IMG/VR virus record: IMGVR_UViG_3300042154_003418
Span: 1 to 40,217 of that record
DNA length: 40,217 nt
From: a virus
Direction: 5' to 3' (one strand)
The notes below the pieces were generated by a model. It saw nothing but the letters and a program-made list of their open reading frames with translations, was not told where the DNA came from and searched no databases. Of this stretch, positions 1 through 40,217 are shown piece by piece; position 1 is the stretch's first letter; every line of letters starts with the position of its first letter. A program made the position numbers and the translations under genes.

Positions 1-107
1 GGAGCTTGGCCTTGATAAGGATTGCTGTAAGGTGCCGATGTTTTAAAGATTGTGTCATTTTTAGTTCCGGCTGCAAATTCGCGTAAGTTTGGATTAGTTG
101 GATTCAT
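1..107 (-). CDS. Hypothetical protein, 3' part missing at window edge
   Basis: An ATG opens a leftward frame that has no stop before the window edge. The 35 visible residues are rich in Asn, Pro and Thr (start MNPTNPNLREFAAG) and show no recognisable domain. The frame begins only four bases after the stop of uvsE, so it would be the next gene of the same leftward unit. There is no clear Shine-Dalgarno sequence, so translation would depend on coupling to uvsE. Function unknown; it could be a spurious open stretch. Confidence 0.45.
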   Translation of the reverse strand, partial: MNPTNPNLREFAAGTKNDTIFKTSAPYSNPYQGQA

Positions 108-111
108 GGTA

Positions 112-1119
112 TTATGTTAGTTGTTTGATTAGTTGAGTGCTTGCCAAGTTTTTTTGTTTTGATTCACACATTATATCGGCAACTGGACTAAAAGTCAAGG
201 CCCAAGTATTGCATGCTGTGTTCCAGTAGTAGTCACTGTGAGCACGCAATTTGGCACTGGTAAAGCCCATGGACTTAAGTTGCTGCAAGTCGGGTCGCAC
301 TGTGGGGTCGTGGTCAACAATGCAATCTTCGCGGCTAACACTGTAATGAACCACAGGACGCACGCCACGCCAGCTATCAGTTACACGCTTGAAACGAGGG
401 TCAGTGGGCTCAATATACTCGCCAGTATTAATCCAGTGATGGTGAATGTCTAACACAAGAGCACAGGTATCAACCAGCTCTAGGCTGGCATCAAGACCCC
501 AGGTAAACTCGGCGTTTTCAATGGTTAGTGTGTTGCGTGCTTCGGGGCTAAGCTTGCGCATGGCAGCTTTGATGCCTGCTGGACCCAGCTTGCCGCCTAC
601 ATGCACATTGCACTTGAAGTCTTGAAACTGCTTGCCGTAACCCATGTAGCGAATCAAGTCTGCATGATACTCGAATTCGACAATGCTGTTTTCAACAACG
701 CCGGGATTTTCTGATGCTAACACACAGAACTGGCCTGGGTGGAAGCTAAGACGAATATCATTGGCACGGGCAAACTCGCCGCACATGCTCAGGTAGTATT
801 CAATTTTGGCAACTACATCGGGTTGAAAGTAGAATGGCATATAGTCATCATGAGTATATGCAGGCAGCAAGTCTGATGTAATACGAAACATACGCTGATT
901 GGCAGGCTGCTTGGCAACCCACTTTAGCTGGCGATAGAACGTGCTCAAGTTGTGGTTGAGCAAATCCCACAGCTTGGCACGCTGTGCATCTGGTGTCTGG
1001 CGAGCCAGGTACGTGATGGTTGTGGACTTGGTGTTTAAGTCTGAGTGTGCTTTATCATGCTCGCTTTGGATTTTACAAGCAAAGCCGATGCGATTGATGT
1101 TTGGATTAAATGTGTTCAT
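112..1119 (-). CDS. uvsE: UV damage endonuclease UvsE/UvdE
   Basis: A 335-aa TIM-barrel endonuclease of the UvdE/UvsE family, which nicks DNA 5' of UV photoproducts and some other lesions to start excision repair. Visible metal-site and barrel motifs, in order: FHPGQF (His127), VHVGG (His173), TIENAE (Glu201), DIHHHW (Asp224, His226-227), VVHYS (His258), AHSDYYW (His294) and a late Glu319. The length fits the family. The usual LENDD motif is replaced by IENAE, a divergent form. The ATG lies 7 nt after a perfect -10 box, so the mRNA is probably leaderless. In a phage the enzyme would repair UV-damaged genomes in sunlit habitats, which is inference. Confidence 0.93.
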   Translation of the reverse strand: MNTFNPNINRIGFACKIQSEHDKAHSDLNTKSTTITYLARQTPDAQRAKLWDLLNHNLSTFYRQLKWVAKQPANQRMFRITSDLLPAYTHDDYMPFYFQPDVVAKIEYYLSMCGEFARANDIRLSFHPGQFCVLASENPGVVENSIVEFEYHADLIRYMGYGKQFQDFKCNVHVGGKLGPAGIKAAMRKLSPEARNTLTIENAEFTWGLDASLELVDTCALVLDIHHHWINTGEYIEPTDPRFKRVTDSWRGVRPVVHYSVSREDCIVDHDPTVRPDLQQLKSMGFTSAKLRAHSDYYWNTACNTWALTFSPVADIMCESKQKNLASTQLIKQLT

Positions 1120-1126
1120 AGCGATA

Positions 1127-1155
1127 ATTATACTAAATATAACACACTATGTCAA
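1127..1155 (-). promoter_or_regulatory. Consensus sigma-70 promoter of uvsE (leaderless)
   Basis: Reading leftward: TTGACA (1155-1150), a 17-bp spacer, TATAAT (1132-1127), then seven bases to the uvsE ATG. Both boxes match consensus exactly. Transcription should start at or within a base or two of the ATG, leaving no room for a ribosome binding site. Confidence 0.85.
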
Positions 1156-1163
1156 CTGTAAAA

Positions 1164-1397
1164 TTATCGACCAACTAACCCAAAGCAGATTCTGCACACA
1201 GGAAAGTCATCTAAATCAGTTTTGTGGTCTGTGCCCCAAATACCGCAGTGCGAGCATTCTTTTACCCACTGTTCTAGTAGGTAGTCATCAACATCTTCAA
1301 TGTCTACGCCTGCGTCTATGCAGGCTTGTGTTAGTGTTTTGCGAGTACCACTCAGCTGTTTAGTTAGTCTGCGGTAAGTTGGGTTTGTATCGGTCAT
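1164..1397 (-). CDS. Small zinc-ribbon protein
   Basis: A 77-aa protein with two CxxC knuckles (Cys48/Cys51 in CSHC and Cys68/Cys71 in CRIC), the arrangement of a zinc ribbon. The N-terminal half is basic then acidic and predicted helical (RKTLTQACIDAGVDIED). Such ribbons often bind DNA, RNA or RNA polymerase, but nothing here tells which. Its start overlaps the end of the dATP/dGTP-diphosphohydrolase-like gene by 38 bases, so it should be co-transcribed and possibly translationally coupled. No other in-frame Met exists, which fixes the start. Confidence 0.75.
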   Translation of the reverse strand: MTDTNPTYRRLTKQLSGTRKTLTQACIDAGVDIEDVDDYLLEQWVKECSHCGIWGTDHKTDLDDFPVCRICFGLVGR

Positions 1398-1806
1398 CTA
1401 GGTGGGGGTGGGTTTTCTCGAATTCTAACAAGAACATAATACAGCAGGCTGCATGAGCCAGGTGACTTAGGCCCGACTCGGGGTCACAGTCTTCACCATC
1501 ATTAAATGCTGTAATGTGTCGCATTGCTGCGCTTAAGGGTCGGCTCCAGGCAAAGCCTTTGCGCCAGTTGTGTTCTGCGTACTTTTGTGCACCAAACTTT
1601 AGCACTGCGGCTGTTTGGTTCATGGCTTCAGTACTCAACAAGTGTAGTGGTAGTTTGTCCACATCAAATTTTAGTGCGGTACCATATTGTTTTTCAAGTG
1701 CTTCAATTGTAATAGTTGGAACACTAACTCCGCTAAGGCCACTATCGCCTGCTGGAGTGTTGAGGCCAAATACTGTTATGTGATCAATTTCGTTTAATTT
1801 AGGCAT
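1360..1806 (-). CDS. dATP/dGTP diphosphohydrolase-like protein (DUF5664 family)
   Basis: A 148-aa protein with the hallmark block of the family once called DUF5664 and now named dATP/dGTP diphosphohydrolase: KFGAQKYAEHNWRKG, then a helix with MRHITAF, then DCDPESGLSHLAHAACC. The family is an all-alpha MazG relative; MazZ members trim deoxypurine nucleotides in phages. MPKLNEID is preferred over an upstream Met because its ATG overlaps the stop of the preceding small gene by eight bases, typical of coupling, and there is no separate ribosome binding site. With ThyX and a second MazG-like protein nearby it probably shapes the dNTP pool. Exact substrate unknown. Confidence 0.82.
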   Translation of the reverse strand: MPKLNEIDHITVFGLNTPAGDSGLSGVSVPTITIEALEKQYGTALKFDVDKLPLHLLSTEAMNQTAAVLKFGAQKYAEHNWRKGFAWSRPLSAAMRHITAFNDGEDCDPESGLSHLAHAACCIMFLLEFEKTHPHLDDRYKPNLPQTN

Positions 1807-1951
1807 TTTTTGATTGTTTGGGTTTAAGTAGTGCACATACTCTAGCTGCGCTGGTTTCTTTTATGTCTACCAAGGGCTCTAGTTTATTTCGCTTGCAATA
1901 ATCAAGATACGCACTTAGTGCATAGGTTTTAATAAACTCGCTGAATTTCAT
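1799..1951 (-). CDS. Small hypothetical protein, first gene of leftward operon
   Basis: A 50-aa protein (MKFSEFIKTYALSAYLDYC...) with a basic C-terminus and no recognised domain. This start is chosen because an upstream in-frame Met lies within or before the promoter and so would not be transcribed. The gene is first after a strong leftward promoter; its last codons contain the start of the diphosphohydrolase-like gene (AAAAATGCCTAA), suggesting translational coupling. Confidence 0.65.
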   Translation of the reverse strand: MKFSEFIKTYALSAYLDYCKRNKLEPLVDIKETSAARVCALLKPKQSKNA

Positions 1952-1982
1952 AAATAGTTGGCCCAGATGTGCTAGAGTTGTA

Positions 1983-2011
1983 ATTATACCACGCGGGTAC
2001 CACCAAGTCAA
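1983..2011 (-). promoter_or_regulatory. Leftward sigma-70 promoter
   Basis: TTGACT (2011-2006), 17-bp spacer, TATAAT (1988-1983) on the minus strand, with the first start codon about 30 bases further on. It is back to back with the rightward promoter at 2059, so this 100-bp gap is a divergent control region. Confidence 0.8.
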
Positions 2012-2058
2012 CACAAAAATTTTTTATGCCGATTGGCGCACAGCATGAAAATTTTGAC

Positions 2059-2087
2059 TTGCCTGTGCACGATGTTTGAGTTATAAT
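2059..2087 (+). promoter_or_regulatory. Rightward promoter of the 2118-2902 genes
   Basis: TTGCCT (2059-2064), 17-bp spacer, TATAAT (2082-2087). A better -35 match (TTGACT at 2054) would need a 22-bp spacer. The promoter rules out an in-frame ATG at 2076 as the start of the next gene, because it lies upstream of the -10 box. Confidence 0.6.
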
Positions 2088-2117
2088 GTAACTTCACGCA
2101 ATTTTTTAAAAGAAAAT

Positions 2118-2381
2118 ATGGACATTAATCTGCTTGTACAGCGTTTGCAACATGGAGATAGTTACACAGTGCAAGATGGGGACAATGATCCTTACCAGGT
2201 ACACACCCCGCCCACGCACCTAACCATCAAAGCAGCAAACGCTATTACTGCCTTACACAACCAAATGCAACAATCTAATCAAGCACTGTTTAACTTGCAG
2301 CGTCAATTAGAAGAACTGGCCCAAGCATATGAAACACTTCGAAATCCTAGTACTCCTGCAACACCTGGCGGAGAAACTTGA
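2118..2381 (+). CDS. Hypothetical coiled-coil protein
   Basis: An 87-aa protein starting MDINLLVQRLQHG. The second half is a long Gln/Leu-rich helix (about residues 40-75) with heptad-like spacing, so a short coiled coil is likely; the tail is Pro/Thr-rich. No known family recognised. Start chosen because it is the first Met downstream of the promoter, with AAAAGAAAA ahead of it. It is followed 60 bases later by the secreted cell-wall hydrolase and may share its mRNA. Confidence 0.65.
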   Translation: MDINLLVQRLQHGDSYTVQDGDNDPYQVHTPPTHLTIKAANAITALHNQMQQSNQALFNLQRQLEELAQAYETLRNPSTPATPGGET

Positions 2382-2440
2382 CACAGGTGGTGGTACTCAG
2401 CTGGAACAGCGTAGCTTTGATTGCATCATGGAGATATTAA

Positions 2441-2902
2441 ATGAAAACATTAAAACTAGGTGTGCTAGCAACCAGCCTGTTGTTGGCGGGAACCCTGGGC
2501 ATTGGAACATTAGCTCCAACAACCCCAGTTGAGGCACGAGTCTCAGACATAGACTGTCTAGCCCGCAACATCTATCACGAAGCCCGAGGTGAACCGCTTG
2601 AGGGTCAGCTTGCTGTGGCACAGGTTACACTAAACCGTGTGCAAAGTGGTGCGTTTCACAACACAGTATGTGGCGTTGTTTACGCACACCGCCAGTTCTC
2701 GTGGACACTAGACAAAACAAAACGAGTACGCGATGCAAAAGCTTGGCGTGCTGCACTGGATATTTCTCGTGCTGTGCTTACCAAATCCATAGATTTGCCC
2801 GAATTTAGGGCCACCTACTTTCACACACGCCAAGTAAAACCTTATTGGGCCAAAAATAAAACACGGGTTGCTGTTATAGGAAATCACATTTTCTATAGTT
2901 GA
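2441..2902 (+). CDS. Secreted SleB-type cell-wall hydrolase (endolysin candidate)
   Basis: A 153-aa protein with an N-terminal signal sequence (basic MKTLK, hydrophobic core to about residue 25, likely cleavage near residue 32) followed by a Hydrolase_2/SleB domain. The domain signature is NIYHEARGEPLEGQLAVAQ, with the likely catalytic glutamate in HEARGE (residues 46-51), then TLNRV and the QFSW block typical of the family. SleB-like enzymes cleave the glycan strand of peptidoglycan. In a phage this is a plausible endolysin exported by the host Sec system, so it might need no pore-forming holin to cross the membrane; that part is inference. A GGAG motif sits 8-10 bases before the ATG. Confidence 0.88.
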   Translation: MKTLKLGVLATSLLLAGTLGIGTLAPTTPVEARVSDIDCLARNIYHEARGEPLEGQLAVAQVTLNRVQSGAFHNTVCGVVYAHRQFSWTLDKTKRVRDAKAWRAALDISRAVLTKSIDLPEFRATYFHTRQVKPYWAKNKTRVAVIGNHIFYS

Positions 2903-2927
2903 CCCACACAGCTTGTTGTGATATAAT
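2899..2927 (+). promoter_or_regulatory. Promoter of the phosphoesterase-ThyX operon
   Basis: TTGACC (2899-2904), 17-bp spacer, TATAAT (2922-2927). It overlaps the last codon of the SleB gene and starts a new unit of overlapping genes (phosphoesterase, 56-aa protein, ThyX). Confidence 0.8.
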
Positions 2928-2950
2928 AAACACATCAAGGAACAAAATAT

Positions 2951-3706
2951 ATGAAAATCAGACTTTTATCAGACCTACACACAGAATTCCGCTTGCCATA
3001 TAAAACGGCCGAGTTTGCTGAATATCGTGGCGAAGACGTGCTTGTGCTTGCAGGCGATATCGCATCAGGCTCAACCAACACCATGGAAGTTATCAACTTC
3101 TTTAAAGCTCAAGGCTTTCCAGAAATTATTTACGTGCCAGGCAACCACGAGTACTATGGTACCAGCTTTGACGACTTTAACACCAAAATGGCCGCAAAGT
3201 GTGCCAACATTGACGGTGTGCACTACCTGAATCCAGGTAGTGTGACTATTGGTGGCGTGCTGTTTGTGGGTGCTACATTGTGGACTAACTTTGCTGATAA
3301 TCCGTTTAGTCAAAGTGCTGCCAAGCGCGGCATCAATGATTTTCGTGTGATTGGTGGGTTTGATGTTAATCGTTGTGCACAAACTTACTACCAACACTTG
3401 GACTATATCCAAAATCAATATGAGAATCGTGACAACAACAAAGTTGTGGTTGTCACACACTTCCTACCAGCACGTGAGTGCATTGCACCACGTTGGCGTG
3501 GAGCTAACCTACTAAATGACTACTTTGCTAATAATCTTGGTGAGTATATTAGTACTATGTCTGATGCTACTTGGCTTTTTGGCCACACACATGATGCTAC
3601 AGATATTGTGCTTGGTGATACTCGTGTGGTTGCTAATCCTCATGGTTACTACAATGCCATGAACGATGGTGTTGGTTTTGACCCACATAAAACTATCACA
3701 GTATGA
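2951..3706 (+). CDS. Calcineurin-like metallophosphoesterase
   Basis: A 251-aa member of the calcineurin-like phosphoesterase superfamily with all five metal-site blocks in order: SDLH (Asp8, His10), LAGD (Asp36), GNHE (Asn65, His66), VVTH (His170) and GHTH (His212, His214). The two-metal centre hydrolyses phosphomono- or diesters. The substrate cannot be read from sequence; phage relatives are proposed to act on nucleotides or nucleic acid ends. Preceded by AAGGA and followed by a gene overlapping as ATGA. Confidence 0.9.
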   Translation: MKIRLLSDLHTEFRLPYKTAEFAEYRGEDVLVLAGDIASGSTNTMEVINFFKAQGFPEIIYVPGNHEYYGTSFDDFNTKMAAKCANIDGVHYLNPGSVTIGGVLFVGATLWTNFADNPFSQSAAKRGINDFRVIGGFDVNRCAQTYYQHLDYIQNQYENRDNNKVVVVTHFLPARECIAPRWRGANLLNDYFANNLGEYISTMSDATWLFGHTHDATDIVLGDTRVVANPHGYYNAMNDGVGFDPHKTITV

Positions 3707-3873
3707 AAAACCTCTCAGACTATATTAATGCAATGTTGCTAACACTGCTTGGTGATCATGACTTGATTGCCAAGTGGTGGAATAGTCCCAACGGTGCGTT
3801 TGACATGCAATGCCCACAAGATGTGGACGAAAACACAATTAAATCTTACCTAGAAAACTTTTTATTTAAATGA
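3703..3873 (+). CDS. Conserved small phage protein (56 aa)
   Basis: A 56-aa frame with ATGA overlaps at both ends: its ATG overlaps the phosphoesterase stop and its stop overlaps the ThyX start. That double coupling is strong evidence that it is real. The sequence LIAKWWNSPNGAFD followed by a Val-rich helix resembles a short motif recurrent in phage proteins and in the C-terminal part of some antitoxins (DUF2384/MbcA type). I would not assign a function on that. Confidence 0.8.
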   Translation: MKNLSDYINAMLLTLLGDHDLIAKWWNSPNGAFDMQCPQDVDENTIKSYLENFLFK

Positions 3874-4808
3874 AAACAGCCCGAGACCTTATCACAGCCC
3901 GTATCCTAGCCGACTCAGTTTCACCAGACGGCGTTCGCATGACTACTTTTGAGATTGAGTACCCCAGGTTTATCCTAGCGGAACTCAACACTCACCGTAT
4001 GTTGTCAAAGAATAGTGCAAGTAGCCGAGCTATTCCAGTTAAAACCATGCACGAACATATGGGGCAAACACCAGCACAGCCAGTGCACTGGGGCAAGAAT
4101 CAGCCAGGTATGCAGGCTAATGTAGAACTAACCGACAATGACTTGGCCGATGCCAAGTTTATGTGGCAGCGTGCACAGCAAGATGCCATGCACTGGGCCA
4201 GTCAAATGGCTGAACGTGTGGGACTACACAAACAAGTAGCCAACCGTATCACAGAGCCTTGGATGATTATGAAAACTGTGATTAGTGGCACAGAGTGGGC
4301 TAACTTTTGGTGGTTGCGTGCTCATGCCGATGCACAGCCAGAAATTCATGAGTTGGCTGTGAAAATGTTTGCAGCCTATAACGCATCTAACCCACAAGCA
4401 CTTCAACCAGGTGAGTGGCATGTTCCCTATGTTCGCACTGACAGGAGCATTATTGATAACAGTCTTTGCTACTATGATAATAATGGTGACGACCTTGACG
4501 CAGAAGAAGCTCGTGTTATCAGTGCCAGCTGCTGTGCACAGGTCAGCTACCGCAAAAATGACGACAGCTATGAGAAGGCACACAAGATCTTCCGTCAGCT
4601 AATCGAATCGCAGCCTTGCCATGCTTCACCAGTTGAGCATCAAGCTACTCCCATGGAATCCTGGGCATATGAAACAGCGCAAGACGACCCACAACATCTT
4701 CGTAATTACGGTTACACACACATGACCATGGACGGTGAGTTGTGGAGTGGCAACCTGCGTGGCTGGATTCAGCATCGCAAACTTATCCCCGGTGAGGCAC
4801 AGTGGTAA
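3870..4808 (+). CDS. thyX: FAD-dependent thymidylate synthase ThyX
   Basis: A 312-aa ThyX-family protein, which methylates dUMP to dTMP using methylene-THF and FAD/NADPH. The signature region reads THRMLSKNSASSR (residues 41-53), a phage variant of the usual RHRxxSxNExSxR: the first Arg is Thr and the NExS part is NSAS. Downstream a long helical region (QMAERVGLHKQVANRI) and the WHVPYVR and ISASCCAQVSYR blocks follow the family pattern; the C-terminal GNLRGWIQHRKLIPGE is also typical. It lies in a unit with a phosphoesterase. It would support dTTP supply during phage replication. Confidence 0.9.
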   Translation: MKTARDLITARILADSVSPDGVRMTTFEIEYPRFILAELNTHRMLSKNSASSRAIPVKTMHEHMGQTPAQPVHWGKNQPGMQANVELTDNDLADAKFMWQRAQQDAMHWASQMAERVGLHKQVANRITEPWMIMKTVISGTEWANFWWLRAHADAQPEIHELAVKMFAAYNASNPQALQPGEWHVPYVRTDRSIIDNSLCYYDNNGDDLDAEEARVISASCCAQVSYRKNDDSYEKAHKIFRQLIESQPCHASPVEHQATPMESWAYETAQDDPQHLRNYGYTHMTMDGELWSGNLRGWIQHRKLIPGEAQW

Positions 4809-4809
4809 C

Positions 4810-5166
4810 ATGAACGTAGTAATCTATACGCAAGACTTTGAACCAATTAAGGTAATTGATTTGCCTGTGTGGTTGCTAGAGCAAATGGAACAGCAGGGCA
4901 GTGTACGTGTGGCGGTGTTGCAGCCAGTGCGAACAACCACTGGCAACGACCATGCGGACTTTCAAATGCCGCCAATTGTTACCATTTATTGCGAAAAGCT
5001 GCGTTGGAAAGACGGCACCACAAAGCCAATACTAATTACCTACGATGAAGAACTGGCACTTACACTCAGACCTGAATGGCTACCAGGTCAACAAGGTGCC
5101 GTAAACAATTACAAGCAACATATTCGCAACTTAACAAACAGCCTTATTCGTGTAATGCGAAAATAA
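4810..5166 (+). CDS. Hypothetical phage protein
   Basis: A 118-aa protein (MNVVIYTQDFEPIKVIDLPVW...). It looks like a small alpha/beta protein with a basic C-terminal helix (HIRNLTNSLIRVMRK). The start is two bases after the ThyX stop (TAACATG), so it continues the same mRNA; a longer upstream start inside thyX is not needed. I recognise the opening YTxxFEPIxVIDLP as recurrent in environmental phage proteins, but know no function. Confidence 0.75.
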   Translation: MNVVIYTQDFEPIKVIDLPVWLLEQMEQQGSVRVAVLQPVRTTTGNDHADFQMPPIVTIYCEKLRWKDGTTKPILITYDEELALTLRPEWLPGQQGAVNNYKQHIRNLTNSLIRVMRK

Positions 5167-5170
5167 ACCG

Positions 5171-5223
5171 TTGAAGTCTCTTGCCCATTAGTGTATAATA
5201 AACACATATTCAGGAGACTTCAA
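5171..5223 (+). promoter_or_regulatory. Promoter embedded in an inverted repeat that covers the next RBS
   Basis: TTGAAG (5171-5176), 17-bp spacer, TATAAT (5194-5199). A perfect 10-bp inverted repeat, TTGAAGTCTC (5171-5180) and GAGACTTCAA (5214-5223), flanks it. The right arm includes part of the GGAG ribosome binding site of the 5226 gene; the left arm contains the -35 box. Only transcripts coming from upstream contain both arms. Confidence 0.75.
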
Positions 5224-5225
5224 TC

Positions 5226-5420
5226 ATGTATTTTTGCGTAAAATGTTCAGACGATGTTCGCCCACAACGCTGGGCATTGGGCCATCACACATGCTTGCCG
5301 TGCGGCGAAAAAGTTGCACGTGCCTTCAAGCACTGCATTGTGCCCATGGCCAAGTCCAACTACCAGCCGGTAACTGATCTTGCAACACTCAAACAACTCA
5401 ACAAATATGCTAGAACTTAA
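5226..5420 (+). CDS. Small zinc-binding protein of conserved phage family
   Basis: A 64-aa protein with CVKC and HHTCLPC knuckles, a treble-clef or ribbon arrangement, then a basic helix and the stretch IVPMAKSNYQPVTDLATLKQLN. This last motif is shared with a widespread family of small phage proteins of unknown role. Probably binds zinc; partner unknown. GGAG is placed six to nine bases before the ATG. Its own promoter precedes it and its end overlaps the next gene by 14 bases. Confidence 0.82.
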   Translation: MYFCVKCSDDVRPQRWALGHHTCLPCGEKVARAFKHCIVPMAKSNYQPVTDLATLKQLNKYART

Positions 5421-5613
5421 AATTACTTGTGATACCACAGACGAAGTTAACATCTATGTGAACGCCGTGGGTTTGCACAACTTGCTGGGCGACTTGCGTA
5501 ACGCACTTCGCAATGCTTACAAACACGGCGACGATGCTAGTGTACTCAAAGTTGTGCAAGACTTTTACACAGACATTACAAAAGCTGTAGACCACAGCCA
5601 AGGGCCATACTAA
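5407..5613 (+). CDS. Hypothetical protein
   Basis: A 68-aa acidic protein (MLELKITCDTTDEVNIYVNAV...), an N-terminal beta-strand pattern followed by a long helix. An earlier in-frame Met exists nine codons upstream but lies deeper in the previous gene. No domain recognised. It ends TAATG with the next gene, so translation is probably coupled. Confidence 0.7.
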   Translation: MLELKITCDTTDEVNIYVNAVGLHNLLGDLRNALRNAYKHGDDASVLKVVQDFYTDITKAVDHSQGPY

Positions 5614-5819
5614 TGAACCGACAAATTCAAGAACTTGCTGAACAGTGCGTTTCATGGTCGGACGGATCAACCTGGACCAGTCGCAAAGAATTTAACCAAG
5701 AAAAGTTTGCAGGACTCATGATTGAACAGTTCTTGGAAATTGTACACAACAATCTACATCCACAAGCATATGCACAAGTGCTAACAGCTGTACAACAACG
5801 ATTTGGAATTACCCAATGA
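5613..5819 (+). CDS. Hypothetical protein
   Basis: A 68-aa, mostly helical protein (MNRQIQELAEQCVSW...). It starts in a TAATG overlap and ends in an ATGA overlap with a membrane peptide gene, which supports translation. No known family seen. Confidence 0.72.
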   Translation: MNRQIQELAEQCVSWSDGSTWTSRKEFNQEKFAGLMIEQFLEIVHNNLHPQAYAQVLTAVQQRFGITQ

Positions 5820-5953
5820 TTGCCCAGCTGCTAGACCAGGCGTTTGTTTGGTTTGTTAAAATCTTAACTTACATAGCCGCAGGTCTAACAGTTAGTATAT
5901 GGCTATTGGTAATCATTGCACTATTTGCTAACCTTTATAAACTACTAAAATGA
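5816..5953 (+). CDS. Small single-span membrane protein (45 aa)
   Basis: A 45-aa frame with ATGA overlaps on both sides. Residues about 17-42 form one long hydrophobic segment (YIAAGLTVSIWLLVIIALF), so it is probably an inner-membrane peptide. Function unknown; a role in lysis or superinfection exclusion is possible but not shown. Confidence 0.75.
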   Translation: MIAQLLDQAFVWFVKILTYIAAGLTVSIWLLVIIALFANLYKLLK

Positions 5954-6264
5954 AACAACCCAAATACAACATCACTCGCGAATTCAATCAGTGGTTTTTT
6001 GATGAAAAATACCCTGAGCTCGGCAGCAATCGTGCACAAGTTTACATGACTGGCAATCCACACAATCGTGAGAACCGCGACTACTGGATGCGTCAGGCAT
6101 TTGTAGCAGGTGCTAATTCCATGCTGGGCGAAGTCAACTTGTGCCTACTTGAGTGGGCTTGTGCGGCTGAGGGTCTTGACCCAGAACTTGTAACTCCCAG
6201 CGAAGTCTATGACCGTGCTCGTGAGAACTTGCACAGCCACATTCGTCAACTGGAGCTGTTTTAA
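5950..6264 (+). CDS. Hypothetical phage protein
   Basis: A 104-aa protein with an Asn/Arg-rich middle (MTGNPHNRENRDYWMRQAF) and an acidic C-terminal half. No domain recognised. Starts in ATGA and ends in TAATG overlaps, so it is an internal gene of the 5226-7404 operon. Confidence 0.75.
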   Translation: MKQPKYNITREFNQWFFDEKYPELGSNRAQVYMTGNPHNRENRDYWMRQAFVAGANSMLGEVNLCLLEWACAAEGLDPELVTPSEVYDRARENLHSHIRQLELF

Positions 6265-6464
6265 TGAAGTTACGCAAAATGCGTCGCCGAGCTAATCAAA
6301 AGCGAGGCTTTGGTTATGGCAAACGCTGTCCCGAGTACTTTCGTGGATGCATAGTTTGCGAAGCCTATCACTACTATGACCAGCACAAGCGCTGGCCTAC
6401 ATTTGACCAAGCCAGTGAAATTTGTCGAAGACATATTTTAGAGGATATTATTTATGCGAGTTAA
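6264..6464 (+). CDS. Small basic Cys-containing protein
   Basis: A 66-aa, strongly basic protein (start MKLRKMRRRANQKRG) with four cysteines (CPEYFRGCIVC then a later C), possibly a small metal-binding nucleic-acid-binding protein. Its end overlaps the next gene by 11 bases. Function unknown. Confidence 0.7.
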   Translation: MKLRKMRRRANQKRGFGYGKRCPEYFRGCIVCEAYHYYDQHKRWPTFDQASEICRRHILEDIIYAS

Positions 6465-7128
6465 AATCGGACCACACCCCCAATGGTGGGGGCCTTATCA
6501 AATTGCAGAGCTACTTTGTTGGTGGGCCAAGCCTGTTGCTGACGAATACGGTATCAAGTCAAAGCCACATTGGGTTCATGAGTTTGGTACTTGGTTGGCT
6601 GAGAACTCAGACGGGTCGGATAGCTGGATTACCCGAACTTGTCAGTGGATTCAAGACCACCGCAAGCGACATGTTTACGTTAAAATCGACAACTATGATG
6701 CATGGGCTGCTGACCACACACTGAGCTTAATCGCACTGCCACTCTTAGAAAAACTGCGAGATACCAAACACGGCTCGCCCAATGTTGATGATGAAGATGT
6801 TCCAGCTGGCATGGGGCTTCGCAGTACCGAAGCGCCACCCACAGAACATGCCTGGGACACTGATGAAAACTTTCACGACCGCTGGGCTTGGGTCTTGGAC
6901 GAAATCATTTGGGCACACCGTCAAGAAGCACTTGACGATCCTGATAGTGAAGCTTGCTGGACTCATGATGTACCAGATGCCAATTGGCCTTATCCTAGTG
7001 AAGCCACTGGCATTGAGCGTATGCTTGGCCGTATCAAGTGCGATGACGTTGCACTGGCCAAACTCACAGCTCGCAAACAAAACGGTTTCCGACTTTTCGG
7101 CAAATATTACCAGTCACTGTGGGACTAA
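6454..7128 (+). CDS. Conserved phage protein (Trp-rich, 224 aa)
   Basis: A 224-aa protein of a type I recognise from many myo- and siphophages: KIDNYDAWAADHTLSLI, then a loop with DDEDVPAGMGLRSTEAPP, then HDRWAWVLDEIIWAH, and a C-terminal GFRLFGKYYQSLWD. It is rich in Trp and acidic residues and has no catalytic signature I can name. The role is unknown in the relatives too. Confidence 0.82.
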   Translation: MRVKIGPHPQWWGPYQIAELLCWWAKPVADEYGIKSKPHWVHEFGTWLAENSDGSDSWITRTCQWIQDHRKRHVYVKIDNYDAWAADHTLSLIALPLLEKLRDTKHGSPNVDDEDVPAGMGLRSTEAPPTEHAWDTDENFHDRWAWVLDEIIWAHRQEALDDPDSEACWTHDVPDANWPYPSEATGIERMLGRIKCDDVALAKLTARKQNGFRLFGKYYQSLWD

Positions 7129-7131
7129 CAA

Positions 7132-7404
7132 ATGGAAACACATATGATTCTTATCTATATTGTTGCAACTATTGCCATAATCACAATTGTAGGTGTGCTG
7201 GTATGGTTTGCTGTTAATGATCGCAGACTAAACTGCACCAACAATGGTTGTACTCAAAGCTGTGATCAAGGCCGCACCTGCACTTGTGGCTGGCCAGGCA
7301 CCACTGAGCAGTGTACTGCGGTTTGCTTGGAAACTCAACGCAGGCATCAGCTTGATGACGAGTTTAATAACTCTAACTGGCCGTTTCCGGTCAAGCGACC
7401 ATAA
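7132..7404 (+). CDS. Membrane-anchored Cys-rich protein
   Basis: A 90-aa protein: one transmembrane helix at about residues 6-27 (ILIYIVATIAIITIVGVLVW), then a Cys-rich domain with seven cysteines (NCTNNGCTQSCDQGRTCTCG). The start could be METHM or the Met four codons later. The Cys-rich part might be disulfide-bonded in the periplasm or bind metal. Last gene before a terminator. Confidence 0.7.
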   Translation: METHMILIYIVATIAIITIVGVLVWFAVNDRRLNCTNNGCTQSCDQGRTCTCGWPGTTEQCTAVCLETQRRHQLDDEFNNSNWPFPVKRP

Positions 7405-7429
7405 GTGTTGTATTTTAGCAACAAAACTT

Positions 7430-7463
7430 AGCCACAATTGCAGAAATGCACTTGTGGCTTTTT
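7430..7463 (+). terminator. Rho-independent terminator with GAAA tetraloop
   Basis: AGCCACAA (7430-7437) pairs with TTGTGGCT (7452-7459). Inside, TGCA-GAAA-TGCA forms a GNRA-capped extension. Five T follow. It closes the 5226-7404 unit. Confidence 0.85.
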
Positions 7464-7480
7464 GCCGTTTGGGGTATAAT
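7452..7480 (+). promoter_or_regulatory. Promoter overlapping the terminator
   Basis: TTGTGG (7452-7457), 17-bp spacer, TATAAT (7475-7480). The -35 box is the descending arm of the preceding terminator, so termination and re-initiation share the same bases. Drives the 7507-9865 gene train. Confidence 0.6.
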
Positions 7481-7506
7481 ATATACTTATTGAACAGGAA
7501 CAAACC

Positions 7507-7713
7507 ATGACACTAGACACACTGATTTTTAAACTGGATGTGCTTCGGGCTCAGGCCGGTACAGGCAACTTGCAAGTGCTATTTCGTGACCCTGGCATTG
7601 GCATGTTATATGACGAAGTTCATCCAGCATTGGGCGAAGTTCGTAGCGACGATAACTTAGATATGTTTGATGCTTTTGATTTGATGGTAGGCGACTACTA
7701 CGTGGAGATTTAA
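7507..7713 (+). CDS. Hypothetical acidic protein
   Basis: A 68-aa acidic protein (MTLDTLIFKLDVLRAQAG...) ending in FDAFDLMVGDYYVEI. No domain known to me. AGGAAC precedes the ATG. First gene after the 7452-7480 promoter. Confidence 0.75.
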   Translation: MTLDTLIFKLDVLRAQAGTGNLQVLFRDPGIGMLYDEVHPALGEVRSDDNLDMFDAFDLMVGDYYVEI

Positions 7714-7714
7714 A

Positions 7715-7978
7715 ATGATCAAACCTGGAACACTTTGCATGATTCGTGGCGTACCACTCGGTACTCGTGGGGCTGACTGCAATGGCAAGATTGTTGTGGT
7801 TGAGGGTCTGCAAGATGACATCCACTATGGCATACTTTATAAGTTTGTACCGGAATTGCACACAAAAATTCCAGTGCCATGTGGTGTCGACACTAGCCCC
7901 GCACACTACTTGCATCCACTTGACAACCCCACAGATGACGCCCTTGACACACATTCAACCAGATTGGAAACACAATGA
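7715..7978 (+). CDS. Hypothetical protein
   Basis: An 87-aa protein with a beta-rich N-terminal part (MIKPGTLCMIRGVP, GKIVVVEGL) that resembles a small SH3-like barrel seen in various phage proteins; the tail is Asp/Thr-rich. Begins two bases after the previous stop and overlaps the next gene as ATGA. Confidence 0.72.
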   Translation: MIKPGTLCMIRGVPLGTRGADCNGKIVVVEGLQDDIHYGILYKFVPELHTKIPVPCGVDTSPAHYLHPLDNPTDDALDTHSTRLETQ

Positions 7979-8178
7979 AATTTTACAACAGACCCTCAGT
8001 ATACACCAACCTCCGTCAATACTGCCACCACGCTAAACCTGACGAAGTCATTGATGTGTGTGCATGGGCTAACGGCGAAGGCTGGGATATCTCCGTTGGC
8101 CAAAAACTGGTGGCACTCACACACGGTGAATTACAAGCAATCCTAGTGCTTTGCAACACCGCACATCCACGAGACTAA
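7975..8178 (+). CDS. Conserved small phage protein
   Basis: A 67-aa protein (MKFYNRPSVYTNL...), with the segment DEVIDVCAWANGEGWDISVG followed by a short ALTHGE helix. I know similar small proteins from T4-like and environmental phages, all without assigned function. ATGA overlap at the start. Confidence 0.75.
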   Translation: MKFYNRPSVYTNLRQYCHHAKPDEVIDVCAWANGEGWDISVGQKLVALTHGELQAILVLCNTAHPRD

Positions 8179-8179
8179 C

Positions 8180-8458
8180 ATGCAACAAATTGTAATCAAC
8201 GCACAACACGGCGGGTTTGGTGTGTCAGAAATGGCCCGAGCCAGATATCGTGAAATCTGTGGCAAGGAACTAGACGAGTACACAGTTGAACGCAATGATC
8301 CACACTTTGTGCTTGCTGTGCAGACCCTGGGCAGCGAGCAAAGCAGCGGCAGTTATGCCAAACTCAAAGTTGTGGAAATTCCAGACGATGTAGTGTGGAC
8401 AATAATGGAATATGATGGTCGTGAGTGGGTTGCTGAAACACACCGTACCTGGAGTTAA
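8180..8458 (+). CDS. Conserved phage protein (GGFG...EWVAE family)
   Basis: A 92-aa protein with two blocks typical of a widespread phage family: an N-terminal INAQHGGFGVSEMARARY and a C-terminal KVVEIPDDVVWTIMEYDGREWVAETHRTW. The role is unknown. It follows the previous stop by one base. Confidence 0.8.
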   Translation: MQQIVINAQHGGFGVSEMARARYREICGKELDEYTVERNDPHFVLAVQTLGSEQSSGSYAKLKVVEIPDDVVWTIMEYDGREWVAETHRTWS

Positions 8459-8460
8459 CA

Positions 8461-8640
8461 ATGATGAAGTCTAACACACAGTATGTATCAGGTGACACCA
8501 ACACAGTGCCGCCACATGTGCAAGTACAGCTTTACAGGTTAGTCAAAGACCTGGATGCCATACACAACTTCCACAGTGGGCTTGACGTATACTATCAGCT
8601 GTTGGCTGTGCTAAACAAACACTTTGCAAAACTACCATGA
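8461..8640 (+). CDS. Small hypothetical protein (59 aa)
   Basis: A 59-aa frame that starts two bases after the previous stop and ends in an ATGA overlap with the next gene. The middle and end are helical (VQVQLYRLVKDLDAIHNF). The tight packing is the main evidence for translation. Confidence 0.65.
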   Translation: MMKSNTQYVSGDTNTVPPHVQVQLYRLVKDLDAIHNFHSGLDVYYQLLAVLNKHFAKLP

Positions 8641-8798
8641 ACAATTACATCAACTACAAGCAGCATGTGCTAGCCAAAAACTCACAGGCTTATGAACTGT
8701 GGCAGTTTGCACAAAAAACCGGTGAGTATAAAGCACTAGACCAACACTTGAAGCTGTTGGCACAACAACAAAAGCAATTGCTGGAGCGATACCCATGA
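8637..8798 (+). CDS. Small hypothetical protein (53 aa)
   Basis: A 53-aa, Gln/Leu-rich helical protein (MNNYINYKQHVLAKN...LAQQQKQLLERYP). ATGA overlaps at both ends mark it as a coupled operon gene. No family recognised. Confidence 0.68.
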   Translation: MNNYINYKQHVLAKNSQAYELWQFAQKTGEYKALDQHLKLLAQQQKQLLERYP

Positions 8799-9115
8799 AC
8801 ATTCAAGAACTACTAGACCAAACTCCCAGACTACGTGCTTGGGCTGCAATCGGCCCGGTGCAACACGCAGAATTGACGCAGTTTGCACAACTCCTACTCA
8901 ACTCGCAAGCACAAGCACTAACTGCTGATAGTGTGTTGGTCAAGCCCGGCGATCAAGTTTGGGTATTAAGCTCACTGCGTGTACCCATGCCCACCACTGT
9001 ACGCAAGCTACAAGCATACACCACCTACACACTTTTCGGTCCAGTGCCTGTGTGTGAATCATGGTCAACTCGCGAAGCTGCCAACAAATACTTGAAAGAA
9101 AACTATGGCAATTAA
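8795..9115 (+). CDS. Hypothetical protein
   Basis: A 106-aa protein: N-terminal helices, then a beta-rich C-terminal part (VLVKPGDQVWVLSSLRVP, TTYTLFGPVPV). No named domain. The end overlaps the next gene by 11 bases. Confidence 0.72.
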   Translation: MNIQELLDQTPRLRAWAAIGPVQHAELTQFAQLLLNSQAQALTADSVLVKPGDQVWVLSSLRVPMPTTVRKLQAYTTYTLFGPVPVCESWSTREAANKYLKENYGN

Positions 9116-9428
9116 ACCCACACACCAAATCGCCTACAACTACTGCATGGCCAACATCCAGCAAAGTGCTGCGGTTGACCAAGTTAACACAGCACTCCGC
9201 AGTTTAGGGTCGGACAACTACCTGTTTAGCATGTGCGAGCCAATAGAGAGTGCGTATACCAAACTTGTTGAAGAATTACTAGGGCCAGAACTCTGGGACT
9301 GGCTGACCTGGTGGATGTATGAAACTGACTGTGGCCAACGCCAAATGCAGTTTTACATTGATGGTACAGAATACGATCCCACACAAATGACACTTTACCG
9401 CTTCTTGGAGATTGTTGATGCTGAGTAA
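9105..9428 (+). CDS. Conserved phage protein
   Basis: A 107-aa protein with LLGPELWDWLTWWMYETDCG followed by FYIDGTEYDP and LYRFLEIVD, a pattern seen in uncharacterised phage proteins. No enzymatic motif. Overlaps both neighbours by about 11 bases. Confidence 0.76.
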   Translation: MAIKPTHQIAYNYCMANIQQSAAVDQVNTALRSLGSDNYLFSMCEPIESAYTKLVEELLGPELWDWLTWWMYETDCGQRQMQFYIDGTEYDPTQMTLYRFLEIVDAE

Positions 9429-9588
9429 ACTAAAACAAACACCAACTAAAGTCCTCTTGGCCATGCTGCTACTGCTGGTACTGTTTGTGGCAATACTGTT
9501 GTTTATTCCACCACTGGCAGGCAGCATTGTTGTGGCACTGGCCACTGGCTGGAGTGTTTTTACTGTACTCAACTACTGGATTGGATAA
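9418..9588 (+). CDS. Small two-helix membrane protein, holin candidate
   Basis: A 56-aa protein: a basic N-terminus (MLSKLKQTPTK) then two hydrophobic segments (about 12-30 and 33-53) separated by PP. Size, topology and basic start resemble class II holins, but many phage membrane peptides look like this and it is not next to the SleB hydrolase. Overlaps the previous gene by 11 bases. Confidence 0.65.
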   Translation: MLSKLKQTPTKVLLAMLLLLVLFVAILLFIPPLAGSIVVALATGWSVFTVLNYWIG

Positions 9589-9592
9589 TACC

Positions 9593-9865
9593 ATGCGAAT
9601 CATCAAACACAGACTGCACCCTGGCATGAACAAGATTCAAGTTGAAGCTGACCACATATGCAAGCTCAGGTACATCAACGATCAAGACGGCCGTCTTATG
9701 GGCTGGTTTGAAGTTGCTGCTGATGTGGACTTGCACTTACAACCACATGAGTATGAAGTTTACCTGGCCATGACTGGTGAAACAGTTCCAGACGGCTACT
9801 GTTATGTGTGCAGCTATCAACAGCACCAAGCTGGTGGTTACTTTGTGGTACATGCTTTTGACTAA
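9593..9865 (+). CDS. Conserved phage protein, DUF7352-like
   Basis: A 90-aa beta-rich protein. Its layout (an opening KHRLHPGMNKIQV, a central LMGWFEVAADVD, a late MTGETVPDGYCYV, and a terminal GGYFVVHAFD) matches a small family common in phages. Role unknown. The ATG follows the previous stop by four bases; a longer frame upstream is an overlap artefact. Confidence 0.72.
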   Translation: MRIIKHRLHPGMNKIQVEADHICKLRYINDQDGRLMGWFEVAADVDLHLQPHEYEVYLAMTGETVPDGYCYVCSYQQHQAGGYFVVHAFD

Positions 9866-9959
9866 AGTCTAGCCGATTTGTTGCTACCTGCAATGTAACA
9901 AAACTCCAACAGACCAAGTTGGCTGAAAACCACATCAGCCGCAACCCTAAAAATCACCC

Positions 9960-9988
9960 TAGACAAACACCACCATAAAGGTTATAAT
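9960..9988 (+). promoter_or_regulatory. Promoter of the MazG-like gene (leaderless)
   Basis: TAGACA (9960-9965), 17-bp spacer, TATAAT (9983-9988). The ATG follows after six bases, so the transcript should start at the start codon. Confidence 0.7.
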
Positions 9989-9994
9989 ATTTAC

Positions 9995-10252
9995 ATGCAA
10001 AACAAAACTCAATACTTGATCTGCAAGTTGCAGGAGGAAGCAGCTGAGGTAATTCAAGCGGTTTCAAAAATCAACCGCTTTGGCGAACAAAGCCACCATC
10101 CTGATCGCACAACCACTAACAAACAAGAACTCGTCCAAGAACTAGAAGATTTCCTTGCAATTCTCGCAGTCTTAGAACAATCACAATGGCTAGACCTGAC
10201 CCCAAGTCGCAGTAATATTGCCAATAAAGCCCAAGCGCTTATTCAAGGTTAA
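9995..10252 (+). CDS. MazG-like nucleotide pyrophosphohydrolase
   Basis: An 85-aa all-helical protein with the metal-binding motif EEAAEVIQAVSKINRFG (the EExxE pattern at about residues 14-18) and a second acidic cluster LVQELEDFLAIL, as in single-domain MazG-like enzymes that cleave (d)NTPs to NMP and pyrophosphate. It is short, near the minimum for the four-helix fold. No alternative Met exists; the ATG sits at the predicted transcription start, so the message is probably leaderless. Together with the 1360-1806 protein it gives two MazG-superfamily members in one window. Confidence 0.82.
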   Translation: MQNKTQYLICKLQEEAAEVIQAVSKINRFGEQSHHPDRTTTNKQELVQELEDFLAILAVLEQSQWLDLTPSRSNIANKAQALIQG

Positions 10253-10308
10253 ACCAGAGCCTGGCTACACAAAAAATCATAAACTATCTCCTAGCTAAAA
10301 TTTACACC

Positions 10309-10337
10309 TTGTTTTTTCGAAAAAAGTGTGCTATAAT
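10309..10337 (+). promoter_or_regulatory. Promoter ahead of structured leader RNA
   Basis: TTGTTT (10309-10314), 17-bp spacer, TATAAT (10332-10337). The next confident start codon is almost 300 bases downstream, leaving a long leader. Confidence 0.6.
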
Positions 10338-10343
10338 ATTAGT

Positions 10344-10470
10344 AATTGAAGAAACAGAGTACTAGGGCAGGAGTTAGTAACAGTAACACCGAGGAAGTTG
10401 GAAAGTCTATAGATCTTTCCAATCTTCCACGGTTATGTAAACTGTGTAAACTAACTCCGCTGCCCTACAA
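10344..10470 (+). ncRNA. Structured leader or small RNA candidate
   Basis: An outer stem is formed by GGGCA plus GGAGTTAGT (10365-10378) with ACTAACTCC plus TGCCC (10450-10465), interrupted by a two-base bulge. Inside is a long hairpin: CCG / CGG (10389-10391, 10430-10432), GGAAG / CTTCC and TTGGAAAG / CTTTCCAA, capped by a nine-base loop. The structure starts about 20 bases after a promoter and lies upstream of the 337-aa gene, so it could be a cis-regulatory leader or a free small RNA. A TTG-initiated 64-codon frame crosses it but has no ribosome binding site. From 10471 to 10635 nothing else was recognised. Confidence 0.6.
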
Positions 10471-10635
10471 ACTGCCAAAATGGCCACAAGTATTTTTAAC
10501 TTTTATTAACCCATTATTGTGGTTGGAGTGGGTGCGATAACAAAAGCAATCGCCCCACCTCGACCGCTTTCATACTCTAGAACTAATCTTCTAGACCCAC
10601 AACTGATCCACTTTAGGGTCAATTCACGTTAGATT

Positions 10636-11649
10636 ATGAACGATATTAAACTACTAGACTTTCCAGGCTTAGCCAGAGACTTTCAACAAACCTACACTCA
10701 ACTACGAGACGAACGATTACGGCTAGCCCAGGCTGTTGCAGAACGCCGCTATCGACAACAGTATAACCAATTGGTCCAGCAATTTTCAGGTTACGATTCG
10801 GAAGCAGGTAGTGACGGCATTGAAGAATCGGTTCGAGAATCACTGGGCGAGTTCGACCCACAAGCGGTTCAACTGCCAGAATCGGTATTACGTGAGTGTA
10901 AACACACGGCTAAGAGTAGTGTGGTTGAAGCTTGGAGTCTTAAAAACTCCCTTCCACAAAAGCTAACTTGGCTGCCGCATCAGCTGTTAGCATACTTTGG
11001 CACTTGGCAGGCTGTTCGTGACGACACAGGCAAGTATAGTGCCACACTAACCTGGGATGCCAACACCAGGGCTCGCGGCGACTACTACGCCTTAGGGTCG
11101 GCATTGCTGGCTACCTCCACTCGCACAAATTTTTTCAAGGATGCGCCTAAGGGTAATCAGCAGTACAAAAGTGTAATCAACCCACTTGTACCAATTATCT
11201 TAGCAGGATTTAAAAAGTATCAAGGCATCAACTATTCAGATTGGAATCCAGTTGGTTTGGAAACTTTGCTAGACCCTGAATTGGCCAAGCTTGTAGGTGT
11301 TTCGGTGCCGGAACTTTCACACAGCGAATTAATTGCGCTACGCAACACTGCCCTTACAGACAAAGAAGGTGCACGAGCAGGTATCCCCAATAATCCAGCT
11401 ACTTGCACCAAGCTCAATCACCTTGGTAATACGGCCATAGGTCACCTACCAAAACTTGCCAAATACATGGTACTACAAACCTGGGCAGCACATCCCAGCA
11501 ATCGTAATGAGTATATGATCTTAGACCCTAACAATTGGGATCACATTCCAGAGCCCCTGATCGGCAAAGATATTTTCTTGCCCAAACCACTTCAAGCCAC
11601 ACAACCCAGAATGGTTACCAGCTATTCGGAACTACCATGGGATGCTTGA
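10636..11649 (+). CDS. Hypothetical protein, 337 aa
   Basis: A 337-aa soluble protein I cannot assign. Residues about 15-50 form a charged helix or coiled coil (TQLRDERLRLAQAVAERRYRQ) followed by an acidic linker; the remainder is mixed, with LTWLPHQLLAYFGTW and a conserved-looking YALGSALLATSTRTNFF. No nuclease, ATPase or DNA-binding signature is evident. There is no good Shine-Dalgarno before the ATG, and the leader is long and structured. It precedes the small HTH gene, probably on the same mRNA. Confidence 0.72.
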   Translation: MNDIKLLDFPGLARDFQQTYTQLRDERLRLAQAVAERRYRQQYNQLVQQFSGYDSEAGSDGIEESVRESLGEFDPQAVQLPESVLRECKHTAKSSVVEAWSLKNSLPQKLTWLPHQLLAYFGTWQAVRDDTGKYSATLTWDANTRARGDYYALGSALLATSTRTNFFKDAPKGNQQYKSVINPLVPIILAGFKKYQGINYSDWNPVGLETLLDPELAKLVGVSVPELSHSELIALRNTALTDKEGARAGIPNNPATCTKLNHLGNTAIGHLPKLAKYMVLQTWAAHPSNRNEYMILDPNNWDHIPEPLIGKDIFLPKPLQATQPRMVTSYSELPWDA

Positions 11650-11650
11650 A

Positions 11651-11962
11651 ATGAAATACACCAAAGAAATTTGTGACCACATGGTTCAAGCCTATAATTC
11701 AGGGGTTACGGTGCCACAGCTAGCACAGGAGCTGGACGTGCCCGAACGCAGCATAATTGCCAAGCTATCGAGCCTGGGAGTCTACCAGAAAAAGAGCTAC
11801 TTAAACAAGCGTGGTGAAACGCCGGTGAAAAAGTCAGAGCACATCGAACGCATTGCCATACTCTTGAACACCAACCTAGAATTGCTAGAATCATTAGAAA
11901 AAGTCAACAAAACTGTGCTGGTCATGATCGAACGCGCGCTCACCGACCCTAAACTGCCATAA
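11651..11962 (+). CDS. Small HTH-like protein, paralogue 1 of 4
   Basis: A 103-aa protein with an N-terminal homeodomain-like helix-turn-helix (MKYTKEICDHMVQAYNSGVTVPQLAQELDVPERSIIAKLSSLGVY, read as two segments) and a C-terminal helix SLEKVNKTVLVMI. The same plan and key words (xTVxxLA, RSxxAKLS, xGVY, ESLxKxNKT) recur in the three leftward proteins at 14015, 15503 and 20263, making a divergent paralogous family. A Met three codons upstream is possible. Probably a DNA-binding regulator or structural DNA-binding protein, as inferred from the fold. Terminator follows. Confidence 0.78.
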   Translation: MKYTKEICDHMVQAYNSGVTVPQLAQELDVPERSIIAKLSSLGVYQKKSYLNKRGETPVKKSEHIERIAILLNTNLELLESLEKVNKTVLVMIERALTDPKLP

Positions 11963-11998
11963 TTGCACACAATCCGACTTAATTGACGCTACAAACGC

Positions 11999-12034
11999 AA
12001 AAGCCCCATTATCATGTGATATTGGGGCTTTTTT
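11999..12034 (+). terminator. Rho-independent terminator of the rightward early block
   Basis: AAGCCCCA and TGGGGCTT arms around ATTATCATGTGATAT, itself partly self-complementary, followed by TTTTTT. It ends the 10636-11962 unit and protects the non-coding region beyond. Confidence 0.88.
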
Positions 12035-12051
12035 GTTTGTGTAATTCTCAT

Positions 12052-12076
12052 GTTCGAATTTGTCCCAAATTCGAAC
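12052..12076. repeat. 11-bp perfect inverted repeat
   Basis: GTTCGAATTTG and CAAATTCGAAC with a three-base loop. There is no T run, so it is not a terminator. It could be an operator for a dimeric regulator at the edge of the non-coding region. Confidence 0.6.
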
Positions 12077-12104
12077 ACGTTAGCTCTAAGTGTACGTTAC
12101 TGCT

Positions 12105-12172
12105 GCACTTGTTGCAGCTTAGGGTCATACAACACCTAAAGAATCTTTAGCACTTGTTGCAGCTTAGGGTCA
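12105..12172. repeat. Two copies of a 23-bp direct repeat
   Basis: Identical copies at 12105-12127 and 12150-12172, 45 bp apart (about four helical turns). Each ends in the enriched octamer TTAGGGTC plus A. They sit directly upstream of the promoter at 12193, as regulatory sites would. Confidence 0.75.
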
Positions 12173-12192
12173 GTACTCACAAGAATCCACAC

Positions 12193-12229
12193 TTGACAAC
12201 AAAGGTTCTGCACTGGTATAATTTGGCGC
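12193..12229 (+). promoter_or_regulatory. Consensus promoter with TTGGCGC start element (cassette promoter 1)
   Basis: TTGACA (12193-12198), 18-bp spacer, TATAAT (12217-12222) immediately followed by TTGGCGC (12223-12229). Seven more promoters of this design follow, all rightward. Confidence 0.85.
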
Positions 12230-12317
12230 AGACCGCAACAGACTAGGTGTAAAAATGTCGAGCTGACCAAAACACCCAAAACAAAAGCCCCAAGAGTAGC
12301 TAACTCTTGGGGCTTTT
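12230..12317 (+). ncRNA. Small RNA of about 85-90 nt
   Basis: A perfect promoter is followed within 90 bases by an intrinsic terminator hairpin, with no start codon plus ribosome binding site between them. The likely product is a short RNA ending in the 15-bp hairpin at 12283-12317. It reads toward the 3' end of the proposed large leftward RNA and shares its terminator. Confidence 0.6.
12283..12317 (-). terminator. Bidirectional terminator, stronger leftward
   Basis: Perfect 15-bp stem AAAAGCCCCAAGAGT / ACTCTTGGGGCTTTT with a five-base loop. Leftward, the stem is followed by TTTTGTTTT, a good termination tract; rightward only TTTT then GAAC. This suggests that leftward transcription across 12.3-13.7 kb is meant to end here. 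Confidence 0.8.
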
Positions 12318-12501
12318 GAACAATCACGAGTGCACTCGCTGTTAGTTTTTAGTCTCACACGACGACTTACTGGGGGTACCACCCACGCTAACTGCATCGA
12401 CCCTAAACTGGAGCACGGTCGCAGGGCATTAGGTTATTGCCTGTGTAGCTCTAGCAGGGGAGAAAGTATTGGTTCGGCTCTTCAGCCCACCACACGGTTT
12501 A

Positions 12502-12732
12502 CGACACTGGGCTTTGTCGACTGCTATAGATTAACGACTGTTGCAGTTCGGGGTCGGGTGCTACGGTTCCAGCGCATGCACCACTTTTAGCGACTCGGGG
12601 TCGGGTGCTCCAGTCGAAGCTTTTGCACCACTTTTAACGACTTAGGGTCGAGTGCTCAGTTTGCGATAAGCACCACTCAGGGGCCATTTAACGACAATCC
12701 GTGTCGGGCCACATTAACGAGGGCCAAGCTCG
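12502..12732. repeat. Array of six related stem-loops (CGAC ... GTCG)
   Basis: Units begin with a form of TTAACGAC and close with GTCG(G): stems at 12502/12516, 12535/12553, 12591/12600, 12638/12647, 12692/12703 and 12718/12729. Loop lengths are 10, 14, 5, 5, 7 and 7. The last unit has CGAG/CTCG, a compensatory change on both sides. Units two to four are each followed by a second hairpin GGTGC...GCACC (AGTGC in the fourth) and the words ACTTTTARCGACT. Confidence 0.75.
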
Positions 12733-13245
12733 GGTACGTAAGTGCACCAGGCTGCCAAGACCATTTTACGTCGGTACCAGATAAGACGGCAGTTTATATA
12801 GTAACTGCTCACTAGGCTTACTCATTTCCAGCTAATCACTTTCAGTGGTGGGTCCATCCGGTTTTCGCTTTCGCTACTAGGCTTCAAGAGTCAGTCACAT
12901 CCCGGTTTCGCTGGGTTTTCATCCTGACCCTAAGGTACGGCAAGCGGTGATGTGGGAAAATCACGCACACTTGCTGTGAGGCCTTAAGGTTTCGCACAAC
13001 TTGCATGTGCTCATCAGAGGGTTGGTATCGCATACGGGTAACGATCCCGTCTAGGTACCTTGAAAGGGTACTGACCTCACCTGAAGTCGAATGCGATATG
13101 TTAAATTAGCCACGCAGGTATTTTACTACTTACCATACGGAACATCGTCCAGATATTACGGGCTAAAAAGGTTGGGCTGCGACTAGAGTTTGTTCGGTCG
13201 CAATCAAGTTGTTATCCCAGCATCGAGTGCTGAGCCTCATAACAC

Positions 13246-13440
13246 CCATAAGTTAATCGGCCAACGTAATGGTCCACACTCAAATCGTAGATATAGGATG
13301 CGTAAGCTAAGTTTTCTGGCTTAAAGGTTGCTGCCTTTCCATACTTCGCCGCTTACTCCAACAGAGCCTATCGCCGTAACAATTATAGTTGCGCTACTAG
13401 ATTACTGCCACCAGCAAGTAGCTGGCCGATTAACTTATGG
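13246..13440. repeat. Domain closed by an 18-bp inverted repeat (A)
   Basis: CCATAAGTTAATCGGCCA at 13246-13263 is perfectly complementary to 13423-13440. Inside are nested stems (ATAGG/CCTAT, GTAAGC/GCTTAC, AAAGG/CCTTT with loop TTGCTG, CCAGC/GCTGG). CATAACACCCATAA opens this domain and is repeated exactly at the opening of the next one. Confidence 0.82.
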
Positions 13441-13451
13441 ATTCATAACAC

Positions 13452-13594
13452 CCATAATAAAGTACCCAGCAAATTCTTGCAGAGTTGCAGCATTCTACCA
13501 CTTTCGCCGTCTCGGCCGAGACCTACCGGTGGGGTTAATCTGCATACATCTAACAAGCAAACCAGGCTAGCACTGTCTGGGTACTTTATTATGG
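13452..13594. repeat. Domain closed by an 18-bp inverted repeat (B)
   Basis: CCATAATAAAGTACCCAG at 13452-13469 is perfectly complementary to 13577-13594. The interior holds the palindrome GTCTCGGCCGAGAC (13509-13522) stacked on CCAC/GTGG, with an internal loop that is purine-rich on the minus strand. Confidence 0.82.
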
Positions 13595-13682
13595 ACACTA
13601 AGGGCTGTGGCTCGGTTCCCGAAGGTATTCCCCACAATTAAGACGCTGCTTGACGCGACCGCTGTCACCCAATCTATACTAT

Positions 13683-13712
13683 ATTATAACATACAACAGT
13701 TAACATAATCAA
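13683..13712 (-). promoter_or_regulatory. Leftward promoter at the right end of the structured region
   Basis: TTGATT (13712-13707), 18-bp spacer, TATAAT (13688-13683) on the minus strand. Start expected near 13676, at the edge of the first hairpins. An imperfect repeat CAACAGTTAACA / TGTTAACTGCTGTTG flanks it upstream. Confidence 0.6.
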
Positions 13713-13767
13713 GATAATATTTAGTAGCCTTGTTAACTGCTGTTGTCTTATCGCTTTCTAAGTATAT

Positions 13768-13796
13768 ATTATATCAAACTCAATTAACAAAATCAA
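13768..13796 (-). promoter_or_regulatory. Leftward promoter in first copy of a 21-bp repeat
   Basis: TTGATT (13796-13791), 17-bp spacer, TATAAT (13773-13768). The -10 box lies in a 21-bp sequence (13755-13775) repeated exactly at 13950-13970, where it again forms a leftward promoter. Confidence 0.6.
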
Positions 13797-13957
13797 CAAA
13801 AGAATTCCAATCGTTTCCTCAAGACTAGCTTCGCAGGTGTGTCGACGTACAGTGACTGGTTAGTGATTGCGGCTGCTGAGGCAGAACTGGCACCGGTTGA
13901 TTAATCACACGGTATTCATTAAGCCATTCCCGACTGGGTTCTTTGTTAATTTCTAAG
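13790..13957 (-). ncRNA. Possible second structured leftward RNA
   Basis: Between two leftward promoters lies about 170 bases with no usable frame (ATGs run into stops after two to four codons). Visible pairs are GTGATT/AATCAC, CTGC-CTCA-GCAG, and an ACCG/CGGT arm around the palindrome TGATTAATCA. It could be a separate small RNA or the 5' leader of the large one. Confidence 0.4.
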
Positions 13958-13962
13958 TATAT

Positions 13963-13991
13963 ATTATATCGCGAAATGGGTCACAGATCAA
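13963..13991 (-). promoter_or_regulatory. Leftward promoter in second copy of the 21-bp repeat
   Basis: TTGATC (13991-13986), 17-bp spacer, TATAAT (13968-13963). The -35 box lies in the loop of the GGGTCACA/TGTGACCC hairpin. Confidence 0.6.
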
Positions 13992-14009
13992 GTGTAGATT
14001 TTGTGACCC
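13978..14009. repeat. 8-bp inverted repeat after HTH gene 2
   Basis: GGGTCACA (13978-13985) and TGTGACCC (14002-14009), just past the stop codon of the leftward HTH gene. There is no T tract, so it is a weak terminator at best; it could be an operator because it overlaps the -35 box of the next leftward promoter. It includes one copy of the GACCCTAA octamer. Confidence 0.55.
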
Positions 14010-14014
14010 TAAAC

Positions 14015-14323
14015 TTAAGCAAGTTCTGCAACCAGACGCTCAAGCACTTCGTGGTTGGCCTTTTCCAGGCTTTCAAACACTTCTGGAGCAACGCCGCAGG
14101 CAAGTGCCAGCTTGTCCACCAGTTCGGCTTTACGCACACGGTGTTGGCCGGTGGCCTTGGTTTTGGCCACGTACACGCCTTCGCGGCTGAGTTTGGCCAC
14201 TACACTGCGTACGGTTTTGCCCAGGGTCTCGGCCAGTTGTTCCACGGTCTTGCCCGACTGGTAGCCTGTGACGAGTTCCACGGTTTGCTCGGGAGTGTAG
14301 TTTTGAGGGGTTGCTTTAGTCAT
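14015..14323 (-). CDS. Small HTH protein, paralogue 2 of 4
   Basis: A 102-aa protein: N-terminal helix-turn-helix (YTPEQTVELVTGYQSGKTVEQLAETL, then GKTVRSVVAKLSREGVYVAK), a basic linker (KATGQHRVRKAEL), and a C-terminal helical segment VFESLEKANHEVLERL. Two tandem ATG codons exist; the second is better spaced (six bases) from AAAGGA. The upstream promoter is TTGATG-N17-TATAAT. The C-terminal helix may mediate dimerisation (inference). It is the most GC-rich of the four copies by eye. Confidence 0.82.
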   Translation of the reverse strand: MTKATPQNYTPEQTVELVTGYQSGKTVEQLAETLGKTVRSVVAKLSREGVYVAKTKATGQHRVRKAELVDKLALACGVAPEVFESLEKANHEVLERLVAELA

Positions 14324-14363
14324 CATATGTCCTTTGGTTGGTTTCTGCGCTGTTGAAGATTCT

Positions 14364-14392
14364 ATTATACGTGAATCAGAAGGGAACATCAA
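14364..14392 (-). promoter_or_regulatory. Promoter of HTH paralogue 2
   Basis: TTGATG (14392-14387), 17-bp spacer, TATAAT (14369-14364). The first bases of the transcript (AGAATCTTCAACA) are identical to those of HTH paralogue 3, so the leaders were duplicated together with the genes. Confidence 0.7.
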
Positions 14393-14507
14393 GATCAAAA
14401 TTTTCGTCTTGAGTGGTAGTATCACAAAACATTTCCGATAGTTCCGCATCCACAAATTCATCGAATGCCGCATACTGATACGCTGTGAAAAATTCGTTTG
14501 TTGCCAT
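14376..14507 (-). CDS. Small acidic hypothetical protein (43 aa)
   Basis: A 43-aa, strongly acidic protein (MATNEFFTAYQYAAFDEFVD...). It has a promoter (TTGCAG-N17-TATAAT) and AGGAG about eleven bases before the ATG, which is good evidence of expression for its size. Its 3' end overlaps the promoter of HTH paralogue 2. No family recognised; such short acidic proteins can be DNA mimics or inhibitors, which is speculation. Confidence 0.62.
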   Translation of the reverse strand: MATNEFFTAYQYAAFDEFVDAELSEMFCDTTTQDENFDLDVPF

Positions 14508-14534
14508 CTGCCGTTATCTCCTGTTGATGTAATA

Positions 14535-14563
14535 ATTATACAAAACTTGGACACTTGCTGCAA
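14535..14563 (-). promoter_or_regulatory. Promoter of the 43-aa acidic protein
   Basis: TTGCAG (14563-14558), 17-bp spacer, TATAAT (14540-14535), leftward. It lies back to back with the rightward cassette promoter at 14580. Confidence 0.65.
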
Positions 14564-14579
14564 TATCAAAAATTTCGTC

Positions 14580-14616
14580 TTGACACTGTAAAGCTTTTGC
14601 ACTTATAATTTGGCGC
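14580..14616 (+). promoter_or_regulatory. Cassette promoter 2 (TATAAT-TTGGCGC)
   Basis: TTGACA (14580-14585), 18-bp spacer, TATAAT (14604-14609), TTGGCGC (14610-14616). Two decayed copies follow within 100 bp: TTTTGCACTTGAC...GCACTGGCGCA near 14632 and 14670, in which the -10 box is deleted but CTGGCGCA remains. Confidence 0.75.
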
Positions 14617-14720
14617 AGCAAACCCTCAAGTTTTTGCACTTGACCGCGCACTGGCGCAAGGCCCAAGGTTTTGCACTTGACAAGGTTTCGCACTGGCGCA
14701 GCACGGTTACCGTGCTGGTT

Positions 14721-14820
14721 AAATTGTGACCCAGCAGTCACAAACTAGACCGATCAGTCGCAATCTATACCGATCAGTCGGTGACCAGACTGTTCAGTCG
14801 GCATCTATACTGTGCAGTCA
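14721..14820. repeat. Five tandem 20-bp iterons
   Basis: Five units with an exact 20-bp period. CAGTC is invariant at unit positions 15-19; three units carry GATCAGTCG or GTTCAGTCG, and AGAC/ATAC alternates before it. Two helical turns per unit would put bound proteins on one face. The array ends 17 bp before a TATAAT (14838-14843) that has no recognisable -35 box. Confidence 0.82.
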
Positions 14821-14837
14821 CAAAATGCCTGGTACAG

Positions 14838-14843
14838 TATAAT
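14838..14843 (+). promoter_or_regulatory. -10 box downstream of iterons, no -35
   Basis: TATAAT preceded at the -35 distance by the last iteron, not by a TTGACA-like hexamer. This looks like an activator-dependent promoter. GGCGC recurs about 20 bases downstream. Confidence 0.45.
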
Positions 14844-14900
14844 TATGACCGGGCGGTTTCGGCGCAAGAATCGTGCCAGGTGGCACAAAAACAACACCCA

Positions 14901-15000
14901 ATTGTAACAGTTTGTAACAGTCGTTGACACGGGCCGCAAAATTGTGGTATAATTTTGGCGCAGTTTTGCAAACAAAAGTATTCATTTTTGTTTGCAAACA
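14901..15000 (+). promoter_or_regulatory. Promoter-stem-loop cassette A
   Basis: In order: two direct copies of TTGTAACAG 10 bp apart (14902-14920), TTGACA (14924-14929), 18-bp spacer, TATAAT (14948-14953), TTGGCGC (14955-14961), then a stem TTTGCAAACAAAA / TTTTGTTTGCAAA with loop GTATTCAT-like. No gene on this strand follows; the transcript would run toward the 3' end of the leftward gene at 15051. Apart from this cassette, the iterons and promoter 2, the gap 14617-15050 holds no gene. Confidence 0.8.
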
Positions 15001-15026
15001 AAAGTACTCATTTGTGGACAAAATAA

Positions 15027-15046
15027 AACCCGCATAATAGCGGGTT
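15027..15046 (-). terminator. Terminator of the leftward 15051-15435 genes
   Basis: AACCCGC / GCGGGTT with six-base loop; leftward it is followed by TTTATTTTG. Rightward the tract is only TTATTATT, so it may also slow transcripts from cassette A. Confidence 0.72.
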
Positions 15047-15050
15047 ATTA

Positions 15051-15296
15051 TTAAATAAATGCGGATCTGGGGATTTTAACCAATTGATTGAGATAATCAA
15101 TCTCCCATTCATAATGGGCGAATGTCTCATAATCATAATCACCAGTCATTGCCAGCAAATAATCGGCGGCAATATTAATATAGTTTGGCCGAATTTTGGA
15201 GAATGGCAAACCATTATAATCGCTTGGATTAATATCTAATTGGCAAAATGTGAGAATCACGGGTTTATCGGCAAAACTTGGCAAATTGAAAAGCAT
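15051..15296 (-). CDS. Hypothetical protein (81 aa)
   Basis: An 81-aa protein (MLFNLPSFADKPVIL...) with several Tyr and Asp near its C-terminal third (AMTGDYDYETFAHYEWEIDYL). The ATG is preceded by GAGGA and follows the stop of the upstream 45-aa gene by one base, which excludes longer starts. Function unknown. Confidence 0.65.
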   Translation of the reverse strand: MLFNLPSFADKPVILTFCQLDINPSDYNGLPFSKIRPNYINIAADYLLAMTGDYDYETFAHYEWEIDYLNQLVKIPRSAFI

Positions 15297-15297
15297 T

Positions 15298-15435
15298 TTA
15301 TTGTTCCTCAGAAAAGTAAACCACACGGTTAACGGCCGGCACATTATCATAATCCTGATTTTCTAAACCAGCTTCTTCTAATGTGAGAAAATCGGTTAAA
15401 TCTTCCCATTGCATTTGGTCAACCAAATCAAACAT
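15298..15435 (-). CDS. Small acidic hypothetical protein (45 aa)
   Basis: A 45-aa acidic protein (MFDLVDQMQWEDLTDFLTLEE...) with AAGGAA ahead of the ATG. It is the upstream partner of the 81-aa gene. No domain recognised. Confidence 0.6.
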   Translation of the reverse strand: MFDLVDQMQWEDLTDFLTLEEAGLENQDYDNVPAVNRVVYFSEEQ

Positions 15436-15455
15436 TATATTCCTTTTGAAAAAAT

Positions 15456-15500
15456 CCTATTATATGGGATAATCCCATATAATAGGGCTTTCGCCCTATT
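15456..15500 (-). terminator. Two overlapping hairpins, terminator of HTH paralogue 3
   Basis: Leftward RNA meets first AATAGGGC-GAAA-GCCCTATT (15500-15481), then a 14-bp stem CCTATTATATGGGA / TCCCATATAATAGG (15486-15456) followed by TTTTTT. The hairpins share six bases and cannot both form fully. The second is a strong terminator; the arms also contain TATAAT that may serve as the -10 of the 15435 gene. Confidence 0.7.
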
Positions 15501-15502
15501 AA

Positions 15503-15835
15503 TCAAATTGGCTTAGAATTAGCCAATGCTGAAAAAATCTTTTCCAACGCCGTTTTATTGGCTTTTGTAAGAGATTCGATCTCATTTTCAGTCAATTTGA
15601 GAATCGCGCCGATTGCATCAGCGTGAGCATCTTTTTTGACTACTGGAGCACCAGTTTTGGAAACGTAGGTTTTAGCCACGTAAACTTTTTCGCGTGACAG
15701 TTTAGCCACAACTGAACGAACGGTTTTGCCCATGCTTTCAGCAATTGATTCCACTGTGACACCAGCCGCATAATCGGCCACCATTTTAGCGGTTTGCTCT
15801 GCGGTATAGTTGACCGCCTTAGTTGCTTTTTCCAT
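15503..15835 (-). CDS. Small HTH protein, paralogue 3 of 4
   Basis: A 110-aa protein very close to paralogue 4: YTAEQTAKMVADYAAGVTVESIAESM, GKTVRSVVAKLSREKVYVAK, TYVSKTGAPVVKKD, and the end IESLTKANKTALEKI. The central block GKTVRSVVAKLSRE, the likely recognition helix region, is shared by paralogues 2, 3 and 4. AAAGGAAA precedes the ATG. It has its own promoter and terminator. Confidence 0.83.
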   Translation of the reverse strand: MEKATKAVNYTAEQTAKMVADYAAGVTVESIAESMGKTVRSVVAKLSREKVYVAKTYVSKTGAPVVKKDAHADAIGAILKLTENEIESLTKANKTALEKIFSALANSKPI

Positions 15836-15864
15836 TTTGATTTCCTTTCAGTGTTGAAGATTCT

Positions 15865-15892
15865 ATTATATCAGGTTTTTGGCTTTTTGCAA
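15865..15892 (-). promoter_or_regulatory. Promoter of HTH paralogue 3
   Basis: TTGCAA (15892-15887), 16-bp spacer, TATAAT (15870-15865). The region to its right, 15893-16020, holds another leftward TATAAT (15965-15960) and a CCAAAT/ATTTGG hairpin but no gene. Confidence 0.62.
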
Positions 15893-16024
15893 GAAAAAAG
15901 AAAATTTATTTTTCTTTTCTTGATCTGCTACCAAATCCGATCATTTGGTGGCATGAGTCTATTATACTGGGTTTTTGCCTAAAAAGTCAGGTGTGCGAAA
16001 ATACAACATAGGTGGAAACCCCTA

Positions 16025-16127
16025 TTGACAACCTGAAAAATCCGTGGTATAATTTGGCGCCAACTATATAAGCATTTGCTTATATAAGCAAACACGCATG
16101 AATTTTTGGCGCCCACACCCAATTATA
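16025..16127 (+). promoter_or_regulatory. Promoter-palindrome cassette B, with an opposing copy
   Basis: TTGACA (16025-16030), 17-bp spacer, TATAAT (16048-16053), the palindrome TTGGCGCCAA (16054-16063), then TATATAAGCA-TT-TGCTTATATA (16065-16086). Downstream lies GGCGCC again and a leftward TATAAT (16127-16122), so two -10/GGCGCC elements face each other across the palindrome. No gene between 15836 and 16303. Confidence 0.72.
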
Positions 16128-16183
16128 CCACGAAAATCCGTTGTTTTTTAATCCCCTACAAAAAATAAGTTATACGAAAAAAC

Positions 16184-16275
16184 TTGACACGGGCCAAAAT
16201 CATATGCTATAATTTTGGCGCAGTTTTGAAAACAAAAGTATTCATTTTTCAAAATGCAAACTTTTGTTTTCAAAA
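16184..16275 (+). promoter_or_regulatory. Promoter-stem-loop cassette C
   Basis: TTGACA (16184-16189), 18-bp spacer, TATAAT (16208-16213), TTGGCGC (16215-16221), then a 15-bp perfect stem TTTTGAAAACAAAAG / CTTTTGTTTTCAAAA. Compared with cassette A the stem has compensated C-to-A / G-to-T changes. A terminator follows directly, so the product would be an RNA of about 90 nt. Confidence 0.8.
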
Positions 16276-16279
16276 TGGC

Positions 16280-16312
16280 AAAAGCCCCACCTGGGGGCTT
16301 TTATTATCTTTT
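16280..16312. terminator. Bidirectional terminator
   Basis: AAAGCCCC / GGGGCTTT with a short loop. Rightward it is followed by TTTTATTATCTTTTT, leftward by TTTTGCC. It serves the cassette C transcript and the leftward PQ-loop gene. Confidence 0.75.
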
Positions 16313-16555
16313 TGGTTTAATCTTATAATATAAGATAATCCCAATAAATACGATGTTGGCGGTATAGTTGAATATCAGGGGCCAATGCCATTTAGGGATA
16401 ATATAAATAATAGTGAATATCTCACCAACGCCCCACATAATCAAAAAACTCCAAGTTAATCCGTCCGAGTTTTTGGTTTTATAAGATTCTATTGCTTGTG
16501 GTAATCCACAAAATGCCAATAATATAGAACCAATCCAGCCAATATATTCCATCAT
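16304..16555 (-). CDS. PQ-loop membrane protein, SemiSWEET-like
   Basis: An 83-aa protein with three predicted membrane helices and the PQ-loop signature GLPQAIESYKTKNSDGLTW (Pro19-Gln20) in helix one. SemiSWEETs are three-helix half-transporters that dimerise to move sugars; the length matches a single unit. Helix three starts FNYTANIVF, and an Asn in this region lines the pore in the family. GGAGA precedes two tandem ATGs. A transporter-like gene is unusual in a phage; the substrate cannot be inferred. Confidence 0.78.
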   Translation of the reverse strand: MMEYIGWIGSILLAFCGLPQAIESYKTKNSDGLTWSFLIMWGVGEIFTIIYIIPKWHWPLIFNYTANIVFIGIILYYKIKPKR

Positions 16556-16668
16556 TTGATTATCTCCGTGATAGTTTGAATTTGAAAAGGGTTAGTATCA
16601 TATCTAGAATCTAACCGTTTATCTTCTGAAAAGTGCAAAACCAGTGCAATAATCCAAAGTATTTTCAT
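16552..16668 (-). CDS. Possible small peptide upstream of the PQ-loop gene
   Basis: A 38-aa frame (MKILWIIALVLHFSEDKRLD...) whose stop overlaps the PQ-loop start as ATGA. The first 12 residues are hydrophobic. There is no clear ribosome binding site, so it may be a leader peptide or not translated at all. Confidence 0.4.
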   Translation of the reverse strand: MKILWIIALVLHFSEDKRLDSRYDTNPFQIQTITEIIK

Positions 16669-16674
16669 TTGGTT

Positions 16675-16703
16675 AATAATCGGGGTTATTAGCCCCGATT
16701 ATT
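16675..16703. terminator. Hairpin between exonuclease and PQ-loop genes
   Basis: 11-bp stem AATAATCGGGG / CCCCGATTATT with seven-base loop. The T-rich tract is on the rightward side (TTATTATTTATTTTG), although the genes run leftward. Confidence 0.6.
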
Positions 16704-16705
16704 AT

Positions 16706-17404
16706 TTATTTTGCAACAAACCAGTTTTTAGTTTGAAAATCGCGCCAATTATAAGGCTTGATATTATCTTTCCAATTGCGTTTTTTGAGTATGGCTTTCA
16801 AAATCGGCAATTCAAAATCACGGGCATCTTCTAATGCGGTATGCGGTTCTTTTACAAACTCGCCATTAATAAAACCGCATACAATCTCCGCATTAGTTTG
16901 GAAAGTCATATTACCCTGAACAGTGGGTTTATTAAATGCGTGATTATCAAGGGCAAATTGGCGATAATCTTTTTTATTGCAAATATTACCAACTGAAGCA
17001 GACCACAAACAAAACTCTTGAGTAAAACCCGATAAATCAATTCCAGTATTAAGGCATTTTGATTTATCAAAAGCCAGATTATAGGCAGTCAATTGGGGAT
17101 TATATTTGCCAATGGCTTGGTTAATCCATTTATTAATGGCATTAACTGAAGCCACCATTCTAGTGCCATTATCTAACATAATAGCATAATTGGATTTACG
17201 TTTTTCCAAACCAGAATAACCCCAAATATCATTGGCCGCTTTATCATGAAACAATTCATGAGTGCCATAATGACCGGCAACTAATACCGCACATTGATTA
17301 TAAATTTTGCCTTCGCGGTCAACGATAATAATCGCAAAATCTGCGACTGTATCGGCCATTGTGGTTTCTGTATCGAGAATCGCAAAATACTGTTTTTTAG
17401 CCAT
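16706..17404 (-). CDS. DEDDh 3'-5' exonuclease (DnaQ-like)
   Basis: A 232-aa protein with the three exonuclease blocks of the RNase T/DnaQ fold: ExoI FAILDTETT (Asp11, Glu13), ExoII with LTAYNLAFDKS, and ExoIII PHTALEDARDFELPIL, in which the His and Asp fit the DEDDh type. It would remove nucleotides from DNA or RNA 3' ends; a proofreading or RNA-turnover role is possible. The start MAKKQYF is preferred over a Met 19 codons upstream because it fits the domain edge. A TATAAT is visible at 17474-17469. Confidence 0.85.
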   Translation of the reverse strand: MAKKQYFAILDTETTMADTVADFAIIIVDREGKIYNQCAVLVAGHYGTHELFHDKAANDIWGYSGLEKRKSNYAIMLDNGTRMVASVNAINKWINQAIGKYNPQLTAYNLAFDKSKCLNTGIDLSGFTQEFCLWSASVGNICNKKDYRQFALDNHAFNKPTVQGNMTFQTNAEIVCGFINGEFVKEPHTALEDARDFELPILKAILKKRNWKDNIKPYNWRDFQTKNWFVAK

Positions 17405-17514
17405 TTGGTTTCCAATTACCGGATACTGCCGGAATTCGCAGATTGTAGCGTTTTGCTGCAATAGAGTTATTATACCCGATATTTTAGGAAATCGGGCAAA
17501 ACCTGCAAATTATT

Positions 17515-17730
17515 TTAAAAAAAGTTGTTGTAAATTCCCAACAAGTTTGCCAAGAAAAATGTACCATTTAGTACACCAAGCGAACGATCACGGCGAACAA
17601 AAGCCACAATCAACCACGACAAAGAACCAAAAGTAAACAAAACGTACCCCAATTTAAACATTGCGCTTGCAACTGCAAACGAACCCAAAATTGAAACCAA
17701 AGTACCAAACCAACTGAGAATATTAAGCAT
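17515..17730 (-). CDS. Small three-helix membrane protein
   Basis: A 71-aa protein with about three hydrophobic segments (LSWFGTLVSILGSFAVASAM, YVLFTFGSLSWLIVAFV, GTFFLANLLGIYNNF). The pattern resembles half-size PnuC/YgjV-like membrane proteins, which share the SWEET-type fold, but this is tentative. Its ATG lies inside the end of the SprT-like gene (AAAAATGCTTAA, eight-base overlap). Confidence 0.68.
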   Translation of the reverse strand: MLNILSWFGTLVSILGSFAVASAMFKLGYVLFTFGSLSWLIVAFVRRDRSLGVLNGTFFLANLLGIYNNFF

Positions 17731-18106
17731 TTTTTGTAATCGCCATTTTGTGAAAAGGATTTGCAGGTAAACCATATTCTAACATGATTTTTTGCCAATT
17801 TTCGCCATGCCCGCAAATTTTTTCGGATTCGCCAAAAAGATTATAATCGGCTTGATGGATAATTTCATGCGGAAGTATTACATCAATCATTGTATTGAAG
17901 TATTCTGGTTTAGCTTTGAAAAATTTGTAACCCAAATGTATGCGGTTTTCAGTTTGAAAACATTTGCCAGCGCAACGCCAAATGTAAGGGTTAAGTTCTA
18001 TCTTAGGCTCATTGTAGTGAACCAGTGGAGTATAAATTTCGCAAAGTGTATCCCAAATCATTACAGTCTCACGCTGTATGAGGGTTAAGAGTGATTTTTT
18101 GTCCAT
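17723..18106 (-). CDS. SprT-like zinc metalloprotease
   Basis: A 127-aa protein with the zinc motif HEIIH (residues 80-84) and a third ligand region GHGENW (His100) at SprT-like spacing. An upstream ICEIYTP-like helix and the IHLGYKFF strand fit the SprT-domain layout. SprT/Spartan proteins act on DNA-bound proteins in eukaryotes; the role of phage members is not known. Longer starts are excluded because TATAAT ends six bases before this ATG, making a leaderless message likely. Confidence 0.8.
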   Translation of the reverse strand: MDKKSLLTLIQRETVMIWDTLCEIYTPLVHYNEPKIELNPYIWRCAGKCFQTENRIHLGYKFFKAKPEYFNTMIDVILPHEIIHQADYNLFGESEKICGHGENWQKIMLEYGLPANPFHKMAITKNA

Positions 18107-18112
18107 GCTGAA

Positions 18113-18118
18113 ATTATA
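18113..18118 (-). promoter_or_regulatory. -10 box of the SprT-like gene (leaderless)
   Basis: TATAAT on the minus strand, six bases before the ATG; the -35 region is poor. Paired TGTAACAG sites at 18162-18187 lie about 45 bases upstream, between this promoter and the rightward cassette D. Confidence 0.6.
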
Positions 18119-18161
18119 CCCCAATAAAACCCGATTTTTTCGCAGATCACATAAAAAGAAG

Positions 18162-18288
18162 TGTAACAGTTGGCCCACGCTGTTACAATTATTTATGTTG
18201 TTTTTTTGCAAAACCCCTTGACAGGGGCTAAAATTATGTGGTATAATTTTGGCGCAAACTGCAAACCAAAGTATTCATTTTGGTTTGC
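18162..18288 (+). promoter_or_regulatory. Promoter-stem-loop cassette D
   Basis: Inverted TGTAACAG / CTGTTACA (18162-18169, 18180-18187), TTGACA (18218-18223), 18-bp spacer, TATAAT (18242-18247), TTGGCGC (18249-18255), stem GCAAACCAAA / TTTGGTTTGC (18261-18288). The stem differs from A by a compensated A-to-C / T-to-G pair. The cassette ends in GTGTTA, whose TTA is the stop codon of the leftward 18300 gene. Confidence 0.8.
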
Positions 18289-18299
18289 AAACAAAAGTG

Positions 18300-18452
18300 T
18301 TACCTGTCAAAAATGAAATTTTTATATTCTCGCAGATTATCACGATAATTAAAAGTCATAATCATAAGAACCGGCAACATTAATGTAATCAATATTTTAT
18401 CCGGGCGATTATAAACAAAGTGTTTGATTAATCTTGCAAATGCTTTAATCAT
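18300..18452 (-). CDS. Small membrane protein (50 aa)
   Basis: A 50-aa protein with a basic start (MIKAFARLIKHFVYNRPDK) and one hydrophobic helix (ILITLMLPVLMIMTF). AAGGA precedes the ATG, which follows the upstream gene by one base. Function unknown. Confidence 0.65.
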   Translation of the reverse strand: MIKAFARLIKHFVYNRPDKILITLMLPVLMIMTFNYRDNLREYKNFIFDR

Positions 18453-18453
18453 T

Positions 18454-18609
18454 TTATTTTCCTTGTTTATATTTTCTACGATGTTGTTCAATATCTATGG
18501 TAACCCATTCAAATGCTTGTTTAATACCTATATAAATATATCCAAGTAACAGAACCGGAATTAAAAGATATTCAAGATAATATGAAGCAATAAACCAGAA
18601 TTTTTTCAT
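18454..18609 (-). CDS. Small membrane protein (51 aa)
   Basis: A 51-aa protein: hydrophobic residues 4-30 (FWFIASYYLEYLLIPVLLLG) and a basic tail (HRRKYKQGK). GGAGA is well placed before the ATG. It is followed at one base by another small membrane protein, so the two may form a pair. Confidence 0.65.
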   Translation of the reverse strand: MKKFWFIASYYLEYLLIPVLLLGYIYIGIKQAFEWVTIDIEQHRRKYKQGK

Positions 18610-18644
18610 TATATTCTCCAAATAATCCCCTAGGGGATTATATT

Positions 18645-19121
18645 TTAGTGACCTTGTTTGCTTGGAACATAAACCCCGCGAATATTAAAGCGATCACAAA
18701 CCGCTTTTAAATAAGTGGTATTATCCTCATAAAATGTAAATTCAGCATCACGGAAATTCTTTAAATTAAAGAATTTAGCCAAACCCGCAATTTTGAGTTT
18801 ACCGCCTGAAGTAGTATCACCATCACAACGACTGATAATATAATCAGGCTCACCCAAAACAGTTTTAATAAACTCATTATCAGCATCACGCAAAACTCGC
18901 GCAGTGGCAATAATCACAAAAGTATTATCGTCTTGCAAATCTTTACGATATTGGGATGCTAATGGCAATAATGAATCATCCATTGCACGATATTCATTCT
19001 GTCTCCAATAATCCAAATCAATACGTTCGCCATTATCGTCAACGATTGTACGATATCTGTGCAAACTGCAAACAATAGTACCATCCATATCGTAAATCGA
19101 AACCTTTGTGATCTTAGCCAT
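18645..19121 (-). CDS. HAD-family phosphatase
   Basis: A 158-aa haloacid-dehalogenase-like hydrolase. Motif I is YDMDGTI (nucleophile Asp11, acid Asp13), motif II IIATAR, a motif III lysine in GGKLKIAGL and motif IV FYEDN. There is no large cap insert. The layout resembles the 3'-phosphatase half of polynucleotide kinases and small phage HAD proteins, so a nucleic-acid or nucleotide phosphatase role is plausible. AAGGA precedes the ATG. The hairpin AATCCCC/GGGGATT lies just after the stop. Confidence 0.82.
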   Translation of the reverse strand: MAKITKVSIYDMDGTIVCSLHRYRTIVDDNGERIDLDYWRQNEYRAMDDSLLPLASQYRKDLQDDNTFVIIATARVLRDADNEFIKTVLGEPDYIISRCDGDTTSGGKLKIAGLAKFFNLKNFRDAEFTFYEDNTTYLKAVCDRFNIRGVYVPSKQGH

Positions 19122-19151
19122 TTTGCATCCTTGTGCGTTGTTGATGTAGTA

Positions 19152-19179
19152 ATTATATCACGGGTTTAGGGATTGTCTA
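19152..19179 (-). promoter_or_regulatory. Promoter of the HAD gene
   Basis: TAGACA (19179-19174), 16-bp spacer, TATAAT (19157-19152), leftward, then a leader of about 30 bases with a ribosome binding site. Confidence 0.6.
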
Positions 19180-19209
19180 GGCTTTTTTTGTTGTTGAGAC
19201 AAAATAAAG

Positions 19210-19343
19210 TGTAACAATTGGCGGCGACTGTTACAATTGTTTTTTGCACAAACGGGCTTTTGTATGGTATAATTATGTGGTGGTAATGTGTGCCAAAAAT
19301 TTGGCGCCAACTTGCAAACAAAAGTATTCATTTTTGTTTGCAA
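19210..19343 (+). promoter_or_regulatory. Promoter-stem-loop cassette E
   Basis: TGTAACA / TGTTACA (19210-19216, 19229-19235), TTGCAC (19244-19249), 18-bp spacer, TATAAT (19268-19273), then after a 27-bp insertion the palindrome TTGGCGCCAA (19301-19310) and stem TTGCAAACAAAA / TTTTGTTTGCAA. It ends in GCGTTA, where TTA is the stop codon of the leftward 19353 gene. No gene lies in 19122-19352. Confidence 0.75.
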
Positions 19344-19352
19344 ACCAAAGCG

Positions 19353-19523
19353 TTACAATTTACCTTCCATTATCAATTGACGTTCCGCATACAAAAGTAT
19401 TCGTTTTTTATCCGCCTCACCTTCGCAATTTGGATATTCTAATTCTTTTTCAAGTTTATTAAAATATTCCACCAATTCACACATTTTGCGAGTTAACTCA
19501 TATTGTGGTTTGATAGTAATCAT
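19353..19523 (-). CDS. Small helical hypothetical protein (56 aa)
   Basis: A 56-aa, highly charged helical protein (MITIKPQYELTRKMCELVEYF...). It contains one ATACTTTTGTATGCGG stretch resembling the cassette loop sequence. It starts two bases after the upstream gene and ends exactly at cassette E. No family recognised. Confidence 0.6.
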   Translation of the reverse strand: MITIKPQYELTRKMCELVEYFNKLEKELEYPNCEGEADKKRILLYAERQLIMEGKL

Positions 19524-19525
19524 TT

Positions 19526-19657
19526 TCAGCATCCTGTCATCATTGCAAAATAATCTTCAAATTCTTGATCTGTCCAAACCCAACTAGGGCAGGTATTCAT
19601 AAGCATATCATAATATATGCCGGACAAATTGTGGACAATGTAGGTGTTTGTGTTCAT
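19526..19657 (-). CDS. Small hypothetical protein, leaderless (43 aa)
   Basis: A 43-aa acidic protein (MNTNTYIVHNLSGIYYDML...). The ATG follows TATAAT by six bases, as in the SprT-like and MazG-like genes. No domain recognised. Coupled to the 56-aa gene downstream. Confidence 0.55.
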   Translation of the reverse strand: MNTNTYIVHNLSGIYYDMLMNTCPSWVWTDQEFEDYFAMMTGC

Positions 19658-19663
19658 AGGTGT

Positions 19664-19669
19664 ATTATA
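19664..19669 (-). promoter_or_regulatory. -10 box of the leaderless 43-aa gene
   Basis: TATAAT on the minus strand with six bases to the ATG; no good -35 box at 16-18 bp. Confidence 0.5.
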
Positions 19670-19739
19670 GCAAAGAATCAAGCCTTTGACGATTGTATTT
19701 ATTAATCAGCCCGATTTAAAAAATCAATCATGTAAGCGT

Positions 19740-19863
19740 TGACACGGGCACAAATTGTGTGGTATAATTTGGCGCCCATATATAAGCATATGCTTATATA
19801 TGGATACGCTGATATATGGGCTGGGCGCAGTTGCAAACCAAAGTATTATATTTGGTTTGCAAA
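19740..19863 (+). promoter_or_regulatory. Promoter-palindrome-stem-loop cassette F
   Basis: TTGACA (19740-19745), 18-bp spacer, TATAAT (19764-19769), TTGGCGCC (19770-19777), a perfect 26-bp palindrome (19778-19803, centre GCATATGC), a second GGCGC (about 19825), and stem TTGCAAACCAAA / TTTGGTTTGCAA (19832-19863). GCCCATATAT near 19776 can alternatively pair with ATATATGGGC ending at 19822. It ends in GTGTTA, the TTA being the stop codon of the 19872 gene. Confidence 0.8.
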
Positions 19864-19871
19864 CAAAAGTG

Positions 19872-20192
19872 TTAATTAAACATCATATCGCGCACAGCTT
19901 CTGCAACTTCTTCATTGCAGCGACATTGTACAGGCACAGCCCAAAATGCTCCACAATTCAAACGCTCAAGTGCAATATACTCGCCCATTTTGCGCTTGAA
20001 TTCATCATCTTTAAAATCACATTGTGCGATTGCAACGTGGACAAACTCACTGCACAAATTGCCAGGCATTGCAGGCACAACCACCACGGTCAAGCCTTCT
20101 GCGGCAAAGCTAAAGATTTCACCGCCAGCACCCTCAACATTTTCTTTGAGTGCTTTACGGTATGCCTTTTGTTCACGGTTCAATTTAGTCAT
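19872..20192 (-). CDS. Hypothetical protein (106 aa)
   Basis: A 106-aa protein with a basic start (MTKLNREQKAYRKALKEN) and a central hydrophobic strand (EGLTVVVVPAMPG), then FVHVAIAQCDFKDDEFKRKMGEYIALERL. It contains cysteines C47, C58, C80, C89 and C91, the last two as CRC. No domain recognised. GGAG and a TATAAT (20222-20217) are placed upstream. Confidence 0.7.
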   Translation of the reverse strand: MTKLNREQKAYRKALKENVEGAGGEIFSFAAEGLTVVVVPAMPGNLCSEFVHVAIAQCDFKDDEFKRKMGEYIALERLNCGAFWAVPVQCRCNEEVAEAVRDMMFN

Positions 20193-20262
20193 GTTACATT
20201 CTCCAGTTAAAAAACAATTATATCACAATGGTGGATTGTAGGGGCAAAGCCCCTACAGTTTA

Positions 20263-20586
20263 TCAGGTCTTTTCAGCCTTGATGAAATCCGCAATGGCTT
20301 TCAATGCTGTTTTGTTGGCTTTTGTCAGCGATTCAACATCAGCTTCATTCAAGCCCAATGCATCACCAATGTAATCGGCAACAGCATCCTTTTTGATTAC
20401 AGCCTCACCAGTTTTGGATACATAAGTCTTAGCCACATAAACTTTCTCACGCGAAAGCTTGGCAACCACAGAACGCACAGTTTTGCCCAATGCTTCAGCA
20501 ATGGTTTCCACAGTTTTACCGGCTTGATAGTCGGCAACCATTTGCAGGGTTTGCTCAGGGGTATAGTTCACAGTTTTAGCAGTCAT
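20263..20586 (-). CDS. Small HTH protein, paralogue 4 of 4
   Basis: A 107-aa close relative of paralogue 3: YTPEQTLQMVADYQAGKTVETIAEAL, GKTVRSVVAKLSREKVYVAK, TYVSKTGEAVIKKDAVADYI, ending DVESLTKANKTALKAI. AAAGGAAA precedes the ATG; a GATATACT -10 box sits near 20625. The near identity with paralogue 3 in the middle, against divergent ends, points to recent duplication or recombination. Confidence 0.83.
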   Translation of the reverse strand: MTAKTVNYTPEQTLQMVADYQAGKTVETIAEALGKTVRSVVAKLSREKVYVAKTYVSKTGEAVIKKDAVADYIGDALGLNEADVESLTKANKTALKAIADFIKAEKT

Positions 20587-20599
20587 TTCAATTTTCCTT

Positions 20600-20686
20600 T
20601 CAGGGTTTCATTACAAAAGCAAAGTATATCACAAAAGGCAGGGCAATGCAAGCCATTGCCAACACCATGTCAAAAAATTCACGCAT
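20600..20686 (-). CDS. Possible 28-aa membrane peptide
   Basis: MREFFDMVLAMACIALPFVI and eight more residues form a single hydrophobic helix. The ATG lies eight bases inside the end of the upstream gene (AAAAATGCGTGA), with GAGG before it. The same overlap design is used at 1806 and 17730, which supports it despite its size. Confidence 0.45.
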   Translation of the reverse strand: MREFFDMVLAMACIALPFVIYFAFVMKP

Positions 20687-20873
20687 TTTTAGCCTCACAT
20701 TCGGCCGCATAAGCCAACATATTTTGTGCATCACACAGTGCATTATATGCTTTGCGAACCAAAGTATCCTTATCGATACCTTCGCTATTTTGAGCACGAT
20801 AGTATGCAACCAATTTTTCAGCATATGCAAGAGCAAGTGTTTGTGTTTGTGTCATAGTGTCTTTCGTTGTCAT
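20679..20873 (-). CDS. Small Ala-rich helical protein (64 aa)
   Basis: A 64-aa helical protein (MTTKDTMTQTQTLALAYAEKL...) rich in Ala. The first ATG is six bases after TATAAT and would be leaderless; a second ATG six codons on has weak GAAAG ahead of it. Function unknown. Confidence 0.62.
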   Translation of the reverse strand: MTTKDTMTQTQTLALAYAEKLVAYYRAQNSEGIDKDTLVRKAYNALCDAQNMLAYAAECEAKNA

Positions 20874-20879
20874 GGGTTT

Positions 20880-20907
20880 ATTATATCATGCTTTTGCAGT
20901 TGGTCAA
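20880..20907 (-). promoter_or_regulatory. Promoter of the 64-aa gene (leaderless)
   Basis: TTGACC (20907-20902), 16-bp spacer, TATAAT (20885-20880), six bases before the ATG. Two direct CTGTTACA copies (20921-20928, 20931-20938), 10 bp apart, lie just upstream. Confidence 0.65.
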
Positions 20908-20920
20908 CAGTTTAATTGAA

Positions 20921-20938
20921 CTGTTACAAACTGTTACA
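20921..20938. repeat. Paired CTGTTACA sites
   Basis: Two direct copies with 10-bp spacing, the same pair as in cassette A but in the opposite orientation. Related pairs are at 14902, 18162 and 19210, always near a promoter, so this is a likely binding site for a phage regulator. Confidence 0.65.
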
Positions 20939-21015
20939 TGTTAGCTAGTTGGTTCACAAATCTGTTAGGAAACAAAAGTACTCATATTATAGTAGGTTTA
21001 CAAACAAACTGACTA

Positions 21016-21139
21016 GGGGCGGTTAGTAGACTAAAGTTTACACATACGCCGTGGCACCCACCCACACGCGGCCTATGGGGTAAAAATCCCAAAACCATCT
21101 GGGTGCCGTACCATGCCTCAGCCGACCCTAAACCGCCCC
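21016..21139. repeat. Nested inverted repeats upstream of terminase, packaging-site candidate
   Basis: Outer arms GGGGCGGTT (21016-21024) and AACCGCCCC (21131-21139), middle arms GGCACCCA (21053-21060) and TGGGTGCC (21100-21107), inner arms TGGG / CCCA around GTAAAAAT. The next 70 bases are markedly C-rich on this strand with ACCCCAAA-like words. The place, directly before terS in the gap between opposing gene blocks, is typical of pac or cos sites. 20939-21249 holds no gene. Confidence 0.5.
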
Positions 21140-21200
21140 CATCGTCCCCACCCACCCCAAATCATCCCAACTGACCCCAAACCCCACCAAAAAAATCCAC

Positions 21201-21230
21201 TTGTGAGACCACCCGCCCCCATGGTATAAT
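21201..21230 (+). promoter_or_regulatory. Promoter of the packaging/morphogenesis genes
   Basis: TTGTGA (21201-21206), 18-bp spacer, TATAAT (21225-21230), followed by AAAGGA before the terS ATG. Confidence 0.68.
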
Positions 21231-21249
21231 TGCCCCAAAGGATACCACT

Positions 21250-21726
21250 ATGACGCAAAACCTACCTGCTGAAACACTCAACATCGCCCCAGAAGCCCTG
21301 GAAGTAGCCAACTGCTACCTGCAGCTGCAAGACGCCCGACGTGTGGCTGATGAGCTGGACTTGGCACCTACCCTGGTTGCGGAAATCTTAGCCCGCCGTG
21401 AGGTCAAAGCGTATATTGACCATGTGTTCATGGACACCGGCTACAACAACAAGTTTCAAATGCGTGCCGCTATGGACGCACTACTCAAACAAAAGTTTCA
21501 AGAACTGCATGAATCACAAACTGGATCGACCAAAGATATTGCTGAGCTGCTACAAATCAGTCATAAAATGTCGATGGATTTACTAGACCGTGAAATTCAG
21601 CTGGAAAAACTGCGTCAGGGTCCTGGTGGCCCCTCAAAGCAAGTGAATGTTCAGATCAATGAAGGCTTAGACGGAAGCAAGTATTCGCAGCTGGTGTCAC
21701 GTCTTATTAGTGGTGAAGGAGTCTAA
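21250..21726 (+). CDS. Terminase small subunit (putative)
   Basis: A 158-aa protein directly before the large terminase (TAATG overlap). The N-terminal half has an HTH-like pattern (ANCYLQLQDARRVADELDLAPTLVAEILARREVK), as expected for recognition of the packaging site; the middle is helical (oligomerisation) and the C-terminal tail basic to neutral, possibly contacting the large subunit. Assigned from position, size and layout, not from strong sequence identity. Confidence 0.75.
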   Translation: MTQNLPAETLNIAPEALEVANCYLQLQDARRVADELDLAPTLVAEILARREVKAYIDHVFMDTGYNNKFQMRAAMDALLKQKFQELHESQTGSTKDIAELLQISHKMSMDLLDREIQLEKLRQGPGGPSKQVNVQINEGLDGSKYSQLVSRLISGEGV

Positions 21727-23012
21727 TGCTAACCATTAGCCGACCAGATGTTGAGTGCGAACTTATTCAAGAGTTTCCAGCACAAACTCGTTTTATCAAA
21801 CTACCCATCGTCAACTACTTGAAACTCTTGGGCATTTATGAAACCATCAACAGACCCCAAACCGCACTAATCAATGCCATCAACGACCCCAAGTACCGTT
21901 TTGTGTGCGCTGCGCTAGCGCGCCGACTTGGCAAAACCTACATAGCCAACGTGGTAGGCCAATTGGTGAGTTTAGTGCCTGGCTCAAATGTGTTAATCAT
22001 GTCGCCCAACTATAATCTTAGTGGGATCTCTTTTGAACTACAACGCCGCCTTATCAAGCACTTTGACCTAGAAGTTGCACGTGATAACCTAAAAGACAAA
22101 ATAATTGAGTTGGACAATGGTTCGACTATTCGTATGGGTTCGTTGAGCACTGTGGATTCATGCGTTGGCCGCAGTTACGATCTTATCATATTTGACGAAG
22201 CAGCGCTTGGATCGGATGGTGAAGCCGCATTCAACGTTGCACTCCGACCCACACTAGACAAGCCTGGCAGCAAAGCCATTTTTATATCAACACCACGTGG
22301 TCGCAACAACTGGTTTAGCCAGTTTTGGAATCGTGGCTTTAGTTCGGAGTTTCCAGAGTGGGTGAGCCTGCAAGCGGACTATTCGGAGAATACGCGCATG
22401 CAGGAATCTGATGTGGCCGAAGCTCGCCGGTCAATGTCGCGTGCGGAATTTGAACAAGAATACTTGGCATCGTTTACTGTGTTTGAGGGTCAGATTTATA
22501 GCCTAGCGGCTAGTGATGTGTTGGAACCTCCGCCGGATTTGCTGGGCGAAGCCATTGCTGGCTGTGACCCGGGCTATCGCGACTACACGGCTTTTGTGGT
22601 TATTATCTATGATATGGCCACCGATGTGTTCTGGATTGTGGATGAGTACTTGAAAAACGAAGCTACCACCGCCGATCATGCCAGTGCGTTTGCGGAGCTG
22701 TGTGCCAAGTGGGGTGTGGAAACCATTTTTATTGACTCGGCTGCTGCACAGTTTGCCAGTGACCTGGCATACATCTACGACTTGGCTTCAACTAAGGCGA
22801 AGAAAGACGTCTTACCCGGAATTGCATATGTACAAACACTGGTAGCTCAGGGCCGTTTAAAAGTAGCTCCTCATTGCACACATTCATTAGCGGTGTTTGA
22901 CCAATATCGCTGGGATACCAAAGAAGGTTTACAACGTGAACGTCCCAAGCATGATGACTATTCACACATGGCTGATGCGATTCGTTATGCTCTTTATACA
23001 TATACATTGTAA
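21726..23012 (+). CDS. terL: Terminase large subunit
   Basis: A 428-aa packaging motor. ATPase: Walker A variant ARRLGKT (65-71), Walker B LIIFDEA (153-159, Asp157-Glu158), coupling motif STPRG (188-192). Nuclease domain of the RNase H fold: GCDPGYRDYTAF (Asp281), IFIDSAA (Asp337) and HDDYSHMADAIRYA (Asp411/Asp417). It translocates DNA into the prohead and cuts concatemers. The length is typical. A 140-base gap with a new promoter follows. Confidence 0.94.
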   Translation: MLTISRPDVECELIQEFPAQTRFIKLPIVNYLKLLGIYETINRPQTALINAINDPKYRFVCAALARRLGKTYIANVVGQLVSLVPGSNVLIMSPNYNLSGISFELQRRLIKHFDLEVARDNLKDKIIELDNGSTIRMGSLSTVDSCVGRSYDLIIFDEAALGSDGEAAFNVALRPTLDKPGSKAIFISTPRGRNNWFSQFWNRGFSSEFPEWVSLQADYSENTRMQESDVAEARRSMSRAEFEQEYLASFTVFEGQIYSLAASDVLEPPPDLLGEAIAGCDPGYRDYTAFVVIIYDMATDVFWIVDEYLKNEATTADHASAFAELCAKWGVETIFIDSAAAQFASDLAYIYDLASTKAKKDVLPGIAYVQTLVAQGRLKVAPHCTHSLAVFDQYRWDTKEGLQRERPKHDDYSHMADAIRYALYTYTL

Positions 23013-23098
23013 ACGGTATTGTACTTAATATTCTATTATACACGGTTTGGATTGGTTGTTCAAGTCAAAATACTCTACCTGCAACATAAATTCTGGTA

Positions 23099-23127
23099 TT
23101 GACTTTTTGATGCATACCATGTATAAT
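23099..23127 (+). promoter_or_regulatory. Promoter of the HNH-portal-capsid genes
   Basis: TTGACT (23099-23104), 17-bp spacer, TATAAT (23122-23127), about 30 bases before the HNH start. Confidence 0.75.
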
Positions 23128-23158
23128 ACTAGTAATCTCAAGAAGGTCCAAGTAAAAA

Positions 23159-23590
23159 ATGGCCAAGAACACAAACAATCGTATCCCAGTAAAGTGGGTT
23201 CGCGACAAAGCCAAGGCGGCATACGATAAAAAACCTCAGTGCTTTATTTGCGACACAAACAAAGACCTGGAACTTCATCACCTACACTCAATCACAATCT
23301 TGTTAGAAACGTGGTCTGCGCACAAAGGTTACGATATATCAACAGACGAAGGCATCTTAGCTGTTCGTGATGAATTTATTGCTGAGCACCATACAGAGTT
23401 ATACGATAAAGTTTACACCCTTTGTAATCCGCATCATGTAGCGCTGCACTCAATATATGGCAAAGCTCCGCCAGTAGGTTCCGAACCTAAACAGCAGCGT
23501 TGGATCGAACTCCAGCGATCAAAGCACGTTCATGGTGATAAAGCCGTAGCCACAAGCACGCACAACTCGTTTTTCTCACGATTTATTTAA
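23159..23590 (+). CDS. HNH endonuclease
   Basis: A 143-aa protein with CFIC (Cys28, Cys31), LELHHLHSI (His40-His41) and TLCNPHHVALHSIYG (Cys89, His92-93, His97), the treble-clef HNH layout with structural zinc. Between the terminase and portal genes, where HK97-like phages often have an HNH protein needed for terminase cleavage in packaging; a homing function is the alternative. A basic N-terminus may bind DNA. Confidence 0.85.
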   Translation: MAKNTNNRIPVKWVRDKAKAAYDKKPQCFICDTNKDLELHHLHSITILLETWSAHKGYDISTDEGILAVRDEFIAEHHTELYDKVYTLCNPHHVALHSIYGKAPPVGSEPKQQRWIELQRSKHVHGDKAVATSTHNSFFSRFI

Positions 23591-23599
23591 GGAAAAACA

Positions 23600-24784
23600 A
23601 TGAGTTGGATAGCAAAATCACAAGACTGGATTCGCCAAAAGCTGAATCCTGCACAAGAACGCATTGCACAAGATGCTGGGACGCAAGTTGGTACGGATGC
23701 AAAGATCACGTACTTTCAAAGCTTTCAGAAGCTAGAAGCAGTTAATCGAAGTGTTAGTTTACTAGTAAACGCAGCAGCCAGCCTAGACTACGACGTCAAA
23801 GACAAAGTGCACGATGGTGTTGTTGCTGGCATTCGCCAAAAAACACTAAATACACTGCTTAACTTTCGTCCTAACCCTTATCAAAGTGCACAAGACTTTC
23901 GCAGTGCACTGTTCACAGATTTCGTACTAGAAGGCAATGCTTTCGTACACTTTGACGGTACTTTTATGTACCACCTGCCTGCAGACAAAGTAGAAATCAT
24001 GACTGACACCAAAACATTTATTCGTGGCTTCCGCTACAATGGATTGGTAGACTTCAAAGAGTCCGAAGTTTTTTACTTTCGTGACCTGAGTTCGGATAGC
24101 ATCTATCGCGGATCAAGCAGACTGGAAAGTGCAGATCGCAGCGTTAAATTGCTGTACTCAATGCAAACCTTTCAAGAAAACTTCTTTGATAATGGTGCTG
24201 TGTTTGGGCTAGTACTTACCACAGACAATACACTAAGTCAAGTTGCCAAAGAAAAAACAATTGCCTACTGGTTGCAAAAGTACAACGTCAAAAACGGTGG
24301 CAAGCGACCAGTGATCTTGGATTCAGGCCTAAAGCCACATCAGCTAGCCGAAACCAACTTCAAAGACATGGATTTTGATGTCAGCATCAAAACTCATGGC
24401 GAAAAAATCATGCAAGCTGTTGGCGTGCCGCCAATCTTGCTGCAAGGCGGCAACAATGCCAACATTTCGCCAAACCTTCGACTATTCTATTTAGAAACAG
24501 TACTGCCAATGAACCGCAAGTTTATTAGTGCTGTAGAACGCTACTTTGGTTACGACGTAGAAGCTATTACCAGCTCCGTTAGTGCCTTGCAGCCAGAATT
24601 AAAAGACATTGCTGCTTACCACTCAACTTTGGTAAACGCTGGTATTATTTCAGCCAACGAAGCTCGACAAGAGTTGCGCTATGAAGCCAAAGCCGGCAAT
24701 GATGATTTACGAATTCCTGCAAACATTGCAGGTTCAGCCGCAAATCCTAGCACTGGAGGACGTCCCGCCTCCACCAAGGAATAA
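23600..24784 (+). CDS. Portal protein (HK97-type)
   Basis: A 394-aa portal of the HK97/SPP1 superfamily, the dodecameric ring through which DNA enters the head. Recognisable parts: AVNRSVSLLVNAAASLDY near the N-terminus, LLNFRPNPYQSAQDFRSALF, the LEGNAFVHF strand, and HGEKIMQAVGVPPILLQGGNNAN with the late SANEARQELRYE. GGA precedes the ATG and the HNH gene ends nine bases earlier. Confidence 0.9.
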   Translation: MSWIAKSQDWIRQKLNPAQERIAQDAGTQVGTDAKITYFQSFQKLEAVNRSVSLLVNAAASLDYDVKDKVHDGVVAGIRQKTLNTLLNFRPNPYQSAQDFRSALFTDFVLEGNAFVHFDGTFMYHLPADKVEIMTDTKTFIRGFRYNGLVDFKESEVFYFRDLSSDSIYRGSSRLESADRSVKLLYSMQTFQENFFDNGAVFGLVLTTDNTLSQVAKEKTIAYWLQKYNVKNGGKRPVILDSGLKPHQLAETNFKDMDFDVSIKTHGEKIMQAVGVPPILLQGGNNANISPNLRLFYLETVLPMNRKFISAVERYFGYDVEAITSSVSALQPELKDIAAYHSTLVNAGIISANEARQELRYEAKAGNDDLRIPANIAGSAANPSTGGRPASTKE

Positions 24785-24798
24785 CACAAAGGGGTATT

Positions 24799-26724
24799 AT
24801 GGTAGATAAAAGTAAAGTACTGTTTATAAACAGTTCTTTTACAAAGAGCAGTCTACCTGCCGCAGACGAAGCTGATGAAAGCGTAACCATTGAAGGTTAT
24901 GCATCCACAGTTGACGTTGATAGACATGGTGATATTGTTCCTGCCAGCGTGTGGGAAAAAGGTGTCGAGAACTACTTGAAAAATCCAGTAATTCTTGCAT
25001 ACCACAATCACAGTGAACCTATCGGCAGGATGATCGAGCATCGCGTTGACGCAAAAGGTTTGTGGATTAAAGCCCGAATCTCTAAAGCGGCTGGAGATGT
25101 TTTTAGTCTTGTAAAAGACGGCGTGCTAACCGCCTTTAGCATTGGTTTCCGTATCGCTGATGCGGAATATAATTCAGCCTTAGAGCTGTTTGTTGTAAAA
25201 GAACTGGAACTGCACGAAATCTCAGTTGTGAGTGTTCCAGCTAATCAAAATACACTATTTAGTCTTTCTAAGGCGTTTAACACGGCCGAAGAATTTAAGA
25301 GTTTCAAACTGCAATTTGCTAACCCAAGCGACTCAGCTAAAGGGCTAGAAGCCTCCGGCGAAGCAAAAAGCGAAATTAACGAGGAATGGAAAATGGATCC
25401 AAAAGAACTACAAAAAATGTTGGCTGACGCTGCTACTGCTGCTGCCGAACAAGCCACTAAGTCTCTGCTAGCTGCTCAAGAAAAAGCTGCTACTGAAAAA
25501 GCTGCTGCCGATGCGCAACAAGCTGACCTAGACGCAAAAATCAAAGCTGCTGTTGCACTAGCAACACCAAGCACAACTGGTGCTGAAGCACTACTAGCCG
25601 AAGTTGAGAAGCGTTTTGCTGCTCAAGCCGACGAAACTAAGTCTGTGGTTGCAGGCCTAGAAGCTAGCCTAAAAGAGAAGGCAGCTGAATTAGAAGCCAT
25701 TCAAAAATCACGTATGCAATTCACAGACAACAAAGCCGGTGAAATGTCTTATGCTGACAAAGAAAAGGCGGTTCTGTTAGCCAAAATGGCTGGCCGAGGT
25801 TTAGAAGGCACTAAGTTTGGCCAACAAATGGTCCAAAAGTATGGTGCTCACGTTCCAAGTGCAACTTGGGAACTAGAAGTTTCACTAAACATGGAAAACG
25901 AAGTTCGCCGTCGTTTAGTTGTTGCTCCTAACCTACGTGGTATTGCAATGCAAACCAACGTGATGACTATTCCTGTGAACCCAGAAGCTGGTGTTGCAAC
26001 ATGGATGGCTAACACAGCATTCGGTACAACAGCCTCAGCTGGTAGCAACGCAACACACGCGCTAAAAGAAATCACTTTAAACGCATACAAAGTTGCCACA
26101 AACGAATATGTTGCATACGAAGAAGAAGAAGACAGCTTACTGGCAATTATGCCTGTTATCCGTGACGCCATGGTTCGCCGTGTTGCTCGCGCTGTTGACC
26201 GTGCTATGCTGCGTGGTGAAGGCACAGGAAGCGACCCAGTTAAAGGTCTAGCAGGTTATGACGCAGTAAGCGCAGTTACACTAGATGTAAGCGATGCTGA
26301 CAAAATGACAGTTGCCAAGCTACAAGCTATGCGTCGTGACCTAGGTGCTTGGGGTCTAGATCCTTCAGAACTAGTTTACATCGTAAGCACAGAAGGTTAC
26401 TACGATCTGTTAGAAGATACAAACTTCCTAACGGTTGACAAAGTTGGCACAATTGCTACATTGTTAACAGGTCAAATCGGTGCAATTGGTAACACACCAG
26501 TTATCGTAAGTGCCGAATTCGCAGACAAGGCTGCTAACTCTGTTGGCGCTATCTGTTTTGCACCAGGTAACTTCTTGGTTGGTAATCAGCGCGGTCTACG
26601 TGTTGACACACAAGACCTAGTAGAAACACAACGTCGTGTTATGGTAGCTAGCCTACGCACTGGCATGACTCAAGTTACAACTAACCTAGGCCCAGCAGTT
26701 TCGGCCCTACGTTACGTAGCTTAA
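24799..26724 (+). CDS. Prohead protease-scaffold-major capsid fusion
   Basis: A 641-aa polyprotein. Residues 1-160 are an S78-type prohead protease: VTIEGYASTVDVDRHGD, catalytic His in LAYHNHSEPIG (His69 or His71), Ser114 in AFSIGF, and acidic ELELHEISVVSVPANQ. Residues about 185-320 are a charged Ala/Lys/Glu helix, the scaffold (delta) domain. From about 330 an HK97-fold capsid domain follows (EVRRRLVVAPNLRGIA, then ATWMANTAF, VGTIATLLTGQIG, and ALRYVA at the end). In HK97 protease and capsid are separate genes. The protease would have to cleave itself away during maturation. Confidence 0.9.
   Translation: MVDKSKVLFINSSFTKSSLPAADEADESVTIEGYASTVDVDRHGDIVPASVWEKGVENYLKNPVILAYHNHSEPIGRMIEHRVDAKGLWIKARISKAAGDVFSLVKDGVLTAFSIGFRIADAEYNSALELFVVKELELHEISVVSVPANQNTLFSLSKAFNTAEEFKSFKLQFANPSDSAKGLEASGEAKSEINEEWKMDPKELQKMLADAATAAAEQATKSLLAAQEKAATEKAAADAQQADLDAKIKAAVALATPSTTGAEALLAEVEKRFAAQADETKSVVAGLEASLKEKAAELEAIQKSRMQFTDNKAGEMSYADKEKAVLLAKMAGRGLEGTKFGQQMVQKYGAHVPSATWELEVSLNMENEVRRRLVVAPNLRGIAMQTNVMTIPVNPEAGVATWMANTAFGTTASAGSNATHALKEITLNAYKVATNEYVAYEEEEDSLLAIMPVIRDAMVRRVARAVDRAMLRGEGTGSDPVKGLAGYDAVSAVTLDVSDADKMTVAKLQAMRRDLGAWGLDPSELVYIVSTEGYYDLLEDTNFLTVDKVGTIATLLTGQIGAIGNTPVIVSAEFADKAANSVGAICFAPGNFLVGNQRGLRVDTQDLVETQRRVMVASLRTGMTQVTTNLGPAVSALRYVA
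25393..26724 (+). CDS. Nested scaffold-capsid product from internal start
   Basis: Met199 of the fusion is preceded by GAGGA eight bases upstream, a better ribosome binding site than many gene starts here, and is in frame. The product (443 aa, MDPKELQKMLADAATAAAEQ at its N-terminus) starts exactly at the scaffold helix, just as a normal HK97-type capsid precursor does. It would supply excess capsid over protease. Confidence 0.68.
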   Translation: MDPKELQKMLADAATAAAEQATKSLLAAQEKAATEKAAADAQQADLDAKIKAAVALATPSTTGAEALLAEVEKRFAAQADETKSVVAGLEASLKEKAAELEAIQKSRMQFTDNKAGEMSYADKEKAVLLAKMAGRGLEGTKFGQQMVQKYGAHVPSATWELEVSLNMENEVRRRLVVAPNLRGIAMQTNVMTIPVNPEAGVATWMANTAFGTTASAGSNATHALKEITLNAYKVATNEYVAYEEEEDSLLAIMPVIRDAMVRRVARAVDRAMLRGEGTGSDPVKGLAGYDAVSAVTLDVSDADKMTVAKLQAMRRDLGAWGLDPSELVYIVSTEGYYDLLEDTNFLTVDKVGTIATLLTGQIGAIGNTPVIVSAEFADKAANSVGAICFAPGNFLVGNQRGLRVDTQDLVETQRRVMVASLRTGMTQVTTNLGPAVSALRYVA

Positions 26725-26731
26725 TACCCAG

Positions 26732-26755
26732 CAAGACCCTTCGGGGTCTTGTTTT
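26732..26755 (+). terminator. Terminator after the capsid gene
   Basis: CAAGACCC-TTCG-GGGTCTTG with a UUCG loop and TTTT. It would cap the abundant capsid mRNA with partial read-through to the connector genes. Confidence 0.88.
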
Positions 26756-26784
26756 ATAAATGTACTCTGGTGCATTTATAAAAC
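26751..26784. repeat. 12-bp inverted repeat next to the capsid terminator
   Basis: GTTTTATAAATG (26751-26762) and CATTTATAAAAC (26773-26784). It shares its first bases with the terminator T-run, so the two hairpins compete; it could be an antiterminator or RNA-processing site. Confidence 0.6.
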
Positions 26785-26800
26785 AAGAAAGGTATGCTAA

Positions 26801-27367
26801 ATGGGACTAAATTTAATCACAAAAGCGGAATATAAAACATACGCTAGCATCACCAGTACTAATCAAGATGCAGAAATCGACCTACTGATTCCAAAAGTAA
26901 GCGAACTAGTAAAAACATATTGCCGCCGCACATTCGTAGACTACTACGACGAAGCAAAAACTGAAGTATTTGACGGAGGCTACGGCTCGCTGATATTAAA
27001 AGAAACACCTGTTACACAAGTTATCAGTGTTCAACAAAGCACCGACTATGGCCAAACTTACACTAAACTAACAAAGTTTGCAGATTGGGTACCCACAGGA
27101 GATTTTGTAGTAGCAATTGATCCCAGCGGATTTAAGCCAATGATCAATGGTTACAAGGTAAGCTATTTTGCTGGATACGAAACAGTACCAGAAGACTTGC
27201 GTTTGGCAGTACTAGACTTGGTTACATACTATCGCAAAAATGATGGTGCTATTCATTCAACTAAAGCACCCGGCACAAACGCCGTACAGATTGAATATAT
27301 TTCAACTACTAGCTTGCCTGCACATATTAAACGAGTACTAGACTTTTATGTGGCGGATTATACATGA
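26801..27367 (+). CDS. Head-tail connector protein
   Basis: A 188-aa protein of the HK97 gp6-like connector type: N-terminal helices (DAEIDLLIPKVSELVKTYCRRTF), a beta-rich middle (GYGSLILKETPVTQVISVQ), then KVSYFAGYETVPEDLRLAVLDLVTYY. Such proteins form a ring below the portal. AAAGG lies ahead of the ATG. Overlaps the next gene as ATGA. Confidence 0.82.
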   Translation: MGLNLITKAEYKTYASITSTNQDAEIDLLIPKVSELVKTYCRRTFVDYYDEAKTEVFDGGYGSLILKETPVTQVISVQQSTDYGQTYTKLTKFADWVPTGDFVVAIDPSGFKPMINGYKVSYFAGYETVPEDLRLAVLDLVTYYRKNDGAIHSTKAPGTNAVQIEYISTTSLPAHIKRVLDFYVADYT

Positions 27368-28806
27368 GTGCTGAAAACTTTATTAAGATTTTTAAAGATA
27401 AAAGAAAAAATATTGATGAAGTATCAGACTATGCCGATTATGCTCAGTGGACTAAAACGAATAAGACCTGGTTTAACAAGAACCGAAGTGAATTAGAGGA
27501 TCTAGGCTTAAGTAAATATGTGGGATTAGTCGTATCTCAAACAAAAGCAGATGAATTAGGCGTAGGTAACGCTTTTAAGGCTTTGGCCGCAGAACATTCT
27601 GGTAATACCTCAAATGAGAAAAAGCCTATTGTAGATATTATAGATGGGGTACCCGTAATACTATTTTCCGATGTTGCATTTAAAGACGGAATTGAACGAA
27701 CCCTAGATAAGTATTTTGGTAAAGGTACTAGCACTAAGTTTAAAGATTTAGGCTTGATTAAAGGTCATATATATGGTTTCATGACTGGCGCCGTACTAGG
27801 TGCTAGAGATGACTTATATAACTTTCTTACGTCTTCTAAAAATGAAGCCCTGCCTATTATGTCAGAGAATGAAGCAGACTACGCTTTAAACTTTTTAGAT
27901 ATATTGATAAGGCACTTACAGAAGTTGGATATTGAGTCCGCAGAACTAAAAACTCTAAGTAGTCCTGCGTTTTTAAAGTATAATAAGAGTGCTACCAACT
28001 TTATAATTGAATTACAGTCGGAAGTAGATAATGCAGCTTCCGCAAAATTAGTTCAAAAATTAGCTGGGCAAAAATCGGGAAGTACAGGTATTCGTGCTTT
28101 AGTTAATCCTACAAGCACCCAGCAAAAAGCCCTAGAGGGCATCTTAGAAATACTGAAATCGGACAAGTCATTTTCACCTGAAGAAATACTGGACTTTAAA
28201 AGTTCTCCTTCACTAAAGGACTTAATAGTAGACGAGATACTAAGCGAAGGTTTTGGCCTAAGTAGAAAACATCCAAAAAATATATCTAGCCCTAGAATTA
28301 AATTACCTAGTAATATTATTACTGCATATGTCAATCAAGAGGCTAAGAATAAATATAGAAAAGACTTAAAAGGCACTATCAATGACGCAAAAGCTAGTAT
28401 GCAAAAGATCAAGGCTACTAAGCAAAAGCACAAAGAAGTACGCAGACGACTAAAAAATGTTACTGGGGCTGCCGGAGTTACTAATCTAAATAGCCTGCAT
28501 AGCCTTCTTAATGCACAGCTACAAGATGTAATCAGTGCCAACATGGGTGACGGAAATTCACGCAATGTACTAAACTACAGAACAGGTCGATTAGCTAGTA
28601 GTGCTAAGGTTGAAAAGCTAAGTGAGTCTCGCACAGGTATGATTACTGCTTTTTATAGTTATATGAAAAACCCGTATGCAACTTTTAGTGAGGGTGGTCG
28701 TCAGCAATATCCCAAATCGCGTGACCCTAAACTGCTGATATCAAAGTCAATTCGCGAAATTGCAGCAACCCAAGTAGGTAACAGATTAAGGGCAGTAAAC
28801 GTATGA
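27364..28806 (+). CDS. Structural protein with tail-completion-like C-terminus
   Basis: A 480-aa protein at the position where a head closure or gp10-like tail completion protein is expected. Only the last 80 residues look familiar (NYRTGRLASSAKVEKLSE, then YMKNPYATFSEGGRQQYPKSRDP), as in head-tail joining proteins. The N-terminal 350 residues are Lys/Asp-rich, unassigned, and more AT-rich in codon choice than the neighbours. A large N-terminal extension of unknown role is the simplest description. Confidence 0.68.
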   Translation: MSAENFIKIFKDKRKNIDEVSDYADYAQWTKTNKTWFNKNRSELEDLGLSKYVGLVVSQTKADELGVGNAFKALAAEHSGNTSNEKKPIVDIIDGVPVILFSDVAFKDGIERTLDKYFGKGTSTKFKDLGLIKGHIYGFMTGAVLGARDDLYNFLTSSKNEALPIMSENEADYALNFLDILIRHLQKLDIESAELKTLSSPAFLKYNKSATNFIIELQSEVDNAASAKLVQKLAGQKSGSTGIRALVNPTSTQQKALEGILEILKSDKSFSPEEILDFKSSPSLKDLIVDEILSEGFGLSRKHPKNISSPRIKLPSNIITAYVNQEAKNKYRKDLKGTINDAKASMQKIKATKQKHKEVRRRLKNVTGAAGVTNLNSLHSLLNAQLQDVISANMGDGNSRNVLNYRTGRLASSAKVEKLSESRTGMITAFYSYMKNPYATFSEGGRQQYPKSRDPKLLISKSIREIAATQVGNRLRAVNV

Positions 28807-29240
28807 GTCGTAGAACTTCAATTGTAAAAGCGCTAGCAGAAAAACTTAAACTAATTGACGGCAACCTACCTTATCAAGTCAATCTTAGTAATAACGCATT
28901 TGCCAAGCTAAAGTTCTGGGACGAAGTCCAAGACTTTCCTGCGGTGTACTGCACACCGGGTTCGGAAATGCGTGAATACCATCCAGGCGATTTCGCATGG
29001 GGATTTTTAGGTGTTGCTGTTAAAGTTTACTGTCGCGGCGAAGAAGCTCAAGACGAGCTTGAAAAACTATTAGAAGACATAGAGCATTGCGTAGACAGCA
29101 ATAGAAATCTGGTCTATGATACCAATACTGGATATGATACCACAGAGATTTTAATCCAGTCAATTACAACTGATGAAGGGCTATTAGCTCCCTATGCGGT
29201 TGGTGAAATTAACTTACAAGTCCGATACCAGATTATGTAA
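28803..29240 (+). CDS. Tail terminator protein (putative)
   Basis: A 145-aa protein with an N-terminal helix (SIVKALAEKLKLIDG), a WDEVQDFPAVYCTPG strand, an F-LGVAVKVYCRGEEAQDELEKLLEDIEHC helix and a C-terminal LQVRYQI strand, the layout of gpU-like tail terminators. Position between connector genes and tail tube agrees. Confidence 0.75.
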   Translation: MSRRTSIVKALAEKLKLIDGNLPYQVNLSNNAFAKLKFWDEVQDFPAVYCTPGSEMREYHPGDFAWGFLGVAVKVYCRGEEAQDELEKLLEDIEHCVDSNRNLVYDTNTGYDTTEILIQSITTDEGLLAPYAVGEINLQVRYQIM

Positions 29241-29317
29241 GAAACCGTACCGAACGTGCCAGCAACAGATAAATGTCTAGTTAAGGTACCGTGGTACTAA
29301 CTAAAAGGAAATGAGAT

Positions 29318-30451
29318 ATGTCATTTAATTTAATTCGCAACAGTCGAGTATTCTTTACTACGAACGTTAATTCAGGCACAGGTGTAGTGGCCTCAACAGG
29401 CTTTACTCCAACTAACACACGTGAAATCCAAGTATTGGATGGTTTCAGCTTTAGCCAAAACACAACTCAAGAAACTGTTACACTAAACGAAGCCGGTGCT
29501 ACACCTGTTCGTGGACAGCGCAGTTTTAACACAGCTCTTGATCCAGCAGACTTTTCGTTTACAACTTATATGCGCCCTGCTGACAGTGGTGTTAATATTA
29601 CTTGTGAAGAATCTGTGTTATGGAACGCAATGTTCTCTGATGGTGCTATTGGCAGCGGCACAGCTGCTTGGACTGACGGCGTTGCCGCAGCTACTTGTAC
29701 AGTTGAAAACAGTGATACTCACCAGCTACAAAAGTTTGGTATGATTATTACTATTGACACCACTACATTTATTATTGATAACTGTGTGTTAAACACAGCC
29801 ACAATTGATTTTGGACTAGACGCTATTGCATCAATTCAGTGGGCAGGTCAAGGCGGTGTGCTACGTCAAATCGCAACACCAACACTAAGCGGTACTGGTA
29901 CTATTACTTTTGCAGGCAGCTTAACTGGTACTGCATTGGGTAAAAACACAACAGCTCCTTATATTGCCAACAAATTGTCAACAGTTACCTTGGATGCTGG
30001 CATTGGCGCAGGTGGTACAGCATACACACTAGCATTAACTGGTGGTAGCTTAACAATCTCCAACAACGTTACTTACTTAACGCCAGCTAACTTAGCTGAA
30101 GTTAACAAGCCAGTTACTTACTTTACTAGCACTCGTGCTATTAGCGGTACTCTAAACTGCTACTTGCGTACAGGTAGCGGAAACAGTGCCGACCTAATGT
30201 CGCAAATGTTAGCAACTTCTAGCAGCGATGTTAACCCTGCTTACTACATTAAGATTGCAGTGGGTGGAAGTGCTAACGTAACACACGTTGACTTTACAAT
30301 GCCTGCCGTTGTACTTTCTATTCCAGCTGTAAACGCTGAACAAGTTGTTTCAACAACTATCAACTTTACTGCACAAGGTTACACAGGTTCTGCATTTGAC
30401 ATTGGTCAATCAAACGAACTAACTATCGACTACGTTACAGCAAACGCTTAA
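29318..30451 (+). CDS. Major tail tube protein
   Basis: A 377-aa, Ser/Thr/Gly-rich beta protein (MSFNLIRNSRVFFTTNV...), located before the tail chaperones, as the tail tube always is in lambda-like phages. GFSFSQNTTQETVTLNEAG and the RSFNTALDPADFSFTTYMRP segment look like tube-fold beta strands; residues about 190-260 (LTGTALGKNTTAPY onward) may be an inserted Ig-like or decoration part. AAGGA lies upstream. Confidence 0.83.
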   Translation: MSFNLIRNSRVFFTTNVNSGTGVVASTGFTPTNTREIQVLDGFSFSQNTTQETVTLNEAGATPVRGQRSFNTALDPADFSFTTYMRPADSGVNITCEESVLWNAMFSDGAIGSGTAAWTDGVAAATCTVENSDTHQLQKFGMIITIDTTTFIIDNCVLNTATIDFGLDAIASIQWAGQGGVLRQIATPTLSGTGTITFAGSLTGTALGKNTTAPYIANKLSTVTLDAGIGAGGTAYTLALTGGSLTISNNVTYLTPANLAEVNKPVTYFTSTRAISGTLNCYLRTGSGNSADLMSQMLATSSSDVNPAYYIKIAVGGSANVTHVDFTMPAVVLSIPAVNAEQVVSTTINFTAQGYTGSAFDIGQSNELTIDYVTANA

Positions 30452-30462
30452 TCGGTCTTTTT

Positions 30463-30495
30463 AAAGGGTTGGCCTGATCCCCAACCCTCTTTTTT
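30463..30495 (+). terminator. Terminator after the tail tube gene
   Basis: AGGGTTGG / CCAACCCT with an eight-base loop and TTTTTT. Expression of the chaperone genes beyond it must come from read-through, which suits their lower required dose. Confidence 0.88.
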
Positions 30496-30512
30496 CAACC
30501 TAATACAATAAT

Positions 30513-30932
30513 ATGTCAAATATCTCTTTAAAATCTCTGTTAGTTCCTTCAAAATCTGTAGAGGTCGAGTACCCTGGATTTGCTGGGTTTAAAATTAGTG
30601 TTGCGTTCTTATCGCGTGAAACACTTTTAAACATTCGTAAAAAGTCAACTAAGACCAGCTTCAAAAACCGTCAGGCATCTGACGATTTCAACGAAGACAT
30701 GTTCTTGCAGCTTTATGTTGAAAATGCTGTAAAAGGCTGGAGTGGGCTAAAACTAAGTTACTTGGAGCAGCTAGCACCAGTTGACTTAACAGGACAAAAT
30801 CTTGAAGATGAGCTGGAGTATACTGCAGAAAATGCACTGTACTTGATGAAAAATTCCAGTAACTTTGACGCATTTATTAGTGAACAGGTATCAGACTTGG
30901 GAAACTTTTCCACGAGCAGCAACAAACGCTAA
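30513..30932 (+). CDS. Tail assembly chaperone G
   Basis: A 139-aa protein (MSNISLKSLLVPSKSVEVEYPGF...), the zero-frame product of the lambda G/GT arrangement directly before the tape measure. Helical and acidic towards the end. It has no obvious ribosome binding site. A slippery heptamer lies eight codons before its stop. Confidence 0.8.
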   Translation: MSNISLKSLLVPSKSVEVEYPGFAGFKISVAFLSRETLLNIRKKSTKTSFKNRQASDDFNEDMFLQLYVENAVKGWSGLKLSYLEQLAPVDLTGQNLEDELEYTAENALYLMKNSSNFDAFISEQVSDLGNFSTSSNKR

Positions 30933-31291
30933 GCGAGCTGCTCACTAACTACATGCAAAACTCCAGTGTTGGTATGACCAAAGACCAATACTACGAGATG
31001 TGTGAAGCACTTGGTACTGAACCGCTTGAGCATGAAGTACCAGTGGAGTTAGAAGATTTTCCAATTGAAATGCAGCAAGCATTTGCAGTGTACCGAATGT
31101 TACGAGATGAGTGGGATAGTATGAGTGGTCTTTACCTAGGCAAAAGCCTAATAGGTATCACAGAAGTATTGTCAGCCACAGAAATCGAAGCAGAAGACAC
31201 TAAGTTTATTACTATGTTAGTTAGGTTAATAGACTATGTTCGTGCGCAAGAAATAAACACCAAAAAAGCAAACCAAAAACCCGCGACTTAA
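30513..31291 (+). CDS. Tail assembly chaperone GT, made by -1 frameshift
   Basis: Ribosomes shifting -1 at GGGAAAC (30899-30905) leave the G frame and continue without a stop through LFHEQQQTLSELLTNY into the T frame (GMTKDQYYEMCEALGTEP...), ending at 31291. The fusion is about 259 aa. The T frame has an ATG at 30953 but no ribosome binding site, consistent with expression only as a fusion. GT proteins bind the tape measure and recruit tube subunits in lambda. Confidence 0.82.
30899..30905 (+). other. -1 ribosomal frameshift slippery site GGGAAAC
   Basis: Zero-frame codons are G-GGA-AAC; after slipping, the tRNAs read GGG-AAA. It fits the X-XXY-YYZ rule and is close to the lambda site GGGAAAG. 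The zero frame stops 24 bases later and the -1 frame is open from here to 31291. Confidence 0.85.
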
Positions 31292-31308
31292 AACCTCGCG
31301 GGTTTTTT
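31275..31308 (+). terminator. Terminator after the chaperone genes
   Basis: CCCGCGA / TCGCGGG stem with a run of A before and TTTTTT after. It overlaps the T-frame stop codon. Confidence 0.9.
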
Positions 31309-31327
31309 GCGTTAAAAATTTTTTGGT

Positions 31328-31356
31328 TTGACACTGGAATGGTTACATGATATAAT
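31328..31356 (+). promoter_or_regulatory. Consensus promoter of the tape measure gene
   Basis: TTGACA (31328-31333), 17-bp spacer, TATAAT (31351-31356), both perfect. It lies right after a terminator, so tail genes are uncoupled from head genes. Confidence 0.88.
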
Positions 31357-31416
31357 GGTCTGTAGCAAAAATTGATGCAATTTTAAAAGCCAATAGTTCT
31401 AAGTAAAGGAGCAATA

Positions 31417-34400
31417 ATGGCAACAGTAAAAATTAATTTAAGTCTTGAAGATACTAGTAATAGTGTTAAAGCACGTAAAAAAGACGTTGAAGATTTAAAC
31501 AAAGAATTAACAAAAACAAAACAGCTTAGTACTGGAACTCAAAGTGGTAGTCGAGCTGTAAAAGCAAGCCTTACGCCTGGTATGGGCGGAGAAGGCACAG
31601 AGTATGGTCGAGCTCGTGGCGGTATGGGTGCCACAGGTGCAGCAGGCCGTGACTTTGCTAACCAAGCGCAAGGCTTGGGCGGATTAGTTCGCCTATATGC
31701 AACATATGCTGCCAACGTATTTGCAGTAAGTGCTGCTTTTAATGCACTGTCTCAGGCAATGAATACCACTAACATGGTAAAAGGTTTGGATCAGCTTGGT
31801 GCGGCGAGTGGCGTAGCTTTAGGCAGCTTAGCTAAACGATTTGAGCAAGCTAGTGGCGGTGCTATTAGTTTGCGTGAAAGTATGGAAGCCACAGCCAAGG
31901 CTGTTTCAAGTGGGCTATCGCAAGCACAGTTCTTGAAACTTGGTGAAGTAGCTAAAAAAGCTTCTCAGGCACTTGGCGTAGGCATGAGTGATGCAGTTAG
32001 TCGTCTAACACGCGGTATTACTAAACTAGAACCTGAATTGCTGGACGAATTGGGTATTTTTACCAAAGTTGGTAAAGCCACAGAAGACTATGCTCGTAGT
32101 GTTGGTAAAAGCGCAAATGCACTAACAGACTTTGAACGTCGTCAAGCATTTGCAAATGCTGTGCTAGCTGAGGGAGCCCAAAAATTTGGTGAAATTAAGA
32201 TTGATACCAATCCTTACGATAAGTTACTGGCTACATTAAAAAACGTAGCTCAAAGTATTGGTGAAATAATTAACGTGGCAATTGTTCCGCTTGTAAGCTT
32301 ACTAGCTTCTAGCCCTGCAGCCCTTACACTTGGTATCGCTGCACTTGGTTCTATGATTGTCAAGCAAGCAATTCCTGCTATTGGCGAATATCGTAAAAGC
32401 TTACGTGAAGCTGCTGCTGTATCTAAAGAACTTGCAGAAAATAAACTAGCTCGTGCAGAAGGTGTTGCAGAAGCCCGTAGAGCAGATATAAAAGCACGTT
32501 CAGAAGCCGCAGCCGAACTAGCTACTACTAAAGTTCAAGAATTGGAAGATAAGCTGCGCAATCAGTCAAGCGGCCGAATTCGTAAAGATGTGCAAAAAAT
32601 ATTGGCACCTACTCGTAGTATTCTAGATATTAAAGATACTGAAATAGCTAAACTAGACTCTATAGGTAGTAAACTAAAAACGCAAGATAATATATATAAG
32701 CAATTAGCTGCAACAATTAATGAAGCAAAAAATGCTAATTTAGCCTATATTAAAACAGAAAAAGATCTAGAAAAAGAACGTCAAGAAAAACCTGGTAAAG
32801 CATCAACATTAGGTGTTCTGCGTGCAGATGCAGAGCGTCAGCGTAAAAGTGCTGCCGGTTCAGAAATTATTAGCAAAGCTGGAGATACTGCTGCTATTGA
32901 TGGATTCCGTGTGGCCTACGCGGAAATGATCGAACAGATTAAAACTGAAAAACTTGGTAAAGTACGCGGAGCTATAACCGGTATAGCTGGAGCAGCTAAT
33001 GCAGCCATTACTCGTATAGGCGGACTCGTCAGTGCTTTTAGTGGCTGGATAGCAGTAATTACAGCAGTTATTGGAGCTTACCAAATGTTAAGCGGATTAC
33101 TATCTAGTAATGCTGCAGAACAAGAAAAACTAAATGAAACATTAACTAACGGAACAGAAGCCGTCAAAGCTTTAAACTTAACTTACGATAAGTACCGTAC
33201 TAGTTTAAGCAGTGATGCTATTATTGCTACTGCAACTGCATTTACAAATCTAAGTGACAATATAGGATCTACAGTAAAAGCTCTTCAAGAAGCCGACGCT
33301 AAGTCGGGAGTGTTTGATCGATTTATTGATGGTATAAAATCTGTGTTTGGTCAAGACCTAAAATCAGATTTTGAGCGTGGAATTGCTTTTCAAGTTTCAG
33401 AAGGTTTGAAGGGGATCACCGACCCTAAACTTAAGAAAACCGCAGAAAATAAACTAAAAGAACTACTTGGTATTCAAACACTAACAGCCAAAGCTATTAG
33501 TGGAGCACTAAGCGATATTGACAAGTCCGAGATTATTGCCAAAGGTGAACAAATTGCCAAAGTGTTCGATGCAGCAAGCCGTGCCGGACAAAAAACAGCA
33601 AATACCTTGAGTGCAATAAAAGACGGTTTTACTGCACTTGATCGATCATATACAACCTTATCTAATTCAATAACTCAAAAAGATCCGCTAACAGACTTTG
33701 GCAGAGAACTTGCAATGCAAGGTTTTAACTTAGCCGAAGCGTTTAAGGATCCTGTGGCAAGTGTAAGCGCACTTCGTGATATCTTAACTGATGTTAGTAA
33801 ATTAAAGCTACTGTCTCCTGAATCACAACAGATTTTAATACAAAGCAAGGACGCATTTCTATCTTTGGCTAATTCTGCTGAATTTTATGAAAAATTAATA
33901 GTTGAATCAGAAAAACGCGTAAAAGGTCTAGAAAAGCAACGTGATAGTAGACTTAATAAAGCCCCTATACAAAAACAGCTTGATCGTGAACAATCCGACC
34001 TTGCCCGTTTCCGTGATAGATTATCAGATACTAAGGCAGGGCTACAGGTAATTTCCAAAGAGTTTGCACGTGCTAGTGAAGAATCAATCAAAAAAGGCTT
34101 TGAATTAGTAGAAGGAAGCTTTTCCAGAGCTCTAGCAGCCGGAGTTTTAAATAATCAAAAAGCTTTGCTGGATTACTTACCTAAAACAGAGGGTACGCTG
34201 TCTCTGGGTGTGTCAATAGAAAATCAAAAACTTGAGCTACAAAAACAAGAAATATTGGAAACTCAACGCTTGATCAAAGAAATGGAACTATTGCCTATAC
34301 GCCTTGAAAAGGCATTGCTAAGTGCTGATATAGAAAAACTTCTTTTAACTGAAACTTCCGGACCAGTCAGACAAGCGGCTAGGGATAATCCAAGACTAAA

Positions 34401-36051
34401 AGAGCTAGAAAAACGTGAAAAAGTATTAACCAGTAAAAATATATCAAAAGGTATTAGCAGCGGTGAATTTGAAAAAACTCCAGAAACGTTAAAAGCTTTG
34501 CAAGATCAACAGGGTACTTTTGCAAAAATAGCAGCTATATCTAGTCAACAGCAGATGAACCTTGTTAAAACACAAGCAGATACAGTTGCTGCACAGTTTG
34601 CCAAAACAAAAAATGAAATAGATAATGAACTAAAGCAAGCTATACAAGATCGCGAAACTTACTTAAAAGGTGACGGGTTCCGCAGAGATACCTTAGAAGA
34701 GCAGCAAGACACTATTGCCGCATATACAGCCAACGAAGCAAGACTAAATAAGCAAATATCACTACTGGGCACCCAAGAACAAATAGCTGTTTTTACAAAA
34801 ATACAAATAGAAGCTCAAGGCAAAGGGTATGACAAAATAGCCAAACTAGCAGGCAGTGCTGTTGAAACCGCAAAAACTCAGCTGGGAATATCTTCTGGTC
34901 TTATTGATGCCTCGAACGAAACTAACAAGAATGAAACTGACAGAAAAAACAATCTTGATAGTCAATTAGAAATAATGAAACTTCAAAACATTGCGCTAGA
35001 ACGTGATACAGCACTAACAAAAATTACCGGAGATACTGAGCTGGCTTTGTTAGATATACGTAAACAAGAATTACAGCTAGAGTACGAAAAGGGTATGATT
35101 ACCTTAGATAATTATAACCAACAGCTGGATTCTTTGGGCCAAATTGATCGTGCAAAACAGCGTGAAGCTAAAACAGCTGCACTAGTGCAGAAATATACTA
35201 CAGACGCTTTGGCTTATGCCAAAGAATTAGCTGGTGCAAATACCGCACAAATACCTGAAATACAAGCAAGATTTGCAGCCGTACAACAAATTTATAACGC
35301 CGAATTAGATGGTATTGCCAAAGTGTATACAGCAACAGAAGCACTTGCTGAACAGCAAAAAGCACTACCACAACGCCAACAAGCATACACTGAACTATTT
35401 ATAAGTGCATTTAAATCAATGGAAGACGCAATTGTAGAGTTTACCAAAACCGGTAAGCTAAGCTTTAGCTCTATGATTGAAAGTTTTATAGAAGGCTTAT
35501 TACGTTACGAACTTCAGCAACAACAAGCAATGTTATTTAAAGGGCTGGGCGGAGCTTCAGGTATAGTTGGAGCAGGTATGAACCTGCTAGGTCTTTCTAG
35601 TGGCGCCTATGGAAGCGGATATACTGCCGCGCAACTAGCAACACTACCAAATGCAAAAGGTAATGCCTTTGATTATGGACTTCAAGCATTTGCCAAAGGC
35701 GGTGCATTTACCAACCAAATCGTTGACTCACCAACACTGTTTAAATTTGCTCGCGGCACAGGCTTAATGGGCGAAGCAGGTCCAGAAGCTATTATGCCCC
35801 TAAAGCGTGACAGCAACGGCAACCTTGGAGTTAGTAACCCCGGTGGTGGTGGTGGCAATGTTGAAGTAGTTGTCAACAACTATTCAACTGCACAAGCCGA
35901 AACACGTGAAACAACCGACTCGCGCGGTAATCGTCGTATTGAAGTTATTGTTGGAGATATGGTTGCTCAAGAAGTGGCTAAAACCGGTTCCGCAACACAA
36001 AATGCGTTCTCTAGTACTTATGGTACCAGACCTGCACTAGCAAGGAGATAA
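31417..36051 (+). CDS. Tail tape measure protein
   Basis: A 1544-aa protein, the longest complete gene of the window. It is mostly alpha-helical and rich in Ala, Lys, Glu and Gln. Early block FANQAQGLGGLVRLYATYAA and KRFEQASGGAISLRESMEAT are typical of siphophage tape measures; a hydrophobic region near residues 515-565 (AITGIAGAANAAITRIGG, FSGWIAVITAVIGAY) may insert in the membrane at DNA entry. The C-terminus GLMGEAGPEAIMPLKR is a lambda gpH-type signature. Its length sets tail length; at roughly 0.15 nm per residue the tail would be a little over 200 nm (rule of thumb). AAGGAG precedes the ATG. Confidence 0.94.
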   Translation: MATVKINLSLEDTSNSVKARKKDVEDLNKELTKTKQLSTGTQSGSRAVKASLTPGMGGEGTEYGRARGGMGATGAAGRDFANQAQGLGGLVRLYATYAANVFAVSAAFNALSQAMNTTNMVKGLDQLGAASGVALGSLAKRFEQASGGAISLRESMEATAKAVSSGLSQAQFLKLGEVAKKASQALGVGMSDAVSRLTRGITKLEPELLDELGIFTKVGKATEDYARSVGKSANALTDFERRQAFANAVLAEGAQKFGEIKIDTNPYDKLLATLKNVAQSIGEIINVAIVPLVSLLASSPAALTLGIAALGSMIVKQAIPAIGEYRKSLREAAAVSKELAENKLARAEGVAEARRADIKARSEAAAELATTKVQELEDKLRNQSSGRIRKDVQKILAPTRSILDIKDTEIAKLDSIGSKLKTQDNIYKQLAATINEAKNANLAYIKTEKDLEKERQEKPGKASTLGVLRADAERQRKSAAGSEIISKAGDTAAIDGFRVAYAEMIEQIKTEKLGKVRGAITGIAGAANAAITRIGGLVSAFSGWIAVITAVIGAYQMLSGLLSSNAAEQEKLNETLTNGTEAVKALNLTYDKYRTSLSSDAIIATATAFTNLSDNIGSTVKALQEADAKSGVFDRFIDGIKSVFGQDLKSDFERGIAFQVSEGLKGITDPKLKKTAENKLKELLGIQTLTAKAISGALSDIDKSEIIAKGEQIAKVFDAASRAGQKTANTLSAIKDGFTALDRSYTTLSNSITQKDPLTDFGRELAMQGFNLAEAFKDPVASVSALRDILTDVSKLKLLSPESQQILIQSKDAFLSLANSAEFYEKLIVESEKRVKGLEKQRDSRLNKAPIQKQLDREQSDLARFRDRLSDTKAGLQVISKEFARASEESIKKGFELVEGSFSRALAAGVLNNQKALLDYLPKTEGTLSLGVSIENQKLELQKQEILETQRLIKEMELLPIRLEKALLSADIEKLLLTETSGPVRQAARDNPRLKELEKREKVLTSKNISKGISSGEFEKTPETLKALQDQQGTFAKIAAISSQQQMNLVKTQADTVAAQFAKTKNEIDNELKQAIQDRETYLKGDGFRRDTLEEQQDTIAAYTANEARLNKQISLLGTQEQIAVFTKIQIEAQGKGYDKIAKLAGSAVETAKTQLGISSGLIDASNETNKNETDRKNNLDSQLEIMKLQNIALERDTALTKITGDTELALLDIRKQELQLEYEKGMITLDNYNQQLDSLGQIDRAKQREAKTAALVQKYTTDALAYAKELAGANTAQIPEIQARFAAVQQIYNAELDGIAKVYTATEALAEQQKALPQRQQAYTELFISAFKSMEDAIVEFTKTGKLSFSSMIESFIEGLLRYELQQQQAMLFKGLGGASGIVGAGMNLLGLSSGAYGSGYTAAQLATLPNAKGNAFDYGLQAFAKGGAFTNQIVDSPTLFKFARGTGLMGEAGPEAIMPLKRDSNGNLGVSNPGGGGGNVEVVVNNYSTAQAETRETTDSRGNRRIEVIVGDMVAQEVAKTGSATQNAFSSTYGTRPALARR

Positions 36052-36054
36052 AAT

Positions 36055-36423
36055 ATGGCAATTCCAACATGGCCAACAGCCGGCAACTTTCCGCAAAGCC
36101 CCCAAAAGGGGTTTTCGGAAAGCATTGGTGTTAATGTAATACGAACCCAAACCGACATGGGTCCGGCAAAGCAACGTCGCAGAAGCCGTCGTCCAAGTAC
36201 AATGGATGTTAGCTTTATAATGACCACAGCACAGACTCAGACACTGGAAGCTTTTATCAACAATGACTTGCAGGGAGTAAATCGTTTTACATTTACTCAC
36301 CCGCGTCTTTATACCATGATTGATGTTCGCATTGTGCCACAAAGCGATGGCGAATTTTTCAAGCTGCAGTACCTGGCACCAGGCTACTGGCAGACTTCCC
36401 TTAAACTAGAAGTGTTACCATGA
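36055..36423 (+). CDS. Distal tail / minor tail protein (small)
   Basis: A 122-aa protein (MAIPTWPTAGNFPQSPQKGF...). The pattern of an early Pro-rich loop, an MGPAKQRRRSRRP basic stretch and the FTFTHPRL strand is common in small tail-tip proteins right after the tape measure, in the place of lambda gpM. Overlaps the next gene as ATGA. Confidence 0.75.
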   Translation: MAIPTWPTAGNFPQSPQKGFSESIGVNVIRTQTDMGPAKQRRRSRRPSTMDVSFIMTTAQTQTLEAFINNDLQGVNRFTFTHPRLYTMIDVRIVPQSDGEFFKLQYLAPGYWQTSLKLEVLP

Positions 36424-36950
36424 GCAGAATAAGCACACTAAGCGCAGCAGCCGTTCGTGCAATGTTTTCGTCAGAAACGTCAGAAACACTAATAATGCTG
36501 CTTACTATTTATGACCCTGAAACGAGTACTACTCCAGTATTTCGTTTTGCAGACACATATACTGGCAGATTAGCTAGCTTAACCACAGATGCAGAAATTG
36601 TATACGGCGTACCCAGTCGTGGCCAAGACTATGTGTTCTTGCCAATGACCCTAAACCTGCCCAGTGAGCAAGACACAGGGGTTGGTACTTGCTCACTTAC
36701 CTTACAATACGTAACACGCGAAGCAATTGAACTTATTCGCACAGAACTAACAAAACCTGTGCGAGTAGGTATTGAACTTGTATTGAGCGGTACGCCCAAT
36801 ACTGTGGAAGCAAGTTTTCCTGGCTTTTATATTACATCAGCTACGTATAATGCGGATGCGATTACTTTTGAGTTAACAATGATTAACTTATCACGTGAAC
36901 CCTTTCCGTGCTATAATTTTATTCCCAGCTACTTTCCAGGACTATTCTAA
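36420..36950 (+). CDS. DUF1833-family minor tail protein
   Basis: A 176-aa protein whose order (ETSETLIMLLTIYDPET, RFADTYTGRLASLTTDAEIVYG, FLPMTLNLPSE, and a terminal LSREPFPCYNFIPSYFPGLF) matches the DUF1833 family, found beside NlpC/P60 genes in tail-tip modules. It takes the position of lambda gpL. TAATG overlap with the next gene. Confidence 0.84.
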   Translation: MSRISTLSAAAVRAMFSSETSETLIMLLTIYDPETSTTPVFRFADTYTGRLASLTTDAEIVYGVPSRGQDYVFLPMTLNLPSEQDTGVGTCSLTLQYVTREAIELIRTELTKPVRVGIELVLSGTPNTVEASFPGFYITSATYNADAITFELTMINLSREPFPCYNFIPSYFPGLF

Positions 36951-39900
36951 TGGATTACAACAAGTACATAGGGTTACCCTACAAAGACAATGGCAGAGAC
37001 ACAAGTGGCGTAGACTGCTGGGGCTTAGCTCGACTATTTTATCAGCAAGAGCTTGGTATTGAATTACCAAGCTATACGGAGCTGTATGCCGGAGCTCACG
37101 ACCCACAAGTTTCACAAGCCCTTGACGCCTACAAGGACACTTGGCAAGATGTTAGTCATGGTGCTGCAGGTGACCTGTGCTTGTTTAATATTTATGGTGA
37201 ACCAGCACACGTGGGTGTGTACATTGGTGAGCGTAAGTTCCTACACGCTCGCGAGGGCCGCGATAGTGTAGTAGAGTCATTGGACAGCGCACAGTGGTCA
37301 AAGCGTTTTGCAGGATTTTACAAGTATACTGCAAAACCATCTGCTATTCAACTAACCGGAGCACCTCATCCACTGCAAACACAAGTCCTATACGACTGGA
37401 CTGTGGCAGGTACCACTGTTAGTGACTTAGCCAATTTTGTAAAACAAAAGTACTCGGTAAGTGATCGCTTAGCCAGTAAACTGGTTATTTTAATCGACGG
37501 AGTACCTGTTGCACAAGACAGTTGGGACACCACTGTGTTGTGTGAAGGTCAAACAGTTGCATATAAGTGTGTGGCCACAGGTCGTAACGCTACACGACTA
37601 CTGTTAACACTGGCTGTTGTTGTGGTATCTGTTAAGTTTGGCCCCCAAGCTGGTCAAGCATTAGCAGGAGTCGGTGCAAGTGCAACTACTGTTGCAGCAT
37701 ACACTGCTGCAGCTAGCATGGCAATTAATATGGCCGGCATGGCATTAGTAAACGCTATTGCACCTGTGCGTATGCCGGGTCAAAATGCTGACCCTGGCAG
37801 CGCAGCAGGCCTAAACCTGTTTACGGGTGCTAGCAATCAGGCAAGTCGTTTTGGCGCAATTCCTGTGGTGCTGGGAAAAATGCGCGTTACAGGCGTACTT
37901 GGTGCCACTCCTTATGTGGATACCCTAACTGACACAAGCTTGTTAAACTTGTTAATTGTGTGGGGCTACGGTCCACTAAAAGTAGACGATATTTGTGTGG
38001 GCACAAACCCAATCAGCAACTACTACAACAAAAAAGATGACGCTGACCTAGAATTTGCACAAGATATTCCACTGCCTGTTACATTATACGGTAACGCAAC
38101 CGATCCAGGTAGCGCTGCAGAAATTGCATTCAACAAATTGTACGGCCGTGATGTTGAACAGCAGCAAGTTAATATTCAGCTTGTAAACAACTCTGAAGAT
38201 GGTAATCCTTGGCAAGAAGTAGCTTTTGCACAAGACAATACCACAGCAGTTGACTTAGCTTTTACTTTTCCAGAAGGCATGCGTCAACTGGTAATCAGCG
38301 GAGATGCCGCAGGTGCTATACAGCAAGCCACAGCAGCAGTTGAAATTCAACTACGCAAGAAAAAATCTGACGGAACTTGGCCAGCCTGGGCCCCTAGACC
38401 AAGCTATGCTTTTGGTGACTATAGTGCACAAACACCCAACTCTGTGGCCTATAGTGACACATTACTTCCTATTCCTGATAGATTTAGTCCTCAAGAAGGC
38501 ATCTACAAAACTTTAACTCAACGACACGTGTATGCACTAAGCGACACCGGTACAATAGTTAAGTTTAGCGGTGCGGCAGCCGATGACTATAATAGTATAA
38601 GCGAGGAGCTATTATCAGAATATAAATCTGGCAGCTATGCTGGATTAGCTGGCAGTGATGCTGATCAAACAACTTATACCATAAACCCAGTATTACCCTT
38701 AAACGGATATAAAAAAATATGTACTGTAATACAGCAGGGCGGTAGTTTATCTAGTATAGAAAACCACCTGTCTTCGTATACAGGATACTATGGTCTAGAA
38801 GCTAACGCTACTCAACTAAATATATTTAATAGCTATAGTGGAGGAGACGAAGGAGGTAGTTACTATCAAGTAAATAACGGTATAAAAGTGGAAATTAAAA
38901 GTGGGGCAATATACGCACTAACTAGTAATCAACCTGTTGCGGGTCAGTCTGTTGTTGTGTTTAATCGCAGCAATCTTACAACTTATGGAGCAGTTGCAGC
39001 CAACAGTGACAGAGCTTGGTCTAAATTCTTGCAAGAAAACGCAGTATGGTCACCAGGGTCTAGCCCTACATTTGATATGACTGTAAATGTAGAGTTTCCA
39101 TATACTGGATACTACCATGTTGAAGCCAGTGCAGACGATGAAGGCACTGTGTACGTAGACAACCGCCAAGTTGTTGGAATACCAATTCCTGGATTTGCAA
39201 GCACCGTTAGTAACTTAGTGTATTTAGAGGAAGGTACTTATCCTGTTAGAGTTTTTGCAAAAAATAGTGGTGGTCCGGCCGGAATAGCTTGTACTATTAC
39301 TTTTAATGAAAACGGTGGCCTAAATAATCTACCAACGCCAGACACTATTTTGGTATTTGGTACTCCTGGATTTTATCACAAACGCAAAGATGCTTTTAAC
39401 TTTGTTTACAAGATCAAAAACTTGTCACAAGGATTTTACGAAGCACGAGTACGTCGTGTAAATGACGATGTAACAGAGCCCGAAAGTTCTCTGAGAAATT
39501 ATAATAAGGTTGCACTACTAAGTGCTACAGCCTATGGTAATGCAATTGACCCGATTACTAACCTGCCGCAGGGGCCAATTAATAAAATACCAAACACTAA
39601 CTTAGCAAAAACAGCTATACGTATACAAAGTACCAGCAAAGCCAACGGTAGTATTGATGGTGTAAATGCCTTAGTACAAACCATATGCCAAGACTGGGAT
39701 CCGTATATGGGGTGGACTCCCAAAGCTACAAGTAATCCTGCTAGTTTATTTGTTTATGTACTAACACATCCTGGCAATGCTTACCGCATTAAAGCACAAG
39801 ATGTTGAGTCTCAAATAGACTTACCAACAATACAAAATTGGCATGGGTACTGTAAAAATCTCAAGTTTGAGTTTAATAGCGTAATTACGCAAACTCAAAG

Positions 39901-40217
39901 CGTAATGGACGTATTACGAGATATTTGTGCAGCAGGTAAAGCTAGTCCAAGTTATGTTGATGGTAAGTGGACTGTTGTGGTTGACCAAGCTCGTCCATAT
40001 GTTACACAGCATTTTACGCCTCACAATAGTTGGGGCTTTGAATCTACCAAATTACTACCAAGGCTGCCGGACGCGTTCCGCGTTACTTTTGCTAACAGCG
40101 ACAAAGCCTATCAAGCAGATGAAATTTTAGTATTTAATTTTGGCAAAACCAAAGCCACAGCAGAAGTATTTGAAGAACTTAGTCTGCCTGGTGTAACCAA
40201 CGCCAAGCAAGCAAAAC
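36950..40217 (+). CDS. NlpC/P60 - gpI-like - gpJ-like tail-tip fusion, 3' end beyond window
   Basis: One frame stays open for 1089 codons to the window edge. Residues about 1-125 are an NlpC/P60 peptidase: GVDCWGLARLFY (catalytic Cys25) and PAHVGVYIGERKFLHA (His in HVGVYIG). About 135-230 is a beta-grasp-like and hydrophobic part resembling lambda gpI (VSDLANFVKQKY, LLTLAVVVVSV). From about 270 (NLFTGASNQASRFGAIPVVLGKMRVTG) it follows host-specificity protein gpJ. Residues about 690-790 include a beta-sandwich insert (VEFPYTGYYHVEASADDEG) like carbohydrate-binding or PA14-type domains. In lambda these are three genes (K, I, J). Confidence 0.86.
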   Translation, partial: MDYNKYIGLPYKDNGRDTSGVDCWGLARLFYQQELGIELPSYTELYAGAHDPQVSQALDAYKDTWQDVSHGAAGDLCLFNIYGEPAHVGVYIGERKFLHAREGRDSVVESLDSAQWSKRFAGFYKYTAKPSAIQLTGAPHPLQTQVLYDWTVAGTTVSDLANFVKQKYSVSDRLASKLVILIDGVPVAQDSWDTTVLCEGQTVAYKCVATGRNATRLLLTLAVVVVSVKFGPQAGQALAGVGASATTVAAYTAAASMAINMAGMALVNAIAPVRMPGQNADPGSAAGLNLFTGASNQASRFGAIPVVLGKMRVTGVLGATPYVDTLTDTSLLNLLIVWGYGPLKVDDICVGTNPISNYYNKKDDADLEFAQDIPLPVTLYGNATDPGSAAEIAFNKLYGRDVEQQQVNIQLVNNSEDGNPWQEVAFAQDNTTAVDLAFTFPEGMRQLVISGDAAGAIQQATAAVEIQLRKKKSDGTWPAWAPRPSYAFGDYSAQTPNSVAYSDTLLPIPDRFSPQEGIYKTLTQRHVYALSDTGTIVKFSGAAADDYNSISEELLSEYKSGSYAGLAGSDADQTTYTINPVLPLNGYKKICTVIQQGGSLSSIENHLSSYTGYYGLEANATQLNIFNSYSGGDEGGSYYQVNNGIKVEIKSGAIYALTSNQPVAGQSVVVFNRSNLTTYGAVAANSDRAWSKFLQENAVWSPGSSPTFDMTVNVEFPYTGYYHVEASADDEGTVYVDNRQVVGIPIPGFASTVSNLVYLEEGTYPVRVFAKNSGGPAGIACTITFNENGGLNNLPTPDTILVFGTPGFYHKRKDAFNFVYKIKNLSQGFYEARVRRVNDDVTEPESSLRNYNKVALLSATAYGNAIDPITNLPQGPINKIPNTNLAKTAIRIQSTSKANGSIDGVNALVQTICQDWDPYMGWTPKATSNPASLFVYVLTHPGNAYRIKAQDVESQIDLPTIQNWHGYCKNLKFEFNSVITQTQSVMDVLRDICAAGKASPSYVDGKWTVVVDQARPYVTQHFTPHNSWGFESTKLLPRLPDAFRVTFANSDKAYQADEILVFNFGKTKATAEVFEELSLPGVTNAKQAK

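What the first reader, a model, noticed from the sequence alone, without database searches (positions are those of the whole stretch)
14580..19863. A family of eight rightward promoters with TTGGCGC start elements and covarying stem-loops facing the leftward genes
Promoters at 12193, 14580, 14924, 16025, 16184, 18218, 19244 and 19740 share TTGAC(A), spacers of 18 bp (once 17) and TATAAT. In seven of the eight TTGGCGC or TTGGCGCC follows within two bases; in 19244 it comes after 27 bp. In five (A, C, D, E, F) a stem with a GTATTCAT-like loop follows. The stems vary with compensation (ACAAAA/TTTTGT against ACCAAA/TTTGGT; TGCAAA/TTTGCA against TGAAAA/TTTTCA). None has a gene on its own strand; D, E and F end exactly at the stop codon of an oncoming gene. 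Known precedent: promoter-early stem-loop (PeSL) cassettes that shuffle genes in T4-type phages. Here the orientation is reversed, so they may make antisense or small RNAs, or mark recombination junctions.
Basis: partly seen in the sequence, partly recalled or inferred. Interest (0 to 1): 0.85.

Follow-up and report, generated by a model that had tools for sequence, protein, structure and literature searches.

The report
Palindromic promoter cassettes facing phage genes
An uncultured relative of phage T5, and hundreds of its cousins, carry strong promoters at the ends of genes pointing the wrong way, each built into one self-complementary sequence and followed by a second, which most likely separate neighbouring transcription units; no sequenced named phage was found to carry the element.

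Summary
Seven of the eight promoters have perfect TTGACA / 17-18 bp / TATAAT followed directly by TTGGCGC. They are the only seven in the 104-kb record and all point right. The eighth (19244) has no TTGAC box. Three copies end exactly on the stop codon of the oncoming gene. The phage is a distant T5-like virus. At least 290 distinct copies sit in related uncultured phages, and none was found in 50,697 named phage records. All 23 changes in its right arm, including -10 boxes TAAAAT and TACAAT, are matched in the left arm. The stem-loop after TTGGCGC is almost purely Watson-Crick, differs between lineages and is similar within a genome. Units are rearranged between relatives, but breakpoints are no more common in cassettes than in other intergenic gaps, so a PeSL-like shuffling role is not specifically supported. 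Best reading: a boundary element between leftward operons, made of a strong rightward promoter back-to-back with the next leftward promoter plus two palindromes, emitting a short hairpin or antisense RNA. Transcription and mechanism are inferred.

The parts
14924..14961 (+). Rightward promoter TTGACA-18-TATAAT with TTGGCGC; inverted repeat CAAAATT (14937-14943) / AATTTTG (14951-14957), loop of 7
14966..14997 (+). Start-site stem-loop (SL1) of the 14924 cassette
   Evidence: fold
16025..16060 (+). Rightward promoter, 17-bp spacer, TTGGCGCC; no clear inverted repeat over the -10; stem-loop at 16065-16086
16109..16151 (-). Leftward extended -10 promoter with GGCGCC downstream, facing the 16025 promoter; its TATAAT is about 60 bp from the -35 of the 16184 promoter
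16184..16221 (+). Rightward promoter; inverted repeat GCCAAAATCATA (16193-16204) / TATAATTTTGGC (16208-16219), loop TGC, one C.A mismatch
16220..16302 (+). Long stem-loop SL1 (16223-16277) followed by a terminator-like hairpin (16280-16302) before the oncoming PQ-loop gene
18218..18255 (+). Rightward promoter; inverted repeat over spacer and -10 (18228-18238 / 18242-18252)
18260..18302 (+). SL1 (18260-18289) and trailing repeat AAACAAAAGTG ending on the stop codon (TTA, 18300-18302) of the oncoming gene
19268..19308 (+). Degenerate cassette: extended -10 TATGGTATAAT at 19263-19273, no TTGAC box, palindrome GCCAAAAATTTGGC and TTGGCGCC (19301-19308)
19312..19355 (+). SL1 (19312-19343) and repeat ending on the stop codon (19353-19355) of the oncoming gene
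19739..19775 (+). Rightward promoter; weak inverted repeat CAAATT / AATTTG with a long loop
19772..19874 (+). Two stem-loops (19772-19828 and about 19831-19862) and repeat ending on the stop codon (19872-19874) of the oncoming gene
12193..12229 (+). Class-1 promoter with TTGGCGC but no inverted repeat; faces no gene
14580..14616 (+). Class-1 promoter with TTGGCGC but no inverted repeat; followed by remnants TTGAC...GCACTGGCGCA at 14640-14700
16304..16555 (-). Oncoming leftward gene (PQ-loop family)
   Evidence: Pfam PF04193 4.6e-12
18645..19121 (-). Leftward gene, polynucleotide-kinase-like family; own promoter at 19179-19152
   Evidence: phrog_415 2.7e-10

Best explanation
Each cassette is a boundary element between two leftward operons of an uncultured T5-like phage. 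SHOWN (by sequence): a near-perfect sigma70 promoter (A-rich upstream region, TTGACA, 18-bp spacer, TGN, TATAAT, GC-rich discriminator TTGGCGC) points rightward into the 3' end of a leftward operon, and in many copies lies back-to-back with the leftward promoter of the next operon. Its spacer and -10 form one covarying palindrome; a second, nearly strictly Watson-Crick palindrome starts within a few bases of the expected start site. INFERRED: host RNA polymerase loads on the rightward promoter, and this bound or slowly escaping polymerase, together with the hairpins that leftward RNA forms in the two palindromes, stops leftward transcription at the end of each operon. This keeps read-through out of the next leftward promoter, which is often for a leaderless gene. 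The rightward product is a short 5'-hairpin RNA, or an antisense RNA where no terminator follows. The conserved TTGGCGC discriminator probably puts these promoters in their own regulatory class, as discriminators separate early from late T5 promoters.
For: Orientation and place: the right-hand neighbour is a leftward gene in 217 of 267 copies, its stop codon a median 88 bp away; in the window the cassette repeat ends on the stop codon three times. Back-to-back partner: leftward TATAAT is concentrated from about 60 bp upstream of TTGACA, peak 60-69 bp, 43 hits in that 10-bp bin, against 12 for rightward TATAAT. Both-strand palindromes: 163 distinct SL1 stems hold 2008 Watson-Crick pairs, 10 G.T and 7 A.C, as expected of elements that act in both RNAs or in duplex DNA. 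Terminator-like hairpins accompany cassettes in both directions more often than other gaps (rightward 27% vs 13%, p=0.002; leftward 31% vs 21%, p=0.048), and leaderless leftward starts are twice as common beside them (31% vs 16%, p=0.0014). Other promoters of the record mostly have 17-bp spacers and AT-rich discriminators; no other promoter in it has TATAAT followed so closely by TTGGCGC. In T5 all gene classes use sigma70 promoters that differ mainly in the discriminator (PMC7472727).
Against: No transcript data. Most SL1 stems lack a U-tract, and strict intrinsic terminators were found in only 46 (rightward) and 64 (leftward) of 290 copies. About two thirds of long gaps between leftward genes have no pattern-matching cassette, so boundaries can be made without it. 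The model does not by itself explain why the promoter box is part of a palindrome. In the window only three of the eight copies have a good palindrome over the -10. Some 'leaderless' and strand calls rest on simple ORF picking.
Confidence: 0.4

Rival explanations
1. The cassettes are genes for small or antisense RNAs: the rightward promoter makes a stable RNA with a 5' hairpin that regulates the oncoming leftward gene or acts in trans.
For: Strong promoter with an rrn-like GC-rich discriminator and no coding gene on its strand; stem-loop at the start of the RNA; rightward terminators within 105 nt in 46 of 290 copies, 0 in shuffles; SL1 is more alike within a genome than between genomes (12.97 vs 8.87, control region 6.55 vs 6.54).
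Against: No conserved RNA sequence beyond the hairpin; SL1 sequence differs completely between lineages; strict Watson-Crick pairing with no G.U excess is unlike an RNA selected on one strand only; this does not explain the palindrome upstream of the start.
Confidence: 0.25
2. The palindrome is a DNA structural switch: under negative supercoiling the spacer and -10 extrude as a cruciform or form a single-strand hairpin, shutting or tuning the rightward promoter; SL1 acts likewise.
For: 124 of 145 distinct copies have at least 8 of 9 pairs vs 0.27 by chance; 23 of 23 right-arm departures are compensated, including in the -10 itself; two registers (loop 3, n=87; loop 5, n=32) argue against a dimeric protein with fixed spacing; divergent promoter pairs concentrate negative supercoils between them (general knowledge).
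Against: No physical data; quasi-palindrome correction during replication could also produce compensated changes; some copies, including 12193, 14580 and 16025, lack it; no relative-by-relative test of supercoiling response is possible here.
Confidence: 0.18
3. PeSL-like recombination cassettes: short homologous regulatory repeats that let gene units be swapped between phages.
For: Units between cassettes change order and content among 56 relatives; cassettes are homogenised inside a genome; the repeat ends exactly on stop codons.
Against: Alignment breakpoints are enriched 1.8-fold in cassettes but 2.1-fold in other intergenic gaps; adjacency loss across cassettes is not clearly above other long gaps; promoter faces the genes.
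Confidence: 0.1
4. The inverted repeat is an operator for a phage DNA-binding protein, for example one of the D5-like proteins encoded beside the cassettes.
For: Three D5-like paralogues lie in the cassette region (phrog_323, E 2.7e-7 to 5e-6); GGCGC recurs without a -10 in class-1 repeats.
Against: Covarying half-sites and two spacings are not expected of a sequence-specific dimer.
Confidence: 0.07

Closest known systems
PeSL cassettes of T4-like phages (Arbiol 2010; Comeau 2014, seen only as cited in PMC4503421)
   Same: Promoter plus stem-loop repeated between small accessory genes that are shuffled among relatives
   Different: Here the promoter points against the genes, its -10 is inside a covarying palindrome, the phage is T5-like, and breakpoints do not favour cassettes over other gaps
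Bidirectional sigma70 promoters with symmetric -10 elements (Warman et al. 2026, PMC12825309)
   Same: Symmetry around TATAAT; the leftward strand also reads TATAAT in the 3-nt-loop register
   Different: Symmetry extends beyond TATAAT to arms of 9-12 bp, covaries, and holds in a 5-nt-loop register where the leftward TATAAT is lost; TGN extension and TTGACA exist only for rightward
Bidirectional intrinsic terminators between convergent transcription units
   Same: Perfect palindromes, WC only, between oncoming transcripts; some copies have U-tracts both ways
   Different: Most SL1 lack U-tracts, and one side of the convergence is a bare promoter, not a gene
rRNA-type promoters (rrnB P1: A-rich UP element, TATAAT-GCGCC discriminator; from own knowledge)
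   Same: A-rich upstream region and GC-rich discriminator
   Different: TTGGCGC offset by a few bases, 18-bp spacer, perfect -35, palindrome
T5 sigma70 promoters (PMC7472727)
   Same: Related phage type using strong sigma70 promoters distinguished by the discriminator
   Different: T5 early promoters have ATATT there, not TTGGCGC; no such cassette was found in named phages

Membership tests
PeSL cassette | Early promoter plus stem-loop as a repeated intergenic unit | tested here: met
   (that the promoter is early was not tested)
PeSL cassette | Promoter directs the downstream gene; stem-loop terminates the upstream gene on the same strand | tested here: not met
   Cassette promoter faces the 3' end of an opposite-strand gene
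PeSL cassette | Recombination junctions lie in the cassettes | tested here: inconclusive
   1.8-fold enrichment vs 2.1-fold in other gaps; adjacency 0.31 vs 0.36
Bidirectional promoter | Shared symmetric -10 driving both directions | tested here: not met
   Second register destroys the leftward TATAAT while keeping arm pairing; activity not testable
Intrinsic terminator | GC-rich hairpin followed by U-tract | tested here: inconclusive
   46 rightward and 64 leftward of 290 by strict rule
Small or antisense RNA gene | Own promoter, discrete transcript, terminator | tested here: inconclusive
   Promoter sequence yes; terminator in a minority; transcript not testable
Known Rfam RNA family | Covariance-model match | tested here: not met
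   0 matches at gathering scores in the window
T5-like phages (Demerecviridae) | Related terminase, D5-like proteins | tested here: met
   Terminase 48-50% to Vibrio Demerecviridae; D5-like; a distant relative, not a named genus

The most novel reading that the evidence does not exclude
A new class of phage promoter whose -10 box is one arm of a conserved, covarying palindrome, so that promoter function is coupled to DNA or RNA hairpin formation (a structure-gated promoter), used as a repeated counter-oriented boundary between operons.
Probability: 0.2. Interest if true: 0.82.

Novelty: new variant of a known kind. Interest (0 to 1): 0.6.

Why it matters
Hundreds of related but uncultured phages keep near-perfect promoters pointing against their genes, and keep the -10 box self-complementary to the spacer even when the box itself changes. 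That is hard to explain with any ordinary promoter, operator or terminator and gives a clear prediction: break and restore the pairing and measure transcription. It would show either a structure-gated promoter or an operon-insulating module, and in either case a compact genetic part. It also bears on how T5-like phages, which rely wholly on host sigma70 polymerase, sort their genes.

Tried and rejected
Named-phage homology of the region: none; cassette consensus in named phages: no match over 80%. Strict consensus in bacterial and archaeal species genomes: 0, so not a host element at that stringency. Rfam: 0. Recombination junction: tested two ways, not specific. Leftward promoter as the cause of the palindrome: rejected, because the 5-nt-loop register loses the leftward TATAAT but keeps pairing. 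Sequence-specific dimer site: unlikely for the same reason and because 23 of 23 changes are compensated. One-strand RNA structure by wobble asymmetry: in SL1 G.T and A.C are about equal (10 vs 7); in the -10 palindrome G.T exceeds A.C (38 vs 1) but almost only at the stem ends, so undecided. Cassettes replacing terminators: not supported, terminators are commoner with cassettes. Literature: T5 discriminator classes found; PeSL papers themselves not held; no T5 antisense transcriptome found.
Full report
WHAT IS THERE. The window is the first 40,217 bases of a 104,217-base virus record. The pattern TTGACA-N16..19-TATAAT-N0..3-TTGGCGC occurs in it exactly seven times, at 12193, 14580, 14924, 16025, 16184, 18218 and 19739, all on the + strand, with no match on the - strand and none with the reversed control. 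Shuffles give 1.2 (max 4) matches to TTGAC-N19-TATAAT with one mismatch, against 9 found. From 14,015 to 20,873 the genes run leftward, so the promoters face them. After SL1 a repeat AAACAAAAGTG runs exactly to the stop codon of the oncoming gene at 18300 and 19872; a variant repeat (AAACCAAAGCG) does so at 19353.

TWO CLASSES. 12193 and 14580 have a spacer ending in GCACTGG or GCACT and no inverted repeat; 14580 is followed by remnants of the same sequence without the -10 (TTGAC...GCACTGGCGCA). The others belong to the palindromic class, though 16025 has no clear palindrome over its -10 and 19739 a weak one.

WHO CARRIES IT. No region similarity and no cassette was found in 50,697 named phage records, and no strict consensus in 84,980 species genomes. 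The nearest named terminases are those of Vibrio Demerecviridae, T5-like phages, at 48-50% identity, and three D5-like proteins (D5 is a T5 regulator) are encoded among the cassettes. Seven related records each hold 3-7 copies, all on one strand within a single cluster.

THE MISSED FEATURE. The spacer and -10 form an inverted repeat, typically GCCAAAATTATA-TGN-TATAATTTTGGC. Of 145 distinct 38-mers, 124 have at least 8 of 9 Watson-Crick pairs; 200 rounds of shuffled spacers give a mean of 0.27 and a maximum of 3. The left arm occurs in two main registers, loop 3 (87) and loop 5 (32). Wherever the right arm departs from its consensus (TATAATATT, TAAAATTTT, TACAATTTT), the left arm carries the complement: 23 of 23. 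Sliding the arms lowers pairing from 0.95 to 0.30-0.56; dealing the columns anew lowers it to 0.91 and 0.94 in the two registers, below the observed value in all 500 trials. Because changes inside TATAAT itself are compensated and the spacing may change by two, neither a second promoter nor a dimer site with fixed spacing explains it well. Related sequences are not independent, but compensated changes occur in both registers and several flanking contexts.

THE SECOND PALINDROME. Stems of at least 9 follow TTGGCGC in about 185 of 290 copies, against 1 in shuffled sequence. Among 163 distinct stems there are 2008 Watson-Crick pairs, 10 G.T and 7 A.C. The lack of wobble bias suggests function in both transcripts or in duplex DNA. 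Its sequence is lineage-specific and more alike within a genome than expected (12.97 vs 8.87; control region 6.55 vs 6.54), which points to concerted evolution.

SURROUNDINGS. The right neighbour is a leftward gene in 217 of 267 copies, its stop codon a median 88 bp away. Leftward TATAAT boxes pile up from 60 bp upstream of TTGACA (43 in the 60-69 bin; rightward control 12), so in many copies the cassette promoter and the leftward promoter of the next gene are back-to-back. Many of these leftward promoters have TATAAT 5-8 bases before ATG, that is leaderless starts, in 31% of cassette gaps against 16% of others (p=0.0014). Terminator-like hairpins are commoner with cassettes in both directions, yet strict ones exist in only 46 and 64 of 290. 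Other promoters of the record mostly have 17-bp spacers and AT-rich discriminators; TTGGCGC directly after TATAAT on the + strand is confined to these seven.

RECOMBINATION TEST. The order of gene families between cassettes differs among 56 relatives. Breakpoints of pairwise alignments are 1.8-fold enriched in cassettes but 2.1-fold in other intergenic gaps. Gene adjacency is conserved at 0.31 across cassettes, 0.36 across other long gaps and 0.55 across short gaps. Cassettes are therefore not special junctions on this evidence.

HOW IT MOST LIKELY WORKS. Shown by sequence: promoter, two palindromes, orientation, back-to-back promoter pair. Inferred: loading of host sigma70 polymerase on the rightward promoter plus hairpins in leftward RNA ends each leftward operon and shields the next, often leaderless, one; a short hairpin or antisense RNA results. 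T5 offers a precedent for regulation through the discriminator, since its early and late sigma70 promoters differ mainly there (PMC7472727). A structure-gated promoter is the most novel reading not excluded, and it explains the palindrome better than the boundary model alone does.

LIMITS. No transcript data, host unknown, fragmentary records, simple ORF calls, and only three good copies of the -10 palindrome in the window itself; the strength lies in the relatives.

Noticed in passing
L031, L036, L045, L047, L119, L157 and others; 25-60 nt after TTGGCGC: Perfect parS sites (TGTTTCACGTGAAACA, or the Pseudomonas-like TGTTCCACGTGGAACC) sit at a fixed place in cassettes of many relatives, up to four per phage (32 of 45 distinct copies within 60 nt; 48 stretches), while no ParB domain was found in nine of the records. 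A possible capture of, or roadblock by, host ParB.
   Followed up: partly
window 14015-14323, 15503-15835, 20263-20586 (-): Three paralogues with similarity to the T5 D5-like transcriptional regulator, in a cluster of small leftward genes; the family is the commonest in the cluster of relatives.
   Followed up: partly
window 18118 (-) and relatives: Many leftward genes appear leaderless, TATAAT 5-8 bases before ATG.
   Followed up: partly
window 12500-13700: A 1.2-kb stretch without convincing genes with a 47-nt tandem duplication at 12548-12641 and one tRNA-Glu on the - strand (13023-13097).
   Followed up: no
window 14580-14700: Repeats TTGAC...GCACTGGCGCA look like remnants of class-1 promoters that lost the -10; similar arrays exist in relatives (L017, L018, L042).
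   Followed up: no
window 16025-16151: Two promoters with similar -10 regions face each other (CCGTGGTATAATTTGGCGCC rightward, TTCGTGGTATAATTGGGTGTGGGCGCC leftward), with hairpins between; similar pairs occur in L054 and L047.
   Followed up: no
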